Part shown: piece after piece, positions 1 to 64,000 of the stretch
Position numbering within the stretch: the first letter of the stretch is position 1
Layout of the letters: each line of letters begins with the position of its first letter
NCBI RefSeq assembly: GCF_002209355.2
Contig: NZ_CP106855.1
Span: 1,054,001-1,118,000 of the forward strand
DNA length: 64,000 nucleotides
Reading direction: 5' to 3'
Source of the DNA: Bdellovibrio sp. SKB1291214
GTDB lineage: Bacteria; Bdellovibrionota; Bdellovibrionia; Bdellovibrionales; Bdellovibrionaceae
Notes under the pieces: model-generated
Seen by the model: the letters and a program-made list of their open reading frames with translations, nothing else
Database searches by the model: none
What the model was told of the DNA's origin: nothing
Program-made: the position numbers and the translations under genes

Positions 1-66
1 TAAAGTAAAGATACCTAGAAGGATGCTGAAAAACGGTCTTAATTGTCTAAAGTTCTCTTTGCTCAT
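1..66 (-). CDS. Small membrane protein at the FtsL position of a dcw cluster (partial)
   Basis: The reading frame starts with ATG at 66 and runs off the left edge of the window. Only 22 residues are visible: a short basic start (MSKENFRQLRPF) followed by a hydrophobic run. It overlaps the end of rsmH by 20 bases, and an SD-like GAGGAG lies just upstream inside rsmH. In dcw clusters the gene after rsmH is usually ftsL, a short single-pass divisome protein, and the visible start would fit. The identity is inferred from position only, because FtsL is poorly conserved and most of this protein is outside the window. Confidence 0.55.
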   Translation of the reverse strand, partial: MSKENFRQLRPFFSILLGIFTL

Positions 67-1033
67 CCTGAGCACTCCTCTCGAAAACCCTCAACTTCGC
101 AGAGCGCGAGCGAGAGTTCAAATCCAACTCTTCCTGAGATGGAACGACTACTTTTTTATAAACAGATCTGCCGAGTTCTTCTGAATCACGGAAGATGTTT
201 TTAACAATTCTATCTTCTAACGAATGGAACGTGATCACTGCCAAACGACCACCAGGATTTAACGCCTTGATCATTTGCGGAATCGTTTCAGCGACAACTT
301 CGAGCTCAGAGTTCACTGCCAAACGCAGAGCCATAAAGTATTTCGTCGCGGGGTGATGGCCTTTCACTTGCCATCCATCCACACGTTCGATCAAACCTGC
401 AAGCTGACCTGTAGATTGAAATGCTTTTGTTTTACGATCTTGAACGATCGCTCTGACAACACGAGCTGGACGGTAAACTTCGCCATACTCTTTAAAGATT
501 CGAATGAGTTCATCCTCTGTTGCCGTATTCACAAGCACCTCAGCCGTCAAACCTTGCTGCTGATTCATTCGCATATCTAGTGGACCATCGTGGTAAAAAC
601 TAAAGCCTCGTTCGGCCTGGTCTAACTGCGGTGAGCTCACACCTAGATCTAAGAGCATCATATCAAAGTTTTTCAGATTGTGATCCGAAAACTGCGAGAA
701 ATTTCCATGGATTATGCGAAGTTGGCCGTTCTCGACTTCCGTCTTGAAACGTTCGCCACCGTATTTTACGGCGGCTAGATCTTGGTCCATGACGGTTGCT
801 TTCATCGCGGGAACGGTGTGTTTCACCGCCATATAGTGACCACCGCGACCAAAAGTTCCGTCAAAGTAAGTGACGTCTTTTCTCTCTCTGTAAGGAAAGA
901 AAGCTGCGAGCACTTCTTGCAGCATGACGGGATAATGTTCCGGCGAGAATGTAATCGGAAGCTCGACCTTTGGCGGGATAATTTCCTCTGTGCGTTCGAT
1001 TTTTTCACCAGTGCCGGGCTTATATTTTTTCAT
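47..1033 (-). CDS. rsmH: 16S rRNA (cytosine(1402)-N(4))-methyltransferase RsmH
   Basis: RsmH (MraW) methylates N4 of C1402 in the 16S rRNA decoding centre using SAM. The protein has the family hallmarks: HYPVMLQEV near the start, the SAM-binding FDGTFGRGGHY, LLDLGVSSPQLD with the following ERGFSF, and a late LAVITFHSLEDR. The 328-residue length is slightly above the usual 300-315, because of about 30 charged residues before the conserved core. I start it at the ATG at 1033, six bases after AGGAAG; an in-frame TTG two codons earlier has no such site. It leads the dcw-type operon and overlaps the next gene by 20 bases, which suggests translational coupling. Confidence 0.95.
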   Translation of the reverse strand: MKKYKPGTGEKIERTEEIIPPKVELPITFSPEHYPVMLQEVLAAFFPYRERKDVTYFDGTFGRGGHYMAVKHTVPAMKATVMDQDLAAVKYGGERFKTEVENGQLRIIHGNFSQFSDHNLKNFDMMLLDLGVSSPQLDQAERGFSFYHDGPLDMRMNQQQGLTAEVLVNTATEDELIRIFKEYGEVYRPARVVRAIVQDRKTKAFQSTGQLAGLIERVDGWQVKGHHPATKYFMALRLAVNSELEVVAETIPQMIKALNPGGRLAVITFHSLEDRIVKNIFRDSEELGRSVYKKVVVPSQEELDLNSRSRSAKLRVFERSAQDEQREL

Positions 1034-1142
1034 CGTCAACTTCCTAGAATTTCAAGGTATGAACAATTCGGTGGACCGTCAAGAAGCTTTGAATTAGCCT
1101 ATTTATAAGGCTTTTTCTAATCACAACAGGAAAACTTTTTAG

Positions 1143-2192
1143 ATGCTAATTTCGTGTCCACGCTGTGGCTTTCAACAACCTCAAGATAAGTATTGCGCTC
1201 AATGCGGCGTCGATATGGAAAGCTTTAAACCACAGTCGGCTCCATTTTGGAAAACATTCTTAAAGAATCCTGTTTTACATGTGACATTGTTCGTTGCTGT
1301 CGTCGTTAGTGGCGGAGTTTACGTTTACAAAAACAAACAAACGGAAACCACAAATATAGCCAGCACATCTCGACCTACTGTTCGAGTAAATAGCTCCAGC
1401 AATCTTCCGCCTCCCCCACCCGCAGCTCCAGAACCAAGTTCTGAGATGGCAACGGCATCGGGTGGCGTGACTGAACCTTCTCCAAGCCCAGTGGTTGCAA
1501 ACGTTGCTTCAAGCGACGCAGATGATAGTAAAGAATTGGCAGCCGCAAAAGCTTTCGCAGATGCTCACTCTGAGAAAGTTGCCGAAGAACCAAAAAAAGA
1601 AAGCCGCACTGTTGCCGCAAAAAGCACGGGTGGACCACACCTGATCGTCACTTATGCCGAAGTGATCAGGCCTATGTTGGGTCGAATGATCGAATCCAGC
1701 CGCGGCACTGGGCAGTTCATGAATTTCGCAGATTATTCCGCCGGCATTATTCCCGGTCTAGATAAACGCATTCAAGCGGCAGGAGTGAAAGTCCTTCATA
1801 AAGAAGAACGTACTCTTTCCTCCAGCAAAACAATGCAGTGGTCTTACAGCATAAAAGACCGAAACAATCCATCTGTTGAAATTGGCCTGACGACATTCTT
1901 TGAAATTGCAGATGTTGACGGACCAAGTCTGCGCGGCAATATCGAAATCCAAAGAACGTGGCGTGAAGGCAGTCCCACAGGTGGGTTTGAGGTTCAAAGA
2001 AAATCCTTCCCGGCTATATTTGAAATCGGGAACGGCATGGGCTTTTTGATGTCGGGAGTTATGCCCGCTCAGTCAAATCTCGAAAATGATGACGATCTGA
2101 CTGCAATTGATGTATATAAAATTCTGCGCTCTCCTCAATTCCGAGCAGGCGAAAGCGAATTCGTGATCTTCGTCGAATACGACAACAAATAG
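1143..2192 (+). CDS. Zinc-ribbon single-pass membrane protein, function unknown
   Basis: This 349-residue protein opens with a four-cysteine zinc ribbon, C5-x2-C8 and C18-x2-C21. One membrane segment follows at about residues 45-63. Next comes a Pro/Ser/Ala-rich low-complexity linker to about 155, then a C-terminal domain of about 190 residues that I do not recognise. The layout places the ribbon in the cytoplasm and the C-terminal domain in the periplasm. It is divergent from rsmH, with 109 bases between the two start codons. A ribbon-linker-domain design could join a cytoplasmic sensor to an envelope function, but that is inference. AGGAAA sits upstream of the ATG. Confidence 0.75.
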   Translation: MLISCPRCGFQQPQDKYCAQCGVDMESFKPQSAPFWKTFLKNPVLHVTLFVAVVVSGGVYVYKNKQTETTNIASTSRPTVRVNSSSNLPPPPPAAPEPSSEMATASGGVTEPSPSPVVANVASSDADDSKELAAAKAFADAHSEKVAEEPKKESRTVAAKSTGGPHLIVTYAEVIRPMLGRMIESSRGTGQFMNFADYSAGIIPGLDKRIQAAGVKVLHKEERTLSSSKTMQWSYSIKDRNNPSVEIGLTTFFEIADVDGPSLRGNIEIQRTWREGSPTGGFEVQRKSFPAIFEIGNGMGFLMSGVMPAQSNLENDDDLTAIDVYKILRSPQFRAGESEFVIFVEYDNK

Positions 2193-2206
2193 TCCTCGAT
2201 CTGAAG

Positions 2207-2234
2207 ACCTTTCATACGAATTCGCGTGAAAGGT
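2207..2234 (+). promoter_or_regulatory. Hairpin covering the ribosome-binding site of the upp-like gene
   Basis: Perfect 8-base arms ACCTTTCA (2207-2214) and TGAAAGGT (2227-2234) flank a loop that itself holds CGAATTCG. The right arm contains the likely SD (AAAGG) of the gene starting at 2239. In RNA the fold would hide that site. It could also act in DNA as a 28-base imperfect operator. Confidence 0.45.
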
Positions 2235-2238
2235 ACTC

Positions 2239-3030
2239 ATGGCTCAATTTCAACAAGAACTACCACACCACTATGGTCCACGCGTTCACTTGATCGATAG
2301 CCCGTTTTTGAGTGGCCTGCTAGCCAAAGCCTGCCACCCTGACTGCTATCAGCCGGAAATCAATCGCATTGTTGAGGTGCTCTACACTCACTTGATTTCA
2401 ATCACGGTGAACAATGAGTTCGACCGCGAAAACTTCTCCCAACCGACTCGCATGACCGAAGCTCATCCCGATAAACTTTTGCATACGGATCGCATTGCGC
2501 AACACCAAAAAGCAGTGAGCGTAAATCTGGCTCGCGCCGGGACTTACCCAAGCCACATCTGTTACAACTTTTTGCACTTTGCTTTGCCTGCTAAAAATGT
2601 TCGTCAGGACCATATCTTTTCAGCGCGCATGACAGATAGCAAACATACGGTCACTGGCGCTGAATTTGGCGGAATGAAAATCGGTGGCGATGTAAAGGAT
2701 GCCAGCGTAATTCTACCTGACCCAATGGGTGCCACTGGCAATACAATGATTCATGCCATTAACCACTATAAGCAGCATATCGAGGGCCCGGCTAAAAAAT
2801 TTATAGCCTTAAACCTTATCGTGACCCCTGAGTACTTGAAGAATCTGTTAGGATCACACCCCGAAGTCGTAATCTATGCCTTAAGACTTGACCGTGGGCT
2901 ATCCTCTCAGGCAGTTTTAGATGCAAAACCGGGTCAATTCTGGGATCAAGAACGCGGCTTAAACGATCATCAATACATCGTGCCTGGCGGCGGTGGTTTC
3001 GGCGAGATCATGAATAATTCATTTGTGTAG
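2239..3030 (+). CDS. upp: Uracil phosphoribosyltransferase-like protein
   Basis: This enzyme is predicted to make UMP from uracil and PRPP in pyrimidine salvage. The key sign is DPMGATGNTM (about residues 155-164), the PRPP-binding loop of the UPRT family (usually DPMLATG). The C-terminal YIVPGGGGFGE resembles the uracil-binding YIVPGLGDAGD end. At 263 residues it is longer than bacterial Upp (about 208) and has N-terminal sequence I cannot match, so the family is clearer than the exact substrate. It sits 8 bases before hpt, which implies a shared salvage operon. Its SD lies inside the hairpin at 2207-2234. Confidence 0.75.
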   Translation: MAQFQQELPHHYGPRVHLIDSPFLSGLLAKACHPDCYQPEINRIVEVLYTHLISITVNNEFDRENFSQPTRMTEAHPDKLLHTDRIAQHQKAVSVNLARAGTYPSHICYNFLHFALPAKNVRQDHIFSARMTDSKHTVTGAEFGGMKIGGDVKDASVILPDPMGATGNTMIHAINHYKQHIEGPAKKFIALNLIVTPEYLKNLLGSHPEVVIYALRLDRGLSSQAVLDAKPGQFWDQERGLNDHQYIVPGGGGFGEIMNNSFV

Positions 3031-3038
3031 GAGTCCCC

Positions 3039-3569
3039 ATGACGAATTTAACTTTGAAGCCATATATCTCTGAAGAAAAAATCCAACTTAAAGTCAAAGA
3101 GCTGGGCGAGACTCTGACTAAAAAATTCAAAGGTGAAAAAGTAATCGCGATCTGTGTTTTGAAGGGCTCCTTCATGTTCTACTCTGATTTGATCAGAGCC
3201 ATCGACAGCGACATCACATGCGAATTCTTTGGTGTGGCTTCTTACCACGGCGGGACTTCTTCCTCTGGTGAGGTGAAAGTCACTTTGGACTTGGCTTCTC
3301 CGGTTGAAAACCAGCATGTGATTTTGGTTGAGGACATCGTCGATACGGGTCTTACAATGAACTACTTGAAAAATTCTATCATGTCGCGCAAACCAAAATC
3401 TTTAACGACAATCGCATTGCTTGAAAAGCCTGAAGCTTTGAAAGTTAAATGTGACGTTGACCACGTGGGTTTCAAAATCCCGAACGACTTCGTCGTGGGC
3501 TACGGCTTGGACTACCAAGGTTACTACCGCAACCTTCCATACATCGCCCAAGTTCAAAACTTCCAATAA
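3039..3569 (+). CDS. hpt: Hypoxanthine phosphoribosyltransferase
   Basis: Hpt converts hypoxanthine (and often guanine) with PRPP to the nucleotide in purine salvage. The 176-residue length is typical. The PRPP loop VILVEDIVDTGLTM is clear, along with AICVLKGSFMFYSDL near the N-terminus and FKIPNDFVVGYGLDY near the C-terminus, all family hallmarks. It is the second gene of the salvage pair after the UPRT-like gene, and TAGGAG precedes the ATG. Its TAA stop (3567-3569) is the first codon of the stop-linked repeat at 3567-3586, and a terminator follows. Confidence 0.95.
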   Translation: MTNLTLKPYISEEKIQLKVKELGETLTKKFKGEKVIAICVLKGSFMFYSDLIRAIDSDITCEFFGVASYHGGTSSSGEVKVTLDLASPVENQHVILVEDIVDTGLTMNYLKNSIMSRKPKSLTTIALLEKPEALKVKCDVDHVGFKIPNDFVVGYGLDYQGYYRNLPYIAQVQNFQ

Positions 3570-3586
3570 GGTAACAGTTCCCTTTT
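3567..3586 (+). repeat. Stop-linked repeat, copy 1 (left arm of an inverted pair)
   Basis: TAAGGTAACAGTTCCCTTTT begins with the TAA stop of hpt. Its exact reverse complement is at 3674-3693, where the TAA is the stop of the convergent gene. A third copy lies at the end of the gene on the minus strand at 61485. All three run in the sense direction of the gene they end. Confidence 0.85.
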
Positions 3587-3610
3587 CTAGGAATCTACAT
3601 CCTCAAATGC

Positions 3611-3642
3611 AAAAACCACAGCCGCAAAGCTGTGGTTTTTTT
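3611..3642. terminator. Bidirectional intrinsic terminator between hpt and the convergent barrel gene
   Basis: AACCACAGC and GCTGTGGTT form a 9-base stem with a CGCAAA loop. A-tracts and T-tracts on both sides make it work in either direction. It lies midway between the two inverted copies of the stop-linked repeat. Confidence 0.85.
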
Positions 3643-3673
3643 ATTCTTACTTCCATAAAACAACAAATCCTAA

Positions 3674-3693
3674 AAAAGGGAACTGTTACCTTA
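3674..3693 (-). repeat. Stop-linked repeat, copy 2 (right arm of the inverted pair)
   Basis: This is the exact 20-base reverse complement of 3567-3586. Its last three bases are the TAA stop of the minus-strand gene that ends at 3691. On the gene's own strand it reads stop codon, GGTAACAGTTCCC, then six T residues and TAGG. Confidence 0.85.
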
Positions 3694-4500
3694 GAGTTTG
3701 ATTGAAACGCCTGCGCTGACTATGATGCCGAAGTTGTACACATCGAGATCGTTCAGGAATTTGTCTGTGTTGATTTTGCTAAAGCTTTCCTGAAGATCGG
3801 CTTGCAAGACCATCCCTACACGATTCGAAAATTTCCAATCATAGCCGGCACCAAAAGCGCCACGAAGATCTGTTGCATTGAAGTAGTCTTTCGCATCAAT
3901 TCCAGTTATTGCCGGATAATTAGTAGTCGCACCATAAGTCACGATTGTGGAGTTCACATCGTATTTTGCCTCACTTAAAATACCCACCACCACTCCCGCT
4001 CTTGCAAAGAAATGAGATTTAGAGGAGTGCGGCCATGAAAAGCGCGCCATCAAAGGAATATCCAAATAAGTGAGATTAAAATCATAAACGTTTTTACCAC
4101 CTGACGTAGCTCCGACAGTCATCTGTGCGCCACGTGGGGAATAGAATAACCCCGTTTCACCTTGCCACATTCCACGGCCAATTAAAACTGTAGCCCCAGC
4201 TTGCAAGCGAGAGACTGATTCGGCGCTTGAGCCATTTCTGCCCTCAATACCCGTAAAATTAGAACTAATGTAACCCAGTGTTGGCTCAAGTGTGACCCAA
4301 GGATTTGGAATTGTACGATAGTTAAGGACTTCTGCACGTTGAGACATCGTTTGAGTCGGATAGACGGCAGACATCTCATTGGCAGCTTCGACTTCTTCTT
4401 GAGCATATGAAGGCTTAAACTGGGCGCGGGCTCCTTGTGCCTGTGCAGACATCGAAAAACCCAAAATCAAAGCCGCAATATAATAAGTTACCTTGTTCAT
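3691..4500 (-). CDS. Outer-membrane beta-barrel protein
   Basis: This 269-residue protein has a signal peptide (MNKVTYYIAALILGFSMSAQAQ). The mature part has alternating aromatic/hydrophobic strands and ends VSAGVSIKL, as in small OmpA/OmpX-like barrels. Stretches such as PLMARFSWP, AFGAGYDWKF and VGMVLQADLQESF match the outer-membrane beta-barrel (PF13568-type) fold. I place the start at 4500, preceded by GGGAGAG; an upstream in-frame extension has no ribosome site and would bury the signal peptide. No role beyond an outer-membrane location can be given. It converges on hpt, sharing the terminator and inverted repeat there. Confidence 0.75.
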   Translation of the reverse strand: MNKVTYYIAALILGFSMSAQAQGARAQFKPSYAQEEVEAANEMSAVYPTQTMSQRAEVLNYRTIPNPWVTLEPTLGYISSNFTGIEGRNGSSAESVSRLQAGATVLIGRGMWQGETGLFYSPRGAQMTVGATSGGKNVYDFNLTYLDIPLMARFSWPHSSKSHFFARAGVVVGILSEAKYDVNSTIVTYGATTNYPAITGIDAKDYFNATDLRGAFGAGYDWKFSNRVGMVLQADLQESFSKINTDKFLNDLDVYNFGIIVSAGVSIKL

Positions 4501-4677
4501 ATAACTCTCCCTTAATGCCAATATGAAGAGCAAGTGGGATACCAATAGAGCACCCAAAGGACTGAAGCCAGATTGCCTTAATTTTTATTTGAAGTATGGA
4601 TTCTCAGGATGAGACAGACAGAATTTAGATACTCTGAATACAGGTGCCATTTCTGGCACCCAAGTGTCTAAGCGATG

Positions 4678-4899
4678 TTAGATCTTAAAACGATGTGTAA
4701 TCAAACCATGGGTCGGATCATAGGGTGACACACTCACAGTCACACGGTCCCCGACAACGACTTTGATATTGAAGCGCTTCATCTTTCCGCAAAGTTTTGC
4801 TTTGATGTTAACGCCATTTTCTATTGCGATGAAATAAATCCCACCGCCTTTTAAATCAGAAACTTTTCCTTCGATCATCACCAGATCATCTTTAGCCAT
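4678..4899 (-). CDS. infA: Translation initiation factor IF-1
   Basis: IF-1 binds the ribosomal A site during initiation with IF-2 and IF-3. The 73-residue length and the OB-fold are typical, opening MAKDDLVMIEGKV (usual form MAKED.I..EG.V) with VVVGDRVTVSVSPYDPTHGLITHR near the end. The middle is diverged: the common LPNAMFRVEL.NGH region reads FIAIENGVNIKAKLCGKMKR. That may make this a second, IF-1-like paralogue rather than the main infA. A strong AAAGGAGTAGGAA site precedes the ATG. It lies downstream of the RRM protein gene, with a hairpin between them. Confidence 0.85.
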   Translation of the reverse strand: MAKDDLVMIEGKVSDLKGGGIYFIAIENGVNIKAKLCGKMKRFNIKVVVGDRVTVSVSPYDPTHGLITHRFKI

Positions 4900-4925
4900 T
4901 TCCTACTCCTTTAAAGAACGAAAGT

Positions 4926-4951
4926 GCAGAACCGTTGTTAAACGGTTCTGC
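4926..4951 (-). promoter_or_regulatory. Strong hairpin between the RRM gene and infA
   Basis: GCAGAACCGTT (4926-4936) and AACGGTTCTGC (4941-4951) form a perfect 11-base stem with a four-base GTTA loop. On the minus strand it is followed by ACTTTCGTTCTTT, a poor T-tract. It could be a leaky terminator, an mRNA 3'-end stabiliser for the upstream gene, or an attenuator for infA. Confidence 0.6.
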
Positions 4952-4972
4952 GGGGAAATATTGCTAAAGTGA

Positions 4973-5278
4973 TTAGTAAGAACGACGAGAAGAACCGCCG
5001 CGGAAACCGCCACCGCCACCAGTGCGTGGAGCTTGAGGTTTCGCCTCAGAAATATTCATGGCGCGACCACCTAGATCGATACCATTTAATTTTTCAATAG
5101 CAATCGTCGCTTCAGAGTCAGTCGCCATTTCAACGAAAGCGAAACCCTTGCTGCGACCTGTGTCACGATCCGTGATGATGTTTGCAGATTCAACAGTTCC
5201 GAATTCAGCGAATTTATTCGCCAAGATATCAGAATCTACCGTGAAGCTAAGATTACCAACGTATATTTTTTTTCCCAT
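4973..5278 (-). CDS. RRM-domain RNA-binding protein with glycine/arginine tail
   Basis: This 101-residue protein is a single RNA-recognition motif. RNP2 is IYVGNL (about residues 4-9) and RNP1 is KGFAFVEM (about 43-50). A short tail of Gly, Arg and Ser follows. Such glycine-rich RRM proteins occur in cyanobacteria and bdellovibrios and are often linked to cold response or RNA chaperoning. I start it at 5278, right after a perfect AAGGAGG; a longer in-frame extension upstream has no ribosome site and no similarity to the family. It precedes infA on the same strand, so the two may share a transcript. The 375-base upstream gap leaves room for a long leader. Confidence 0.9.
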   Translation of the reverse strand: MGKKIYVGNLSFTVDSDILANKFAEFGTVESANIITDRDTGRSKGFAFVEMATDSEATIAIEKLNGIDLGGRAMNISEAKPQAPRTGGGGGFRGGSSRRSY

Positions 5279-5653
5279 TTTTGCCTCCTTAAAAAAGCTA
5301 GGGGCCATTCGCGAAGACAAAAGGGAATCTAATGAATTAACTGAACGACGAAATTTGGTAAGTTCATTAGAACACACAAACTCGTGAGTAGATATGGACG
5401 TTGTCGCCAAATGCTATAATTCGCAATTTTGGTACTGAGATCGAACACCGCCGAGATAGAATGTAATATTCTCCTTAATTACTGGCCTTAGGGCGTCATT
5501 CCAGACATGTTACTTGCCAGTTTTTTGAAATAACATTGAAAGGTAATAAACTTCTCGAGCGGTTTTGTTTGCTTCCTGTGGCATGTCAGCTCAAAATTCT
5601 AGAAACATAGATGTCCGAACGGACGCTTATATAAACCACAACGGAGAAAACAC
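5279..5653. other. Long intergenic region between divergent RRM and DUF3015 genes
   Basis: This is the only gene-free stretch over 300 bases. It must hold the promoters of two divergent genes. I see GTCCG-AA-CGGAC (5613-5624), a small palindrome about 30 bases before the DUF3015 gene, and an A/T-rich stretch at 5520-5600. I see no tRNA, repeat or credible small reading frame. The RRM gene could have a long structured 5' leader here, as cold-responsive genes often do, but no specific structure is convincing. Confidence 0.5.
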
Positions 5654-6118
5654 ATGAAAAAAATGATCATCGCGGCAGCAATTATCGCATCAGCATCTTC
5701 AGCATTGGCAGCTTCTAAAAGCGACCTTTCGAATGGCGGTTATGGAACTGCAGGTTGCGGTCTTGGCGCTTTAGCTTTTGGTAACAAATCAGGTCCTATT
5801 CAAATCTTGGCTGCGACTTTAAATGGTACTGCGGGCTCTCAAACGTTCGGTATGTCCACTGGGACATCAAACTGCGGCCCTTCCGTTTTCGCCGCGAACG
5901 AAACAAAAGCGTTCTTGGATAACAATGCAGTAGCTCTTGAAAACGACATCGTTCGTGGCCAAGGTGAAACGTTGACGACATTCTCCAAAATGATGAACTG
6001 TGACTCTCAAGTTTTGGGTGTTACTTTGAAAAACAACTACAAATCAATCTACTCAGGTGAACAAACGACTGAGCGCGTTTTCGAAACGGCTCAAAAAGTT
6101 TGCGCTGTTAAAGGTTAA
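5654..6118 (+). CDS. DUF3015 family exported protein
   Basis: This 154-residue protein has a clean signal peptide (cleavage after SSALA). The mature part has the DUF3015 pattern: YGTAGCGLGALAFG, then ILAATLNGTAGSQTFGMSTGTSNC. Cysteines are present in GCG, SNCG, MNCDS and KVCAV, so one or two disulfides are possible in the periplasm. DUF3015 proteins are common in Gram-negative bacteria, and I know of no established function. CGGAG lies upstream of the ATG. A strong terminator closes the unit, so it is probably monocistronic and possibly well expressed. Confidence 0.85.
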   Translation: MKKMIIAAAIIASASSALAASKSDLSNGGYGTAGCGLGALAFGNKSGPIQILAATLNGTAGSQTFGMSTGTSNCGPSVFAANETKAFLDNNAVALENDIVRGQGETLTTFSKMMNCDSQVLGVTLKNNYKSIYSGEQTTERVFETAQKVCAVKG

Positions 6119-6149
6119 TTTTTGCTTCAGTTAAAAGCCTAAGGTACAA

Positions 6150-6184
6150 AAAGAGGGGCCGCTCAATTCGGTCCCTCTTTTTTT
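6150..6184 (+). terminator. Intrinsic terminator of the DUF3015 gene, abutting the next start codon
   Basis: AAGAGGGGCCG pairs with CGGTCCCTCTT (one mismatch) around CTCAATT, followed by a run of T residues ending at 6184. The next gene's ATG is at 6185, so the T-tract occupies the place where an SD site would be. Confidence 0.85.
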
Positions 6185-8080
6185 ATGAAATGTATATGTT
6201 TTCTTGCCCTGCTTATTTTCAGCCCTTTTGTTCAAGCCCAAAGCTTAGCGGACTCTGTCGTTCAGAGCGCACTGAAATTGAAGCTTGATCAAGACCAACA
6301 ATGGCTAAATCTATTGAACTATCGCAGAGACAGCGGGTTCAGTAAACAAAGCCAGGCCGACTCTCCGCTGTTCTTTTTCTCAAAAAAGGGAAAACAAAAT
6401 CCCCAGGCCGAGTTGATCGCCACTATCCAGGCGATCTTTGACCCGACGCTCACTCGCCCATCACCAGAGGGAAACTTACAAGAGCGTGCGCAGTGTTTAT
6501 TTCCAGGTCGATTCCTTTATTTAAAACGACATTTACCTGAAGCAAAATGGCCCCAAGTCAGCTGCCAACGCTTTGAAAACTTTCGAGGCATCCTTGATGC
6601 TCACTCAGCCACTTATGTTTTTTCTTCCTATTATATGAACAATCCTGCGTCTGCCTATGGGCATTCGTTTTTAAGATTAAATCGTGGAAGTTCCTCGTCG
6701 AATGAAAAAAAATACGAGCTGATCGATTTCGGTGTGGGCTTTTCTGGAGTTCCTGAGGGAGCAACACCAGCAACCTATGCTGTCATGGGATTGATGGGCA
6801 TGTTTACAGGGCGATTTGAAATTCAGCCTTATTATTTTAAGGTTCGAGAATATAACAACTTCGAAAGTCGGGATTTATGGGAGTACGATTTAGATCTTAC
6901 TCAGGATGAAATCGACCTTTTAGTGGCCCACGTTTACGAATTGCAACAAGCTCACTTTGATTATTGGTACTTCACTGAAAACTGCTCTTACAGAATCATC
7001 GCTGCTCTTGATGCCGTAAGACCTTCTTTAAACTTAGTTCAAAAAACGAAACGGGCTGTGCTTCCCAGCGACACGATGATCATGGTTTACGAGGCCCCGG
7101 GGGGCTTGGTTCGTAAACTTAGTTATCGTCCTTCGGGTCGCGCGACATTTGAACAAAGACTGACAACTTTGAACCAAGCTTCAAAAGAAAAATTTGCTAA
7201 ATTTATTCAAAGTGAAAATATCGAAGAGCTTGTGAATGGTAGCACAGATAAAGAACGTCAGGAGCTGTTGGACGCTGCAATTGACTACGTCGACTTTCGT
7301 TATGCCAGTGAAGTCCTGCATCAAAAAGGTCAATTCAAACTAAAAAAACAAATTCTGATAGCTCGCGCTGAAGTGAATCTTGTTTCTCCCGAACTTGAAA
7401 TCCCCGTGCCAATGCAAGACGCTCCTCATCAGGCCCACGGGTCCTCGCGCGCTAAAGCAGGCTACCTTTACCGCAACGACAAGAATCTAGCGACTTTGGG
7501 TCATCGTTTTGCTTTGCATGATCTGTTAGATCCTATTCGCGGCTATCCGGCTTATTCTGAAATGCAGATGATCCAAACAGACTTCAGTTATGATGCGCAA
7601 GCAGGGCGCGTTCAACTTGAAAAGATAGGCTTAGTGGAAATCGTGTCGCTTTCGAACTGGGACATTTTTACTCATGCCCCATCATGGCGTCTTAAGTTTG
7701 GCTGGGATCGGGACTACCAAACAGAATGCTCCTATGACTGTATGCCATTGTCTTTTTCGATCGGTGCTGGCCTTGCTAAGGAGCTTACAAAAAGTCTGAC
7801 GGCAAGCGCTTGGATCAGAGCCGGCTTTGCCTATGATCAAAATTTTGTAAACGATCAATTCCGTATGGGAATCGGTCCTGCAGTTTTATTGCGCTATAAC
7901 TGGAAGGATTCATTCAGCCTGCTTGCCGAGGCATGGTATCGATATGATAACCATGGCAGTAAAAATGAATACCGGGATTTGTTTGCCGGCGCCCAGGTCG
8001 CTCTAAGCAAAAACCTGGGATTGCGCCTTGGAGCAAAAGACCATGAAGAATACAGAGCAGAACTTAATTTCTATTACTAA
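6185..8080 (+). CDS. DUF4105 (Lnb N-terminal periplasmic domain) protein with C-terminal barrel-like region
   Basis: This 631-residue exported protein has a signal peptide (MKCICFLALLIFSPFVQAQ). The DUF4105 domain covers about residues 130-290, with NNPASAYGHSFLRL, IDFGVGFSG and TENCSYR; the conserved His and Cys suggest a papain-like hydrolase fold. The last 200 residues look like outer-membrane strands and end AELNFYY with a terminal aromatic. DUF4105 proteins in Bacteroidetes include the N-terminal part of lacto-N-biosidase Lnb; the activity here is unknown. No SD is visible, because the start directly follows the T-tract of the previous gene's terminator. It overlaps the convergent small gene by 17 bases. 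Confidence 0.8.
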   Translation: MKCICFLALLIFSPFVQAQSLADSVVQSALKLKLDQDQQWLNLLNYRRDSGFSKQSQADSPLFFFSKKGKQNPQAELIATIQAIFDPTLTRPSPEGNLQERAQCLFPGRFLYLKRHLPEAKWPQVSCQRFENFRGILDAHSATYVFSSYYMNNPASAYGHSFLRLNRGSSSSNEKKYELIDFGVGFSGVPEGATPATYAVMGLMGMFTGRFEIQPYYFKVREYNNFESRDLWEYDLDLTQDEIDLLVAHVYELQQAHFDYWYFTENCSYRIIAALDAVRPSLNLVQKTKRAVLPSDTMIMVYEAPGGLVRKLSYRPSGRATFEQRLTTLNQASKEKFAKFIQSENIEELVNGSTDKERQELLDAAIDYVDFRYASEVLHQKGQFKLKKQILIARAEVNLVSPELEIPVPMQDAPHQAHGSSRAKAGYLYRNDKNLATLGHRFALHDLLDPIRGYPAYSEMQMIQTDFSYDAQAGRVQLEKIGLVEIVSLSNWDIFTHAPSWRLKFGWDRDYQTECSYDCMPLSFSIGAGLAKELTKSLTASAWIRAGFAYDQNFVNDQFRMGIGPAVLLRYNWKDSFSLLAEAWYRYDNHGSKNEYRDLFAGAQVALSKNLGLRLGAKDHEEYRAELNFYY

Positions 8081-8225
8081 CAACTTGTCTTGAAGCGAAC
8101 ATCTTTACCGTAGGAGTTGATTCAAACGCGACCGAGGTATCGATGTGCGAAGACAGTTGTCCATGGAAGTAACCGGCAGAAAAACAAACTACGACAAAAA
8201 GAACCATATAAACTGCGTTTTTCAT
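8064..8225 (-). CDS. Small single-pass membrane protein, function unknown
   Basis: This 53-residue protein has one N-terminal hydrophobic segment (about residues 4-20), a short polar region, and no cysteine cluster. It begins at 8225 after a GGAGAG site, one base after the stop of the upstream gene (8227-8229), so the two are almost certainly co-transcribed. Its 3' end overlaps the convergent DUF4105 gene by 17 bases. The clear ribosome site and operon position support a real gene despite its size, but I cannot assign a role. Confidence 0.6.
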   Translation of the reverse strand: MKNAVYMVLFVVVCFSAGYFHGQLSSHIDTSVAFESTPTVKMFASRQVVSNRN

Positions 8226-8226
8226 A

Positions 8227-8937
8227 TTACTCTCCACGTGAGGCAATAGTTTGATTTAACCATTGCGATAATTTTGCTGGTTGACCGTGCGCAAATCCCT
8301 TCACGCTGATTTGCGCGTAATTTTTAATCTGCATACTTGCTGTAGATTTCGTGACGATCTTCATCGTTTTCTGAATTTGCTGTGGATTGACCAAAGCCAA
8401 TTGATCCAAAGCCTGCAAGGCACGAAGTCGTAAATTCAATTCCTGATTTTCAAATGTCACTTTCGTTAAACCCGATGTTTTAGAATAGACATAAGGAGTT
8501 TTAACGATTTCAAAAAGTGCGTTGTGCGCCTTAATTCCTGAAAGGCTAATCAAGTACACCGTCATCAAACGTTCGTTCACGTTTAAAGACGTATCCACAG
8601 ATTTAGCAGCCAGGTTCATAAGATCATTGTAGGAAAGTTTTTCTGCTTGAGCACGTACAGTTGCTTCACGTTGTTTCCAATCAACTTTACCGTGATTCAA
8701 ACTGTCCATTTCCTGGTCCAGAAGGACTTGTGCAACATCAAAACCCGCAGCTTTTTTAGCTGGGGACTTTGCTTTTAACAAAGAGGATGTTTTTGTTTGT
8801 GAAAAAGGAGCCACCGTGGTTGCCAATTGCGCTACCGGTGCCGCTGCGACAGCAGGGCCTTTCATTTTCTCGGCGGCGTAGACCGTACCGGCCACAATGG
8901 CTATGACGATCATATATACTTTGGCTTCGTGGGACAT
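8227..8937 (-). CDS. Membrane-anchored helical protein, function unknown
   Basis: This 236-residue protein has an N-terminal hydrophobic segment (about 7-22, VYMIVIAIVAGTVYAA) serving as an anchor or signal. An Ala/Lys-rich linker follows, then a helical C-terminal domain of about 170 residues with repeats of Leu and Ala resembling HEAT-like helices. The start at 8937 is set by AAGGAGG eight bases upstream; a longer reading to 8994 lacks a ribosome site. It leads a two-gene unit with the small membrane protein. I do not recognise the family. Confidence 0.65.
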   Translation of the reverse strand: MSHEAKVYMIVIAIVAGTVYAAEKMKGPAVAAAPVAQLATTVAPFSQTKTSSLLKAKSPAKKAAGFDVAQVLLDQEMDSLNHGKVDWKQREATVRAQAEKLSYNDLMNLAAKSVDTSLNVNERLMTVYLISLSGIKAHNALFEIVKTPYVYSKTSGLTKVTFENQELNLRLRALQALDQLALVNPQQIQKTMKIVTKSTASMQIKNYAQISVKGFAHGQPAKLSQWLNQTIASRGE

Positions 8938-9219
8938 AACGTCCTCCTTCGACTTTGATCTCCTTACAACTCCCGTGCCCCCTTCCAGCTGCAAATACTT
9001 CGTATTGAGAACTGTTCAGATGTAAAAAACATAGGCACATGCCGCTTTGAGGCTGTTCCAGTGCGATCGCTCCACCAGTGAGATACCACTTCTGCTACAC
9101 AACTAGGCGCATTAAGCCTCACAATTTTCGTGCTGCGATGTGCGCCTGTAGACAACCTTGCCCGACTCACTACACTTAAGAAGTCACGGTGCTCATTCGA
9201 GTGCGCCATCGAGGTATTA

Positions 9220-10014
9220 ATGCAGCAGTATCATGATCTAATGAAATTCGTTTTGGAGAACGGAACCAAGAAAGAAGACCGTACCGGTACGGGCACGATT
9301 TCTACGTTCGGATATCAAATGCGCTTTGATTTGCAAAAAGGTTTTCCGTTATTAACGACGAAAAAGCTGCATACGCGCTCCATCTTTCATGAACTGTTGT
9401 GGTTCCTTAAAGGCGAAACAAACATTCAGTACCTTAAAGACAATAAAGTCACCATCTGGGATGAGTGGGCAGATGAAAATGGCAACTTAGGCCCGGTCTA
9501 TGGCAAGCAATGGAGATCTTGGGAAACTGCTGACGGTCGCACGATTGATCAGATTTCAAACGTGGTTGAACAAATCAAAAAAAATCCTGACTCGCGCCGC
9601 CTGCTAGTAATTGCCTTTAATCCGGGTGATGTTGAAAAAATGGCTTTGCCTCCATGTCATGCGTTCTTTCAGTTTTACGTAGCTAACGGAAAACTTTCTT
9701 GTCAGCTTTATCAACGTAGCGCCGATATTTTCTTGGGTGTGCCATTTAATATCGCAAGCTATGCATTGCTGGTTCATATGATCGCGCAGGTTTGCAACCT
9801 TGAAGTGGGTGACTTTGTTCATACGTTGGGCGATGCGCACATTTACTCGAATCACATTGAGCAAGTGAAAACACAACTTGCCCGCGAGGAAAGACCTCTG
9901 CCGCAATTAAAACTAAACCCGGATGTGAAAAACCTGTTCGATTTTAAATACGAAGATATCGAAATCATTGGTTATGATCCGCACCCTGCGATCAAGGCAC
10001 CGGTAGCAGTATGA
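9220..10014 (+). CDS. thyA: Thymidylate synthase
   Basis: ThyA methylates dUMP to dTMP with methylene-tetrahydrofolate, yielding dihydrofolate. The 264-residue length equals that of the E. coli enzyme. Seen motifs: KEDRTGTGT, the active-site [11 protein letters not shown] cysteine, [24 protein letters not shown] for dUMP binding, and the [10 protein letters not shown] end. The start at 9220 gives the family N-terminus ([15 protein letters not shown]) and follows GAGGT; about 30 extra in-frame residues upstream are not family-like. The stop overlaps the folA start by four bases (ATGA), coupling synthase and reductase. Confidence 0.97.
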
Positions 10015-10526
10015 TTTTAACCCATATCGTAGCATGCTCTGAAAATCGCGTGATTGGAACTCAAGGCGGACTCCCATGGGATCTGCCCGAGGACATGAAG
10101 TTTTTCCGAGACACTACGAAGGGACACGTGATGATCATGGGTCGTAAGACTTTTGATTCTTTCCACGGTAAAGCTTTGCCGAATCGTTACCATATCGTGG
10201 TGACTCGCGATCCTTCCAAACATTCCTTCCCTTCCACAGAAAAAAGCCCAGTGGTTTTTGTGGCAAGCCTTGAAGAGGCTGTGGAGCACGCCCGTCCCTT
10301 AACAGCTCAATGGGGAGAGGAAGTTTTCATCATTGGTGGTGGTGAAATCTATAAGCAGGCCTTTGCTAAAAACCTGACTGACAAGGTCTATCTAACTCTG
10401 ATCCACCGCGAATTTCCCGGTGACACACATTATCCAGAAATTGACGAAAAATTATTCACTCTCACTCAACGTCGAGACGTGGAGTTGCCTATTCCTTTTT
10501 CGTTTCTTACATACCTGAAAAAGTAG
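10011..10526 (+). CDS. folA: Dihydrofolate reductase
   Basis: FolA reduces the dihydrofolate made by ThyA back to tetrahydrofolate using NADPH. The 171-residue protein has [22 protein letters not shown] at the N-terminus with the catalytic acidic residue, the NADPH-binding MGRKTFDS, and [12 protein letters not shown]. The start ATG overlaps the thyA stop as ATGA, so translation is probably coupled. The pairing is common in bacteria. A 17-base perfect palindrome follows the gene at 10539-10555. Confidence 0.96.
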
Positions 10527-10538
10527 GGACCAGATTTG

Positions 10539-10555
10539 AATCTCATTATGAGATT
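10539..10555. other. Perfect 17-base palindrome after folA
   Basis: AATCTCAT-T-ATGAGATT lies 13 bases after the folA stop. A CTTTTT tract follows about 8 bases later on the plus strand. It could be a weak terminator for thyA-folA or an operator upstream of the PilZ gene. A related TCTCA-GAA-TGAGATTG occurs at about 35056-35071, ahead of a lipoprotein gene. Confidence 0.4.
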
Positions 10556-10645
10556 GCAAGCTTTTTCCCTTAGAGATTTCTGAAAACCACCCGAAAATAG
10601 TAGTAAGCAGTCCTGCTCCGCAGGTGTATTTCGAGGTGGGTACTA

Positions 10646-10948
10646 ATGAGCTCAAAACGCTTTCAGACAAAGGAACAAGCTAAGCTTGAGGTTTACGGTC
10701 ACATCGGCAAATCCGGTGCGCAAATGCGTAACCTGTCTGCAACGGGCGCTTACCTTGAGATCGCAAAAGGAGACTACGTCCCTAAAAAAGGCGACCTTCT
10801 AAATCTGACAGTGGAACTCGAATCTCTGAAACGTGTTTACAATGTGGCCGCAGAGGTCGTGTGGAGTAAAGGTTTGGGCCTTGGCATATGTTTTATCCAC
10901 AAAGACGACATCCTTGAAAGAATGATGGCCAAGGCTGGCGTTTTTTAA
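10646..10948 (+). CDS. PilZ-domain protein
   Basis: This is a single-domain protein of 100 residues. PilZ domains bind cyclic di-GMP through an N-terminal RxxxR and a (D/N)xSxxG motif. The second is present as NLSATG within RNLSATGAYLEI, and GLGLGICFI matches the late beta-strand. The first motif is not clean: only a basic stretch (SKRF...K) is seen, so c-di-GMP binding is uncertain. GAGGTGGG precedes the ATG. B. bacteriovorus has many PilZ proteins that help switch between predatory and free growth (general knowledge); this one has no linked output domain. murB follows 14 bases downstream. Confidence 0.8.
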   Translation: MSSKRFQTKEQAKLEVYGHIGKSGAQMRNLSATGAYLEIAKGDYVPKKGDLLNLTVELESLKRVYNVAAEVVWSKGLGLGICFIHKDDILERMMAKAGVF

Positions 10949-10962
10949 TATAGTTCCTGTCA

Positions 10963-11976
10963 ATGCAACTTCTCGCACAACATGATCTTAGTTCTTTAAA
11001 TACCTTGGGTTTAAAATCCCAAGCGGAACTCTATACAGAGTTGCATACATTTTCCGACGTCCAAGATCTTTTGAAAGATCAACAACTAAAAAAAATCACA
11101 TGGCGTATTTTGGGCGGCGGCTCAAACCTGGTTCTTCCCGCGAAAGTGGGGGGATTGATCATCCGCTTGGCCAACAAGGGTCGCGAGCTTGTGCACGAAG
11201 ACCATGAAGCTTGGTATGTGAAAGCTCAATCCGGAGAAAACTGGAATGAGTTCGTTCGTTGGACTTTGGATATGGGTTTCTGGGGCTTAGAAAATCTTTC
11301 TTTGATTCCCGGAACCGTAGGTGCCTCACCAATTCAAAACATCGGAGCTTACGGCGTTGAAGTGAAAGACACGATTTACGAAGTCAACTGCGTGGATCTT
11401 GCCACGGGTGAAATGAAAAACTTCACTAATTCTGAATGCCAGTTTTCATATCGTGATAGCTATTTTAAAAATGCAGGCGCCGGAAAATATCTAATTTGGG
11501 AAGTAACATTCAAACTTCCTAAGCAAAACAATTTGCATCTTGAATACGGCGATGTTCGCAAAGAATTGGAACGCCAAGGTTTGGAAGCTAATCCCCGTAA
11601 CATTTCGAAAGTGGTTTGCGAAATCCGCTCTAGCAAGCTTCCCGATCCTGCTGTTATTGGCAACGCTGGAAGCTTTTTTAAAAATCCGATCGTACCCGTG
11701 GCACTTCGTGACCAGTTGCTGTTGAAATATCCATCGCTCGTCAGCTTTCCTTATGCTGATGGCAAAGTAAAATTGGCTGCAGGTTGGTTGATTGATCAAG
11801 CCGGTTGGAAGGGCAAACAGATCGGCCCCGTAGGCATGTTTGAAAAGCAAGCGCTGGTTTTAGTCAATCACGGCGGAGCTGATTCAGATGACGTGTGGAC
11901 GACAGCCACTCAGGTCTGCGCCGATGTAAAAGCACGCTTCGGCGTCGAGTTGGAACCAGAACCTATTCGCTGGTAA
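10963..11976 (+). CDS. murB: UDP-N-acetylenolpyruvoylglucosamine reductase
   Basis: MurB reduces UDP-GlcNAc-enolpyruvate to UDP-MurNAc, an early step of peptidoglycan synthesis, with bound FAD and NADPH. The 337-residue length fits the E. coli (type I) form. Visible motifs: NTLGLKSQAE at the start, GGGSNLVLP, SLIPGTVGASPIQNIGAYG for FAD binding, YRDSYFK, and GNAGSFFKNP with the catalytic Ser. The C-terminal LEPEPIRW carries the catalytic Glu region. It starts 14 bases after the PilZ gene stop and may be co-transcribed with it. The upstream SD is weak. Confidence 0.96.
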   Translation: MQLLAQHDLSSLNTLGLKSQAELYTELHTFSDVQDLLKDQQLKKITWRILGGGSNLVLPAKVGGLIIRLANKGRELVHEDHEAWYVKAQSGENWNEFVRWTLDMGFWGLENLSLIPGTVGASPIQNIGAYGVEVKDTIYEVNCVDLATGEMKNFTNSECQFSYRDSYFKNAGAGKYLIWEVTFKLPKQNNLHLEYGDVRKELERQGLEANPRNISKVVCEIRSSKLPDPAVIGNAGSFFKNPIVPVALRDQLLLKYPSLVSFPYADGKVKLAAGWLIDQAGWKGKQIGPVGMFEKQALVLVNHGGADSDDVWTTATQVCADVKARFGVELEPEPIRW

Positions 11977-12000
11977 CTGGCTCCGCTCAATCAGAACTAT

Positions 12001-12630
12001 CTAGAAGAAATTCTCATCATCGAAATCATAGTCGCGGCAATAAGCATTCTTTTTGTTGTAGTACTTGTAGTTTGCGTTGCAGGGATCGTAGCTAGAGAAA
12101 GCCCATTCCTCCCCCTGCCATACTTTTTCGATGAAGTATCTTTTAGCCGGTTTGAATTTTTGAACGTGATGATATTTGAACGTTAATTGTTTCAAAGCTT
12201 CTTCCTTGCTCTTACCTTGGAAGACCATTTGGTAAAGGGCTGCGGCCTCCCCAGATCGATCCGCGCCACCTTGGCAATGAATCAAGATCGGGCGTGGAGC
12301 CATGTTTAACAAATCCAAAAGCTTCAAAAGATTTTTGCGATGAGGAATCTCTTCCGCAGTCATCGGAATATCGTAGTGAATAACTCCCATGTCTTTAGAG
12401 ACAGCAAGTTCTTGCTGCCACCACAACGAAAGAGGCTCTGCCCCACGCAAGTTGATAATCGATTGGATCTTGTGCTTTTTGAGGTAATGTTTAAGCTCCA
12501 AAACATCCAACTGGGCAGAACGGTACAACTGACCTTTATCAACTTCGTGGAAGTTTGGACCAAGAATATCACTGGCAAAGGCTGGCTTAAAAACCATCAA
12601 GGAGAACAATAAGATAAACAGCTTTTTCAT
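12001..12630 (-). CDS. Exported dual-specificity-type protein phosphatase
   Basis: This 209-residue protein has a signal peptide ending around residue 19 (AFASD). The active-site loop is HCQGGADRSG, matching HCxxGxxRS of the cysteine phosphatases, with an upstream LYRSAQ and SIINLRGAE typical of the DSP/tyrosine phosphatase-like fold. The family forms a thiophosphate intermediate on the Cys. Location outside the cytoplasm suggests an envelope or prey-side substrate such as phosphotyrosine, phosphoinositide or a polysaccharide phosphate, which cannot be told from sequence. It converges on murB with only 24 bases between the stops and no visible terminator. Confidence 0.8.
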   Translation of the reverse strand: MKKLFILLFSLMVFKPAFASDILGPNFHEVDKGQLYRSAQLDVLELKHYLKKHKIQSIINLRGAEPLSLWWQQELAVSKDMGVIHYDIPMTAEEIPHRKNLLKLLDLLNMAPRPILIHCQGGADRSGEAAALYQMVFQGKSKEEALKQLTFKYHHVQKFKPAKRYFIEKVWQGEEWAFSSYDPCNANYKYYNKKNAYCRDYDFDDENFF

Positions 12631-12821
12631 AGGGCGTTGGGCTTACCAACACCTGCCCCGCGTTAACCAGAACTTTCCCCCAAATTGCAAAAGGTGCCTG
12701 CCCATTTTTTTTGGAGTGACGTCGTATTTCTGTCGGTTGTCACATTCTTAGACAAGGTTTTTGCCGCCATCTTAAATATAGGCTAGCTTAGCAAGGCTTT
12801 AGAATTGCAAAGGAACTCGCC

Positions 12822-13286
12822 ATGGATTCGCGTTGGTTGAAAATCATTTTTAGCATTCTTGCCGTTCTATCCATCTATTCTTTGGACGCTAGCGCTGCCT
12901 CTGCCGAAAGCTGCGAACCTAGCCGCCGCGCAGGCCTAGCGATGGACCAAAGAGACGACAGCAGATTCAACTGCCTTAAGAAAAAGAAAGCCCAACTCAA
13001 CGTCGCTCAATGCCTGACGATCGCTAAATCCATGGAGTACTCAAACAACGCCGAAGAAGCTCGCTTGATTTGTTTGTACGATTTAAAATCCGTCACCCTT
13101 AAAGAATGCGCAACGATCGCCAAGAACATGGAATACGCAGACTCAGGCGACGAGACGAAATGGCACTGCATCCGCGAGTTCAACAAAACGATCACTAAAA
13201 AACAGTGCACCCAACTGGCAAAGTCGATGAGCTACCCATCCAACACGGATCGAGCCCTCATCTACTGCGACAACGAACTACAATAA
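12822..13286 (+). CDS. Secreted protein of four C-x19-C repeats
   Basis: This 154-residue protein has a signal-like hydrophobic start (residues 5-27). The mature part has exactly eight cysteines, in four units of C, 19 residues, C, separated by 12, 11 and 12 residues. Units share an I/LAKSMEYSN-type core (IAKSMEYSN, IAKNMEYAD, LAKSMSYPS); the first unit is more diverged. Regular spacing suggests one disulfide per unit or a bound ligand. AAGGAAC precedes the ATG. I do not know a named family. A helical-hairpin repeat is likely, and the periplasm or outside is the likely site. Confidence 0.7.
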   Translation: MDSRWLKIIFSILAVLSIYSLDASAASAESCEPSRRAGLAMDQRDDSRFNCLKKKKAQLNVAQCLTIAKSMEYSNNAEEARLICLYDLKSVTLKECATIAKNMEYADSGDETKWHCIREFNKTITKKQCTQLAKSMSYPSNTDRALIYCDNELQ

Positions 13287-13407
13287 ACCCAGAAGTAACC
13301 ACGAACTGGCCCACTAAAACACGAACAATTGTCTAAAATAGTTGTAAGCCCGGGTTACCTCTGGGATGCCGCAGCACTATGGACCCCAAATCCCGACTAA
13401 AGTCCTG

Positions 13408-13427
13408 AACATTACACCAACATTACA
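13408..13427 (+). promoter_or_regulatory. Direct repeat in the TetR leader
   Basis: AACATTACA occurs twice, at 13408-13416 and 13419-13427, with an 11-base period, close to one helical turn. It lies about 100 bases before the TetR-type gene. Repeats one turn apart suit side-by-side protein binding. Confidence 0.35.
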
Positions 13428-13513
13428 GGTTTGTAAAAAACCAGACTTGCCTCCCGCGTCCAGCAAGACCTATTCTGTCCTCATCAGAAGGACTCTTGTC
13501 CTAAGGAAAGGGA

Positions 13514-13531
13514 GAATCATTCAAATGATTC
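13514..13531 (+). promoter_or_regulatory. Palindrome spanning the start codon of the TetR gene
   Basis: GAATCATT-CA-AATGATTC has perfect 8-base arms. The right arm contains the ATG start codon (13525-13527). It could be an autoregulatory operator, or fold in RNA to limit initiation. Confidence 0.5.
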
Positions 13532-14166
13532 AGTCTATGGAAAAAGAAAAAGCGAAGAAGACTAAGATTATAGTGAAAGCGCCGACTCAAGAACGTTCCC
13601 GCCAGACAGTAAGCACTATTCTGGATGCATGTTCTCGCTTGTTGGTTTCTGAAGGATTTTACTCCATTACAACTGACAAAATTGCGAAGGAAGCAGGAGT
13701 GAGCATTGGTTCACTTTATCAATTCTTCGGCAATAAAGAGTCCGTGGTACAAGCGGTTGTAAAAAACCTGATGGAAGAAGACAAACGCATCTTGAGCGAA
13801 AAAATGCGTTCGATCTTTCCTTTGCCTCCGGAACAAAGAGTTCGCGCTATGTTAGAAGTAGCTTTCGAAACTTACCGCAGACAATACGAGTTGCGTGCGA
13901 AGCTAACAACGATTCAATACTACGTTGCCGACGCAGCCTACATTTCTGAGTCTATCCGTTTTTTCCAAGAGATCATTCGTTACAACCTTCCCCAAGTACC
14001 GGGCAAGGATATGGATAAAATCTCTTACGTGATCGTGAATGCGTTCATGGGCCTTGCAAACACAATGGCGATCGATAATCCAAACTACATCAACGACCCA
14101 ACAATCTTAAGCGAGATGACGAAGTTGTTTATGAAGTACTTGGATCTTCCAGTTGAAACTGCTTAA
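13525..14166 (+). CDS. TetR/AcrR family transcriptional regulator
   Basis: This 213-residue protein has a helix-turn-helix at about residues 40-65, where TTDKIAKEAGVSIGSLYQFFGNKESV is the standard TetR pattern. The remainder is a helical ligand/dimer domain without a recognised ligand. A basic stretch (KEKAKKTK) precedes the HTH. I start it at 13525, nine bases after GGGAGA; the in-frame extension back to 13366 is not family-like. The start overlaps a perfect palindrome. No divergent target is adjacent, so its regulon is unknown. A bidirectional terminator follows. Confidence 0.88.
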   Translation: MIQSMEKEKAKKTKIIVKAPTQERSRQTVSTILDACSRLLVSEGFYSITTDKIAKEAGVSIGSLYQFFGNKESVVQAVVKNLMEEDKRILSEKMRSIFPLPPEQRVRAMLEVAFETYRRQYELRAKLTTIQYYVADAAYISESIRFFQEIIRYNLPQVPGKDMDKISYVIVNAFMGLANTMAIDNPNYINDPTILSEMTKLFMKYLDLPVETA

Positions 14167-14176
14167 AGCTAGAACT

Positions 14177-14206
14177 AAAAAACCCGGTAGAAATACCGGG
14201 TTTTTT
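14177..14206. terminator. Bidirectional intrinsic terminator
   Basis: The AACCCGGTA and TACCGGGTT arms flank a GAAA tetraloop, with A and T runs on both sides. It serves the TetR gene and the convergent lytic transglycosylase gene. Confidence 0.9.
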
Positions 14207-14226
14207 AGTTTTTGATACAGTAATTA

Positions 14227-15408
14227 CTAATTAATTTTTTCAGATGCTATCTCACGGCCGTTCTTATGGGCCAAGGAAACTAAAGCAACATTATACTTGT
14301 CTTTGGGGACAGAGACGATCGTACGCGACGGGATCGTAATCCCCTTTTTTATCACCGAGTACGTTAAATGCGGATTGAATGCCAAAGTTCGTTGGTGGTC
14401 CCCATCGAACCACTTGACCAAATCACGGTATTTGATCGGTTTAGGTAGCTTCAATTCCCGAGAATCTAAAGGCTTGGACCACAATACCACGCCGAAATAA
14501 TCATTGGCGTTACGTTCAACCTCTAAGGCCGCCAAAAAAGAAGCATAGAAATTTCTGGAAGCAAAACCAAAGCTTTTTCGCGAAGAAACATTGTCTACAA
14601 GATAAGAAAGATCTCGCGATTTATATCTCTTTACCATCTTCGCCACACCGGTCGGTCCATGGTTGTAGCCAGTCACCGCCAAAGGCCATGATTCCAACAT
14701 ATTATAGTTGGAACGTAAAAGGCGGGCTGCAAATCTTGTCGCTTCTAAAGGATGATTTCTTTTATCAACAGATTTGGAAATCATATTATACGGACGGGCT
14801 GTATAAGGCATAATCTGCCACATTCCGCTGGCCCCTACTTTTGAACGCGCGTTCACGTTGAAGGAGCTTTCAACATAAACCAAGCGGACCAATTCGACCG
14901 GAAGTTTATTCGACCTAAATATCTTTTCCATGTCCTCGATATAACGACCTGAATAGAAAATCGCTTTTTGCATTCGATCTTTTTGACCCAGTTGAAAACG
15001 CAAATTCCCACGCTGCTCTTTGTTGAGCTTCAGTTTGTCACCGATCTCTTCTTTAACTAAATCAATGCGTCTTTGTCTTTCTCTCTCACTTTTTAAACCT
15101 TTAAGGTCGACGACGCGATAAATCTTTTCTACGTTTTCGGAATCGTGGATAATTCCTTGTTCTGAAGTGTACTTAGAGTAAACATCCACCCAGAATTGAA
15201 CCTGTTTTTCCATCCCTTTCGGAGTAGAAAAAGCTTTCGAGGAATATCCCAGCGTATTGCTTTGATTTTTATAGATAGGAGCACGCCATGAGCGGCTCTC
15301 TGCCTGAATTTGCGGAACGACTCCCGGAATAATGTCGTTCAAATCCTGTGCGTGAACGACGGGGGAAATCAATGCTGTAGTTAAAACTGAAACGACGAAG
15401 TTCTTCAC
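14227..15408 (-). CDS. Exported lytic transglycosylase (SLT domain)
   Basis: This 393-residue protein has a signal peptide (ending PVVHAQD). The SLT fold runs from about residue 175: LVYVESSFNVNARSKVGASG gives the catalytic Glu (YVESSF), followed by GMWQIMPYTA and GYNHGPTGV, all typical of soluble and MltD-like transglycosylases. These enzymes cleave MurNAc-GlcNAc bonds, forming 1,6-anhydro ends. The N-terminal 150 residues are not recognised. There is no LysM repeat, unlike E. coli MltD. The start is GTG at 15408, four bases from GAGTGAG and after AGGAG. In a predator such enzymes may act on its own or on prey wall. Confidence 0.85.
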   Translation of the reverse strand: MKNFVVSVLTTALISPVVHAQDLNDIIPGVVPQIQAESRSWRAPIYKNQSNTLGYSSKAFSTPKGMEKQVQFWVDVYSKYTSEQGIIHDSENVEKIYRVVDLKGLKSERERQRRIDLVKEEIGDKLKLNKEQRGNLRFQLGQKDRMQKAIFYSGRYIEDMEKIFRSNKLPVELVRLVYVESSFNVNARSKVGASGMWQIMPYTARPYNMISKSVDKRNHPLEATRFAARLLRSNYNMLESWPLAVTGYNHGPTGVAKMVKRYKSRDLSYLVDNVSSRKSFGFASRNFYASFLAALEVERNANDYFGVVLWSKPLDSRELKLPKPIKYRDLVKWFDGDHQRTLAFNPHLTYSVIKKGITIPSRTIVSVPKDKYNVALVSLAHKNGREIASEKIN

Positions 15409-15446
15409 GAGCTCACTCCTTCCTGGTGTGTTCTCTTCAGTGATTC

Positions 15447-16871
15447 TTATTTTAACAAACTTTTCAGAAGATTATCAAAATATTGTCGAACCGCCGCCTC
15501 ATCCGTTGCGCCATTGTATATAAAGGAGAACGTAATAACTCGTCCGTCTTCAAGTCCCGCGTAACCTGCTAAAGTTACGACGTTATTAATATATCCCGTT
15601 TTAGCGCGCACCCAGCGTTCGGCATTTGTTCCTTTCATTCTCTTTTTTAGGGTGCCATCAATTCCTGCAATAGGCAGACTTTGCAGGAATTCGGGTTGCA
15701 CACGGAAGTCGTTGCGCAGATGTTGGAGCACTTTCCACATAGCATATGACGACATTTTATTTTCACGCGTTAGACCCGATGGACTCTCTAAGTGGTACTG
15801 ATCTTTAGGGATTTGCAAAGCTTGCATGTGTTCTTGAATCGCGACCATGCCATCTGCAAGTGTGACACCTTTTTCTTTTTTCAAGGTGCCCATGTTTTTC
15901 GTCAGCATCTCGGCCACATAGTTATTCGAGAATTTATTCATATCCGCGACGATGGCTTCGATCGCTTTACTTTCAGCTTCTGCAGCCAGGGAAGCGGTGG
16001 AAGGAGTGTTACCTGTTTTGACCGCCCCAGTGACCGATACACCACGCTGAGATAAAAATGCTTTTAAGTTATAACCTGACCAAAGGTCTGGCTGCGTGAT
16101 GTTTTTAAAGATTGTTACTTCCTTAGCGTTCACACCGATGCTGCCGCCCACGTGCAAAAGATCACCATCAAACTTTGGATCTTCTTTACGATCTGCAAAA
16201 ACTTCCCCGCCGCCTGCTTTGGTTTTAGTCTTTGCAACCAACCGGATGTATTCGTTTTCTGGATCTGCGTAAACGCGAGCATCGTCGCCGGATTTAGCGC
16301 CCGGGCGTACAAAGATATTTATCGAATTCCAATTAAAGGACATTGCACCGACGGGAGCATCGTATGCACGGTCTACACGCTCTTTTTGACGACTGATATC
16401 GTAGCGCATTTTATCAAATAAGCTATCGTCCACGACGATATCACCTTCCACTCGTTTGATATCGTTACGCAAAAATGCGTTCACTAAGAACCACATGTTT
16501 TCTGAAACAAACGAGGGGTCACCGCCACCTTTTAAGTACACATTGCCTTTAAGAACACCTTTTTTATCAACGTCACCGGTGATCCAAATCTGTGTTTTGA
16601 ATTTATGACCTGGAGGAAAAGTCGCGAGCACCGCTGATGCAGTGGCAATTTTAGAAATGGACGCTGGAATCATCAACTTTGTGCCGTTGTTATCAAGCAG
16701 GACCTTTAGGTTTTCACCCTCGCCCACTGAAGCATACATGCTAAGATCTGACAGCTGGACCTTGCTCTTTTTCGCCAAACTTTGCATTTCGTCTTGCGCG
16801 AACTTCGCATCCAAATTTGCTTTTGCTGAAAAACTAAACAGCATCGCTGTCGTAAGAATGAAAAATCGCAT
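15447..16871 (-). CDS. dacB: D-alanyl-D-alanine carboxypeptidase/endopeptidase (PBP4 type)
   Basis: PBP4-type enzymes remove the terminal D-Ala and cut peptide cross-links of peptidoglycan. All three penicillin-fold motifs are present: S71-I-S-K74 in PASISK, SNN in KFSNNYVAEM, and KTG in VRAKTGYINN. The 474-residue length and a signal peptide (MRFFILTTAMLFSFSAKA) fit. I start it at 16871 after GGAGGACTCC; in-frame sequence up to 17087 would bury the signal peptide. HD100 has, from memory, three DacB homologues, two of which round up prey; this could be the third. The upstream gap to the divergent lspA-like gene is 124 bases. Confidence 0.93.
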   Translation of the reverse strand: MRFFILTTAMLFSFSAKANLDAKFAQDEMQSLAKKSKVQLSDLSMYASVGEGENLKVLLDNNGTKLMIPASISKIATASAVLATFPPGHKFKTQIWITGDVDKKGVLKGNVYLKGGGDPSFVSENMWFLVNAFLRNDIKRVEGDIVVDDSLFDKMRYDISRQKERVDRAYDAPVGAMSFNWNSINIFVRPGAKSGDDARVYADPENEYIRLVAKTKTKAGGGEVFADRKEDPKFDGDLLHVGGSIGVNAKEVTIFKNITQPDLWSGYNLKAFLSQRGVSVTGAVKTGNTPSTASLAAEAESKAIEAIVADMNKFSNNYVAEMLTKNMGTLKKEKGVTLADGMVAIQEHMQALQIPKDQYHLESPSGLTRENKMSSYAMWKVLQHLRNDFRVQPEFLQSLPIAGIDGTLKKRMKGTNAERWVRAKTGYINNVVTLAGYAGLEDGRVITFSFIYNGATDEAAVRQYFDNLLKSLLK

Positions 16872-16995
16872 TTGGAGTCCTCCATGATCAACAATATCAA
16901 CGCAGTTATAACCCGAATTGAAACCTACTAGACAATGGTAGCGATCGCTAAATGAATTCGCAACAATTTCAGGCTCTGTTGATAGACTGAGTTCC

Positions 16996-17958
16996 ATGAA
17001 AAAGCGCGAATGGCTCATTGTTATATTTCCACTTCTAGTGACTTGGTTGTTCGACCGCGTAACTAAATTGTGGGCTGCTGATATCACGGCTGTGAAATCA
17101 TATGGTCCGCTACACTTTGTATTGCATCACAATCACGGCGCAATGCTAGGCCTGTTTTCAGATTTGCCATCCGTTTTGCGTATCGTTTCATTGTCGACGG
17201 GTGGCGCTTTTCTTTTATGTACGTATGCTTTGATTCAATATCTTTTACCCATCAAATCGCTGACGCTTCGTACAGGTTTATCTATTCTGATCGGTGGTAT
17301 CTTAGGGAACGTGGCGGATCGTATCGCTTGGGGATACGTTGTCGACTTTATCGTCGTGGGTACTCCATCCCTTTCTAGCCCGGCTTTCAATATTGCCGAT
17401 GCTTTGCAATGGGTCGGTTACGGATTGATCGTCCTGGCGATCATTCGCGAAGGTGAATTGCTTTGGCCGGAAAACAATTCTCGTAAGAAATTCTGGGTGA
17501 ATCTATCGTTCCAGTTGAAATATTGCATCTTGATGATGGCTGTGGGACTCAGTTTAACTTTAATCAGCCTGGTATTCTCTTACACATACTTGCGCGTTAC
17601 GATCACGGAACTTGTCGGCAGCAATCAATTCCTTTTGAATAAATTCCTGGTTCCCTACGTGATCACTTTCACGATCATCTGTATCGCGTTCTGTATGATT
17701 ACTTTCGCTGTTGGTAAAGTTTTGTCCCACCGAATTGCAGGCCCGATCTATGCTTTCGAAAGATACATCAACGGTATCTTTGCTGGTGAAAACGCCCGCG
17801 TTTTCAAAGTCCGCAAGGGCGATGAATTCAAAGAACTTGAACAACTAGCGGCGGAGATCTCTAAACGACTGGCCGTCATTAAGTCAGAACGCACCGTGAA
17901 TGTCGTTGAGTTTTCTGACAGCGGCAGCGACCCAGATACAAAAGCACAAAACGAATAA
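16996..17958 (+). CDS. lspA: Signal peptidase II fused to a C-terminal membrane/HAMP module
   Basis: The first 160 residues match lipoprotein signal peptidase: GNVADRIAWGYVVDF gives catalytic D108, and FNIADALQWVG gives D135. Four membrane segments fit the aspartyl-protease fold that cuts prolipoproteins before the lipid-modified Cys. A normal LspA ends near residue 165, but this protein has 320. The extra part has two more membrane segments (about 178-197 and 219-241), then a HAMP-like linker (about 242-294: SHRIAGPIYAFERYING ... RKGDEFKEL), and a charged tail. HAMP normally carries signals in sensors. The SD is weak. A terminator shared with lon follows. Confidence 0.88.
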   Translation: MKKREWLIVIFPLLVTWLFDRVTKLWAADITAVKSYGPLHFVLHHNHGAMLGLFSDLPSVLRIVSLSTGGAFLLCTYALIQYLLPIKSLTLRTGLSILIGGILGNVADRIAWGYVVDFIVVGTPSLSSPAFNIADALQWVGYGLIVLAIIREGELLWPENNSRKKFWVNLSFQLKYCILMMAVGLSLTLISLVFSYTYLRVTITELVGSNQFLLNKFLVPYVITFTIICIAFCMITFAVGKVLSHRIAGPIYAFERYINGIFAGENARVFKVRKGDEFKELEQLAAEISKRLAVIKSERTVNVVEFSDSGSDPDTKAQNE

Positions 17959-17992
17959 AAAAAAGCCGGGTTCATCACCCGGCTTTTTTTTT
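17957..17992. terminator. Bidirectional intrinsic terminator between lspA fusion and lon
   Basis: GCCGGGT (17965-17971) and ACCCGGC (17977-17983) flank TCATC. Long A and T tracts on both sides make it work in both directions. Confidence 0.92.
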
Positions 17993-17996
17993 ACCT

Positions 17997-20372
17997 TTAG
18001 TTCATTGCTCTTGGGAAGAGTGGGGTCGTGTTATCGAAGTTCAGCTTGTAAGCCGGGAAATCAATTTCCAGTGCGATCTTTAGCAGATCATTCACGTTGT
18101 CAACGAAGTGGAACTTCATCTGAGATTTGATTTCCTGAGGAACCTCGCGCAAGTCTTTTTCGTTTTTCTTACACAAGATAGCCTCGGTCACTCCAGCTCT
18201 GTGAGCCGCAATGATTTTTTCTTTAATACCACCGACCGGCAAGACGCTGCCACGAAGCGAGATCTCACCTGTCATCGCCAATTTAGGGTTCACAGGTTTT
18301 TTCAACATCTTCGAAGCAATCGACGTCAACATTGTCACCCCTGCTGAAGGACCATCTTTAGGGATGGCTCCCGCAGGAACGTGAACGTGGACTTCTTTTT
18401 TAGTGAAGTCGATTGTAGGATCCATCAACGGCAAGCGCGCTTTAAGCAAGCTCATCGCGATTTTCGCGGATTCCTGCATCACTTCGCCCAGTTGCCCCGT
18501 CAACAGCAATTGACCTGAACCTGGCATTTCTTCCGTTTCGATGAACAAGATGTCACCACCCACCGGTGTCCATGCAAGCCCTGTCACCACACCCGGTGGC
18601 ATCGCCGATTCCGTCAATTCGGAAGAGAATCTTTCTGCGCCAAAAATTTCATCCAAATCGTTAATATCAACGATCAGTTTCTGCTCTCCGGCTTTTAAGA
18701 TCTTCAAACTCATAAACTTGCAAATTGTCGCAATTTTTCTTTGCAGCTCACGAACGCCGGCTTCACGGGTGTAGTCGGTAATCATTTTTGTCAAGGCACC
18801 TTCGGTGATCTCCATTTGAGACTCCTCGATACCGTGCTCTTTTAACTGCTTCGGCCACAAGTGGCGTTTTGCGATGTTTTTCTTTTCCTCGATCGTATAA
18901 CCGGTAAGCTCGATCACTTCCATACGATCCAATAAAGGGCCTGGAATTGTATCAAGTGCGTTAGCCGTTGCGATAAAAAGAACTTTCGAAAGATCAAATG
19001 CCGTATCCAGGTAATGATCTTGGAAAGAATTATTCTGCTCAGGGTCCAAAGTCTCCAACAGGGCACTTGCAGGATCGCCGTTAAAGCTGCGCGATAGTTT
19101 ATCGATCTCATCCAGTACGAATACAGGATCGTTTTCACCGGCCTTTTTAATTCCGGAAATCACTCGACCCGGCATTGCTCCGATATAGGTACGGCGGTGA
19201 CCGCGGATTTCCGCATCATCACGCACCCCACCTAATGCCACCCGCACGTATTTCTTATTCAGTGCGCGCGCAATACTTTTACCAAGGGAAGTTTTACCTA
19301 CACCTGGAGGGCCTACGAATAACAGAATCGAACCTTGATGCGATTTACGCAGTTTCATGACGGCTAAATGCTGCAAGATTCTTTTTTTAATTTTATCCAT
19401 GCCAAAGTGATCTTCGTTCAAAATCGCTTCGGCCTTTTCTAAATCAATTTCTTGATCCGCTGATGATTTTGCCCACGGCAAATCTGTTAGCAAATCCAAA
19501 TGCGTACGGATGATTTGGTATTCAGGCGATGCTGAATTCATATTCTCCAAACGCTTCAACTGCGAATTTGCCAATGCCAACGCTTCGTCAGGCATTCCCG
19601 CCTCAAGGATTTTTTTACGGAACCCTTCGGCGACATCATTGTTGTCTTCATCACCCAGCTGTTCCCGAATGACTCGCATTTGCTCGCGCAGAATGCTTTC
19701 TTTTTGACTTTGATTGATGTTCTCGGTCAGTTTCTGACGAATATCCAATTGGATCTTCAATCGCTCCTTTTGTTCCTTCATCAGGTCCAAAATTTTTAGA
19801 GCACGTTCACGTACGTCAGCCGACTCTAAAATTCCTTGCTTATCAGCCAAGGAAAAATCAGCATGAGCTGCACACACGTTAGTCAGCAACGAGAGCTCCT
19901 CGATCTCTGCGATCCACTCCTTCACTCGGCGCATGTGCTTACCCAGTAAATCAACTGTCTCGTAGGCGATTTGTTTGAGGCTCTCAAGCAAGGCTTCCTC
20001 GGTCTTACGATCTGCGACCAGGATATCTTCAACTCCTTCCGTCAAAGTCTCATAGATTCCATTTTCAAATCTCATTTCACGCGCACGAATGCGCTGATGA
20101 GCATTGACGAAAATCGTAAAGCTTCCATCATCTTCTTTTTTATGGGATTCAATTTTACAAAGAGTTCCGACAGTATGCATATCCTCTGGCTTTTCAACAG
20201 TGCCTTCAGGATTTTTCTGTGAAAGTAAAACAATCCACTTTTGGTTGGTTAGTGCTTTTTGTAAAGCTTGAATACTGCGGTCTCTTCCAACCCGCAAAGG
20301 CATGCTGACACCGGGAAACAGAACGGCATTTCTTAGCGGAATAACAGGAAGGTAACCAGATACGAATGACAT
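17997..20372 (-). CDS. lon: ATP-dependent protease Lon
   Basis: Lon is a cytoplasmic AAA+ serine protease that degrades damaged and regulatory proteins. At 791 residues it matches the bacterial length (784 in E. coli). Order: N-terminal substrate domain ([21 protein letters not shown]), coiled helical region, Walker [13 protein letters not shown], Walker [10 protein letters not shown], and the protease domain with the catalytic Ser in [11 protein letters not shown] and Lys in [15 protein letters not shown] start it at 20372 after AGGTGAG; an in-frame extension to 20408 is not conserved. It is the sole gene of its unit, and no heat-shock hairpin is visible in its short leader. Confidence 0.97.
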
Positions 20373-20450
20373 GGTCTCACCTTTCCCCTGCTGTGAGTGC
20401 AGGGTCATAAGTTAATCATGTATCCGTTTTTTCAACCGTCAAGGTGAGGG

Positions 20451-21278
20451 TTAATAAACAATTCCCACATCTTTGATGCGAGACAGATAATACCGTTTAT
20501 TAGTATTTTCTCTCTGACAAAGGGCCATAAGATAGTCGCCATCTGGATTACGTACGATTCCAATCGGGCTCACACGGCGCGTTTCGCCCTTAGCTGAGCC
20601 ACCATCATATACGAGGTCCAAATCTTTTTTAGTATGAATGGATTCGATCATAGTCTTAAGAGATACATCGTTTACAGAGTGCATCGCATAGTCTTTCCAC
20701 CACAATTGCTTACCTTGGCTCTTAATTGCTTTCGCGAGAGTCGCCTCTTCGCCCATTTTTTTAAAGCATTCCAAACCAACATATAAGCAAGCCTTAGCAT
20801 CATCATAAGCGCGATGTGCCTGACCGCCATCGATATTTAGATGCTTGATCAAAGTTTGCAGTTTGTGATTTTCAACACCATGAATCCACTTACGTGAAAG
20901 GAGACTTGTGCAAAGAGCCGGCTCCATCGGCAAAGACAATCCCGCTTTTTCAAAATCGATTGTCAAAAAACCTAAATCGAAAGGAGCATGGTGAGCCATA
21001 ACCACCGAGCCTTTAAAAAAGGCATGAATCTCGTGAATCTTTTCGTTCATATCAGGCGCATCTGCCACCATCATGTTGGTGATGCCGTGGATGCCGATAA
21101 TAAAGTCGCTCATTAACTCGCGCGGTTTTAAAAGGAACTGCAGGCGATCTACTTCCTGACCTTTAAAGTACTTCACGGCTCCGAATTCGACGATGTCATA
21201 TCCCACTGGATAGGCGCCGCTGGTTTCAGTGTCGAAAGCGATATAAGAGTACTCATCTAAAGGCAGTTCTAAATTCAT
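20451..21278 (-). CDS. DEDDh 3'-5' exonuclease with C-terminal WYL domain
   Basis: The first 180 residues match DnaQ/RNase T-type exonucleases: FDTETSG (D and E of motif I), MAHHAPFDLGFL (motif II), and HRAYDDA (motif III His and Asp), a complete DEDDh set. The last 80 residues look like a WYL domain: KKDLDLVYDG, ETRRVSPIGIV, DYLMALCQRE, KRYYLSRI. WYL domains bind nucleic-acid ligands and control bacterial defence and DNA-damage genes. The joining of the two is unusual. ATG at 21278 is the start; longer in-frame readings are not family-like. The region just upstream is a GGGTAT-AC-ATACCC palindrome. No strong SD. Confidence 0.8.
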   Translation of the reverse strand: MNLELPLDEYSYIAFDTETSGAYPVGYDIVEFGAVKYFKGQEVDRLQFLLKPRELMSDFIIGIHGITNMMVADAPDMNEKIHEIHAFFKGSVVMAHHAPFDLGFLTIDFEKAGLSLPMEPALCTSLLSRKWIHGVENHKLQTLIKHLNIDGGQAHRAYDDAKACLYVGLECFKKMGEEATLAKAIKSQGKQLWWKDYAMHSVNDVSLKTMIESIHTKKDLDLVYDGGSAKGETRRVSPIGIVRNPDGDYLMALCQRENTNKRYYLSRIKDVGIVY

Positions 21279-21279
21279 G

Positions 21280-21293
21280 GGGTATACATACCC
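21280..21293 (-). promoter_or_regulatory. Palindrome in front of the exonuclease-WYL start
   Basis: GGGTAT-AC-ATACCC lies one base upstream of the ATG at 21276-21278. It covers the place of the ribosome site, so a bound protein or an RNA hairpin would limit expression. Confidence 0.4.
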
Positions 21294-21375
21294 TGTCAGC
21301 AGGGTTTTGGTCCAGTATCGTATCGGCTTTTCTTTGATTTTGTACTTTCTTCGTTCACAATGAAATGCACTATCT

Positions 21376-22056
21376 ATGCGAAGATACATCAGTTTTATCA
21401 TTACACTCTTAGGTCTTAGTTCTGCTGCTTGGGCAGCGGAAAATACTCCTACGTTCAAACTAACGGGCGATGTTTCGCTGCTTTCTCAATATGTTGAGTA
21501 CGGTTTGAACCAATCGGAAGGCTCTCCTGCTTTACAAGGGTCGTTCTGGTTTAACTTTGGACCTCAGTTCCGCATGGGACTGTGGGGTTCAAATACGAAC
21601 TATAAGAACAGTGATGATCATTTCAATTTACGCGGAAATGCTGATATCAAAATCGATTTCAGCCAAGATTCCCACGCAACAATCGCCTATAGCTACAGCA
21701 AGTTCTTTAAAGAAGGCGATCGTGACGGTCAAATTCTGGGGCTGCATTTGAATTTCGGTTCCTATCGCCTCACTTACGACAGCTTAAGCAATTGGGAAGG
21801 CACACATAGCAGATCGTCGCGTATTGGATTTGGCAAAGAGACTGTCGTGTTCACAGATTGGAAATGGGATCTGGAAGCAGGTTATAATTCACCGAACGTG
21901 ACCGGCATCAGCAGCTATTTTGATCTGCGCACGGCTCTTGGTACAAACTGGGGTGTGATTTATTTTGAAGGTGCCGTGACCGGCACCACTGCAGCCAGCG
22001 ACCTTGATGGCACTGGCGACGTTTATTTTATTCTGTCAGCGAAGACGGGCTTTTAG
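21376..22056 (+). CDS. TorF-family putative porin (Gcw_chp type)
   Basis: This 226-residue protein has a signal peptide ending AAWAAE. The mature part begins [33 protein letters not shown], the TorF/Gcw_chp pattern, and goes on with aromatic-rich alternating strands ([20 protein letters not shown]) to a terminal Phe (SAKTGF), typical of an outer-membrane barrel. These proteins are predicted 8- to 12-strand barrels and their cargo is mostly unknown. It is divergent from the exonuclease-WYL gene (97 bases apart), and its 3' end overlaps the convergent motB by 29 bases. Confidence 0.82.
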
Positions 22057-22987
22057 CAGCGTCTTTTAATTCATCATCAACTTGTTGTTTCAGAGGCTTT
22101 TTAGCGTGAGCTTCCTCTTTACGGCGAGTTGATACTTGATGAACAAAGTTATCATACACAGACATATCTACTTTTTGTTCACCAAACATAGATTCCAACT
22201 TACGTTGCTTACGACCGTCTGATGTCAGCTCTTTTTGTGCAATCTTAACTTTGATAAAGCCAACCAATTTCTTAGGATCAACCTCACCTAGTTTTTCTTT
22301 AACGCTGATAGCACCACTCACAGTCACTGTGCTACTTTCCAAAGATGCAGATACTTTATTACGAACGATATCTAAACGTTGTGAAGCCACGCGGTTTGCT
22401 GTCATCGCAGAACTGTCAGGTACGGATTGAACGAACAATCCAGACGTCAATTTAATCTCTGCGTCTTTCAAACCTGCCGTTACACCTTTGATTTTATCCA
22501 TCACTTGAACAAAATTAGCATTCGGTTGTGAAGTTCCACGTTCAAACAACATGTAATCAGGGATGTCGAAATCAAAACCCTCGGGAGTGACTACCACATT
22601 TTTAGCGACGTCATTCATCTGGTCGGCCATGTAAGCAGCAACAACTTTTGCAGAACCCATATCCAATAGATTTGGAGTTTTATCCATTGGCTCCATGAAA
22701 CTTTGGAAGGCCTTTAACGGCTCATTCAAAAGATCCAGGAAAAGTTTTTCAAGAGTCAGTTCAACCCCGAAGTTTTGGAAATTATATTCAATAACTGAAG
22801 GCGTAGAGAAATAATCTGATACGGCTTTTTTTGTTTGGTCAGATTGACCAACAATCCACATAACCAGGAAGAAGGCCATCAAGGCCGTCATAAAGTCAGC
22901 AAGGGCAACCTTCCAGGAACCCCCGTGACCACCGCCACCTTGGACGATGATCTTTTTGATGACGATTGTCTGTTTCTTCTCTGCCAT
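22028..22987 (-). CDS. motB: Flagellar stator protein MotB
   Basis: MotB anchors the stator to peptidoglycan and forms the ion channel with MotA. The membrane segment at about 25-47 contains [13 protein letters not shown] with D31, the counterpart of the proton-binding D32 of E. coli. The C-terminal OmpA-like wall-binding domain is present but diverged ([17 protein letters not shown] at about 210-226). The charged 319-residue form ends in a Lys/Glu-rich tail. It starts nine bases after motA, preceded by TAGGA. HD100 has three motAB pairs as I recall. The 3' end overlaps the convergent porin gene by 29 bases. Confidence 0.93.
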
Positions 22988-22995
22988 GAATATTC

Positions 22996-23862
22996 CTACG
23001 CAGCTTTCTTAATCTCTTTTGTAGCTTTGTCGACTTCGTTAAACGTTGGTCTTTCCTCTGGCATGATGGAACGACGAGCGTACTCCACACACACGATCGG
23101 AGGTGCACCACGTTGCAAAGCGATCAACGCCGCTTTAATACAACCTAAGTAACGACCTTCTGCTTCGATATCGGCTGCGATCTTAGTAGCTGTTGGCTCG
23201 ATCAAACCGTATGCACAGAAAACCCCTAACATCGTACCAACCAGGGCATGGGCAACGTATTCCCCGATGACCTCTGTACCCGCCGTCAAAACACCCATGG
23301 TTTTAACGATACCAAGTACGGCGGCAACGATCCCTAGACCCGGGAAACCACCGGCTACGGCGGCGATGGCATGCTGAGCAAGATGTTCCTCAGCATGGAT
23401 ACCTTTAATATCCGCATCCAAAAGATCATCAACGTCATACGGAGAAAGTTCCGCAGACAATGTCACTTTCATCGTGTCGCAAAGAAAATCTACGGCATGG
23501 TGATTGTGCATGAAGCTTGGATAAGCTTTAAAGATGTCAGACTTTTCCGGTTCCTCGATGTGCTTCTCGATACCTTGAGGTCCTTCTTTTCTGAAGACTT
23601 GGAAAAGTTGGAAAAGCATTTGCAAAAGTTCGACATAGTCAGACTTCTGTGGACCTTTTGCAGTCATCGCTTTGATGGAAAGTTTAAAACCCATCTTAAC
23701 GATTTTCATCGGGTTGGCGATGACATAACCACCAAATGCAGATCCCCCGATGATAACCATCTCAAGACCGGCGGCCTCGATGATGACACCCATTTTACCG
23801 TGACCGGCGATATAACCACCGAACACTGTCGCAAAAACTATCAATATACCTACAAAACCCAT
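22996..23862 (-). CDS. motA: Flagellar stator protein MotA
   Basis: MotA forms the ring of the stator that couples ion flow to torque on FliG. The 288-residue length and four membrane segments fit, starting [22 protein letters not shown], with [20 protein letters not shown] and [19 protein letters not shown] as the last two. The loop between segments 2 and 3 is cytoplasmic, charged and long (with [11 protein letters not shown] and [10 protein letters not shown]). AGAGGT precedes the ATG. It is the first gene of a motA-motB pair, and a candidate flagellar sigma-28 promoter lies 24-51 bases upstream. Confidence 0.95.
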
Positions 23863-23885
23863 AGAATATGACCTCTTCAGTTTCT

Positions 23886-23913
23886 CTATCGGTTTGATAC
23901 ATGTTAGAATTGA
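23886..23913 (-). promoter_or_regulatory. Candidate sigma-28 (FliA-type) promoter of motAB
   Basis: On the minus strand ACCGATAG (23893-23886) resembles the FliA -10 box GCCGATAA. About 12 bases further up is TCAATTCT, a loose match to TAAAGTTT. Spacing is one base from the E. coli optimum. A start point near 23880 would leave a short leader containing the SD. Confidence 0.35.
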
Positions 23914-23965
23914 GTCATCGGCAAATAATCTTGCCCATGGTCCGGAGAGGGAATAAGACAGTTAT

Positions 23966-25768
23966 ATGAAAGCAACTCTGCAGAACCTTTTCATCATCGT
24001 TTCTTTCCTAGTCGCAGGTCTTACGTCCTGGGCACAAACTACGGCCTCCGAAAAAGACCCGTTATTAGTCGAGACTCAAGTGCTTCCCTACGAATGGAGT
24101 CCGGGCCAAGGTGGTTCGATCACTTTTAAATTAAAATTGCCTGAAAACTATCATGCGTATGAGGACCAATTTAAAGTCGTTATTTACGAGCCAGATGGAT
24201 TCAAAGTCGCTCCTTTTAAGTTGGAACCAGTCACAAAATGGCATGACAAATTTTCGAAACGTGAACGCACAGGATTAGTCGGCGAAGGAACACTTACCGC
24301 ACACATCGAAGCCCCTACTCGTTTTTTGAAAAAATACGATAAAATGAAATTGGAACTGACTTATCAAGCTTGTTCCGATCAATTCTGTTTATTCCCCACA
24401 ACAAAAACTTTAGAAGTTCCGATTGTTACTCCGATGGTGGAGGGAACGGCCACATTGCAAGGGCCTACAGGCACTGCAGATAAACCCAACGGATTTTTTG
24501 ATAGCGCGAATTTTGCCAAATACTTGGGATCAAGTATGGTGGCTGGTTTGATTTTTGTTTTCCTTGCCGGAATCTTCACCAGCTTTACTCCGTGCATCTT
24601 TCCAATGATCCCCATCACCCTAGCGGTTTTAGGAAATCACTCTGAAGAACGAACTCGCCTGCAAAACTTTTTAACTTCATGTGTGTACGTTTTGGGAATT
24701 GCCACAACCTATTCGCTTTTGGGATTGGTCGCTGCCAGCAGTGGCAACATGTTTGGTGCGTCCTTGGGTAATCCCTACGTGTTGACCGTGGTTTGCGTAA
24801 TCTTCCTAACCATGGCTTTATCCATGTACGGACTTTTTGAACTGCAAGTACCGGCGTTTCTTCGCAATAAAATCGGAAACAAAAAGAACAAACAAACGAT
24901 CTTTGGAATTTACCTCACAGGTTTGTTCGCCGGCATCGTGGCAAGCCCTTGTGTGGGCCCCGTGTTAGTAGCGATCCTGACTTATGTGGCCTCCACCAAG
25001 AACATGCTTTACGGATTCTTATTCTTGTTTTTCTATGCATTGGGACTGGGATTGATCTTTATTGTCTTAGGTCTTTCAAATCAGCTGGTAAAGTCATTGC
25101 CACGGTCCGGCCCATGGATGGTTTGGTTTAAATTCATCCTGGGGACATTGATGCTGTCAGCGTTCTATTATTATTTAGAACTTTTACTGCCGGTGCGTTG
25201 GTTTGATGGATCTCTGGGTATCGGCTTAGTTATCATTGCAAGTATTTACGGCGCCTTCTTGCCCGCTAAGGGCGGCGGTCCTCGTAAGCACATGCAAAAA
25301 GGAATCATGCAGGCTGTGTTGATCGTAGGTATCGGCTACGTTGTCCTTTCTGTATTTGACCTGCGTCCTTATATCCGCGGTCGTGTAATGGCTGATAACT
25401 CTATAAACCAAATTCAAATGTTAGACTGGAAGCCCTATTCTGCTGCTGCCATTGCTCAAGCGGCGAAAGAGGGCCGTCCTGTTATGATCGATTTCTGGGC
25501 GGAGTGGTGTGCTGCTTGTCACGAGCTTGAAGAAAATACTTTCACAGACCCCCGCGTGCGCGCGATGGCTGCGAATTTTACATTGCTAAAGTTTGATGCC
25601 ACGAAAGAATCACCAGAGCTGAAAGAACTTAAAAAGAAATACAACATCCAAGGATTGCCGACGGTGATTTTTTATAATCCAAAAGGTGTATGGATCGATG
25701 GCTTGACGCTGACACAGTTTGAAAAAGCCGACAAATTCCTACAGCGCCTCGAAAAAGCCGCTCAATAA
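23966..25768 (+). CDS. dsbD: Thiol:disulfide interchange protein DsbD
   Basis: DsbD passes electrons from cytoplasmic thioredoxin across the inner membrane to periplasmic reductases. The 600-residue layout is complete: signal peptide, an N-terminal domain with the Cys pair in CSDQFC (about 137-142), eight hydrophobic segments with TPCIFPMIPITL and SPCVGPVLVAIL carrying the membrane cysteines, and a C-terminal thioredoxin-like domain with WAEWCAACHELE (CAAC). Upstream is GGAGAGGGAATAAG. It is divergent from motA with 103 bases between starts. A periplasmic reduction system fits the many exported cysteine-rich proteins here. Confidence 0.95.
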   Translation: MKATLQNLFIIVSFLVAGLTSWAQTTASEKDPLLVETQVLPYEWSPGQGGSITFKLKLPENYHAYEDQFKVVIYEPDGFKVAPFKLEPVTKWHDKFSKRERTGLVGEGTLTAHIEAPTRFLKKYDKMKLELTYQACSDQFCLFPTTKTLEVPIVTPMVEGTATLQGPTGTADKPNGFFDSANFAKYLGSSMVAGLIFVFLAGIFTSFTPCIFPMIPITLAVLGNHSEERTRLQNFLTSCVYVLGIATTYSLLGLVAASSGNMFGASLGNPYVLTVVCVIFLTMALSMYGLFELQVPAFLRNKIGNKKNKQTIFGIYLTGLFAGIVASPCVGPVLVAILTYVASTKNMLYGFLFLFFYALGLGLIFIVLGLSNQLVKSLPRSGPWMVWFKFILGTLMLSAFYYYLELLLPVRWFDGSLGIGLVIIASIYGAFLPAKGGGPRKHMQKGIMQAVLIVGIGYVVLSVFDLRPYIRGRVMADNSINQIQMLDWKPYSAAAIAQAAKEGRPVMIDFWAEWCAACHELEENTFTDPRVRAMAANFTLLKFDATKESPELKELKKKYNIQGLPTVIFYNPKGVWIDGLTLTQFEKADKFLQRLEKAAQ

Positions 25769-25776
25769 AACAAACC

Positions 25777-25806
25777 GGCACGTGGTTAACGTACTCACCA
25801 CGCGCC
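25777..25806. terminator. Probable bidirectional terminator between dsbD and the PhoD-like gene
   Basis: GGCACGTGGT pairs with ACCACGCGCC (one mismatch) around a ten-base loop. T-rich flanks on the minus side (TTTGTTTTATT) and CTTTGAG on the plus side are imperfect. Confidence 0.5.
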
Positions 25807-25813
25807 CTTTGAG

Positions 25814-27160
25814 TCAGACGGTCAATTGGCAGGAGAAATTCACGACGTTCCTAGCCGAACAGCTGTAAACGTTGGCCGAAAAGGTTCCTGCCCGATGAAA
25901 AGAATCCACCAAGATATAGTTTTGATTCGTCGTGCACATCATACGACGATCATGATTAGAAATTTTATCCAGGCCAGGGAAGCACTTGCTGTGCAATCCA
26001 CTCGAAGTGATTTCATAGGTTTGATATCCCAACATCGCTCTTTCGATTTTAGAGACCTCGCTAAAATGCACATCCCCCGAGGCAAAAATCACTTTACGCG
26101 GAATTTTTCTTAAAGCATTGGTAAAACCATTGAACTGCCCCGTATGCTTTGACATCGATTCCTTATAGATCATTTTAGGAAAAATTTGGCTGCCATTCAT
26201 AAGCCAAGTTGTGCCTTCAAAGCTTTGGATCATTTGCAGGGCCCACTCTTCTTGTTCTTGCCCCCAGTGTGCATAACGAGCCGTGGAGTTTTTGCCCAAT
26301 CGCCAGCTGCGGTCGTCCATTAATAGAAACTGATGCTGACCTGCGCGCAGTACAGAACTTACGCCGGGACCTTGTGCGAAGCCTTCGGTATAACCATCGC
26401 CTTGGGCAAAAAATGAAAGGAAATTTGTCTGTGATTCGCGTATAAGATTCCAGCTTGTGGTATCGGCATCGTCAGAACCAAAATCATGATCATCCCAGGT
26501 CGCTAATACTGGGATCAAACGCTTTGAATAATAAATTTCCAAGGTGCGGCGAGCTTGTGTGAATCGCGTCCATAGTCTTCGCACATCTCCTGCCGGAAAA
26601 GCACACTCCCCTTGGTCGCAATAGGCAGAGTCACCGATAAAGAAAATCACATCGGGATTTTGCCCAATCATGTTTTGCCAGATCTTAGGTTCGTGACGGG
26701 AATCATCCATGCAGGAGCAAATCGCGTAGCGCAAGGTTTGCTTATTTAAATCAAGCATTCCAAACTCACGGCGCTCGATCACCGCATCTCCTGCCCCTAA
26801 AAGATCCAGATAAAATGTTTCACCTAAGCTCAAACCTGCAAAATAAACCTTGGTGATTTGATGATCACTAAAAGACTGAGTAAGGACTTCAATTTTTTCG
26901 GGTTGCCACACTTGGCCGGCAGAATTACGAACCACGACATTAAATTTGGTTTTCACGTTGTGCAGAATAGAAAACTGGGTACGACTTGCATCCGTCGCTC
27001 CCTGCAGGATGGACGGAGTTTCCCTTTGAACTTTTTGAAAAGGCAAACCGTCGGCACTACGGTCATCCTTTTCCGTAGCTGCAAACGCAGGAACTCCCGC
27101 TGCAGAAACAATAGCATGCGCCAGCCCCAACTTTAAAAAGTCGCGACGAAGAAACTCCAT
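25814..27160 (-). CDS. PhoD-like metallophosphatase (Tat-exported)
   Basis: This 448-residue protein begins with a twin-arginine signal (RRDFLKLGLAHA, cleavage near AFAAT). The core matches the alkaline phosphatase D superfamily: FAICSC-like YAICSCMDDS, FFIGDSAYCD, ATWDDHDFGSDDADTTS, and VIFASGDVHFSEV, where the Asp/His/Asn residues would hold Fe/Ca. PhoD is a phosphodiesterase/phosphatase used for phosphate scavenging, including of teichoic or other esters. GGAGGCTAT precedes the ATG. Tat export of a metal enzyme fits that family. The substrate is unknown. Confidence 0.88.
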   Translation of the reverse strand: MEFLRRDFLKLGLAHAIVSAAGVPAFAATEKDDRSADGLPFQKVQRETPSILQGATDASRTQFSILHNVKTKFNVVVRNSAGQVWQPEKIEVLTQSFSDHQITKVYFAGLSLGETFYLDLLGAGDAVIERREFGMLDLNKQTLRYAICSCMDDSRHEPKIWQNMIGQNPDVIFFIGDSAYCDQGECAFPAGDVRRLWTRFTQARRTLEIYYSKRLIPVLATWDDHDFGSDDADTTSWNLIRESQTNFLSFFAQGDGYTEGFAQGPGVSSVLRAGQHQFLLMDDRSWRLGKNSTARYAHWGQEQEEWALQMIQSFEGTTWLMNGSQIFPKMIYKESMSKHTGQFNGFTNALRKIPRKVIFASGDVHFSEVSKIERAMLGYQTYEITSSGLHSKCFPGLDKISNHDRRMMCTTNQNYILVDSFHRAGTFSANVYSCSARNVVNFSCQLTV

Positions 27161-27259
27161 ATAGCCTCCATGACATATGACAGATCTTGTGTGTCCTTAA
27201 ATTTCAGCAGGCGTTAAAGGCAAATACAAGATTTCATTCGTCATGAATATGTTAGGAAC

Positions 27260-28039
27260 CTATTTGAATTCTGTTTTGGCTGCAGGACCCATCTTTGAAA
27301 TAGTCTCGTTGATCTTCATCATCACGTCGCTAGGAACTTTTTTACTGCATATGATATGACGGGGACTGGACGGAGTAACATCTTGCGGATGAATCACCAC
27401 AAAATCCGTGGCCGCCCACTTAAAACGTCGCAAAAGATATTCAAATTCCCAACTGGAAACGAAGGTATAGTCGGCTCTGCCTGTTCTGATCATCTCAAAC
27501 ATCTGTGGCGTTATCTCGGCATTGTCGATGTATATTATATTCGTTTTAAATCTTCTTATCATCGCGTCCACTTCTTTGCCGAAGGAATAGTTTTTGCGAT
27601 TCACGATTGTCAAATTTTGATTTCTAAGAACGTCTTTAGCATCGATTATCGTTTTATCGACTTTACCTTTGCGACCTACGATCAACCACGCGCCATCGTC
27701 ACAAATAGGCAGGGAGTACTGATACAGATTTTCCCGCTCAGGAATACGCAGCCATCCGACAGAACAATCATAGTGATCACCGGTTTTTAATAAAGCGAGC
27801 TGCCGGTAGGGAGGGTTTTCGACCAGGGTAAACGGAATCCCTGCGGCTTCAAGAACTCGCGTGGCTGCGCTTCCACACACTCCGCCAAGCTTACCACTTT
27901 CCAGCTCTAAAAAAGGCGGACGCGCCTGATAGCGCAGTTGGATAACAACTGAATTATCATCAGCGACGGACGTACTTTTTAGAAGCAAAGAAGCTATCGC
28001 TATCATTACAAATAAAAAAATCCAAACCAGTTTCTTCAT
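27260..28039 (-). CDS. Periplasmic solute-binding protein (SBP family 3)
   Basis: This 259-residue protein has a signal/anchor (residues 1-22). The type-3 amino-acid-binding fold is seen as LRYQARPPFLELESGKLGGVCGSAATRVLEAAG and DCSVGWLRIPERENLYQYSLPI, with a later TGRADYTFV. No permease or ATPase gene is next to it, and sole periplasmic members in bdellovibrios often serve other roles such as sensing, so transport is not assured. The neighbouring PhoD-like gene runs the same way 99 bases downstream. The SD is weak. The ligand cannot be told. Confidence 0.75.
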   Translation of the reverse strand: MKKLVWIFLFVMIAIASLLLKSTSVADDNSVVIQLRYQARPPFLELESGKLGGVCGSAATRVLEAAGIPFTLVENPPYRQLALLKTGDHYDCSVGWLRIPERENLYQYSLPICDDGAWLIVGRKGKVDKTIIDAKDVLRNQNLTIVNRKNYSFGKEVDAMIRRFKTNIIYIDNAEITPQMFEMIRTGRADYTFVSSWEFEYLLRRFKWAATDFVVIHPQDVTPSSPRHIICSKKVPSDVMMKINETISKMGPAAKTEFK

Positions 28040-28103
28040 CTGGTTCTGATTTTAAATCGGCGCTTGTTGAGTTAACAACCTGGCCTGTCGTTAATCATTG
28101 GGG

Positions 28104-31100
28104 CTAGTTTGTTAATCCAAATATCGATCTTGGTAAAGTGATCGAGTTCGCGACACCTAACATTCGATCCGTGCGATTTCCCCAACAATAAAGTTTTTCG
28201 TTTGCAATCGCACACGTATTCAATGCCCCAGCTGAAACATCCTGAACACCTGAAGCAATAGGACTGATCATAGAGCTGAAATCGCGCTGCGTGGTCGTGC
28301 CGTCGCCCAGGCGACCATTCACGTTAGCTCCCCAACAGAAAAGTTGCTTAGCCGCTCCTTGAATTACGCACATATGTACATTGCCAATGCTGACTTTCTC
28401 TATCTCCGTCATTGTTGGAGAGCTTGGAGGACTTGTGCTTGAAGTTCCCATATTACTTGCCGTATTTCCCCAACAAAACATTTCTTTATCTTTGTTGATT
28501 GCGCACACTCGCGAAGCGGTTCCACCATCTTGGCCAATGGCAACTGAAGCGATATTCGTCAATATCGGGGTCGTGGGAATGGTCGTACGATTCGTTGTAT
28601 CCCCCAGGCCTAATGCTCCCATTGTGTTTCGACCCCAACAGAAAAGTTCATCGCTTGTAGTAATAAAACATGTGCTGCCGGCTTGAGTGACGACATCGCG
28701 TACTCCGTTCGCTTTAACCTGAACCGGTGTCGACGTGACGTTGCCACTTGGATTAACCTGCTTATAAGTATTCAGCCCCCAACACCATAACGAACCGTCA
28801 GCTTTAACTACACAGCCGTTGTCTTCATCAAGGCTGATTTTAATTACATCCTTTGCAAACAGCACCTTGGGAGTATTCCAAGTCGCCGATGCTCCTAATC
28901 CGATTCCAGACATGATATTGGTTCCCCAACAACGAACCTCTCCATAAGTAGATAATGAACAAGTTGTGTTTCTTGCTGTCGCCACGACGGCCTGGTTTCT
29001 TGAAAGAGCTTCAGTCGGCACCACGCGGGCGATGTTGGTGCGATCCCCGATCTGACCGACAACGTTTCTGCCCCAACATTGTGTTGCGCCGGCTTTGGTG
29101 ACTAAACATGCATGTTGATCTAAGCTATTAGGAGCTAACGCTACCTGAGAAACACCATCTTGCACGAACAGAGGAGTCATTTGCGCCTCTGCTTCCATAG
29201 CAATGCCCCAGCACTCAACGGAACCCGATTCCATAAGGACGCAAGCGGATTTAGAGGTGTAATCCATTGGCAACAACTTCGCCGCACCACTTGGAATAAA
29301 CATAGCTATCCCCGGCCCAGCCCCCGTGCCTTCGGTCGCAGGCAAACTTGTTTTGTTACCCCAACACCATACACTCTTGTCAGCGCTTTTCAGACCACAG
29401 GTATAATCATCGTAAACCGCAATGTCCTTATAATCGGTTGAAATCAGGGTAGGAACCGTTAGCAGAGTTGAGCTATTCGCGGGGTCCAACTGGCGATAAT
29501 AGTTGTCACCCCAACAATGTGTTTCAATCGTACCGGCATTATTTTTTTGCACACAGATGCGACCACTGAAATAAGTAGCTGATGCATTGATAACATTGGT
29601 TTCAACGGGAGAAGCCGGGAATGTGAGTTGTTGAGTAACGTTACCCATGGGTTTGCCAATTGCATTTAATTGTCCCCAACAATAAAAATCCTTGTTGATC
29701 TTCGTTGCGCAAATCACGACACTGCCACGATTTCTAAGCCAGAAGTTGGAGATATCTGTCGCAATTTTCACGCGAGATGCGTAGGCCAATGTGACACTCG
29801 TCGTTCCTGTTCCGAAAGAGCCAGAATAATCCCGTCCCCAGGCGTAGAGTTCATTTAAGTCATTCAGCATGTATATCGCTGTCGCCGTCATTTTAACTTT
29901 TGCAGCGCCGGAGCTGACAACTTTTTTAGGTGTGCGGATGTATGCGCCTGCCGAACCATTGATGAAACCATCGTTATCGTACCCCCAACACCACAATTCT
30001 TTTGAGGTATTGACGGCACAGACTGCGAAACCACCGCCCAGACTAAAGTTTTCTACATTTGATAGCGTGGGCGTTGTGGGAGGCAAAGTCGTGTTCACGC
30101 TAGTGCCATCGCCTAACTGACCACGATCGTTGGCTCCCCAACATTTCAATTCTTTATTTTCGAACAAGGCACACCAAACCCCGTCGCCTGCCTGGAAGTC
30201 CACCACTTTTGGGACGACAGCCCCATCGTCGTCGTTAATATGGATCTCATGGAACGATCGTACACCGCCTGATCCCAGTGAGTTTTTCGTCAGAACCAAG
30301 CGAATACGCTTTTCCGCCTCTGCCACCGAATCATTCAAAATTTTCACATGAATGGTTTTGGATTGTTCTCCGATGGCGAACTGAACCTCAGGTGTCATCA
30401 ATGTGAAATCCGTATCTCCAGCTTCTCCCGAAGTCTGAACGGAAACCTTAAACGGAATTGGTGCCGGTGCACTTAATTGAACAGGAATGTAGATATCCCC
30501 TGCAGATTCGCTGACCATTTCGGAGCTGCTTAAAAACTCTGCCGTCAATGCTGATGTATATGTCAGTACACCCGTCGTATCTTTGACTGGTAAAGTGGTT
30601 ACGGCCACTTCATTAGCTGGATTTAGAATCGTCGCACCTGTCATTGTAATCGATGTGGGCAATTCGATTCCGTTCGTATCATCGTCACCAATAATAATTT
30701 CGTACCGAAACAACAACTCTGAGGGAGAGACCTGTGCGATGTAATTCGCGACCCGGTTGTTAGATCCCACCCGCACTGTGATAGACGGAGTTCCGGTTAC
30801 AGTTATCGGTTGATCGTACTTAACAACAACCTCAAGTCCGGTACCATCCAAATAAACATCAGTATCCGGGGTTTTGAATTCTTTCACTTCAGGAATCGTG
30901 CGCACCAATATTGGAGTTGTCGACGCCAGAGAATTCGTAGCCCCCGGAGTTGGCAATCTCGTTAAGTTTGCGACTTCATCCAAGGTTCCAGTCGCACCAT
31001 TACTTGGAGTGATCGTACCGCCGTTAAGATCCAAAGCAGTCACACTGGTATAATCAAGCGTTGATGTTGAATCCCCCGCAACCACCGCGTATTCAAAAAC

Positions 31101-31430
31101 CAAGGTACTTGTGCCCGAACCCGAAACGTAATTGGCTTTGCGTTTTACGGTGCCGGTTTCCAGTTCAATTGTCGGAGTGCCGGTGACATCGACAGCTCCT
31201 GAAAAATGCACAGATATGGGAACCACTTGGGCCGTCGTAAAACGTGGAAGAGCAAATGCGCCGACGCCCGAAGCATTCGTGACATCAGCATCGACCGATA
31301 CGACTTTTGGATAAGCTGCGATGGAAGGTAGGTCTGACAAACGTGTGCCTAAAATACGGGCATCCAGCTGACCGCAACCGGTGAGCGCAAAGGTACCTAA
31401 TATTAGAGTGAACACAAACGTTCTAAACAC
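28104..31430 (-). CDS. Giant surface lipoprotein with Calx-beta domain and 14 RCC1-type repeats
   Basis: This is a lipoprotein of about 1100 residues with lipobox LTGC. Order: two Ig-like repeats (about 40-180 and 180-300, each with a TGTPxI core), a Calx-beta-like domain (about 300-403, VSVQTSGEAGDTDFT), then RCC1-like repeats to the C-terminus. I count 14 repeats around the word CWG, each with a Cys about 10-15 residues before it (as CALFENKELKCWG). Only repeat 3 lacks both Cys (it has AWG). Two seven-bladed propellers would use 14. GTG at 31430 is the best start after GGAGTG. It is probably a surface adhesion or recognition protein; target unknown. Confidence 0.85.
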   Translation of the reverse strand: MFRTFVFTLILGTFALTGCGQLDARILGTRLSDLPSIAAYPKVVSVDADVTNASGVGAFALPRFTTAQVVPISVHFSGAVDVTGTPTIELETGTVKRKANYVSGSGTSTLVFEYAVVAGDSTSTLDYTSVTALDLNGGTITPSNGATGTLDEVANLTRLPTPGATNSLASTTPILVRTIPEVKEFKTPDTDVYLDGTGLEVVVKYDQPITVTGTPSITVRVGSNNRVANYIAQVSPSELLFRYEIIIGDDDTNGIELPTSITMTGATILNPANEVAVTTLPVKDTTGVLTYTSALTAEFLSSSEMVSESAGDIYIPVQLSAPAPIPFKVSVQTSGEAGDTDFTLMTPEVQFAIGEQSKTIHVKILNDSVAEAEKRIRLVLTKNSLGSGGVRSFHEIHINDDDGAVVPKVVDFQAGDGVWCALFENKELKCWGANDRGQLGDGTSVNTTLPPTTPTLSNVENFSLGGGFAVCAVNTSKELWCWGYDNDGFINGSAGAYIRTPKKVVSSGAAKVKMTATAIYMLNDLNELYAWGRDYSGSFGTGTTSVTLAYASRVKIATDISNFWLRNRGSVVICATKINKDFYCWGQLNAIGKPMGNVTQQLTFPASPVETNVINASATYFSGRICVQKNNAGTIETHCWGDNYYRQLDPANSSTLLTVPTLISTDYKDIAVYDDYTCGLKSADKSVWCWGNKTSLPATEGTGAGPGIAMFIPSGAAKLLPMDYTSKSACVLMESGSVECWGIAMEAEAQMTPLFVQDGVSQVALAPNSLDQHACLVTKAGATQCWGRNVVGQIGDRTNIARVVPTEALSRNQAVVATARNTTCSLSTYGEVRCWGTNIMSGIGLGASATWNTPKVLFAKDVIKISLDEDNGCVVKADGSLWCWGLNTYKQVNPSGNVTSTPVQVKANGVRDVVTQAGSTCFITTSDELFCWGRNTMGALGLGDTTNRTTIPTTPILTNIASVAIGQDGGTASRVCAINKDKEMFCWGNTASNMGTSSTSPPSSPTMTEIEKVSIGNVHMCVIQGAAKQLFCWGANVNGRLGDGTTTQRDFSSMISPIASGVQDVSAGALNTCAIANEKLYCWGNRTDRMLGVANSITLPRSIFGLTN

Positions 31431-31548
31431 CAAACACTCCAGATATTTGAATAACTATCTAGAGTATTTATCGGCTTATGAAACAGATGACTACAGGGCC
31501 CACGGATGGATTAACGTTGAATTCTATATACACGTTTAAGTTTGATAC

Positions 31549-31579
31549 AAAAAAGAGGAGAAAGTCCGACTTTCCCCTC
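31549..31579 (-). terminator. Intrinsic terminator of the coiled-coil gene at 31598
   Basis: On the minus strand GAGGGGAAAGTC pairs with GACTTTCTCCTC (one mismatch), followed by six T residues. It lies 19 bases after the stop codon. Confidence 0.8.
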
Positions 31580-31597
31580 CAAACTTTGTCTGATTTT

Positions 31598-32101
31598 TTA
31601 CATGCGCTTCAAGCGCGCGATTTCCATTTTTGCTTCGTTCAAAGCTGTTTGGCAGGAAATCATTTGAGCTTCTTTTTCAGCCAACAATTTTTGCAAGTGA
31701 TTCATGCGCACTTCAAAACTTTTGATGATGTTATTGTGGCGATCCACCATTTCTTGAACTTTCAGGTCCAAGCTTTTGCGTTCGTTCACGCGCTGAGAAA
31801 GCTGTGTGATTTTTTGGCCAGCTTCTGTGGCTAATCCATTATGGCTTTGCTCCAAACGAGTCAAATGAGCTTGGTTGCGTTCAAACTTAACGTTCGAACT
31901 TTTGATAAGCTCGTTCACAGTTCCCACAATCTTGTTCATTTGATCGGCTAAAGCCTGATTTTGAGCTTTCAACTCAAAAATCTGACGATCGGTATTTAAA
32001 TAGTTCGCACTTGTAGAACCCATTGGGGACGCAGTTTCCAGGCCGGAGCTCTTGCTGATTTTCTTTTCACCAAATAATTCTGGATTTAATTCTTTATGCA
32101 T
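31598..32101 (-). CDS. Coiled-coil protein, function unknown
   Basis: This 167-residue protein has no signal peptide. Residues from about 40 to the end form a long coiled coil with Leu/Ile/Val at a and d positions and Gln/Lys/Glu between, ending EAQMISCQTALNEAKMEIARLKRM. I start it at 32101 (MHKELNPELFGEKK) after GGAGGG; a longer reading to 32194 overlaps the divergent gene's start. It could be structural or an adaptor. A strong terminator closes it. It shares an upstream region of 91 bases with the divergent gene at 32193. Confidence 0.65.
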   Translation of the reverse strand: MHKELNPELFGEKKISKSSGLETASPMGSTSANYLNTDRQIFELKAQNQALADQMNKIVGTVNELIKSSNVKFERNQAHLTRLEQSHNGLATEAGQKITQLSQRVNERKSLDLKVQEMVDRHNNIIKSFEVRMNHLQKLLAEKEAQMISCQTALNEAKMEIARLKRM

Positions 32102-32192
32102 AAGCCGACCCTCCCGTGGGTACTGATGTGACGCTCTTAGAAACATCATATTTTCTCTGGACAGAAATTTCAAATGTTCATACGTTAGGGCC

Positions 32193-33242
32193 ATGTTAAA
32201 AGTCGGCCAGCTGCTGAAATTCGTCTCTGATTTAAATCCTCAAAATACGCCTACGCGTCTTTCGTTTTTCAATTTCCTTCGAGGATTTGCACATCCTGAC
32301 GACACTTTAACGCCTGAGTTGATTGAAATGTTCTTCAATTATTGCATGGATTACCCGCACTGGGCTTCCAATAAGCAGCAAATCGGCCATGAAGTGCAGT
32401 TTCTGTTGGATAATTTCAATAGCTTCTATCAGCAAAAATTTGATTTAAGCCCGATCCGCTTCCCGCAAAATATGCAGATCATTGAACTTGAGCATTTTGC
32501 CGATCTGATTGACGCGGTGAGTTCATACATTAAGTCTCAATGCGAGGAAGGTGATAAATTCCGTATCCTTCCCGATCAAAACAAACGGGTTGTGGCTATC
32601 GTCTTGCGTGCCGATAAATCTTTAGAAGTTCGTACGTTCGATCGCAAATTCACGATTCGCAACGGCACTTTGGAACCGCTTCGCAAGGACTTGGTTCTTT
32701 ACTACAATCCAGAGTTGGAACTAAGCAGTCACCACGATCATAAAATCGAAGTGGCTCCCTACATCACAGCCCAATTCCGCGTGAGCAAAGACAAAGTTTC
32801 TGGCGTCTTAATGCGTGGATATGTTTTCCAAAAGCTTTTGGAAGTAAAAAACGAGCCGTTGCAGGATCAAACCCGCATTCTATACCCTATCAAGCGTCTT
32901 GAGCAGTTCTTCATCGACCGCCGTACCGATCCTTACTATCAGGATTTGATCAGCCAGCTCGAAAGAACATGTAATTTGGTTCAACAGGGCGACTCTGAGG
33001 CTTCAAAATGGTCTTCGGTTGTCCTTGGGAAAGCCGATACAGCCTTGGAAAACGTATTTTTAGGGGATAAATTACTCACTTTATTGGCCCGTGACCTCCG
33101 TCACGCCCTAATGGAGGCCAATCGTAAGAATAACTCCTCATCCGCGCTCAGCAGTGATATATTGATCACTCAACAATTACCTGAGGCTGATGAAGAATGT
33201 CTGAAGATAACACCTCTCAAAGAGTTAGACTTAATAAACTAA
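32193..33242 (+). CDS. Conserved-looking cytoplasmic protein, function unknown
   Basis: This 349-residue protein has no signal peptide or membrane segment. The N-terminal 120 residues are aromatic- and Asp-rich (YCMDYPHWASNKQQIG), and the middle is rich in beta-like strands (LVLYYNPELELSSHHDHKIEVAPYITAQFRV). The C-terminal part is helical and acidic. AGGG precedes the ATG. The 3' end overlaps the rRNA pseudouridine synthase gene by 46 bases in another frame, so the two are translationally linked. I do not recognise a family. Confidence 0.6.
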   Translation: MLKVGQLLKFVSDLNPQNTPTRLSFFNFLRGFAHPDDTLTPELIEMFFNYCMDYPHWASNKQQIGHEVQFLLDNFNSFYQQKFDLSPIRFPQNMQIIELEHFADLIDAVSSYIKSQCEEGDKFRILPDQNKRVVAIVLRADKSLEVRTFDRKFTIRNGTLEPLRKDLVLYYNPELELSSHHDHKIEVAPYITAQFRVSKDKVSGVLMRGYVFQKLLEVKNEPLQDQTRILYPIKRLEQFFIDRRTDPYYQDLISQLERTCNLVQQGDSEASKWSSVVLGKADTALENVFLGDKLLTLLARDLRHALMEANRKNNSSSALSSDILITQQLPEADEECLKITPLKELDLIN

Positions 33243-34117
33243 TTGCCGACAGTGGTTTGGCTTCCCGCCGCCACGCCGACAAAATGATCGAAGAAGGCCT
33301 TGTCACGGTTAACGGTAAGCGCGTGTACGAGCTTGGCGTTAAAGTAGACCCTCAGCACGATAAAATCCTGGTTGATGGCAAAGTCCTTCGCAAACCACTT
33401 TCTCAAAAACTTTACCTTATCTTCAATAAGCCAGCGGGTGTTTTGACGACGATGGACGATCCAGAAGGTCGTCCAACAATCGCTGAATATCTTGGTGATG
33501 TTCCTTCACGCGTCTTCCCGGTGGGCCGTCTGGACTGGGACTCTGAAGGTATGATCCTGTTAACGAACGATGGTGATTACGCCAACAAAGTCGCCCATCC
33601 TAAAGAAGAAGTTACAAAAACTTACTTAGTTAAATTGGATGGCAAACCAGAGCCTCGCCACCTTCAAAAATTGAAAGACGGTGTTTCCATCGTCGGTGGT
33701 AAAGTATCTGCCCGTCATATCGAAAAAATCAAAAAGTCCGGCGACAACAAATCTGAAAAGTACGAATGGTACAAAATCGTGATCACAGAGGGTAAAAACC
33801 GTCAGATCCGTCAGATGTTCGCGAAAATCGGTTTCGACGTTATGAGACTTCAACGTGTAGCTATCGGACGCCTGCGTATGGGTGCGATGAAAGCTGGCGA
33901 GTTGATGTTTATCAATGACGTTGCCGCAAATCGAGTCTTCTTAGCCGATGATCCAGAGGATTTAAAAGTTAAAAAGAATTCTTACAAAGGCCGCGCAACA
34001 GCAATGAAAAAGACGGCGGCTGAAAAAGAAAAAGCGCGTGAGAAAAAAATGAGCGCCGGCAAAAAGAAATATGCTGGTGGAAAATTGATCGCGCCTAAAG
34101 GTCCGAAAAGAAAATAG
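33197..34117 (+). CDS. RsuA/RluB-family ribosomal pseudouridine synthase
   Basis: The enzyme makes pseudouridine in rRNA. It has an N-terminal S4 domain (RLNKLIADSGLASRRHADKMI) and the catalytic motif GRLDWDSEGMILLTNDGD with its Asp, followed by KTYLVKL and EGKNRQIRQMF. The last 60 residues are a lysine-rich tail beyond the family core. RluB (U2605), RluE/F and RsuA share this plan, so the exact target is open; length and S4 layout favour RluB. It starts inside the upstream gene (46-base overlap) and ends 2 bases before the EamA gene. Confidence 0.9.
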   Translation: MSEDNTSQRVRLNKLIADSGLASRRHADKMIEEGLVTVNGKRVYELGVKVDPQHDKILVDGKVLRKPLSQKLYLIFNKPAGVLTTMDDPEGRPTIAEYLGDVPSRVFPVGRLDWDSEGMILLTNDGDYANKVAHPKEEVTKTYLVKLDGKPEPRHLQKLKDGVSIVGGKVSARHIEKIKKSGDNKSEKYEWYKIVITEGKNRQIRQMFAKIGFDVMRLQRVAIGRLRMGAMKAGELMFINDVAANRVFLADDPEDLKVKKNSYKGRATAMKKTAAEKEKAREKKMSAGKKKYAGGKLIAPKGPKRK

Positions 34118-34119
34118 CT

Positions 34120-35013
34120 ATGAAAATGAACCCACGTTTGCGCGGAACCATCGAGATTTCCATTGGCAGCGTGGGTTTTGGCTTTTTAGGCGTCTTTGGT
34201 AAAACAGCCTTCCAGTCCGGCCTTTCAATAGGCGAATTTCTAACTTATCGATTCACTCTTGCAGCAATGCTAATTTGGATCTTCCTGCTGTTGTTTCGCC
34301 CCCAATGGATTCGTCTTTCCCTAAAACAAATCGTTATCGCAGCTTTGCTCGGTGTGTTTGGTTACGGTTTATTTTCGACTCTTTATTTCGTGGCAATCGA
34401 TGGTTTAAGCATCACCTTAGCGGCGTTGTTACTTTATACCTATCCATTTTGGGTGAACGTCTTTTCGCATTTCTTTACTCACGATAAGATCTCTCGCAAT
34501 GAAGCTTTATGTCTGGTGGCGGCGTCCACAGGATTAGTACTTCTGCTGTGGGGACATATCGAAGTACGAAATGCATGGGCCGTTTTAATGGGCTTGCTCT
34601 CCGGTATTAGCTATGCCGTCTATGTTCTGGTTTCTGGCAGAGTTCAACGCAATGTTCGTCCGATTTCCTCCAGCCTCTATGTAATCACCTTCGGTGCCTT
34701 GGCGTTGGCATTGTTTCACCACCCTCAGTTTGAAAACATTCCGCATCTAACTTCAACTCAAGCCTCCTGTATTTTTGGGATTGCTATCATCAGCACGATC
34801 ATCCCGCTAACGATGGAGCTCGCAGCTCTGCAAAAATTAAAAAGTTCTGAGGTTGCATTGCTGATGATGATCGAACCGATCACTGCTGCACTCCTTGGAG
34901 TTCTGGTTTTCAAAGAATCACTCACGTGGCTACAAATTGCAGGCGCTCTGATTATAGCTGCAGCTTTGGTTGTAAACACACGATTGCGCTCCATTGAATC
35001 ACCTAATGAATAA
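34120..35013 (+). CDS. EamA-family (drug/metabolite) inner-membrane transporter
   Basis: This 297-residue protein has about ten hydrophobic segments in two EamA repeats. Signs include IGSVGFGFLGVFGKTAFQSG in the first repeat and EVALLMMIEPITAALLGVLVFKESLTW in the second, where the xEPxxAxxxG pattern is typical of the DMT superfamily. It probably exports or imports small metabolites, but the substrate cannot be predicted. It follows the pseudouridine synthase by 2 bases and has a weak ribosome site, so translation is probably coupled. Confidence 0.85.
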   Translation: MKMNPRLRGTIEISIGSVGFGFLGVFGKTAFQSGLSIGEFLTYRFTLAAMLIWIFLLLFRPQWIRLSLKQIVIAALLGVFGYGLFSTLYFVAIDGLSITLAALLLYTYPFWVNVFSHFFTHDKISRNEALCLVAASTGLVLLLWGHIEVRNAWAVLMGLLSGISYAVYVLVSGRVQRNVRPISSSLYVITFGALALALFHHPQFENIPHLTSTQASCIFGIAIISTIIPLTMELAALQKLKSSEVALLMMIEPITAALLGVLVFKESLTWLQIAGALIIAAALVVNTRLRSIESPNE

Positions 35014-35137
35014 ATCTGTGAAACACCCAAGATTAAGACGAGTGCAATCAATCAGTCTCAGAATGAGATTGTTTAATCTTTGACTGAAATACTCCGATAA
35101 GTAGTTAAGACTGGTTCGTTTTCTGAGGAGGTTCTAA

Positions 35138-35407
35138 ATGAAAAAGCTGATGTTGCTTGCCTTGATGGCTCTGGCTTCTGGTTGTTCATTAGAAGCTTCT
35201 TTGGAAGATCTTGACGCCATTATCTCTGCAAAAGCTCCCTCTAAAGCCACAGGTCTGGTTTCTGGCTCCACTCAAGATGGCACCACTTCTTCAGGCTATA
35301 AAATCCAAAGTTCTGTGGGTAACTACCTCTCCGAGATCGAGCAAACCACGGACACGGGTAAGTACAAAGTTTACTCTTCGATTCAAGGTGCTATCGTTTC
35401 TCAGTAA
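35138..35407 (+). CDS. Small lipoprotein, function unknown
   Basis: This 89-residue protein has a lipobox (LASGC, with Cys at residue 16) after a short signal sequence, so it is predicted to be lipid-anchored by the LspA enzyme encoded in this window. The mature part is Ser/Thr/Ala-rich without known domains. A strong GAGGAGG lies eight bases before the ATG, pointing to good translation. The next gene is 72 bases away and has no visible promoter between. Function unknown. Confidence 0.7.
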   Translation: MKKLMLLALMALASGCSLEASLEDLDAIISAKAPSKATGLVSGSTQDGTTSSGYKIQSSVGNYLSEIEQTTDTGKYKVYSSIQGAIVSQ

Positions 35408-35479
35408 GTCCTAAGTCTAGCTCTTGCCGCCTGATTTAAGTTTCAAAATAAGACACCCGATATAGCAAACAGAGAAACC

Positions 35480-36148
35480 ATGGAAGGGTTCAATATGTTG
35501 CTAGCTTTATTGTTTTCAAGCCTGCTTCAACCAGCACCTGCTCGCGCAGCCAGTGCTGCAAATACAATCGTCGATGTCCGTCGTAACATCACGTTGGCTA
35601 ATGACGAAGAGCCTTATAAGGACTTCTATATTGCCATCGACGGCGGCTCCGGCCTTAAAAAGAATCTTGTCGTAACAGCGGTTCGCAAAATCAATGTGCG
35701 CGATGCCTCGGGCGCCAATGCTGTTGGCGAAATTACGGTTCCAGTAGGACAGCTTAAAATTATCGCAGTTTATGACAAAGTCGCGGTAGCCCGTGAATTC
35801 AACCTGCTTTCCCGTGACGAGCTTCCGATGCTTGAACAAGTGGGAATTATGACCGGTGATAAAATCGAAACTCGCGGCTCCTTTATTGATAATTCCAAAC
35901 CTAAAAAGAAAAAGGTCGCGGAAGCGCCTTCAGCTCAAACCAATGCAACAACTGTAGCCGTTGCTGTCACCACAGCCCCTCCCGTTCCGGTGACAGCTTC
36001 GACCGCGCCAATGGCTCCTGCTGCGAAGGATTTACAGGCTTCCTTGAGTCTGACGTCGCCTGAAAAAGCCCTTGCGCAAGCTCCCGTTTCGACTGGGGAA
36101 AAGCTTGAAAAAGTGGCGGATTCTGGTAACAACTCGGGGCATGAGTGA
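35480..36148 (+). CDS. Exported protein with Pro/Ala/Thr-rich tail, function unknown
   Basis: This 222-residue protein has a signal-like hydrophobic start. The annotated ATG (35480) and one at 35495 are both possible; the second has GGAAGG eight bases upstream. The mature domain (about 25-140) contains beta-rich sequence (DFYIAIDGGSGLKKNLVVTAVRKINVRD). The C-terminal 80 residues are low-complexity Ala/Thr/Pro/Val. It overlaps prmA by eight bases. I see no known family; a surface or periplasmic role is likely. Confidence 0.6.
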   Translation: MEGFNMLLALLFSSLLQPAPARAASAANTIVDVRRNITLANDEEPYKDFYIAIDGGSGLKKNLVVTAVRKINVRDASGANAVGEITVPVGQLKIIAVYDKVAVAREFNLLSRDELPMLEQVGIMTGDKIETRGSFIDNSKPKKKKVAEAPSAQTNATTVAVAVTTAPPVPVTASTAPMAPAAKDLQASLSLTSPEKALAQAPVSTGEKLEKVADSGNNSGHE

Positions 36149-37049
36149 AAATAAATATTTCCGTGTTCGCCTAAGCCAAGTTCCTGCAGATCTTGAAGAT
36201 GTCATCACTACTCACAGCTTCAGTTGTGGCGCCTCTGGCGTGACTGAAGCTTTGGTATTTACACAACCCGATCTTACTTACGATCCAACGCTAGTTAACG
36301 TAGCAACTCACGACTTGGACGTATTCTTCCCAACAAATCCTGATGCCGACTTTTTCAAAGGTTTAACAGAGTACAACGCTTTGATCAGATGGCAAATCTT
36401 CGAAGAAGAAAACAAAGACTGGCTTGAAGAATGGAAAAAAGGATTCGTTCCTTTCCGTTTGATCGGCGATTTCTGGGTTGTACCATCTTGGTTGACCCCG
36501 CCACCTGAATGCAAACATGCGATTTATATCGATCCTGGGATGGCATTCGGTACAGGAACTCATGCGACAACTCAGATGATGGCTTTTTTCATCAATAAGC
36601 TCGCTGAAAAACATAAAGCAAATTTGGCTGACTGGGCGTTGCTTGATGTTGGCACTGGAACTGCAATTCTTGCGATGCTAGCACAAATGAGCGGCATGGG
36701 CTTGGTAGCAGGTATCGAAATCGATCCTGAAGCTCGTCGTGTTGCTCGCGATAACGTGAAATTGAACAACCTTACTCAGATCGACATTCCCGAAACTCAA
36801 CTTGATGAAATCCGCGGGCCTTACGACGTTGTGGTTGCCAACATCATCGACGGCGTTTTGATTAATATCAAAAAAGATCTTTTGCGCGTCTTGAAACCAG
36901 GTGGTCACATATTGCTGACTGGGATACTGGAAGAGCGTGACAACCACTTCTTTGAAAAATTCTTTGAAGGAACAAACCTTGAAGTTGTTCGTCGCCTTGA
37001 AAAAGACGAATGGGTTGGATACTGGGCTAAATCTACAGAAAACGCGTAA
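36141..37049 (+). CDS. prmA: Ribosomal protein L11 methyltransferase
   Basis: PrmA trimethylates lysines and the N-terminus of ribosomal protein L11 using SAM. The C-terminal SAM-binding fold is clear: DPGMAFGTGTHATTQM, LLDVGTGTAILAMLA, IEIDPEARRVARDNVKLN, and VVANIIDGVL (NxxD/P-like). The 302-residue length is typical. I start it at 36141 (MSENKYFRVRL); its ATG overlaps the end of the upstream gene, and a longer reading to 36072 is not family-like. It is followed by rsmE, making a small rRNA/r-protein methylation pair. Confidence 0.93.
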   Translation: MSENKYFRVRLSQVPADLEDVITTHSFSCGASGVTEALVFTQPDLTYDPTLVNVATHDLDVFFPTNPDADFFKGLTEYNALIRWQIFEEENKDWLEEWKKGFVPFRLIGDFWVVPSWLTPPPECKHAIYIDPGMAFGTGTHATTQMMAFFINKLAEKHKANLADWALLDVGTGTAILAMLAQMSGMGLVAGIEIDPEARRVARDNVKLNNLTQIDIPETQLDEIRGPYDVVVANIIDGVLINIKKDLLRVLKPGGHILLTGILEERDNHFFEKFFEGTNLEVVRRLEKDEWVGYWAKSTENA

Positions 37050-37060
37050 GGTATTTTTCG

Positions 37061-37822
37061 ATGAGACGCTATTGGATCGACAAAAAAGATCTTTTCGGAG
37101 ATCAGGTTAATTTCACGGGAGATGTATTCCATCACATCTTCGATGTCTGCCGTCAGGAAGAAGGCTCGAAATTCGAAGTCTTGACTGAAGACAGCAAGGC
37201 CTACTTTGTCGAAGTCACGCAGGTTTCAAAAAAAGCAGCCGTGGCTCGCATCATCGAAGAGCGTGACATACCACAATTGAAAACTCCCCATGTGCACTTG
37301 GTACTTTCTGTTTCACGCTTTCCTGTCATGGATGCGGTTATGGAAAAGGCTGTGGAGATGGGTGTAAAGTCGATCCAACCGTTTTTCTCTGAATTCAGTT
37401 TTGTTCGCTCTGGCGAAAAAATTTCTGAAAACAAAACTGAGCGCTGGGATAAAATCGTCAAATCGGCGACTCAACAATCGGGCCGTGGTGACCTGATGAA
37501 GGTTCACCCTGTCATGAACTTCGATAAGCTGGCTGGAATCATTAACCAAAATGACTCTTCTGTGGGTCTATTTGCATATGAAGGCCCATCAACGCTTAGC
37601 ATTAAAGAATACGTCTCCAAAGCCAAGCAATCCCACCCCGCTGGCATTTCCAACATTTGGATTATCGTCGGCAGTGAGGGCGGTTTTTCCCACTCTGAAG
37701 TTCAAAAATTCCAGGACCTAGGCCTTCATCCAGTCACCTTGGGACCCCAGGTTTTGCGAGTTGAAACGGCTTGCATGGCCCTGGTATCAGTCCTAAAGTA
37801 TGACTTTGATCTGATGGTTTAA
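37061..37822 (+). CDS. rsmE: 16S rRNA (uracil(1498)-N(3))-methyltransferase
   Basis: RsmE methylates U1498 of 16S rRNA using SAM. It has an N-terminal PUA-like part (FTGDVFHHIFDVCRQEEGSKFEV) and the SPOUT knot with IVGSEGGFSHSEV and the late LGPQVLRVETACMALVSVL, both RsmE hallmarks. The 253-residue length is usual. AAGGT lies upstream of the ATG, 11 bases after the prmA stop. It belongs to an operon running from the exported protein at 35480 to rfaE2, and ends 10 bases before the RDD gene. Confidence 0.95.
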   Translation: MRRYWIDKKDLFGDQVNFTGDVFHHIFDVCRQEEGSKFEVLTEDSKAYFVEVTQVSKKAAVARIIEERDIPQLKTPHVHLVLSVSRFPVMDAVMEKAVEMGVKSIQPFFSEFSFVRSGEKISENKTERWDKIVKSATQQSGRGDLMKVHPVMNFDKLAGIINQNDSSVGLFAYEGPSTLSIKEYVSKAKQSHPAGISNIWIIVGSEGGFSHSEVQKFQDLGLHPVTLGPQVLRVETACMALVSVLKYDFDLMV

Positions 37823-37832
37823 AGGAGAAGGA

Positions 37833-38645
37833 ATGGATCCTTTCGAAGAGTTTGAGTTCAAGCCCCTGACGGATGGTCTAGGTTTCCATAAAAAGAAAGC
37901 GGCACCCGCTAAATTTGAAACGGATGCTGATTCTTTTTCCGCTTCCCCATCTCCTACTCTTTTGAAAAACCAAGGTTTGGAATTGATCGAGGAAAACTCC
38001 GTGGACCCACTTCGTCCACCGCTTCCTCGCAAAAAGTCTGGTCCAACTACAACATCGCAAGTTCCTTCTGCTCCCGGTTACCTGACTGAAGTGGGCGGCG
38101 AAGCATCTCCGTCCTCTTCGACAGCTGCGGTGGATGAGATCCTTAAGACTCTTCAAAAAAATCGCCGTTTGGAATTTGATGAAAAGTCAAAAACTAAAAT
38201 CACAGCGCAAGTTAAAGAAGAATACAAAAACACGGTTTTCAGTTTCTCTGCGGGCCTTTTGGATGGAATGCTTGTTATGGCGGCCAGCCTTCTGTGCCTG
38301 ATCTTGTTGGTATCTATCGCTAGAATTGATCTTGTGGCAAACTTGACTCAACCGGATGAGAATTACTTGGTGTACTTTGCGACGGTTGCGATCTTTGCAG
38401 GTGTTTCATTTATCTATCTATCTTTAAATCGCATCTTTCTGGGTGCAACTCCGGGGGAGTGGGCATTTGATCAACGTGTAGGTACTCCAGCGGACTTGTC
38501 TTCTGGGATGTTCTATTTAAAGGTGGCTGCTCGCAGCGCTTTAGTGATCGCTACGGGATTCTTTGTGTTCCCGGTTTTGTCCGCTTTGATGAATAAAGAC
38601 TACGCCGGTCAAATCACTGGTGCCCGTCTTCTTAAGAAAGCATAG
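37833..38645 (+). CDS. RDD-like membrane protein
   Basis: This 270-residue protein has a long, Ser/Pro/acidic N-terminal half (about 1-125) that I do not recognise. The C-terminal half has RDD-type membrane segments: LLDGMLVMAASLLCLILLV and YFATVAIFAGVSFIYLSLNRIFLGATPGEWAFDQRVGT, the latter carrying the GxTPGxxxxxxRV pattern. RDD proteins are small membrane proteins of mostly unknown role; some act in transport or stress tolerance. AAAGGAGAAGGA precedes the ATG. Co-transcription with rsmE upstream and rfaE2 downstream is likely from spacing of 10 and 6 bases. Confidence 0.75.
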   Translation: MDPFEEFEFKPLTDGLGFHKKKAAPAKFETDADSFSASPSPTLLKNQGLELIEENSVDPLRPPLPRKKSGPTTTSQVPSAPGYLTEVGGEASPSSSTAAVDEILKTLQKNRRLEFDEKSKTKITAQVKEEYKNTVFSFSAGLLDGMLVMAASLLCLILLVSIARIDLVANLTQPDENYLVYFATVAIFAGVSFIYLSLNRIFLGATPGEWAFDQRVGTPADLSSGMFYLKVAARSALVIATGFFVFPVLSALMNKDYAGQITGARLLKKA

Positions 38646-38651
38646 GTTCCC

Positions 38652-39122
38652 ATGGGCCAAGTTCGTAAGTTTGATGATATCGCTGAAGCCTTGGCTCCGC
38701 TTCGTTCCGAAGGCAAAAAAATCGTTTTCACAAATGGTTGTTTCGATCTTCTGCACGTAGGACACGTTCGTTACTTGCAAGAAGCCCGCTCCTTGGGTGA
38801 CGTCCTGGTTGTGGGAGTAAACTCTGATGCCAGCGTGAAGCGCCTCAAAGGTCCAACTCGTCCTGTTCAAGTTGAAAACGATCGCGCGGAAATCTTGGCA
38901 GCTTTAGGTTGTGTGGATTTCTCTGTGATCTTTACTGAAGACACTCCAGAAAATCTGATCAAAAAAGTTAAACCCGACATCTTAGTCAAAGGTGGCGATT
39001 GGAAAATCGAGCAAATCGTCGGTGGAACGTTCGTAACGAGCTATGGTGGTCAGGTGATGTCCTTGCAATTCATCGATGGCAAATCCACGACAAAGCTGAT
39101 TGAAAAAGCTCAACAGAACTAG
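38652..39122 (+). CDS. rfaE2: D-glycero-beta-D-manno-heptose 1-phosphate adenylyltransferase
   Basis: This enzyme adds AMP to heptose-1-phosphate, giving ADP-heptose for the inner core of lipopolysaccharide. The 156-residue nucleotidyltransferase fold shows [17 protein letters not shown] with the HxGH motif, [19 protein letters not shown], and ILVKGGDW. In E. coli this activity is the C-terminal half of bifunctional HldE; here it is a stand-alone protein, as in many deltaproteobacteria and relatives. It is last in its operon. Its stop overlaps the convergent stop of the barrel gene by four bases. Confidence 0.93.
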
Positions 39123-39853
39123 AATCTGTAGCCTAGTTTTCCGCCGTAAACCGAATCTGTATAACGATCGACTTCTAAAGCAATAAAGGCTTTGGAAATT
39201 TCCACGTTTACACCAAAGAATGTATGGTTCTCGGAAATATCATGAGCCTCGGTTTGGCCCGACGCTGTGATACCACCCGGGCCTCCGATAAAATTACCCT
39301 GCGCGCGAACTCGGCCCGCACCAAAATACACCGCGACGTTTTCCATGTTCACTGTCCCGATCACATCCCAACCCGTCGTCGTGATGTTAACTAGGTTTTG
39401 GAAGTTTGCGCCACCGGCATAAAGCAAAGCCGAAAATGAAATGGGAAAAAATGATGCCTCATAAAAACCCCAGCGCAACTGTCCACCAAAGTTCTGCATT
39501 TCTTCACTTTGCAGCGACGGCGTAAAATAAACAAAGGCATCGATATTATAGTAAAGTCCCTTACCCAAGGTCAGTGTGTAGTAAGAAAGCTCACCATTAT
39601 CTTCTGTTTTATTTCCTAAGTTCGAAAGGTCACTGACGGGAATGAATTGAGTAGAAACACCGAGTTCAACTCCAGAATACCCGCCTAATGGATACGGATC
39701 GCCTAAAACTTTAGAAGCAGTTCCGTAACCGAGAATTTCCAATGTACGGATTTGATCCATATCGGAAAGATTTCGCGGCAACTCAGTCTTTGCATGTGCG
39801 CACACACAGAATAGAGCAGATACGAAAATAAAAATGCGATGACTGAGCTTCAT
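39119..39853 (-). CDS. Exported barrel-like protein, function unknown
   Basis: This 244-residue protein has a signal peptide ending CAHAKT. The mature part is rich in alternating aromatic and Gly residues ([32 protein letters not shown] at the end), the pattern of an outer-membrane barrel with a terminal Phe. There is no recognised motif. It converges on rfaE2 and shares four bases of the stop region. The SD is weak. Role unknown. Confidence 0.65.
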
Positions 39854-39893
39854 GAAGCTATTGTCATCGCAAATCCCTTAAACTGTCCAGCTC

Positions 39894-40940
39894 TTATAGG
39901 CTTGCAACACCGGATTGAATTTGACTCAAAGCGAAGGTCGCTGCGGAAGCAATTTCTGCATTGGAGCTTGTCGTCAGTGCCTTGAATATTTCGCGGAATT
40001 GATCGTAGTTGGTTAATGCATTCGCAAAAGCATCACCTCGGGAACGAGTGCTGCTTGTCGTTGTTCCCGATTTTGCCGAGTTATAACCCTTAACCACCAC
40101 CTCAGCAGCCAAAGCAACGACCTCGGAGTCTGAGTTCTTGAGAGAACTTGCCAATGCACTTAACCGACCCGCATTCGCAAAACCTAACATATAAGCCATT
40201 GCTGCGGTTTGATTCTCTGTCGAAAGCGTTTTGTAATTTGTTGCCACAGTGTTGAATGCCGTGGAAGAGTAAAACGAACTTGCCGCCGATAAACCTAAAG
40301 ACTGAGTCTCTGTGTTGCTGTTTTTCAAAAGCTCGTTCACGATGCCGTAAAATTCACTGTCGTTAAGCTCTTTATCCATGTAAGCAACAACCATTTTATT
40401 AACATTCTCTTTTGTTGGCTGGCCCAACACCAATGAGCGCCATTGATTAGCTGTTAGCTTATCTTTATCTGTTGCTTGCTTGTTACCGTCTGTCGCTGTC
40501 GTACCACCCGTGATGAATGCAGCACCCACTGCACCACCCGTTGCGCCATCACTGCCACCGGCTTTGAAACCAGGATCAGTGCCAACGACACGGATTTCCG
40601 TTTCTGTTTTTTTATCTTCGGGTTTCTTTTCTTCAGCTTTTTTCTGAGCTGTCTTATTCGGAGCCGCGGACTTTGTTTTATCTTCGGTGTTAGGAATTGT
40701 TTTAGCTTCTTCTGTCGGTTTCTTATTACCGAAAGGGTTTACATAGTTACGAGCCACCTCGCGGCCGCCTAAATCAAACAATGCCGCCAAAATGGACTTT
40801 GGACGAATCATCTCGAAGCTGATTTCATTATTCTGAAGAGCTCTTTGAACAGGGGCTTTAAACAAATTGCCCACGCTGCCAATGAGGACCAGCCCCACCA
40901 CCACTATTGCAATTTCTAGTTTATTATCCCTCAGGCTCAT
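39894..40940 (-). CDS. Membrane-anchored protein with charged linker and helical tail, function unknown
   Basis: This 348-residue protein has one N-terminal membrane segment (about residues 9-24). A Lys/Glu/Ala-rich linker (about 75-120) follows, then a Gly/Ala/Thr-rich stretch and a helical Ala/Leu/Ser-rich C-terminal region (about 175-348) that looks like HEAT-type helices. GGAGC precedes the ATG. The 167 bases upstream are GC-rich and structured. I cannot assign a function, but the layout (anchor, spacer, helical domain) resembles the gene at 8227. Confidence 0.6.
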   Translation of the reverse strand: MSLRDNKLEIAIVVVGLVLIGSVGNLFKAPVQRALQNNEISFEMIRPKSILAALFDLGGREVARNYVNPFGNKKPTEEAKTIPNTEDKTKSAAPNKTAQKKAEEKKPEDKKTETEIRVVGTDPGFKAGGSDGATGGAVGAAFITGGTTATDGNKQATDKDKLTANQWRSLVLGQPTKENVNKMVVAYMDKELNDSEFYGIVNELLKNSNTETQSLGLSAASSFYSSTAFNTVATNYKTLSTENQTAAMAYMLGFANAGRLSALASSLKNSDSEVVALAAEVVVKGYNSAKSGTTTSSTRSRGDAFANALTNYDQFREIFKALTTSSNAEIASAATFALSQIQSGVASL

Positions 40941-41107
40941 AAAAAGCTCCTATTCCTACCGGATATAAGAGCAGCCCTTGTGCCATGCGGGCCCCTGATA
41001 AATTCGTTTCCACGAAGCCCATTATGAGACAGTGCCGCGCTAGGGGCCTCCGCTGTCCAAACTATCGACATTCTCCCTCTGAAGCTTTGGGCAGCGAACG
41101 GCCTGCC

Positions 41108-41488
41108 TCAGCTCCGCTTAGGGCCTAACGGGCAGAAGCCTGGGCGAGGGCCTATTTTGGGGAATTCTCGGCACGTATCGGGGCGTTTTTCGTAGACCGT
41201 ACATAGGCGTGTGATGGGGTGCAAATACAGGCAGTCGCCATTAGGGCGTGAGGATAGCATAAAGAACTCGGTGCCACTTCTGTAGGAAACGATTATTTTT
41301 TCTCTGATAAGGCGTTTGGAGAGTTTTTTTACTCCGCTGGCAGCTTCGTCTTCGTCTGTCACCCCAAGACGGATCAAGTCTGACAATTTGATTTCAACAG
41401 GCATAGTGCAACAGTGCCCATGACACCCGTTGCACATTCCCTCTTTATATTTCACCCACGTCGATGGCCGATCTTTATCCGTTTTCAT
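41108..41488 (-). CDS. YkgJ-family cysteine cluster protein
   Basis: This protein of about 126 residues carries a CxxCxGxCC cluster (CNGCHGHCC) and later Cys residues in GDCLYLHPITRLCTVYEKRPDTCREFP and FCPLG, matching the YkgJ family, which probably binds zinc or an iron-sulphur cluster. I start it at the ATG at 41488, after a loose GGATTTGG; an in-frame TTG at 41512 adds eight residues. It lies just downstream of the deacetylase at 41537 and may be in its operon. Function in the family is not settled. Confidence 0.85.
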   Translation of the reverse strand: MKTDKDRPSTWVKYKEGMCNGCHGHCCTMPVEIKLSDLIRLGVTDEDEAASGVKKLSKRLIREKIIVSYRSGTEFFMLSSRPNGDCLYLHPITRLCTVYEKRPDTCREFPKIGPRPGFCPLGPKRS

Positions 41489-41536
41489 TTCCAAATCCAA
41501 AAACGGAACCAACCTTGGCAGGGCCTAAACTATCGC

Positions 41537-42670
41537 CTAAGGAACTGGCTTTTTCACTAAGCGACTGTTGAATCTGGCGTTGGCATCCGTAGGTTGGAGT
41601 AGTACTACGCTAAAGCCACGGTTGTAAAGCTCGGCTAAAAGTTGTGGAAGAATCTCCGCAGTTCTGCGGTGGATGTCGTGCAAAAGTAAAATCCCACGGC
41701 CCTTTCGGTCGATCTGATTTAGAGTATTTTTCAAAAGATCTTCGTTGGTTTGGGCTTTCCAATCCTCGCTATCGATGTTCCAGTTGAACTCAGCCACCGA
41801 ATTAGCGTTTAGGAAGTTACGCAGCTCCGCATCCACCTCCCCATATGGAAAGCGGAAGAACGGCTCAACAAAACCCAATACATCAAAGGCCGCCTGGTGC
41901 CCGCCCTTGATTTCGGCGACCGCTTCAGTAAAGGACAATGTTTTATACATAAGCCGTTCACAGGTAGGCGTGGCCGCTAAACATGAATGAGTGACAGAAT
42001 GAGTTCCCACAGCGTGGCCATCAGCTGCAACCGCTTTGGTGACGTTCGAGTTCTGCATGATGCTTTTACCCAGTTGAAAGAAATGAGCCTTCGCATTTAC
42101 CTCTTTCAAGGATCTTAGAACAGACATGGTATATTCAGGGCTTGGTCCATCATCGAAACTTAAGACGATTTCTTTAGCCGCCACATCTCCGGCTCTGGCG
42201 TAATAACCCTTCGAAACATCGCGATACTGCACATTATCTGGAAACTTAAAGTTATTCCCAGAAGGAGCCTGCGATAATGCATTCACTTTTATTTTCAAAG
42301 TTCCACGCTCTGCCGTGTAGTGCCTTTCAAGCTGTGCCAAAAGTTCTTTTTTGCAAGGCATGACAAGAGGCTGATTCGTTTCGTTGCGAATTTCGTTTTC
42401 GAAAATCGTCAGCGATAATCCGTCCAGGGTTTTTAGCTTTCCACAGATTTGCGCTGAAAGCTTATCGACGGCTTCTTGACCTTTGTTGTCCTGGCGCCAT
42501 TGGCGAAACACGTTTTCGGGATTCGAGGGCGAGGCATCCCACTCTGCTAACGACGAAGCCTCTTTATTTATTTGAACTGTATTTTGAATCTGTTGACCGA
42601 CGTTATTTCCACATGATGCCAATAATAAAATCGCAGCAGCTGAACCGAAGGTACGTTTTACTTTATTCAT
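41537..42670 (-). CDS. Polysaccharide deacetylase lipoprotein (paralogue A)
   Basis: This 377-residue protein is a lipoprotein (lipobox LASC) with a NodB-type deacetylase domain from about 155: EIVLSFDDGPSPEYTMSVL, then AKAHFFQLGK, GTHSVTHSC, FFRFPYGEVDAEL, and GILLLHDIH. The metal triad (DD, H, H) is intact. The N-terminal 150 residues are shared with the paralogue at 44156. In HD100 a deacetylase of this kind removes acetyl groups from prey peptidoglycan GlcNAc, as I recall, but the linked Wzz and SLBB genes suggest surface polysaccharide as an alternative target. The start overlaps the Wzz-like gene by four bases (ATGA). Confidence 0.9.
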   Translation of the reverse strand: MNKVKRTFGSAAAILLLASCGNNVGQQIQNTVQINKEASSLAEWDASPSNPENVFRQWRQDNKGQEAVDKLSAQICGKLKTLDGLSLTIFENEIRNETNQPLVMPCKKELLAQLERHYTAERGTLKIKVNALSQAPSGNNFKFPDNVQYRDVSKGYYARAGDVAAKEIVLSFDDGPSPEYTMSVLRSLKEVNAKAHFFQLGKSIMQNSNVTKAVAADGHAVGTHSVTHSCLAATPTCERLMYKTLSFTEAVAEIKGGHQAAFDVLGFVEPFFRFPYGEVDAELRNFLNANSVAEFNWNIDSEDWKAQTNEDLLKNTLNQIDRKGRGILLLHDIHRRTAEILPQLLAELYNRGFSVVLLQPTDANARFNSRLVKKPVP

Positions 42671-44028
42671 AAAATGCTCACTGTTTCGTCTTTTTCGGGT
42701 TGCTTCAGATTCAATTTAATTTTTGAGTTTTCGATAATCACGCGAGGATCCAATGAGTGACCGTCAAAGACAACCAGGTTACGAGACGCCTCCGCCGTAA
42801 TAACATTCGGATTCCACAGGTAGCGGAAATAAATAATCAAAGACCCCACAAATTGGCTGATTAAGACACTTAACAATGCCAGCGCCAGCAATCCAATCTG
42901 CGGAACTGTAGTTTCCCAGCGGGCCGATTCAAGAATCTCGAAACGATTTCCAATGGAAAGCTTTTGCGCCTCAAGTTTTGCCAGCGCCGTCGAAAGCTCT
43001 TTGTATCTGGCAAATTCCAATTCCGATTTCTTTTTAAGATCCTCGGCCATTTGCGCCTGAAATGGCAGCTCACGGGATTCAGATTTTAAGTTATTGATCG
43101 ATGCCTGAATCTGTCCCAGCTGATCTTTCATGATATCGTTTTGATTTTTTAGGTTTTCAATCTGACCACCAACGCCATACATCGAATTATCTGCAGACCC
43201 CGGCGTGCGATCTTTATTCAGGTAAGCGATCATTTTTGAATTCTGATTGATTTTTAGCTTGAGCTCATTGGCACGAACTAAAAGTTCACTGACGTAATCC
43301 CCGATTTTATCTTTGGAGGCCAATGGTAAAAGATTTTGTTCGCGATTTTGAACTTCGCTTAATTCTTTGCCTATAGTGACAAGCTTTTGATCGGCGTCTT
43401 TCTTTTGCTCGTCCATAAATGCTTCGACACGATTGATCTCCTCCAGCTCCCGCTTTTTTAAAAGCTCACTTGCGGTTTGAACAACTGTGTTGACCAAAAA
43501 TAACGATGTCGCGCGATCTGGAGTTGAAGCCGTAATTTTAATTTCGAAATCAGAATCCAATTGTGCCTTGGTCCAACGATCTATTTTTTGCAAAACTCCG
43601 ATTTTACTTTCAGGGGAATCAGTTATGTTCTTCAGATATTTGTCACGCAGGTTTTCATAACCCTTGCGTTCTTCCAGAGAGATTTGTCCGGATTCACCAC
43701 GTTCAGGGATCTTAGCCAGGACCGCTTCAAAAAACTCTCGTGTTTTCAAATATTCAATATGCTTGGATAACAGGCTGCTGCCTTTTTTAGATTCTTGCAG
43801 GGATTTATTTAATCCAAAAAATTGCGTTGAAAAGGCTTGAACCGAGGAATTTTGGGAGTCATTAAAAATTATGGACGTAGTCGCCACATAGGGAATTTTA
43901 ACCGCATAGATAATCATACTAACGGTGAATAAAACGGTCGTAAAAACCGCGAACATCCGCCAGTGTGACAAATATAATTTCATGATTTCGCCAACGCTCA
44001 GCTCTGGCTCTAAATGTGGATCATTCAT
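42667..44028 (-). CDS. Wzz/GumC-type polysaccharide chain-length protein
   Basis: This 453-residue inner-membrane protein has a Wzz-like N-terminal part (LSVGEIMKLYLSHWRMFAVFTTVLFTVSMIIYAV), a long coiled periplasmic domain (about 60-385), and a second membrane segment near 395-415. The C-terminal tail has no kinase domain. Such proteins set the length of O-antigen or capsule chains or form part of export machines. Its last bases overlap the start of deacetylase A (ATGA), so they are co-expressed. Upstream are two hairpins (44059-44080 and 44125-44146). GGGGATTGGGA precedes the ATG. Confidence 0.85.
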   Translation of the reverse strand: MNDPHLEPELSVGEIMKLYLSHWRMFAVFTTVLFTVSMIIYAVKIPYVATTSIIFNDSQNSSVQAFSTQFFGLNKSLQESKKGSSLLSKHIEYLKTREFFEAVLAKIPERGESGQISLEERKGYENLRDKYLKNITDSPESKIGVLQKIDRWTKAQLDSDFEIKITASTPDRATSLFLVNTVVQTASELLKKRELEEINRVEAFMDEQKKDADQKLVTIGKELSEVQNREQNLLPLASKDKIGDYVSELLVRANELKLKINQNSKMIAYLNKDRTPGSADNSMYGVGGQIENLKNQNDIMKDQLGQIQASINNLKSESRELPFQAQMAEDLKKKSELEFARYKELSTALAKLEAQKLSIGNRFEILESARWETTVPQIGLLALALLSVLISQFVGSLIIYFRYLWNPNVITAEASRNLVVFDGHSLDPRVIIENSKIKLNLKQPEKDETVSIL

Positions 44029-44058
44029 AATCCCAATCCCCCGCGACCATATAGTTTT

Positions 44059-44080
44059 GCCATCCTTTCACAAGGATGGC
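44059..44080 (-). promoter_or_regulatory. Hairpin in the leader of the Wzz-like gene
   Basis: GCCATCCTT and AAGGATGGC make a perfect 9-base stem with a TCAC loop. It is about 31 bases upstream of the ATG on the minus strand and has no T-tract, so it is more likely an attenuator or mRNA stabiliser than a terminator. Confidence 0.5.
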
Positions 44081-44124
44081 CTGTGTCGTTTCTGTAATGA
44101 GGATTAAGATGATGAAATGGGAAT

Positions 44125-44146
44125 GGCCGCACTTTTAAGCGCGGCC
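44125..44146 (-). other. Second hairpin between deacetylase B and the Wzz-like gene
   Basis: GGCCGCACTT and AAGCGCGGCC pair with one mismatch around TT. It lies about 10 bases after the stop of the gene at 44156. No clear T-tract follows, so it may be a 3'-end protection element. Confidence 0.45.
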
Positions 44147-44155
44147 CAGCACAAA

Positions 44156-45337
44156 TTACGGCGCAGGATTGACTGGTACCGTCATAACATTCTTAGGTTT
44201 AATTAGAACAATTTTGTAACCGCCGTTATAAAGCTGGTTCAAGATCTCTGGAAGGGCTTCAGCAGTTCTCTGTTGGATGTCGTGGAATAGGATCACGCCT
44301 TTTCCTGCGGCTTTAATTTGTGACATAGTTTTTTCAACCAATGTGGAGCTCGTTTGTTTTCTCCAGTCATTGGAATCGATTCTCCAATAAAAGTTACCAA
44401 TACCGTTCGCGTTCAAGTAAGACGTCAAACTCTTATCATATTCTCCATATGGAAAACGGAAGAAAGGGTCCACCCATCCAATCGTGTTTCTAATGGCATT
44501 CAAACTGCCAGAAATTTCTTTTGTCGCTTCACTCAGTGACAACATCTTGCCACCATTATTGTTCTTACAAATTGTTTTTGCTGCCAAACAACGATGAGAC
44601 ATCGAGTGACCACCTAAAGAGTGACCATCGGCAGCGACCATCTTAACCACTGCAGGATTGGCAATAACTTGCTTACCTAGGGCAAAGAACATTGCTTTGG
44701 CGTTCATCTTTTTGAGAGTCTTTAAAATGATCTCTGTGTATTTTTCAGAAGGACCATCGTCGAAAGTCAAAACCACTTCACCCGGAGCCACGTCGGCATT
44801 GACCGCATAGTAGCCATTCGATGTGTCACGGTATTGAATATTGTTTGGAAAAACTTTAGCTGAGGAACCAGAGACAGATGTTAACATTTTTGCAGACTGC
44901 GCATGTTGAACGGGTTCAGCTTTTGCAATTTCATCTTCAAAAAAGTTACCCAGATTAGACGGCATATTGGCACGGTCGTTTAAGAAATAATTGTCAATTC
45001 GAAGAGCCAATTCTTCTTTACAGTCTTTCAACATCTCGGCGTTGGATGCTTCATCTAATTGTTCTTCCATCAAGGCAAGGTCCTCATCTTTCAATGCCTT
45101 CAAAGATTCGCAAACCTCCGCACCTGTCAGTTGTTTATTGGCGATCATCTCTTTCCATTTAGGAAATAATTTTTCAGGATTGCTTTGTGAGGCATGCCAA
45201 TCATCCACCGTAGGCACCGTTTCGTTCGCAGTAACCGCATCGACTAAGTCTGCTTTAACGGTTTCAAATCCGTTATTTCCACACGCCGTTAGCGACATCA
45301 TTCCCACGCTGAACACGAACACAAGAGACCTTTTCAT
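44156..45337 (-). CDS. Polysaccharide deacetylase lipoprotein (paralogue B)
   Basis: This 393-residue protein is a lipoprotein (lipobox LTAC) with the same layout as the gene at 41537: a shared N-terminal region (WHASQSNPEKLFPKW here, WDASPSNPENVFRQW there) and a NodB-type deacetylase domain with VVLTFDDGPSEKYTEIIL, GGHSMSHRC, FFRFPYGEYDKSL and GVILFHDIQ. The metal residues (DD, H, H) are intact. It most likely arose by duplication. It could act on prey peptidoglycan or on a surface polymer made by the neighbouring genes. GAGGA precedes the ATG. Confidence 0.9.
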   Translation of the reverse strand: MKRSLVFVFSVGMMSLTACGNNGFETVKADLVDAVTANETVPTVDDWHASQSNPEKLFPKWKEMIANKQLTGAEVCESLKALKDEDLALMEEQLDEASNAEMLKDCKEELALRIDNYFLNDRANMPSNLGNFFEDEIAKAEPVQHAQSAKMLTSVSGSSAKVFPNNIQYRDTSNGYYAVNADVAPGEVVLTFDDGPSEKYTEIILKTLKKMNAKAMFFALGKQVIANPAVVKMVAADGHSLGGHSMSHRCLAAKTICKNNNGGKMLSLSEATKEISGSLNAIRNTIGWVDPFFRFPYGEYDKSLTSYLNANGIGNFYWRIDSNDWRKQTSSTLVEKTMSQIKAAGKGVILFHDIQQRTAEALPEILNQLYNGGYKIVLIKPKNVMTVPVNPAP

Positions 45338-45419
45338 AATGAATCCTCAGGGTTAATTCAAATAGACGCCGTTTTTAAAGCACTATCCGTGCCCGGTTGA
45401 AATACTTCTGAAGTCGGTT

Positions 45420-46769
45420 TTACGCAGAATAGATGGCAAAATCTTGGTCAGCAGACCTTATTGGGCACTGATTTGGAGCTTTAGGAGACTTCACCGAAAC
45501 GCCTTCAAACACGGCGGCGGCAACAAAGCCAAATACCAACCAGTACAGACGATCCGCCATTCCACCAATGGAAAGATGAACATGATAGATCACTAAGATA
45601 GGAATATGCGCGAGCAGATAAATGGCAACCTGGCGTTTGGCGATGCTGAAAGTTTTTAATGCCTTCAGCGCACCGATAGTCATGAACCCCAACGCGATGG
45701 CAGCAAGAATTAATAAAGGCCAACCACCCACAACTCCTGCAGAGACGAAAATATTATGGGGATCCTTGAACGAGTTATAATTTGAAACATCGACATCATT
45801 GCCCGATGCAAACTTCGACATCAGACCGTGTCCCAACCAAGGTTCCTGTTTAAAGATCTCGGCGCCCCTTTCGACTTCTTCCCAACGAGAAGCAACTCCG
45901 TCTTGAGCCTGCCTGCCCCCTAATGAGGAATGCCCCGTCGCGATGTCGTGGGCAAGTTCGTAGGTCTGCAAGCCAAAGAACAAACTAAAACTTAGCAAAA
46001 ACGAAACAACACCGAACTTAAACATACGACCTTTAGTTGTACGTGTTTCATGCAAAATCAAAGTGAGCAGAAAGGCAAACATCGCTGCTGCCGCCGAAGA
46101 TCGAGTACCCGTTAGAATAATCACCAAGAAGCTCGCCAGCAGTATCAAGACACTCCAAATCTTATGTTTCAGTTTTGAGTCCATCAGAAAAGTGCCAAGG
46201 GAGAATACAAAGGCCGTCGTCGCACAAGTCACCATATGGGGGATGTGTTTAAATGTGCCGATAAAACGTCCACCCTTAAACGTGGCTCCGGGGGAAACAA
46301 TTAAAACGACCAATGATAGCAGAACTAAAATACCTGTCCAACGCTGCACAAACCTTAGAAAGTCTTGAACATTCCACAAACTGGGGATGACAAGTCCGTA
46401 AAGGCCCACCATGAATAGTGAAACCATCATCGCGCCGATTTGCATGACCGCTGATTCATCCGGGTTCACATAATAGACCTGCAGCAAAGTCTGCACGGCC
46501 AGGATGATCATAAGAAAGAAAACAAAGAGCTTATAGAATCCACTTAAGTGTTGGCGGGTGCGAACTCGCAACCACAACAAAGCCAAAGGCACACCAAACA
46601 AGAAAGTTAAAAGCACATTAATATAAGGATGCATCCCCTGTTGAAAAATCAAATAGGGAACTTCGCGTGGAATGGGCAGCAAGCCGCCCAAAGATACTTT
46701 GCAAAGGAACGCCAACAGCACCAGGGATTTTATTAAAAATAAAATGCGGGCGTCCTTGGCGTGAATCAT
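45420..46769 (-). CDS. O-antigen ligase/polymerase-like membrane protein
   Basis: This 449-residue protein has about 11-12 membrane segments and the Wzy/WaaL-type pattern: a large loop containing PWLGHGLMSKFAS and DPHNIFVSAGVVGGWPLLIL (DPHN-like motif before the last segments). Members join or polymerise sugar repeat units at the outer face of the inner membrane. The ATG overlaps the stop of the SLBB gene upstream by ATGA, so the two are linked. With the Wzz-like, SLBB and deacetylase genes it makes a small surface-polysaccharide set, although no glycosyltransferase is present in this window. Confidence 0.85.
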   Translation of the reverse strand: MIHAKDARILFLIKSLVLLAFLCKVSLGGLLPIPREVPYLIFQQGMHPYINVLLTFLFGVPLALLWLRVRTRQHLSGFYKLFVFFLMIILAVQTLLQVYYVNPDESAVMQIGAMMVSLFMVGLYGLVIPSLWNVQDFLRFVQRWTGILVLLSLVVLIVSPGATFKGGRFIGTFKHIPHMVTCATTAFVFSLGTFLMDSKLKHKIWSVLILLASFLVIILTGTRSSAAAAMFAFLLTLILHETRTTKGRMFKFGVVSFLLSFSLFFGLQTYELAHDIATGHSSLGGRQAQDGVASRWEEVERGAEIFKQEPWLGHGLMSKFASGNDVDVSNYNSFKDPHNIFVSAGVVGGWPLLILAAIALGFMTIGALKALKTFSIAKRQVAIYLLAHIPILVIYHVHLSIGGMADRLYWLVFGFVAAAVFEGVSVKSPKAPNQCPIRSADQDFAIYSA

Positions 46770-47335
46770 TGAAAATGAACCCCATTGTGACCAGAATTTT
46801 TGTTAATCAACAACGCCGTCAAAGCAATGCCCAGAACCAAAGATACGACAGTGATCGTGCGAGTTGCGTCTCCACTGACCATATAAGATTTTTGAGGAAC
46901 ATAAATAAAATCATCTTGGGCTAGCTTCAACTGTTTCGCGCCACCATATTTGATCACTTTTTCAGCATCAACCTCGTAGGCGCCTTGATATTCGCTCACT
47001 GCTTTCGATTTAATCTCAGCCCATGATTTTGGCTCCAGTTTTCTGACGGTAATTTCAGACATGTCACCACCATTATTAGATCCCCCCGCCAAAGTGATTA
47101 GTTTCAACAAATCTGTTGAAGGCGGAACGTAGTAGATACCCGGCTTATTCACAGCACCTAAAAGTTGCACACTGATCAAAGATTCTTTCGGTGACGAGCG
47201 AAAAATATATTCTGAAACTTGTTGAGGTTGTTTGGTCTCACTCATTCCAAGGACATCAGGCGACTGTGCAAATGCAACAGTATTAAAAGTAAAAACCAGA
47301 GCAATGACATAACGAAAACACTTAGAAACGATCAT
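46766..47335 (-). CDS. SLBB-domain polysaccharide export-type protein
   Basis: This 189-residue exported protein has a signal peptide (ending TVAFAQS) and an SLBB domain at about 55-105 (VQLLGAVNKPGIYYVPPSTDLLKLITLAGG). It ends with a hydrophobic segment (VSLVLGIALTALLIN). Wza-type exporters carry SLBB domains, but their N-terminal PES domain is absent here, so this may be an accessory. GGAGGTTGTTA precedes the ATG at 47335, which favours that start over an in-frame site at 47383. It leads the polysaccharide operon, with the ligase-like gene overlapping its stop. Confidence 0.85.
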   Translation of the reverse strand: MIVSKCFRYVIALVFTFNTVAFAQSPDVLGMSETKQPQQVSEYIFRSSPKESLISVQLLGAVNKPGIYYVPPSTDLLKLITLAGGSNNGGDMSEITVRKLEPKSWAEIKSKAVSEYQGAYEVDAEKVIKYGGAKQLKLAQDDFIYVPQKSYMVSGDATRTITVVSLVLGIALTALLINKNSGHNGVHFQ

Positions 47336-47395
47336 TAACAACCTCCACACTGGACCTAAATCGAGAGCCATTAGTCTTGTCAATAAAATTGAATG

Positions 47396-47411
47396 ACGGA
47401 CTTCGGTCCGT
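47396..47411 (+). promoter_or_regulatory. UUCG-tetraloop hairpin before the coiled-coil gene
   Basis: ACGGAC and GTCCGT form a 6-base stem with a TTCG loop, an especially stable RNA loop. It lies 18 bases before the start codon at 47429, where an SD would be expected nearby. It may influence translation. Confidence 0.4.
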
Positions 47412-47428
47412 AGACCAGAATAAAGTCT

Positions 47429-48508
47429 ATGACAAATTCTTCAGTTCCAGAGCACGAAAAAATATTTGATGAAATTTGTAATAAACTTAACGAGCTCAGT
47501 AATACTGATGCGGATGGCAATCATCCAATTCAACCCAAATACGAGCAAATGCAAGAGCAGATGAAGAAATTCAATTCTGGCTTGAAAGGTTCACAAGAAG
47601 AACTACGCGAGAAAATTAAAAATCTCGAGAGCGTTTCTTACGGATCTGAAACGTTGGATGCACAGATGAAATTGTTGGCGGATCAACTCAGCGCAGAACG
47701 CGCGAACAACGCCAAGATGTCATCGGACCTCGCTAAGTCATTAGAATTAAGTCTGCAACTGCAACTTGAGATTCAAGGCTTAAAAGCCCGCGCTTTACAA
47801 ATTCAAAGCGAAGAAAAGAAATATTCTCAGTCCATGTTTGAACGAAACAAAATTCTTCAACGCGACTTAGATTTGACTCGCGCTTTAAAAGACGAAACGG
47901 CCATGGAATTTGCGAAAGCAAAATCGGCATGGGCTCGTGAGCAAGACTTGTGGGAACAACAGTACGAAAGATTCCAAGCGGATATTCAAAAGTTAAACCA
48001 AGAAAAAACAGATCTTGAAACTGCGAATGCTGACTTGATGGCGACTATCGAAGAGCGCGACAACACTGTTAAGTCTTTGAATGAAGAGATCGAAAAAATC
48101 TCTGCCTCTTTCAGTGAAGTAGAAGCATCGGCTCAACAACAAAATGAAGTACTGAACAATTTAACTTCTGTCGCCGAAACCAAGATCGTTGAAATGAAGA
48201 TTGCGCTAGATAAAAAGTCTTTGGAAGCTCAAGACTATTTCAGCCACTTGCAACAGGCGCTGGCTCAGTCCGTGGTACTAAAACAAGAAAACCTTTCCTT
48301 GAAAGAGTATGTGGCCAAGTTGAACTACTATCATCAACAAGCCCAACACGCGCAAAGCGTAGTTACTCAGATCGCACAGGTTTCAGCGGCACAAGCACAG
48401 CAGCAAGCTCAACAACAAGCAGCTCATATTCAACAGATGAACGCTGCTCAGCAAAACCAAATGCCCGCAGCTTCCCCACAGCAACCTGTGGCGACTCCGG
48501 TACAATAG
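47429..48508 (+). CDS. Long coiled-coil protein with Gln/Ala-rich tail, function unknown
   Basis: This 359-residue cytoplasmic-type protein lacks a signal peptide. Residues 15-305 are a nearly continuous coiled coil (for example AEARANNAKMSS-like heptads and KLNQEKTDLETANADL). The tail (about 315-359) is rich in Gln, Ala and Pro (AQAQQQAQQQAAHIQQM). Such proteins can build scaffolds or filaments. It is divergent from the SLBB gene by about 90 bases. A strong terminator follows. The start has no clear SD. Confidence 0.7.
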   Translation: MTNSSVPEHEKIFDEICNKLNELSNTDADGNHPIQPKYEQMQEQMKKFNSGLKGSQEELREKIKNLESVSYGSETLDAQMKLLADQLSAERANNAKMSSDLAKSLELSLQLQLEIQGLKARALQIQSEEKKYSQSMFERNKILQRDLDLTRALKDETAMEFAKAKSAWAREQDLWEQQYERFQADIQKLNQEKTDLETANADLMATIEERDNTVKSLNEEIEKISASFSEVEASAQQQNEVLNNLTSVAETKIVEMKIALDKKSLEAQDYFSHLQQALAQSVVLKQENLSLKEYVAKLNYYHQQAQHAQSVVTQIAQVSAAQAQQQAQQQAAHIQQMNAAQQNQMPAASPQQPVATPVQ

Positions 48509-48531
48509 GTTTAAGTGAAAGTTTCCTCCGT

Positions 48532-48567
48532 GGGTTCAGTGGTCCCTCCGCTGAGCCCTATTTTTTT
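48532..48567 (+). terminator. Intrinsic terminator of the coiled-coil gene
   Basis: GGGTTCAGTGG and CCGCTGAGCCC pair with G-U wobbles around a five-base loop, followed by TATTTTTTT. The T-tract reaches the stop codon of the convergent SDR gene. Confidence 0.8.
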
Positions 48568-49444
48568 ATTTTCCCCAATGTTTAGACTGGGGCAGAAAAT
48601 AAAACATCACCTTGTGAAAAATCGATCCTGGGATCACTCTGCGTAAAAAGCCAAAGACTATTGCATCCAAAGTCACCTTGACCCTTAAAGGTGGATTTTT
48701 TTTCTCGATTAATTTTTGAATCTGTCGAGCCACGGATTCTGAACTTGTGAAAGAATATCCCATCAATTTTTCAATAAATGGAGTCATCGAATCGTAGTAC
48801 TCCGAATGGGGACCGTGCAGTTCATAACTTAAACGTGCTTTTCGCGACAACAGGACATTCTTGAACGCTGGAGAATTAATGAATCCCGGCTGCACAATGC
48901 TAACATCAATGCCATAGGGTCTGCATTCATACCACAAAGCTTCACTCACTCCCTCTAACGCATGTTTAGAGGCACTGTAGGAAGCCATCGTTGGCATAGA
49001 AACCATACCGCTAACTGATGAGATGTTAATAATATGCCCGCATTCTTGCTCACGCATAATAGGCAGGACCGCCTTCATTAAATTCACAGGACCAAAAAAA
49101 TTAGTTCGCATCTGAAGGTCTTCAGCACTGGAGTCCATGTGCTCGACCACCGAACGATAGCAAACTCCTGCATTGTTAATTAACACATCAATTCGCCCCC
49201 AATGACGACAGACCTTATTCACCACCGAGGAAATTTCACTTTCTTCGGTAACATCCAAGGGGACCAACAGTGTGTTTTCATTGGCAGGGAATATTTCGCA
49301 TAAACTACCAAAGGACCGCGATCTTGCCGTTAACACAAGTCGATATTGATCAGAGCGGATAAGCCTCTCCGCGATGGCTTTTCCCAGTCCGGAGTTACAG
49401 CCTGTTATTAGAATAACTTTTTTTATGGGTGTTTGGATTTGCAT
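48566..49444 (-). CDS. Short-chain dehydrogenase/reductase
   Basis: This 292-residue NAD(P)-dependent oxidoreductase has the Rossmann TGCNSGLGKAIA (TGxxxGxG), NNAGVCYRS (NNAG) and the catalytic YSASKHALEG (YxxxK), with a serine in INISSVSGM. It is a classical SDR; substrate may be a steroid-like, retinol-like or other alcohol, which cannot be told. It starts at 49444 after AGGGCGG, 11 bases after the receiver gene, so it may be the last gene of the signalling operon. Chemically it does not obviously belong with the receivers. Confidence 0.88.
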   Translation of the reverse strand: MQIQTPIKKVILITGCNSGLGKAIAERLIRSDQYRLVLTARSRSFGSLCEIFPANENTLLVPLDVTEESEISSVVNKVCRHWGRIDVLINNAGVCYRSVVEHMDSSAEDLQMRTNFFGPVNLMKAVLPIMREQECGHIINISSVSGMVSMPTMASYSASKHALEGVSEALWYECRPYGIDVSIVQPGFINSPAFKNVLLSRKARLSYELHGPHSEYYDSMTPFIEKLMGYSFTSSESVARQIQKLIEKKNPPLRVKVTLDAIVFGFLRRVIPGSIFHKVMFYFLPQSKHWGK

Positions 49445-49455
49445 GATCGACCGCC

Positions 49456-49863
49456 CTAATTGGAAGGTGCGATATCCACTCCAAATATTGTATCCAGGGC
49501 ACGATCACACTGCGGGACACTGATGGGTTTTGTAAGCACCTGCATATTGGAGAGCAAATCACCATATTTTTCTCGGAGGGCCGCTTCTTCTACGACGGAT
49601 ACTAGTACGATGGGGCTGGATTTTACAGCCCGTGCCAGGAAGCGGACCAGGTCCAAGCCTGTGCCCGCTCCTGAAAGGAATAAATCGGTCACTATTAAAG
49701 AATAGGGAGCTTCGTGAACTATCGAGGAACTGACAAGCTTCTGCGCTTCTTCGCAGCTAACGGCCCAATCTAAATGGTATTCCGTGAACTGACGGCGTAG
49801 AATATGTTCCCAGATGGGCTTAAGAGCTAAATCGTCTTCGACGATCAAAATTCTTTTTTTCAT
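49456..49863 (-). CDS. Stand-alone response-regulator receiver domain (copy 2)
   Basis: This 135-residue protein is a lone receiver without an output domain. It has the acidic pair in ILIVEDDLALK, the phosphorylatable Asp in VTDLFLSGAGTGLDLV, and the Lys in VLTKPIS. It likely acts by protein contact, like CheY. I start it at 49863 (MKKRILIVEDD) after AAGGAAGAG; an in-frame extension to 49938 overlaps the upstream gene and is not family-like. The sequence FLSGAGTGLDL parallels FLDGEDTGIDL in the receiver at 50269, so the two are paralogues. Confidence 0.88.
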   Translation of the reverse strand: MKKRILIVEDDLALKPIWEHILRRQFTEYHLDWAVSCEEAQKLVSSSIVHEAPYSLIVTDLFLSGAGTGLDLVRFLARAVKSSPIVLVSVVEEAALREKYGDLLSNMQVLTKPISVPQCDRALDTIFGVDIAPSN

Positions 49864-49909
49864 GACTCTTCCTTGTTCATGATTCGAAAGACTCTGACAA
49901 CAACGACGT

Positions 49910-50227
49910 CTAGTGAATCGTAGCTGGCATCGTCTCAACTTGGCGTGTAGCTGACCACTTTTTGATTCTGTCCGAAACTTCTTTCACGGCTTTTTCTAAA
50001 GCCATGTACGGACTTTTCGCATCGGCTACGACGGAGAATTGCATCTCTCCTGATACCAGTTCGACATCAATAATAAAGTCTTCACCGTCAAAATCTACGG
50101 CCATATTCATGATGCTATCTGAAGGTGCGCTTGCAGCGAGCTTATCTAAAACGCGGCCACATGAGACGAGCAATTGATCTTTTTCGGGAAGGGCGATGTT
50201 TTCAGTTCTTAGTTCTACATTGTTCAT
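49910..50227 (-). CDS. HPF/RaiA-like (ribosome-associated factor type) protein
   Basis: This 105-residue protein resembles short hibernation-promoting factors in its pattern: a helix (LVSCGRVLDKLAAS), strands (NMAVDFDGEDFIIDVELVSGEMQFSVVAD), and a closing helix (KSPYMALEKAVKEVSDRIKKW), with the family-like A-x-x-x-x-x-Y-x-A-(I/L)-(D/E). HPF binds idle ribosomes near the decoding site. The match is by pattern only, and the basic surface residues of true HPF are not plain. GGAGGACATAGC precedes the ATG. It lies between two lone receivers on one transcript (41- and 46-base gaps). Confidence 0.5.
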   Translation of the reverse strand: MNNVELRTENIALPEKDQLLVSCGRVLDKLAASAPSDSIMNMAVDFDGEDFIIDVELVSGEMQFSVVADAKSPYMALEKAVKEVSDRIKKWSATRQVETMPATIH

Positions 50228-50268
50228 GCTATGTCCTCCTGTGGTTAATCGTTTTCATACTTCTTTAC

Positions 50269-50730
50269 TTATAAAAGTGCTTGAATGACTTCCTTACAAT
50301 TCTGAACCTGCAAGGGCTTCTGCATATAGAAAGGCAGATTATTGGTTGTATTTCGTGCTGAATGCACCAACGCATCAAAGTTTGATAAACTCATGCTGCT
50401 GACGAATATGAAGTGATCAGACACTTCTCCGTACCTCTCCCATAAATCAATACCTGTATCTTCTCCGTCAAGAAATACATCAGAGATAACTAAATCGTAA
50501 GGTTTCTCTGTATGAAACGAATGGCGCAGAAGAGCTTCTGCTCCAGCTTCTGAGGTCTCGAAATCAATTTTTGCATTTGGAAACGTGGAAAGAATAATAT
50601 TCTCCCACAAGGCCCATTGGCCCATATCATCTTCCACTACTAAAAAACGGTAAGCTTCTGCTGCTTCCAATGTCATATTAGATAGAACAGCGTTGGTAAT
50701 CTGGTTTTCAAGTGCCAGTGATGTGTCCAT
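50269..50730 (-). CDS. Stand-alone response-regulator receiver domain (copy 1)
   Basis: This 153-residue protein has about 25 extra residues at the start, then one receiver domain: FLVVEDDMGQWALW (acidic pair), VISDVFLDGEDTGIDLW (phospho-Asp in ISDVF), and YMQKPLQ (Lys). No output domain follows. It is paralogous to the receiver at 49456. AGGAGGTAGCC precedes the ATG. It leads a minus-strand unit of receiver, HPF-like, receiver and SDR, beside a divergent OmpR-type regulator. Confidence 0.88.
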   Translation of the reverse strand: MDTSLALENQITNAVLSNMTLEAAEAYRFLVVEDDMGQWALWENIILSTFPNAKIDFETSEAGAEALLRHSFHTEKPYDLVISDVFLDGEDTGIDLWERYGEVSDHFIFVSSMSLSNFDALVHSARNTTNNLPFYMQKPLQVQNCKEVIQALL

Positions 50731-50828
50731 GGCTACCTCCTCACACTTTGTTAATCATCGGTCCTACACTTTGGTTTCGTGCTAAAATGAATTGATGATT
50801 TCGCAAAACACTGCTTAAATCCTTTTGT

Positions 50829-51539
50829 ATGGCAAAAATTCTCTGCGTCGAAGACAGTTCTGAGTTTTTTATTTATCTGACTTCGGTCCTGAAAGATCAC
50901 GTTCTTACTCAAGCCGAATCTATTGCTGATGCATTCAATATAGTGCAGACCGGCCGTGATAGTTTCGATATGGTACTATTGGACATCTCACTTCCAGACG
51001 GTAACGGGATGAAGATTCTTCCTGATTTGAAGGACTCTTTCAAAGCCAAGGCTGTTCCAATTATCATTTTGAGCACTGACGATGACATTATCAGCAAAGT
51101 GGCAGCATTCGGTATTGGTGCAGATGACTATATTTCAAAACCACCAAATTCAAGCGAGCTGCGGGCTCGTGTCGATGCCAGACTGCGCGCAGTAAAATCT
51201 TATCAACAAAATACTCAGCAAGTTCAATTGGGTGATTTGTATATTGATTCAAATCGCATGTGTGTGGAACTGCGCAATCCAAAGGTGGGAAATCAGCAAA
51301 TTGAACTCACACCCTTTGAATTTAAAATTCTAAAAATTCTTTGTGGGCGCCCGGGTCAGGTATTTAGCCGCGAGCAACTTATTGATCAAGTTTGGGGCGT
51401 TGGAAAATATGTGACAGAAAGAACCGTCGACGCTCACGTCAGCCACTTGCGTAAGAAAATCAGTGAAAGTACTGTCAAAGTAGAAACTGTTTTAAGCGCC
51501 GGTTATAAAGCAACTATGAAAGATAGTTCTTCTGATTAG
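50829..51539 (+). CDS. OmpR/PhoB-family response regulator
   Basis: This 236-residue protein has a receiver (LCVEDSSEFFIYL acidic residues, VLLDISLPDGNGM with the phospho-Asp, and ISKPPNSSELRAR with the Lys) and a C-terminal winged-helix DNA-binding domain (LTPFEFKILKILCGRPGQVFSREQLIDQVWG, VDAHVSHLRKKI). It is predicted to bind DNA when phosphorylated. The likely kinase is the hybrid kinase at 52045, with the HPt protein at 51514 as carrier. Its 3' end overlaps the convergent HPt gene by 26 bases. No SD is visible before the ATG. Confidence 0.92.
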   Translation: MAKILCVEDSSEFFIYLTSVLKDHVLTQAESIADAFNIVQTGRDSFDMVLLDISLPDGNGMKILPDLKDSFKAKAVPIIILSTDDDIISKVAAFGIGADDYISKPPNSSELRARVDARLRAVKSYQQNTQQVQLGDLYIDSNRMCVELRNPKVGNQQIELTPFEFKILKILCGRPGQVFSREQLIDQVWGVGKYVTERTVDAHVSHLRKKISESTVKVETVLSAGYKATMKDSSSD

Positions 51540-51924
51540 GAAATGCATTTTCCAGGTGCGAAGACAACTGTCGCGCCTGTGCAATGTAGGAAGCTACTTC
51601 TTCTCCACTATCACCAATATGGTCTGTTTGTTTTAATTGCCAGCTCAGATCTTTAGACTTTTTCCCAAACTCTTTAAATCCCAGCATTTCTGCGGAACCT
51701 GCCAGTTTGTGCGCTGCTTTCCAAACAACTTCGGACTCGCCAGAATTGCTACCACGCTCCAGTGCGGGGATGGCTTCGTTTAATGAAACTGAAAAACGAG
51801 CTAAAATACGCAGTACGGTACTGGCCGTTGTATCCTCTAATAAATGATTAAAAGCATGTGAGTCAAAGCCTGACAGGGTTTTCAACTGTTTACAGACGAC
51901 GACTAAGTCATTTTCGGTATTCAC
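51514..51924 (-). CDS. Stand-alone HPt phosphotransfer protein
   Basis: This helical protein (about 136 residues) carries the phosphotransfer motif WKAAHKLAGSAEMLGFKEFG, in which the His of AHKLAG accepts phosphate. HPt proteins relay phosphate between receivers in multistep systems. I start it at GTG 51924, six bases after AAGGAG; ATG codons at 51939 and 51945 lack a ribosome site. It lies between the OmpR-type gene and the hybrid kinase, on the opposite strand from both, and is the natural link from the kinase's receiver to the OmpR regulator or the two lone receivers. Confidence 0.85.
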   Translation of the reverse strand: MNTENDLVVVCKQLKTLSGFDSHAFNHLLEDTTASTVLRILARFSVSLNEAIPALERGSNSGESEVVWKAAHKLAGSAEMLGFKEFGKKSKDLSWQLKQTDHIGDSGEEVASYIAQARQLSSHLENAFPNQKNYLS

Positions 51925-51979
51925 TTGCTGCTCCTTCATTTGCATTAAATTAACAAACGGATTATATGGTGAATTTAAA

Positions 51980-52006
51980 TTGGTTTGAAGAAACCTTCAA
52001 ACCCAA
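51980..52006 (+). promoter_or_regulatory. Hairpin in the leader of the hybrid kinase gene
   Basis: TTGGTTTGAAG and CTTCAAACCCAA pair over 11 bases with a single bulge and an AAAC loop, 39 bases before the ATG. It sits between the divergent HPt and kinase genes, so it could also be a protein-binding inverted repeat. Confidence 0.45.
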
Positions 52007-52044
52007 TTAACATTGTTTACATTCTGGTTTGTGAGAGTAAGACG

Positions 52045-54555
52045 ATGAAGCGTACTGGAGTCAAAATCATTCTGAAGAAAACCCGCCGGATTTTCCTGTG
52101 GATTCCTGTTCTAACGCTTATTTGCGGCCTTTCCCTATCGTTCTATATTCACAAGCGAATGTTAGATCGCGAGCAATCTGATCAGCGTGCGGAATCAGTT
52201 AAGCGCTCCCGCGAAATGATTCAATCTTTGGATCTTTTACTCTCAAACAGCATCCTAAGAATTCAATCGTATGAGGAATACATCGGAACTCGTCCCGCAG
52301 ACTATTACCGGGACATGGCTTTCTTGGGTCAGTCTTTGCGTTACACAGTATTTCAGCGCTTTTCGATTTTCCAAATTGTCGGGCAAAGAACAGCCTCCCC
52401 GCCTAAATTGAGATTGGTCTCAAGAATTAATACACCTAATTCCAAGGTACCTGAAAACAAAAGTAAGACGATGACTTCGGAACCGGTCATTCGTGGTATC
52501 GAGGAGATCATCAAAAATAAGGAATATAGTCGTGCCGTTTTGCACGAACGCGAAGGCGTTCCCTTAATCACCTATGTTTTACAGTCACGCAGCCGTGAAA
52601 ACGTTTATTTCGTCTTTACAGCACCTCTGCTATCTTTATTTGAAAAGATCGATCTGCGCTCTAGTGAATCGTTAGAAATTGAAGATACTAAAAGCCGAGA
52701 CTCTTGGATCATTACTTCCGATGGCAATAACAAGTCGATTCGTGTCGGCAATATCAATAAGCACATCGGGCGTGATGACAGTCTGCTGCAGACCTTGCGT
52801 TTAGGTGAGCCCCAGCAAACGACTTTGAAAGTCCATTTCCATTTTAACTTTCAAAAGGCTGAGGGACTGAGCGCCTCCACGATCACAGGCATCATGAGTA
52901 TTTTGATCACCTTGATCATTTCTTATTTGTTCTGGGTTCTGGTTCAACAAAATCGTCGCGTCAGCCGTTTGGTCATCGAAAAAACGCACGATTTAGAACA
53001 AGCCCATCAAGAACTCCAGGAGGCCTTGGTTACAAAGAGCCGCTTCTTGGGTAATATCTCTCACGAAATTCGTACTCCGCTAAATTTGATCCTGGGCATG
53101 GTGGATCTTTGTGAAGAGAAAGACACTGACAAGCGGATTCATGATTATCTTTCCAGCATGCGCTCCTCAGGCAATCATTTGTTATCAATGATTGAAGACC
53201 TTTTGGATTTAGCAAAAGCCGATACGAATGAACTCCAGGTGCAACCCAAGCGAATGCATCTTATCAACTTCCTGACGGATATCTCTAAAATATCAGGACG
53301 TGATTGTGCGAAAAAGGATTTACGTTTTTATTCGCAGTTTGCTTTTGACCTGCCTGCGGTTATAAATTTCGATCCAAGTCGCTTGCGTCAAATTCTATTG
53401 AACCTCCTGCGGAATGCCTGCAAGTACACAAGTGACGGCCACGTCACTTTGCGCGTGACTAAACTTCAGCAACAGCAAAGTCATATTGCGACACTGCGTT
53501 TCGATATCGAAGACACCGGCATCGGCATCCAAGACGATAAATTAAACAAAGTCTTTGATGCTTTCTTCCAGGTGGAAAACTCCTCTGCTTTCTCTGAGGG
53601 CGGCGTGGGTTTGGGACTTGCGATCGTAAAAGAACTTGTGAACAAACTAAATGGTCGACTGCATGTGGAGTCCACTCCTAAAAAGGGGACTTTGTTCCGT
53701 GTTGATCTTGACGTTGAAGTTATTGAAAGCACCAACTGGGTGGAAACGTTCCGCTCCCCTGATGATCAAGTTAAAGAATTCACGTTGATTTCAGACGACA
53801 AAAATTTGCAAATGTCGGCAGATGCTTTAAGCATGCATCCCGCGATTATTTATTCAAAGCTTTCCTACGTCGCAGAGATCCGCAACTCAAAATCTTCTCA
53901 CTCCCCGCAAAATAATTGGATTTTACTAGATGCTTCGTCGGGTATCGGCTCTGCGGCTGATATAGACCTGTTACACAAACACGGTAACGTGATCTTGCTA
54001 GGTAAAAAAGATGATATCATCACCAAGTCACCGGGACTTACTGATCCCGTCTTAGACTCATCACCGCTTTCGTTGGCAGATGTTTTTGCAACGACGGGCT
54101 TTTATACAAAAAGTGCAAGACGTGCAGAAGCGCGCGAAACAGCTCAACCCAAAGTGGAAATTGCAGCACCAGTCATTCCTGACGGTTTAAATATTTTAGT
54201 TGCCGATGACGACATGGGAAACCAAGAGCTTTATATGGCTTACTTTGATGGCCAACCTTGGAACGTCAAATACACGCAAAATGGCAAAGAAGCTTTAGAT
54301 GCCTACACAGCAAAACAATCCGAAGTCGTTGTGCTTGATGTGCGAATGCCTTTGATGGACGGCTTTGAAGCCGCTGAAAAAATGCGTGCTTTTGAGGTTA
54401 AGAATAATCTTCCCCAAAGACCTATCTTATTGGTGACTGCCGATGCACTTGAAGAAACCAAGCTGCGCGCGCAACTGATTCCGAACACAAGTTTCCTGAC
54501 GAAGCCGATTCGTAAGAAAACATTGATGGATGCTATTACATCAGTTCTTAAATAG
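52045..54555 (+). CDS. Hybrid sensor histidine kinase
   Basis: This 836-residue membrane kinase has an N-terminal segment (about 15-35), a periplasmic sensor (about 36-275), a second membrane segment (about 280-300), a phosphoacceptor helix (SRFLGNISHEIRTPLNLILG, His near 339), an ATPase domain (NLLRNACKYTSDG, DTGIGI, GVGLGLAIVKEL), a divergent receiver-like stretch (about 575-690), and a final receiver with VLDVRMPLMDGFEA (Asp near 765) and LTKPI. ATG 52045 is the chosen start; a longer TTG reading to 51985 runs through the leader hairpin. It ends right at the stop of the convergent lysozyme-fold gene. Confidence 0.9.
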   Translation: MKRTGVKIILKKTRRIFLWIPVLTLICGLSLSFYIHKRMLDREQSDQRAESVKRSREMIQSLDLLLSNSILRIQSYEEYIGTRPADYYRDMAFLGQSLRYTVFQRFSIFQIVGQRTASPPKLRLVSRINTPNSKVPENKSKTMTSEPVIRGIEEIIKNKEYSRAVLHEREGVPLITYVLQSRSRENVYFVFTAPLLSLFEKIDLRSSESLEIEDTKSRDSWIITSDGNNKSIRVGNINKHIGRDDSLLQTLRLGEPQQTTLKVHFHFNFQKAEGLSASTITGIMSILITLIISYLFWVLVQQNRRVSRLVIEKTHDLEQAHQELQEALVTKSRFLGNISHEIRTPLNLILGMVDLCEEKDTDKRIHDYLSSMRSSGNHLLSMIEDLLDLAKADTNELQVQPKRMHLINFLTDISKISGRDCAKKDLRFYSQFAFDLPAVINFDPSRLRQILLNLLRNACKYTSDGHVTLRVTKLQQQQSHIATLRFDIEDTGIGIQDDKLNKVFDAFFQVENSSAFSEGGVGLGLAIVKELVNKLNGRLHVESTPKKGTLFRVDLDVEVIESTNWVETFRSPDDQVKEFTLISDDKNLQMSADALSMHPAIIYSKLSYVAEIRNSKSSHSPQNNWILLDASSGIGSAADIDLLHKHGNVILLGKKDDIITKSPGLTDPVLDSSPLSLADVFATTGFYTKSARRAEARETAQPKVEIAAPVIPDGLNILVADDDMGNQELYMAYFDGQPWNVKYTQNGKEALDAYTAKQSEVVVLDVRMPLMDGFEAAEKMRAFEVKNNLPQRPILLVTADALEETKLRAQLIPNTSFLTKPIRKKTLMDAITSVLK

Positions 54556-55623
54556 TTATTTTACAGCACGGCGCTTGGATGACTTCTCCGAAGCGGTGCC
54601 ACGGCTGCCCTTGCCCTTTGTCTCTGAGGACTTGGGACTGTTGCCACAATCTGGATAGGAAGAGATCATTGCGAACGTATTTTTAGCTGCATCTCCATTA
54701 TCACCACAATTTTTTTCATTACCCATGCACAGCACCGCCCAATAAGTGCCATTTTCACCATTAGCGGTTTTCGATACGAGTGTATTTCTTTTACTCATCT
54801 CGGTAGCCAAACGTTTCACTGCGCAATCCGCATTTTGTAAACCATCCCTAAGATTCGCATCTCCACAGGTTTCAGTATTCAGTTGAAATAGGCCGACGGC
54901 TTTAGGATTGTTTTTATTCACTGCCGTGGGTTCACACGAAGATTCATGTGAAGCCATGGACATCATGGCCCAAACCCAAAACATATTACGTTGTTCAGGG
55001 TTCATTGATTCGTAATTCTTGCAGTAACGTCCCATATCTTTAGGGACTTTATCCGCAAATACGGAGCGGTTTTCCCGGATCTGAGCAATTACTTTGTTAC
55101 CAACAGACCCAAGCTCCCCATTATCCTTCATGAAGATACTGCAGGCTTCGGGAAAATCCATTGCAGCTTTTCCTTCCGCAACCGATTTTTTTTCTGCTGT
55201 ATCGATGGCCCGATCTTTGGAAGACGATTCGTCAGCCTGCTTACCCAGTTGTCGTTCTATATCGTTGATATTTTTTCGAGTTTTCTGAGCCTGGCTTTCA
55301 CGGAAAAATGGGCAGTACTGAATTCCCAACTTAAGAGCCGCTGCCATCTGCTCCGCCCGCTGGGTCGCCTTTGCTTGAGCTTCCGCTTGTGTCTGCGCTG
55401 CCGCCATTTCAGCTGCAACTTGAGCCGCATAAATTTGATATAAGGTCGTTGTTCCAGTCGTGGTCGTAGCCGTTGTCGTCGTGTTTGCTGTGACGACGGG
55501 TGAAGCCGCAGTCGTCGGAATAATCGTTGAGGTTGTAATTGGCGTCACCGACTGCGCTTGAGCAAGCGAAGTCAGGGATACTATCAGACCCACTTTTAGG
55601 AATTGGCAAACCAGCTGTTTCAT
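54556..55623 (-). CDS. Exported lysozyme-fold/transglycosylase-like protein
   Basis: This 355-residue protein has a signal peptide (ending AQAQS) and a Thr/Val/Ala-rich low-complexity stretch (about 20-70). The catalytic-looking region is WAMMSMASHESSCEPTAVNKNN with KAVGLFQLN, which fits the SLT/lysozyme Glu (SHESS) and the following GLFQ. Several Cys (GDANLR after TCG, ADC, LCMG, NCGDNG) suggest disulfides. The C-terminal tail is basic and Ser/Lys-rich. It may cut peptidoglycan of self or prey. ATG 55623 is chosen; a TTG at 55653 adds ten residues. It is adjacent to the kinase's stop. Confidence 0.7.
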   Translation of the reverse strand: MKQLVCQFLKVGLIVSLTSLAQAQSVTPITTSTIIPTTAASPVVTANTTTTATTTTGTTTLYQIYAAQVAAEMAAAQTQAEAQAKATQRAEQMAAALKLGIQYCPFFRESQAQKTRKNINDIERQLGKQADESSSKDRAIDTAEKKSVAEGKAAMDFPEACSIFMKDNGELGSVGNKVIAQIRENRSVFADKVPKDMGRYCKNYESMNPEQRNMFWVWAMMSMASHESSCEPTAVNKNNPKAVGLFQLNTETCGDANLRDGLQNADCAVKRLATEMSKRNTLVSKTANGENGTYWAVLCMGNEKNCGDNGDAAKNTFAMISSYPDCGNSPKSSETKGKGSRGTASEKSSKRRAVK

Positions 55624-55744
55624 CTCTGAACTTATCGGGAGATCAGAGTGCAAGCCTTAGGAAATACAGGGATAATCAAATTTCATCCGACAAACTATCA
55701 GGGCCTTTTCAGCCCTTTAGTCCAGCGCTTTGATGTCAGAGAGA

Positions 55745-57049
55745 TTATACGATGTAATGAACATACATCTTAAGGTAGAAACCCTCAGGAAATTGCATCA
55801 ATGTAGGATGGTCGGCAGCATGACCACCCCGTAGAACACTGCGCACTTCAGAGTAATTTCTTAAAGATGCTTTGCGAATAGCGTCTCGGAATTCTTCCTC
55901 TTCTAACAATCCCGAGCAAGAACAAGAGGCCACAAAACCATTTCGTTTCGCCAGACGGAACGCATGAGTGTTCATTTTTACGTAAGCCGCTTTGCCGATG
56001 GGAAGATCTTTTTTAGCTTTAATAAACGCTGGCGGATCGGAAATAACGATATCATATTGCCCTGTCGGTAAATTCGTTAAACCTTCCAATACGTCCATCT
56101 CGTGAACAGTAACTTTCGCGCCTTCACGTTCTGCATTTTCTTTCGCAAAAGCCAACGCCGTTTTTGAAACGTCGACCAAATGCACTTCCACTTCAAATCC
56201 TTCGGCTTTCAAGGCGCGAGTGATTTGCGTCGACCAGTGACCGACGTAGCAGCACAAATCTAAAACACGGACGGTTTTAGTCTTTTGCTGTCTGGCCCAG
56301 TTTTTAAAGAGGTTCATCGCCAAATAGATATTATGGGTTTGATCTAGGAAAAATCCCGTTTTTTGACCTTCGCGAAGATCACAACTCATTTTGATAACGC
56401 CTGCATCAGCTGCCGCATTCAAAAGAATTTCAACATGGTCTAATTTGAAATCTGAAAGATCTTTAATAACCTTCGCTTCATTGCCAGTTAGACCTTCAAG
56501 TTTACGAACACCGACGTCATTACGAATAACTACTGCTGTTTGTGACCAATCGAATTGTGAAAGACCTTGCTCTTTGGCTTTTTCAGCCAAGCCCTTAAAG
56601 AAGCCTTCTGCATTTTGCAAAGCCAGATCCATTCCCGCAGTCACCAATTGAGCGACAAAGACTTGGGCCTGCTTACCTGCTTGATCGATCACATAGTAAT
56701 CTAAAACCAAACCTGGAATGTAATCAGACTCACCAAAAGCCAAACGGAAACTGCCACGGAATCCCGCCGCCTTACGAACTCTCCAAGAATTTAAAACTTT
56801 ATCGTGAAGGAAATCGAAACCTGTAGGTTCTTTATCTTGGCTATTGAATGTCAAAGCACGGAAAGCGATCAAGGAATGAGGATTACCGTATCCGCGCGCC
56901 ACGAACTGCCCCTTAGCATCTTGCAATTCTACGGGAGCACCCGGCGGCAGACCTTTGGGACTGACTGACAGTTCGTTTGAAAACACCCAAGGATGTCCAC
57001 TGCGAATGCGTTTATCGGCACCTGTGCGAAGTCTCCAAACTGTCATCAT
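55745..57049 (-). CDS. rlmI: 23S rRNA (cytosine(1962)-C(5))-methyltransferase-like (RlmI)
   Basis: RlmI makes m5C1962 in 23S rRNA. The N-terminal PUA domain reads RIRSGHPWVFSNEL, the SAM site is RVLDLCCYVGHWS, and the catalytic region is SDPPAFIKAKKDLPIGK with the Cys of ASCSCSGLLEEEEF. The 434-residue length is a little above the 396 of E. coli RlmI. The start follows GAAGGTGAATAAA and is 2 bases after the upstream stop. It ends a four-gene unit (folD, Rieske, phytase-like, rlmI), which is a mixed set; co-transcription is likely but a shared job is not evident. Confidence 0.9.
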   Translation of the reverse strand: MMTVWRLRTGADKRIRSGHPWVFSNELSVSPKGLPPGAPVELQDAKGQFVARGYGNPHSLIAFRALTFNSQDKEPTGFDFLHDKVLNSWRVRKAAGFRGSFRLAFGESDYIPGLVLDYYVIDQAGKQAQVFVAQLVTAGMDLALQNAEGFFKGLAEKAKEQGLSQFDWSQTAVVIRNDVGVRKLEGLTGNEAKVIKDLSDFKLDHVEILLNAAADAGVIKMSCDLREGQKTGFFLDQTHNIYLAMNLFKNWARQQKTKTVRVLDLCCYVGHWSTQITRALKAEGFEVEVHLVDVSKTALAFAKENAEREGAKVTVHEMDVLEGLTNLPTGQYDIVISDPPAFIKAKKDLPIGKAAYVKMNTHAFRLAKRNGFVASCSCSGLLEEEEFRDAIRKASLRNYSEVRSVLRGGHAADHPTLMQFPEGFYLKMYVHYIV

Positions 57050-57051
57050 TT

Positions 57052-58161
57052 TTATTCACCTTCAATTGCAAAAACCAGAAGCTCAGTAACTTCGCTTTTT
57101 GAAAAATTATTATCAGACATTACCAGCAAAGTACGACGACCATCTGGCAGAGTAGGACCGAACGTCAGGGCCTCAAAATTTTGAATGTCCTTCTTGCCAC
57201 GTTCTTTCACGAGGTCAGTTTCGAAATCAACCAATTTAGTTTTTTCAGCCAATGTGTACTTGTGATCTGCAAGTTTTACCATGGAAAGGGTATCAGTCGC
57301 CTTGGTCAGGTCAGCCACGTACAAACTGACAGTGTATTTCCAACCCTTGCCGTGCAGACGAGCCCCTCTTTCTAGAACAATCACTTTGTTATCTGAAAGA
57401 GCCAGGATTTCCGAAACACCCTTAAATACTTCACGGCCAATTTGGTTATCGTTGTACGGTGCAACTCGGTAGGCAAATTCCGAAGCTGGAGTAAAATAGC
57501 CCCGTTGAGCGCCACGATCTTCGAATTTTAAAATACGAACGATCACGCCGTCTGTTTCCGTCTCCATATCAATATCTTGAGTCAGTGGAGCTTCAAGACA
57601 AGTGAAGACAAACTTTCCATCACGGGTCGCCGACAATCCCTCTAAAGAACCATTGTTTTGCACACCTTTACTCTGGAGGCCCGTACGTTCTGGAAGATAT
57701 TTGTCGGGCATCGTCAGATCTGATTTCCATTTACCATCAGCTCCCACGCGCAAAACTCGAGGCATCGAGCGAGGCTTGGAATCGTTATTGCCTTCCGAAG
57801 AAATTAGAAAATCTCCTCCGGGTAAAGCAACTAGCCCCTCTGCATCCATAAAAGCTTTACGGTGGCCCTCTTTGCGAAGACCTTTAAGGTAGGTCACAGA
57901 CTTGGGAATCAAAGAAATAGATTTGTTGTCGGCCTTAAAATCAAATTGATAAAAACGGGGCTCGCCGTAACGACCTTTATCGTCACTGACAGCATTTAAA
58001 ATTCCGTCCACATAAGTGATACCAGAAAGCCCCCCAATCGTCGTGCCATCGAACTCAGCACCGGTAACGATCGACGTTTCGCCGATATACTTTAAAGTCA
58101 ATGCTTGCGCCTGGCTTGCAATAACCAGCGCAAAGACAATGCTTCCCCAAATTTTATGCAT
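57052..58161 (-). CDS. Exported phytase-like/esterase-like beta-propeller protein
   Basis: This 369-residue protein has a signal peptide (ending SQAQA). Its mature part matches the esterase-like/phytase-like (PF13449) pattern: FDGTTIGGLSGITYVDG, DDKGRYGEPRFYQFD, AFMDAEGLVALPGGDFLISSEG, NGSLEGLSATRDGKFVF. These are beta-propellers whose substrates are rarely known. It starts at 58161, right beside the Rieske gene stop (58164), and ends 2 bases before rlmI. A phosphate-ester or ester hydrolase outside the inner membrane is the likeliest role. Confidence 0.85.
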   Translation of the reverse strand: MHKIWGSIVFALVIASQAQALTLKYIGETSIVTGAEFDGTTIGGLSGITYVDGILNAVSDDKGRYGEPRFYQFDFKADNKSISLIPKSVTYLKGLRKEGHRKAFMDAEGLVALPGGDFLISSEGNNDSKPRSMPRVLRVGADGKWKSDLTMPDKYLPERTGLQSKGVQNNGSLEGLSATRDGKFVFTCLEAPLTQDIDMETETDGVIVRILKFEDRGAQRGYFTPASEFAYRVAPYNDNQIGREVFKGVSEILALSDNKVIVLERGARLHGKGWKYTVSLYVADLTKATDTLSMVKLADHKYTLAEKTKLVDFETDLVKERGKKDIQNFEALTFGPTLPDGRRTLLVMSDNNFSKSEVTELLVFAIEGE

Positions 58162-58163
58162 TC

Positions 58164-59201
58164 CTAGCTTCTCCAGCGAAGTTCCGTTTGTTTAACCGGA
58201 TTCACGAAGGCGCGTTTTTCTTCCATCGCATTGTGATATTCCGTCTTTAAAGAATAATACCACTTTGCTTGAGTGTCAGCGTCCTTGATCAGCATGAGAC
58301 TTGGGTCGTATTTCAGGCCTTCTTGTTGCTTAGTAACAGCATCCATATCCTGGCCTAGGAAGACCTTACCGAACTTATCAACGGCAGGTTTTAAAAGAGT
58401 CAGCCATGGGATGTCCCAGACTGCCAATTGTGTGATTCTCGTGTTCTTTTCATCGACGGGAGTCAAAGCCGTATAGGAATAGAATTTACGCTCCCCCACT
58501 TTGATATGTTCGACGCGAACACATGGCAAAGTGAAAGTGATTTCTGTCGTCGGAACTCCGCCCAGTAGTTTATAGGCCTTGGAGTTTGACGACGGTTTAT
58601 GGCGGATCATTTGGAAACCATAGTCGACGGGACCGAACAGTTTCTTTTTTTCGATCATGGATTTTTCCGAACGCCAGAACCAGCTCTTATGAACATAAGG
58701 TCCATGCGCCGGGTCCATCAAACCAATCACTGCGTGATCCACATGACATGGGAAATTTACGACGTAAGTTAGGTTTGGCTTTTTACCTTCAGGGAAATCC
58801 ATCACCGGAGGTTGCGGAACTTTGGTAACGTCGAAATCTTTGTCTCCCATGAAAACCCAGATTAACCCCTGAGCTTCATGAACAGGATAGCTACGCACTT
58901 TGATTTTATTCGGATTCAATTCTTGATCTGGGCATAGAGACGGAATTTCTGTGCACACTCCATTGCCATCAAATTTCCAGCCATGGTACGGGCATTCAAG
59001 TGTATCATTCACCACTCTACCATAGCTCAAAGGAATTCCACGGTGAGGACAGATGTCACGCATCGCTGATGTTTTACCTTTTGAATCACGATAGAAAACC
59101 ACAGGTTCGCCCAAGATTTTGCGCGCTTGTGCTTTGTTGATAGCCAATTCAGAACTTGGCAAACCCACGTACCATACGTTTTTCAAAAATCCAGTGAACA
59201 T
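58164..59201 (-). CDS. Rieske-type (aromatic-ring-hydroxylating) oxygenase
   Basis: This 345-residue protein has a Rieske iron-sulphur site near the N-terminus: CPHRGIPLSYG (Cys-x-His) and CPYHGWKF (Cys-x2-His). The catalytic part has DHAVIGLMDPAHGPYVHKSWF, where the Asp/His residues would hold mononuclear iron. Such oxygenases act on aromatics, sterols or carnitine-like compounds, and need a reductase partner, none of which is next to it. TTGAGGTTTCT precedes the ATG. It follows folD by 27 bases and precedes the phytase-like gene by 2. Substrate unknown. Confidence 0.87.
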   Translation of the reverse strand: MFTGFLKNVWYVGLPSSELAINKAQARKILGEPVVFYRDSKGKTSAMRDICPHRGIPLSYGRVVNDTLECPYHGWKFDGNGVCTEIPSLCPDQELNPNKIKVRSYPVHEAQGLIWVFMGDKDFDVTKVPQPPVMDFPEGKKPNLTYVVNFPCHVDHAVIGLMDPAHGPYVHKSWFWRSEKSMIEKKKLFGPVDYGFQMIRHKPSSNSKAYKLLGGVPTTEITFTLPCVRVEHIKVGERKFYSYTALTPVDEKNTRITQLAVWDIPWLTLLKPAVDKFGKVFLGQDMDAVTKQQEGLKYDPSLMLIKDADTQAKWYYSLKTEYHNAMEEKRAFVNPVKQTELRWRS

Positions 59202-59228
59202 AGAAACCTCAAGAAATAAAAAGTACGG

Positions 59229-60083
59229 CTACGAATTAGCTCTTTTTTCGGCCAGCAGACAAGTATTTTCGAGCAAAGTTGTGATTGTCATTGGGCCAAC
59301 ACCACCGGGAACAGGTGTTGCAGCTTTGGCCCATCCTTGAAGCTCTGAAAATCTGACATCGCCGCACAACTTTCCACCCTGGCCGGAGCCGTGCATACCC
59401 ACGTCCACCACGATAGCGTCTTTTTTAAAATCTTCTTTACCAAGCAACTGCGCCTTGCCAGCAGCCACCACAACAAGGTCAGCGTTCCTAGTGAATTGAG
59501 ACAGATTTTTTGTTTTGGAATGGCAGATCGTCACTGTGGCATTGGCTTCACTTAACAGCATCGCCATTGGCTTACCTACGATATTACTACGACCCACGAC
59601 AACCGCATTCATTCCTTCAACATTAATATTGTAATGCTTAAGGATCGTCATCACGCCTTGAGGAGTGCAAGGCTTCACCAATGGAGAACCTGCAAAGAAA
59701 TAACCCAAGGAGCTATATGTTAATCCGTCAGCATCTTTCAAGGGAGACACGGTTTTCAAAACTTCATCGGAGCTTAAGTGTTTCGGTAACGGAAATTGCA
59801 CTAAGATGCCGTCAACATCTGCATCGTTATTCAGTGTTTGGATCATTTCCGTGAGTTCTTCTTGAGTCGTATCTGTTCGCAACGCATGGATTGTTGACGT
59901 CATGCCGATCTTTTCACAAGAGGCCTTTTTGTTGCGAACATATACCTGGCTGGCAGCATCTTCACCGACAATAATCACGGCCAAATGAGGAGCGCGGCCG
60001 TTTTTGGTTTTAAAAGCTGCAATTCTGGGAACAAGAGAGGAACGAACCTGATTTGATACTTCTTTGCCATCTAAAACTAGCAC
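59229..60083 (-). CDS. folD: Methylenetetrahydrofolate dehydrogenase/cyclohydrolase FolD
   Basis: FolD interconverts methylene-, methenyl- and formyl-tetrahydrofolate with NADP. The 284-residue protein has AVIIVGEDAASQVYVRNKKASCEKIGM (substrate Lys), DGILVQFPLPKHL, VVGRSNIVGKPMAMLL, and PVPGGVGPMT, all hallmarks. I start it at GTG 60083, preceded by GGGGAGGG; extension to 60140 is not family-like. It leads a four-gene unit. One-carbon supply links it to the thyA-folA pair elsewhere in the window. Confidence 0.95.
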   Translation of the reverse strand: MLVLDGKEVSNQVRSSLVPRIAAFKTKNGRAPHLAVIIVGEDAASQVYVRNKKASCEKIGMTSTIHALRTDTTQEELTEMIQTLNNDADVDGILVQFPLPKHLSSDEVLKTVSPLKDADGLTYSSLGYFFAGSPLVKPCTPQGVMTILKHYNINVEGMNAVVVGRSNIVGKPMAMLLSEANATVTICHSKTKNLSQFTRNADLVVVAAGKAQLLGKEDFKKDAIVVDVGMHGSGQGGKLCGDVRFSELQGWAKAATPVPGGVGPMTITTLLENTCLLAEKRANS

Positions 60084-60253
60084 TGAAAACCCTCCCCTGA
60101 TTTGAGATCCCAATTTCCCGTATTTTACCAGGAAATTCAATGGTTTAGTTCCCTCCTAACTAAAATAAAACAGATGCCCGCCGCGGCATTTTCTGCTTGC
60201 CTGAAAGCTTTGCCTTAATGTACAAGTTCCTAATAACACTAGGGGATTTAAAA

Positions 60254-60538
60254 ATGGCAGATAAAGTTAAGCTCTCAAAAGACGGTAGCTCCATTGATTT
60301 CGTTCAGTCTGAAAGCTTGCCAACGTCGCTAAAAAAATTCCGTCAAAGCCCTGAGATCGAGGGTTTCTATCGCTTCGTTTTCGAAAACGATCTTCAAAAA
60401 GAATCTTACGATATTTTGGATCGTATTATCCAACAGCGTAAGGCCAAAAAAGCGGGCGCTAAAAAAGAAGCCGCCGCTGCTGCCAAAGAAGAAAAAGCCG
60501 CTGCTAAAAAAGTAGAAGCAAAAGGCAAAAAGAAATAA
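60254..60538 (+). CDS. Small protein with lysine/alanine-rich (H1-like) tail
   Basis: This 94-residue protein has a folded-looking first half (about 1-60, LPTSLKKFRQSPEIEGFYRFVFEND) and a tail of about 32 residues made of Lys, Ala, Glu and Gly (KAKKAGAKKEAAAAAKEEKA). The tail resembles histone-H1-like bacterial tails that bind nucleic acid or ribosomes. It starts at 60254 after AGGGGA; an in-frame extension to 60197 lacks a ribosome site. A strong terminator follows. The family is unknown to me; nucleic-acid contact is inference. Confidence 0.65.
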   Translation: MADKVKLSKDGSSIDFVQSESLPTSLKKFRQSPEIEGFYRFVFENDLQKESYDILDRIIQQRKAKKAGAKKEAAAAAKEEKAAAKKVEAKGKKK

Positions 60539-60579
60539 GAGTTTAATCTCGAATGCTCTGGAAAATTCAGAGCGTGCCC

Positions 60580-60612
60580 AAAAAAGGCTGATCGTTGATC
60601 AGCCTTTTTTTT
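60580..60612 (+). terminator. Intrinsic terminator after the basic-tailed protein
   Basis: AAGGCTGATC and GATCAGCCTT form a perfect 10-base stem with a GTT loop, flanked by A and T tracts. It lies 14 bases before the next start codon at 60626. Confidence 0.9.
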
Positions 60613-60625
60613 GATCGGAGTATGT

Positions 60626-61426
60626 GTGAGAAATCTTCTGCATTTTTCTTTCGGTATCATTTTCGTCCTTGTGACGATCGGCTGCAGCGCCAACAATCAA
60701 GACACACAAGACGCAGTTACAGGTGTAAAAAACCGTGTGAAATGGTCGAATATCCCTGCTGAATTTCATCCGCAAATGACGGATATCACTTTAAACACAA
60801 GCTCTGTCGACACGCTCAAGCTCAACATCTTTGGCTTCGCTGCCGACGTCGAAGTGGTTTATTCCGAAAATGTACCTGCAGGACAGGGATTTCTTCGCGC
60901 TTACAGAGTATCTAAAACTTCGGGTGCTTTGGCTCCGATTGTTTCTTCGGTGAAAGCTAAAACAATAAGTTTAAGTGGCTCAGGTGACTATTCTTGTCGG
61001 ATTCAAATAACTAATGGAAAAATCACCGAGCTCGATGGCACATGCTATGTCCGCCTTCAGGTCATGCTACCCACGAATTCCGAACTTTCTGTTTACAACC
61101 TGAATCAATTGGTTTCCACAAAATCGAAATTAATAACGACGGATGAATTCCTCATCAAACTTCAAAAAACAACATGGGTCGGCGACAAACGGGTCGCCTT
61201 GAACGACTTCCTAGAATCATACTCAAAAGCCGGTAAAAACCCTGCGTTCACTTCCGCTCAAGTGGGCATAGCCATCCGCGAGTTTGATCTCACAGCAGAT
61301 AAATTGAAAGTCCTACGCCGACTTCACGGCTTCGTGTCTGACCGAGAAAACCTGAATTCGATGATCAATCAAGAATTCCCTGAACACGCACGCGGCGAAG
61401 CGCGAGTGATCGCAGGAATTAATTAA
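60626..61426 (+). CDS. Lipoprotein, function unknown
   Basis: This 266-residue protein has a lipobox (TIGC, Cys near residue 20) after a hydrophobic signal. The mature part contains beta-like strands (ITLNTSSVDTLKLNIFGF) and ends with a helical region (TADKLKVLRRLHGFVSDRENL). No known family is evident. I start it at GTG 60626, five bases after GGAG; an earlier in-frame TTG at 60611 lies in the terminator's T-tract. The terminator of the previous gene sits just upstream, so its promoter must be inside or beyond that hairpin, or it depends on read-through. Confidence 0.65.
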   Translation: MRNLLHFSFGIIFVLVTIGCSANNQDTQDAVTGVKNRVKWSNIPAEFHPQMTDITLNTSSVDTLKLNIFGFAADVEVVYSENVPAGQGFLRAYRVSKTSGALAPIVSSVKAKTISLSGSGDYSCRIQITNGKITELDGTCYVRLQVMLPTNSELSVYNLNQLVSTKSKLITTDEFLIKLQKTTWVGDKRVALNDFLESYSKAGKNPAFTSAQVGIAIREFDLTADKLKVLRRLHGFVSDRENLNSMINQEFPEHARGEARVIAGIN

Positions 61427-61451
61427 AAAAAAGCCCGGTTTTAGCCGGGCT
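61424..61451 (-). terminator. Intrinsic terminator for the DadA-like gene
   Basis: On the minus strand AGCCCGG and CCGGGCT form a stem around CTAAAA, followed by eight T residues (61431-61424). It lies 33 bases after the stop codon. On the plus strand there is no T-tract, so it serves the minus-strand gene. Confidence 0.8.
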
Positions 61452-61464
61452 CTTGAAATAAACT

Positions 61465-61487
61465 AAAAAAGGGAACTGTTACCTTTA
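61465..61487 (-). repeat. Stop-linked repeat, copy 3
   Basis: Read on the minus strand: TAA stop, A, GGTAACAGTTCCC, six T residues, TAG. It is the same motif as at 3567-3586 and 3674-3693, some 58 kb away, and again starts at the stop codon of a gene. One extra A separates stop and motif here. Confidence 0.85.
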
Positions 61488-62732
61488 GAAACGGTTTGGA
61501 GCGAAGATTTCTAGGTCTACGAACGGTTTCTTTTTGTCGATCAAGTCGGCTACTAGCAAACCAGTACCGGCGCCTGATTGCAGACCCAGCATTTGGTGAC
61601 CTACTGCCAACATCATGTTTGAGATCTTGTTATGGTAACCGATCAATGGAACGCCGTCTGGTGTACATGGACGAAGACCCGCCCATAGCTCTTCCACTTG
61701 CAATTGCTCTGGAAGGTACAACAATTCCGATGCGCCTTTTTTGATGTTATCGACACGTCGTTGAGTGATCGAAAAATCTTGATCCACAAGTTCCAACGTT
61801 CCTGCAATACGCAAAGAGTTTTCACGTGGAGTGATAGCGATCTTCTTTTCGATGAACATGATTGGATACTTTGGTTGTTTCTCCAATTTAGGAACGATCA
61901 TCGCGTAACCTTTACCACCCAAGATTGGAATTCTTAGTTGCAACATTTTCGCCAAAGATTTCGACCAGCTGCCCGTTGCAATAACGATTTCTTTAAATTT
62001 GATTTCGCCTTGAGAAGTGAGAGCTTTAGTTACTTTACCCCCGCTCATCTCAAGATCGATCAATTCGCAGTTTTCAATGATTTCGCCACCGTGTTTGCGA
62101 GTTTCGTCTGCCATTGCTTGGACAACCTGGAACGGTTCGCCCATAGCTTCTTGGTCAAAGTAAACACCACCCAACATTGGCGGACGGAATGCAGGTTCGA
62201 AAGCCATGATCTCTTCACCAGTCATTTGCTTACCAGTGACGCCGACACCACGAACATATTCAAGTTCTTCGACAGCTGCTGCCACGCCTTCTTTAGTGCG
62301 GGAAACCATCAAAAGACCTTTTTGCTCGAAACGAGTTTTTGGATATTTCTCGCCGAGCTTTCTGTATTCATCTACGGATTTTTGAGAAAGAACAACCAAG
62401 CCTTCAACCGCGCGACGAGCTTGTGTTTCGTTCATCGCTTTCATGAAATGGAACAACCAAGCAGCCAAGTCCAAAGACAAAGATGGTTTGATGTGCAGAG
62501 GGCTGTTCGGATTTGCCAACCACTTCATTGATTTTAGGAACATACCTGGCATTGGCAAAGGCATCGAAAAGCAAGGTGTCATCCAACCTGCATTTCCGTA
62601 AGAGCAACCGCGACCTACAGTGCCTTTGTCAATCACACCCACTTTAGCGCCACGTCGAGAAAGTTCCGCAGCCACGGAAGTTCCAATAATGCCGGCACCG
62701 ACAACTAAGATATCAAATTCTTTATTTTGCAT
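61485..62732 (-). CDS. FAD-dependent D-amino-acid dehydrogenase-like oxidoreductase
   Basis: This 415-residue flavoprotein has the dinucleotide fold at the N-terminus (ILVVGAGIIGTSVAAELSRRGAKVGVIDKG), then GRGCSYGNAGWMTPCFSMPLP, a DadA-type stretch, and late WAGLRPCTPDGVPLIGY and GAGTGLLVADLI. DadA oxidises D-Ala and other D-amino acids and feeds electrons to quinone. D-Ala released by carboxypeptidases such as DacB could be its substrate, but that is inference; a glycine or proline oxidase-type role is also possible. I start it at 62732; a reading to 62789 is longer than the family. Its stop begins the repeat motif. Confidence 0.82.
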   Translation of the reverse strand: MQNKEFDILVVGAGIIGTSVAAELSRRGAKVGVIDKGTVGRGCSYGNAGWMTPCFSMPLPMPGMFLKSMKWLANPNSPLHIKPSLSLDLAAWLFHFMKAMNETQARRAVEGLVVLSQKSVDEYRKLGEKYPKTRFEQKGLLMVSRTKEGVAAAVEELEYVRGVGVTGKQMTGEEIMAFEPAFRPPMLGGVYFDQEAMGEPFQVVQAMADETRKHGGEIIENCELIDLEMSGGKVTKALTSQGEIKFKEIVIATGSWSKSLAKMLQLRIPILGGKGYAMIVPKLEKQPKYPIMFIEKKIAITPRENSLRIAGTLELVDQDFSITQRRVDNIKKGASELLYLPEQLQVEELWAGLRPCTPDGVPLIGYHNKISNMMLAVGHQMLGLQSGAGTGLLVADLIDKKKPFVDLEIFAPNRF

Positions 62733-62799
62733 ACTGTTAATGGATTTACTCTTTTTTAATGGAAAAGCAAGTCCCGCCCGACGGCGCATTTTGGCAATG

Positions 62800-62828
62800 A
62801 AAAAACCCGTGGTTTTTAGGCCACGGGT
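62800..62828 (-). terminator. Intrinsic terminator of the trypsin-like gene
   Basis: On the minus strand ACCCGTGG and CCACGGGT form an 8-base stem around CCTAAAAA, followed by a T-tract. It lies 27 bases after the stop codon. Confidence 0.85.
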
Positions 62829-62854
62829 CCATTTAATTGAGTTTAAAGCTCAGA

Positions 62855-63634
62855 TTATTCAGCGATCGTTGTCTTAACCCATTCAACTGCTGCGTTGACT
62901 TTGGAATAAACGCCTGGGTACCCCGCACGAGCACAACCTTTACCCCATGAAACCACACCGATAAGGTAAGTTTGACCATCGTCAGCTTTAGCGACCAATG
63001 GACCGCCAGAATCACCTTGGCAAGAATCTTTACCACCAGAAGTATAACCAGCGCAGATCATACGATCTGTGATTTTACCAGCATAAGACTTGTTACAAGC
63101 AGCTTGAGTAACCAACGGCACTTCAACTTTTTGCAATTTGTCTGGAAGACCATAAGAACCTTCAGAAGTTGCGCCCCAACCAGCAGTTGTAGCCATTAAT
63201 TCCGTATTGTTCTCAGGAATTTGGATTTCAGTCGTATTCAGTTCAACCGGAGTGTATTGAGAATTGCCATCCAATTGGATCAAAGCGAAATCCCAGTCAG
63301 TGCCAGAACCTGGGTAACCAGCATTAGCGACAACTTTAACTGGTTTGAACACTTCAACGTTTGTTGTGTCTTTTTGGCTGTGAAGACCAATCTTGATAGC
63401 TTTGATTGTTGAACCCTTCACACAGTGAGCTGCTGTCAAAACCCAGTTAGGTTTAATCAAAGAACCACCGCAGAAGTGACCGCCGTAAGAACCTTGAAGA
63501 GAAACGATATATGGAAACTCACCCGCCGCTGCTTCCTCGCCGCCAACGATTTTCGCGCCAAACTTTGGAGCTGCTTGAGAAATTGCACCCGTAAATACTA
63601 GACCTGCTACTAATAGGTAGTTCAAAACTTTCAT
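62855..63634 (-). CDS. Secreted trypsin-like serine protease (S1)
   Basis: This 259-residue protein has a signal peptide (about 1-22), a short pro-part, then the IVGGEEAA mature start of chymotrypsin-type proteases. The triad is intact: TAAHC (His), DWDFALIQL (Asp) and GDSGGP (Ser). [10 protein letters not shown] carries the Asp six residues before the catalytic Ser, the trypsin-type specificity Asp that favours cutting after Arg/Lys. Six Cys pairs fit. I start it at 63634 after AGAGGA; a longer reading is not signal-like. It is probably secreted to digest prey proteins. A paralogue lies at 63760. Confidence 0.93.
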   Translation of the reverse strand: MKVLNYLLVAGLVFTGAISQAAPKFGAKIVGGEEAAAGEFPYIVSLQGSYGGHFCGGSLIKPNWVLTAAHCVKGSTIKAIKIGLHSQKDTTNVEVFKPVKVVANAGYPGSGTDWDFALIQLDGNSQYTPVELNTTEIQIPENNTELMATTAGWGATSEGSYGLPDKLQKVEVPLVTQAACNKSYAGKITDRMICAGYTSGGKDSCQGDSGGPLVAKADDGQTYLIGVVSWGKGCARAGYPGVYSKVNAAVEWVKTTIAE

Positions 63635-63759
63635 GTCCGTGTCCTCTCTTTTTGAATCCTTCAAAAATAAATGTGCTTAGACATTGTTCAATGAATTTAA
63701 AGGGGGCTCAAAGGCTAGTTCCAATTTGGGTATTTTCTATTTCTTGGTCCAGTACTGGA

Positions 63760-64000
63760 CTAAGGTTTAGGTTCCTCCGCACCTATTGTTTGTTTAATCC
63801 ATTCAGTCACCGAGTTTACTTTCGCATACACGCCTGCATAACCAACGTCACCGCAGCCCATTCCCCAGCTTACGATACCTGCTAACAGAACTTTATTTTC
63901 CGACTTGATCACCATCGGACCACCACTGTCGCCCTGACAAGAATCTTTTCCACCCGCTTCAACACCTGCGCACAACATGCGGTCCGTCACTTCATAACCA
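63760..64000 (-). CDS. Trypsin-like serine protease (S1), 5' end outside the window
   Basis: The visible 79 residues are the C-terminal third of an S1 protease. [18 protein letters not shown] with the catalytic Ser and trypsin-type Asp, and [23 protein letters not shown] are all present, close to the paralogue at 62855. The reading frame stays open to the window's right edge, so it is partial. The gap from its stop to the next gene's start is 125 bases. Tandem copies suggest duplication of a secreted prey-digesting enzyme. Confidence 0.88.

Follow-up and report, generated by a model that had tools for sequence, protein, structure and literature searches.

Lipoprotein maturation raises an unexpected question at one locus of Bdellovibrio sp. 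SKB1291214. Signal peptidase II (LspA) is usually taken as a single small housekeeping enzyme reading one lipobox; within the 64,000 nucleotides analysed here (hereafter the window), one gene encodes an LspA which does not stop where the enzyme normally ends and runs on into a second half of membrane helices and HAMP-like sequence. As such, the locus asks, on the one hand, whether both halves of this protein, called LspA-HAMP in the following, genuinely belong together and, on the other hand, which lipoproteins a signal peptidase of this kind would process beside an ordinary LspA.

Architecture of the gene product

As originally predicted, one protein of 320 residues is encoded in a single open frame (Table 1), where the LspA part is followed, after residue 156, by a basic stretch, a pair of membrane helices joined by a short loop, and a HAMP-like helix pair. 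This additional C-terminal part was borne out by profile comparison and by an AlphaFold2 model computed as a single chain from 76 homologues (mean pLDDT 89.6, pTM 0.76), which places with confidence the LspA part, the two membrane helices, the connector, and the final helix (280-304).

Regarding the first half, LspA-HAMP passes the curated cut-off of PF01252 (81.5 bits vs. 25), its nearest solved chains are all lipoprotein signal peptidases, and the 4-helix LspA fold with its beta-cradle is present in the AlphaFold2 model (Z 17.6, rmsd 2.4 A over 147 residues to 5dir_A). Across the 104 LspA-HAMP sequences collected, some of them redundant, residues D20, K24, N46, N105, D108, D117, N132, and D135 are invariant and position 109 is occupied by R, K, or Q; neither the catalytic residues of LspA nor those in contact with the substrate vary. 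The original prediction had taken D108 and D135 as the catalytic aspartates; alignment to solved LspA retains D135 and replaces D108, which is the conserved Asp of GNxxDR, by D117. Roles of the aligned residues, the catalytic aspartates among them, have been described (PMC8689077). By sequence, residues, and fold, LspA-HAMP is a member of signal peptidase II, for which enzymatic activity is predicted. A reading as a pseudoenzyme was considered and is ruled out by the active site, invariant in all 104 sequences. Differences from normal LspA are found at Q138 (67 of 75 fused sequences) and W139 (68 of 75), where 21 of 21 normal LspAs have I and V, as well as at V106 inside GNxxDR, which consistently replaces the Tyr of normal LspA; V106 and Q138-W139 could contact substrate residues -1 to -3. 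For one pair of genes, dN/dS amounted to 0.07 in the LspA domain and 0.04 in helices 5-6, dS being saturated in the HAMP-like part.

Concerning the second half, the succession of TM helix, amphipathic helix, connector, and amphipathic helix is present in the model (211-262 and 280-304, pLDDT mostly 85-95), with Q173, G249, R273, and D276 invariant across the same 104 sequences. In HHalign, the profile of the fused module scored 29.6 against the HAMP segments of the same genome, where 150 TM-preserving column shuffles of the HAMP columns gave 11.6 +/- 2.3 with a maximum of 19.1; the register was correct, i.e., the GP of AS1 and then the D/E opening AS2, and the HAMP part alone scored 14.5 against a shuffle maximum of 14.0. 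The HAMP-like label is supported by this comparison with the shuffles, despite the fact that no member of the LspA-HAMP family matches Pfam HAMP (PF00672) at E<=0.1; because of the latter, the second half is called HAMP-like here and is not filed as a HAMP member. Among the fold matches, only WalK covered the module well with its HAMP-like part included, residues 170-312 aligning to the WalK TM-HAMP with a Z of 8.6, a value common for helical folds and obtained on an entry that is itself an integrative model; a search of the module profile against solved structures returned nothing significant.

Table 1. Coordinates of LspA-HAMP, its parts and its neighbours, given as positions in the window.
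Feature	Position	Strand	Basis
dacB/PBP4-type gene, divergent, conserved neighbour	15447..16871	-	Synteny in most loci of the order; start codon set by eye; named from sequence
Extended -10-like element TGATAGACT	16980..16988	+	Ends 7 nt before ATG; same element and spacing in several Bdellovibrionaceae loci
LspA-HAMP gene, 320 aa	16996..17958	+	Single ORF; full-length homologues in the order
Signal peptidase II (Peptidase_A8) domain, residues 14-150	17035..17445	+	Pfam PF01252, E 8.8e-23; fold Z 17.6 to 5dir_A and 6ryp
Predicted catalytic Asp D117 (VVDF)	17344..17346	+	Invariant in 104 sequences; aligned with VVDF of solved LspA
Predicted catalytic Asp D135 (FNIAD)	17398..17400	+	Invariant in 104 sequences; aligned with FNxAD of solved LspA
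Q138-W139, clade-specific, one turn after D135	17407..17412	+	I-V in normal LspA of the order
Helix 5, residues 170-207, FQxxY motif at its start	17503..17616	+	AlphaFold2 model; Q173 invariant
Helix 6 into HAMP-like first amphipathic helix, residues 211-262, SHRxAGP	17626..17781	+	Model; G249 invariant, P250 in 103/104
HAMP-like connector and second amphipathic helix, residues 263-304, LRxGDEF	17782..17907	+	Model; R273 and D276 invariant; HHalign to HAMPs of the same genome
lon-like protease gene, convergent neighbour	17997..20408	-	Adjacency to LspA-HAMP confined to the genome of the window and two close kin (L111, L112, L113)
Exonuclease-like gene, usual convergent neighbour in the order	20451..21458	-	Synteny

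Stand-alone 2TM-HAMP-like proteins exist in the Bdellovibrionota (L058, L059, L066), including in the genome of the window. The C-terminal half thus occurs by itself in other proteins, which rules out that it is a diverged form of a common LspA tail. At one locus (L066, genome G029), LspA-HAMP is immediately followed, on its own strand, by such a stand-alone gene. Elsewhere (L117, genome G069), LspA-HAMP runs on, within an ORF of 487 aa, into a peroxiredoxin/thioredoxin-like domain named by eye. The genome of the window also harbours a poly-HAMP protein, i.e., an open frame of 1832 aa with about a dozen consecutive HAMP matches (G000:C1:3062519-3065725, minus strand).

While a HAMP domain is expected to relay input from the membrane to an output domain in the cytoplasm, most homologues of LspA-HAMP end shortly after the HAMP-like segment, with a C-terminal tail that varies among them, and in the model helices 5 and 6 are joined by a short periplasmic loop. 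Because of this short loop, and with nothing following the HAMP-like segment, LspA-HAMP is no classical sensor. The same features, together with the stand-alone modules, speak for a module acting as anchor or dimer scaffold only, without regulation, on a constitutive, specialised LspA; SHRxAGP and LRxGDEF, strictly kept down to about 30% overall identity, are nonetheless more than an anchor needs, and this explanation is considered distinctly unlikely.

Genomic context, distribution and origin of the fusion

In most loci of the order Bdellovibrionales, LspA-HAMP lies between the divergent dacB and the exonuclease gene; the insertion of lon between LspA-HAMP and the exonuclease is particular to the genome of the window and its two close kin. 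No Shine-Dalgarno sequence precedes the start codon of LspA-HAMP, and a ribosome-binding sequence is likewise absent at several Bdellovibrionaceae loci. Considering this absence and the closeness of the -10-like element to the start codon, transcription would begin such that the mRNA is probably leaderless.

In a profile search of 192 Bdellovibrionota genomes, the full-length fusion was present in 53 of the 54 genomes sampled from the order, the sole exception being a genome of 1.2-Mb (G203), and sporadically in other classes of the phylum, namely in roughly 33 of 138 genomes of other families, where the split between the order and other families was counted by hand and includes partial matches at contig ends. 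Among 140 genomes of Myxococcota, LspA-HAMP occurs in a single one; for this lone case (L182, genome G249), a transfer and a misbinned contig are both possible. As for the second, normal-length LspA that the original prediction had proposed to look for, it is present in the genome of the window (G000, 3.68-Mb) as the only other LspA (168 aa, at 3482787-3483218). Nearly all of 60 relatives follow suit, with an LspA of roughly 170 residues and, beside it, another whose open frame spans 300 residues or more. In the tree of the LspA domain, the fused sequences group into a single clade, from which every normal LspA sampled is separated (support 100/99), a separation with which a single origin of the fusion fits. 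A third, short type of LspA (L088-L094, in genomes G024, G025, G031, G032, G033, G049, and G059) forms a clade of its own in this tree.

Two further origins had been envisaged, i.e., a sequencing error joining two genes and a sensor fragment fused by deletion. In the first case, the relatives carry no unfused version of the gene; in the second, conservation throughout the order excludes it. More generally, that an assembly error, a frameshift, or a deletion joined two genes found no support; against it, the fusion is carried at full length by dozens of genomes assembled independently of one another, and each of its halves has invariant residues. This explanation is refuted and its residual probability is negligible. 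LspA-HAMP is a genuine fusion of LspA with a 2TM/HAMP-like module, of ancient date and conserved; it is best explained as a presumably active signal peptidase II paralogue that arose once, early in the Bdellovibrionota, from an LspA and a stand-alone 2TM-HAMP-like module.

Candidate substrates and proposed function

Outside the order, the gene for a predicted lipoprotein with a polar lipobox lies within 60 nt of LspA-HAMP, on the same strand, at 17 of 31 loci, the other 14 being without such an immediate neighbour. By polar lipobox is meant [FYL]-[NQT]-[NQH]-C (YNQC, YTQC, FQNC) in place of L-[AS]-[GA]-C, where the accepted lipobox is [LV]-[ASTVI]-[GAS]-C (PMC8689077). Near LspA-HAMP, 18 polar and 4 canonical cases were counted, against 0 and 18 in 396 kb elsewhere in 20 of those genomes, with signal peptides called by a simple hydropathy rule and the polar class defined after the first neighbours had been seen (Fisher p 6e-8, related genomes being counted as independent). 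The pooled background over 1.06 Mb contained 2 doubtful polar cases. The polar-lipobox gene is placed beside LspA-HAMP in five different arrangements, namely (i) upstream in the family f17, (ii) downstream in one f17 genome (L134), where the next gene has GYQNC, (iii) upstream in f12 (L117), with LQNC in the preceding gene, and downstream in (iv) f20 (L128-130) and (v) f16 (L133), both with FQNC. In f17, a frequent and conserved operon comprises a lipoprotein, a CxxCH lipoprotein, LspA-HAMP, and a CxxCH barrel-like and a TPR-like protein, the last two named by eye; two of its products are polar-lipobox lipoproteins, with lipoboxes such as YNQC, YTQC, YNHC, and FNHC. Genome-wide, the f17-type pattern came to 187/129 with the fusion and 177/145 without it (summed by hand). 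In an ORF of 655 aa (L126, genome G170), the LspA-HAMP frame continues without a break into the CxxCH barrel-like protein, which in related operons is encoded by the following gene, and this read-through would form a further link within the f17-type operon.

These neighbours bear on the possibility that LspA-HAMP is a second general signal peptidase II, acting on ordinary lipoproteins at certain life stages, with a module that senses the state of the envelope or cytoplasm and gates activity, and that its polar neighbours are incidental. The complete active site, the HAMP-like anatomy, the separate promoter-like element, and the two LspA genes of most genomes agree with such a role; against it, 17 of the 31 immediate neighbours outside the order are polar and almost none are in the background, and there is neither a sensor domain nor an output domain after the HAMP-like part. 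On the whole, a general second enzyme is judged unlikely. What appears somewhat probable is that LspA-HAMP is a signal peptidase dedicated to polar-lipobox lipoproteins, which it would cleave, and that the HAMP-like module serves dimerisation or regulation and might gate the enzyme. This reading is drawn from the intact active site, the single clade, the coexistence with a normal LspA, and the recurrence of polar-lipobox neighbours.

In mechanistic terms, the 4-helix LspA part would be embedded in the membrane, its active site lying on the outer face, and helices 5 and 6 would place the HAMP-like helix pair on the cytoplasmic side. There, the pair most likely causes the enzyme to dimerise, and the activity or partners of the enzyme may be set by conformation; without a sensory loop or an output domain, it could be regulated only from the membrane or the cytoplasm. 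LspA-HAMP most likely cuts the signal peptides of [FYL]-[NQT]-[NQH]-C lipoproteins, a class that would be written FQNC or YQNC in Bdellovibrio and YNQC, YTQC, or YNHC in a related family, and the ordinary LspA would handle the canonical L-[AS]-[GA]-C class.

No locus of the order was seen to have a polar-lipobox gene as the direct neighbour of LspA-HAMP. The genome of the window contains 47 [FY]QNC sites, at 12 of which a signal peptide ends in [FY]QNC with A, G, or S as the next residue; Pfam matches among the five of these proteins that were scanned, i.e., a DUF1592-type cytochrome, a PA14 protein, Ig-like proteins, and one carbohydrate-binding-type match, suggest surface proteins. Predator lipoproteins are of importance in this group, a lipobox adhesin and prey-wall enzymes taking part in invasion (PMC11003981, PMC10127604). 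Counting [FY]QNC with a T required in the second position of an upstream codon, and with the reversed pattern as control, the order yields 1043 against 311, i.e., a 3.4-fold excess, which recurs in 53 of the 53 genomes with the fusion; the small genome without it (G203) has 3 vs. 6. This order-wide coincidence of fusion and [FY]QNC excess is confounded by ancestry. Outside the order, the ratio of [FY]QNC to reversed pattern is 1.34 without the fusion and 1.00 with it, the genomes with the fusion having no genome-wide [FY]QNC excess (207 vs. 206 reversed); this fits few substrates with other residues there and lends no support. In two genomes with a pattern excess and no fusion (G163 and G176), no convincing FQNC signal peptide was found in 337 kb and 124 kb, respectively, G163 giving two doubtful polar calls. 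The lipoproteins of the window, originally viewed as substrates of the fused enzyme, turned out otherwise: all those detected carry canonical lipoboxes, and for this reason they are better candidates for the ordinary LspA.

At the level of the phylum, it may tentatively be proposed, with a probability somewhat short of even, that Bdellovibrionota run two lines of lipoprotein maturation, LspA for L-[AS]-[GA]-C and the HAMP-bearing LspA for [FY]-[NQT]-[NQH]-C, such that a subset of surface lipoproteins would be matured separately and conditionally, e.g., during predation. If so, lipoprotein predictors would miss a class of surface lipoproteins in these predators, lipoprotein maturation would be controllable by substrate class, and HAMP-like modules could sit on a membrane protease.

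Comparison with known systems

A partial search of the open-access literature found no description of an LspA fusion of such kind or of an FQNC lipobox. With signal peptidase II (PF01252; 6ryo, 5dir), LspA-HAMP shares the fold of residues 1-155, both catalytic aspartates, the conserved Asn/Arg set, and the membrane topology; it differs from solved LspA by about 160 more residues, a separate clade, other residues beside the catalytic motifs and, probably, its substrate class. Like the HAMP domains of histidine kinases and chemoreceptors (PF00672; WalK), its module consists of a TM helix, a first amphipathic helix with GP, a connector, and a D/E opening the second helix. LspA-HAMP may work like a HAMP-coupled protein, yet its module stays below Pfam detection, has no output domain behind it, comes after an enzyme instead of before one, and bears a family-specific LRxGD motif. 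The stand-alone 2TM-HAMP-like proteins have the Q motif and the two helices, the closer ones also GP and R-x-x-D, but lack the fusion to LspA. Finally, myxobacteria carry extra LspA copies for self-resistance to the LspA inhibitor myxovirescin, likewise a second LspA beside the housekeeping one; whereas these extra LspAs are of normal length and tied to antibiotic resistance, LspA-HAMP is fused and order-wide.
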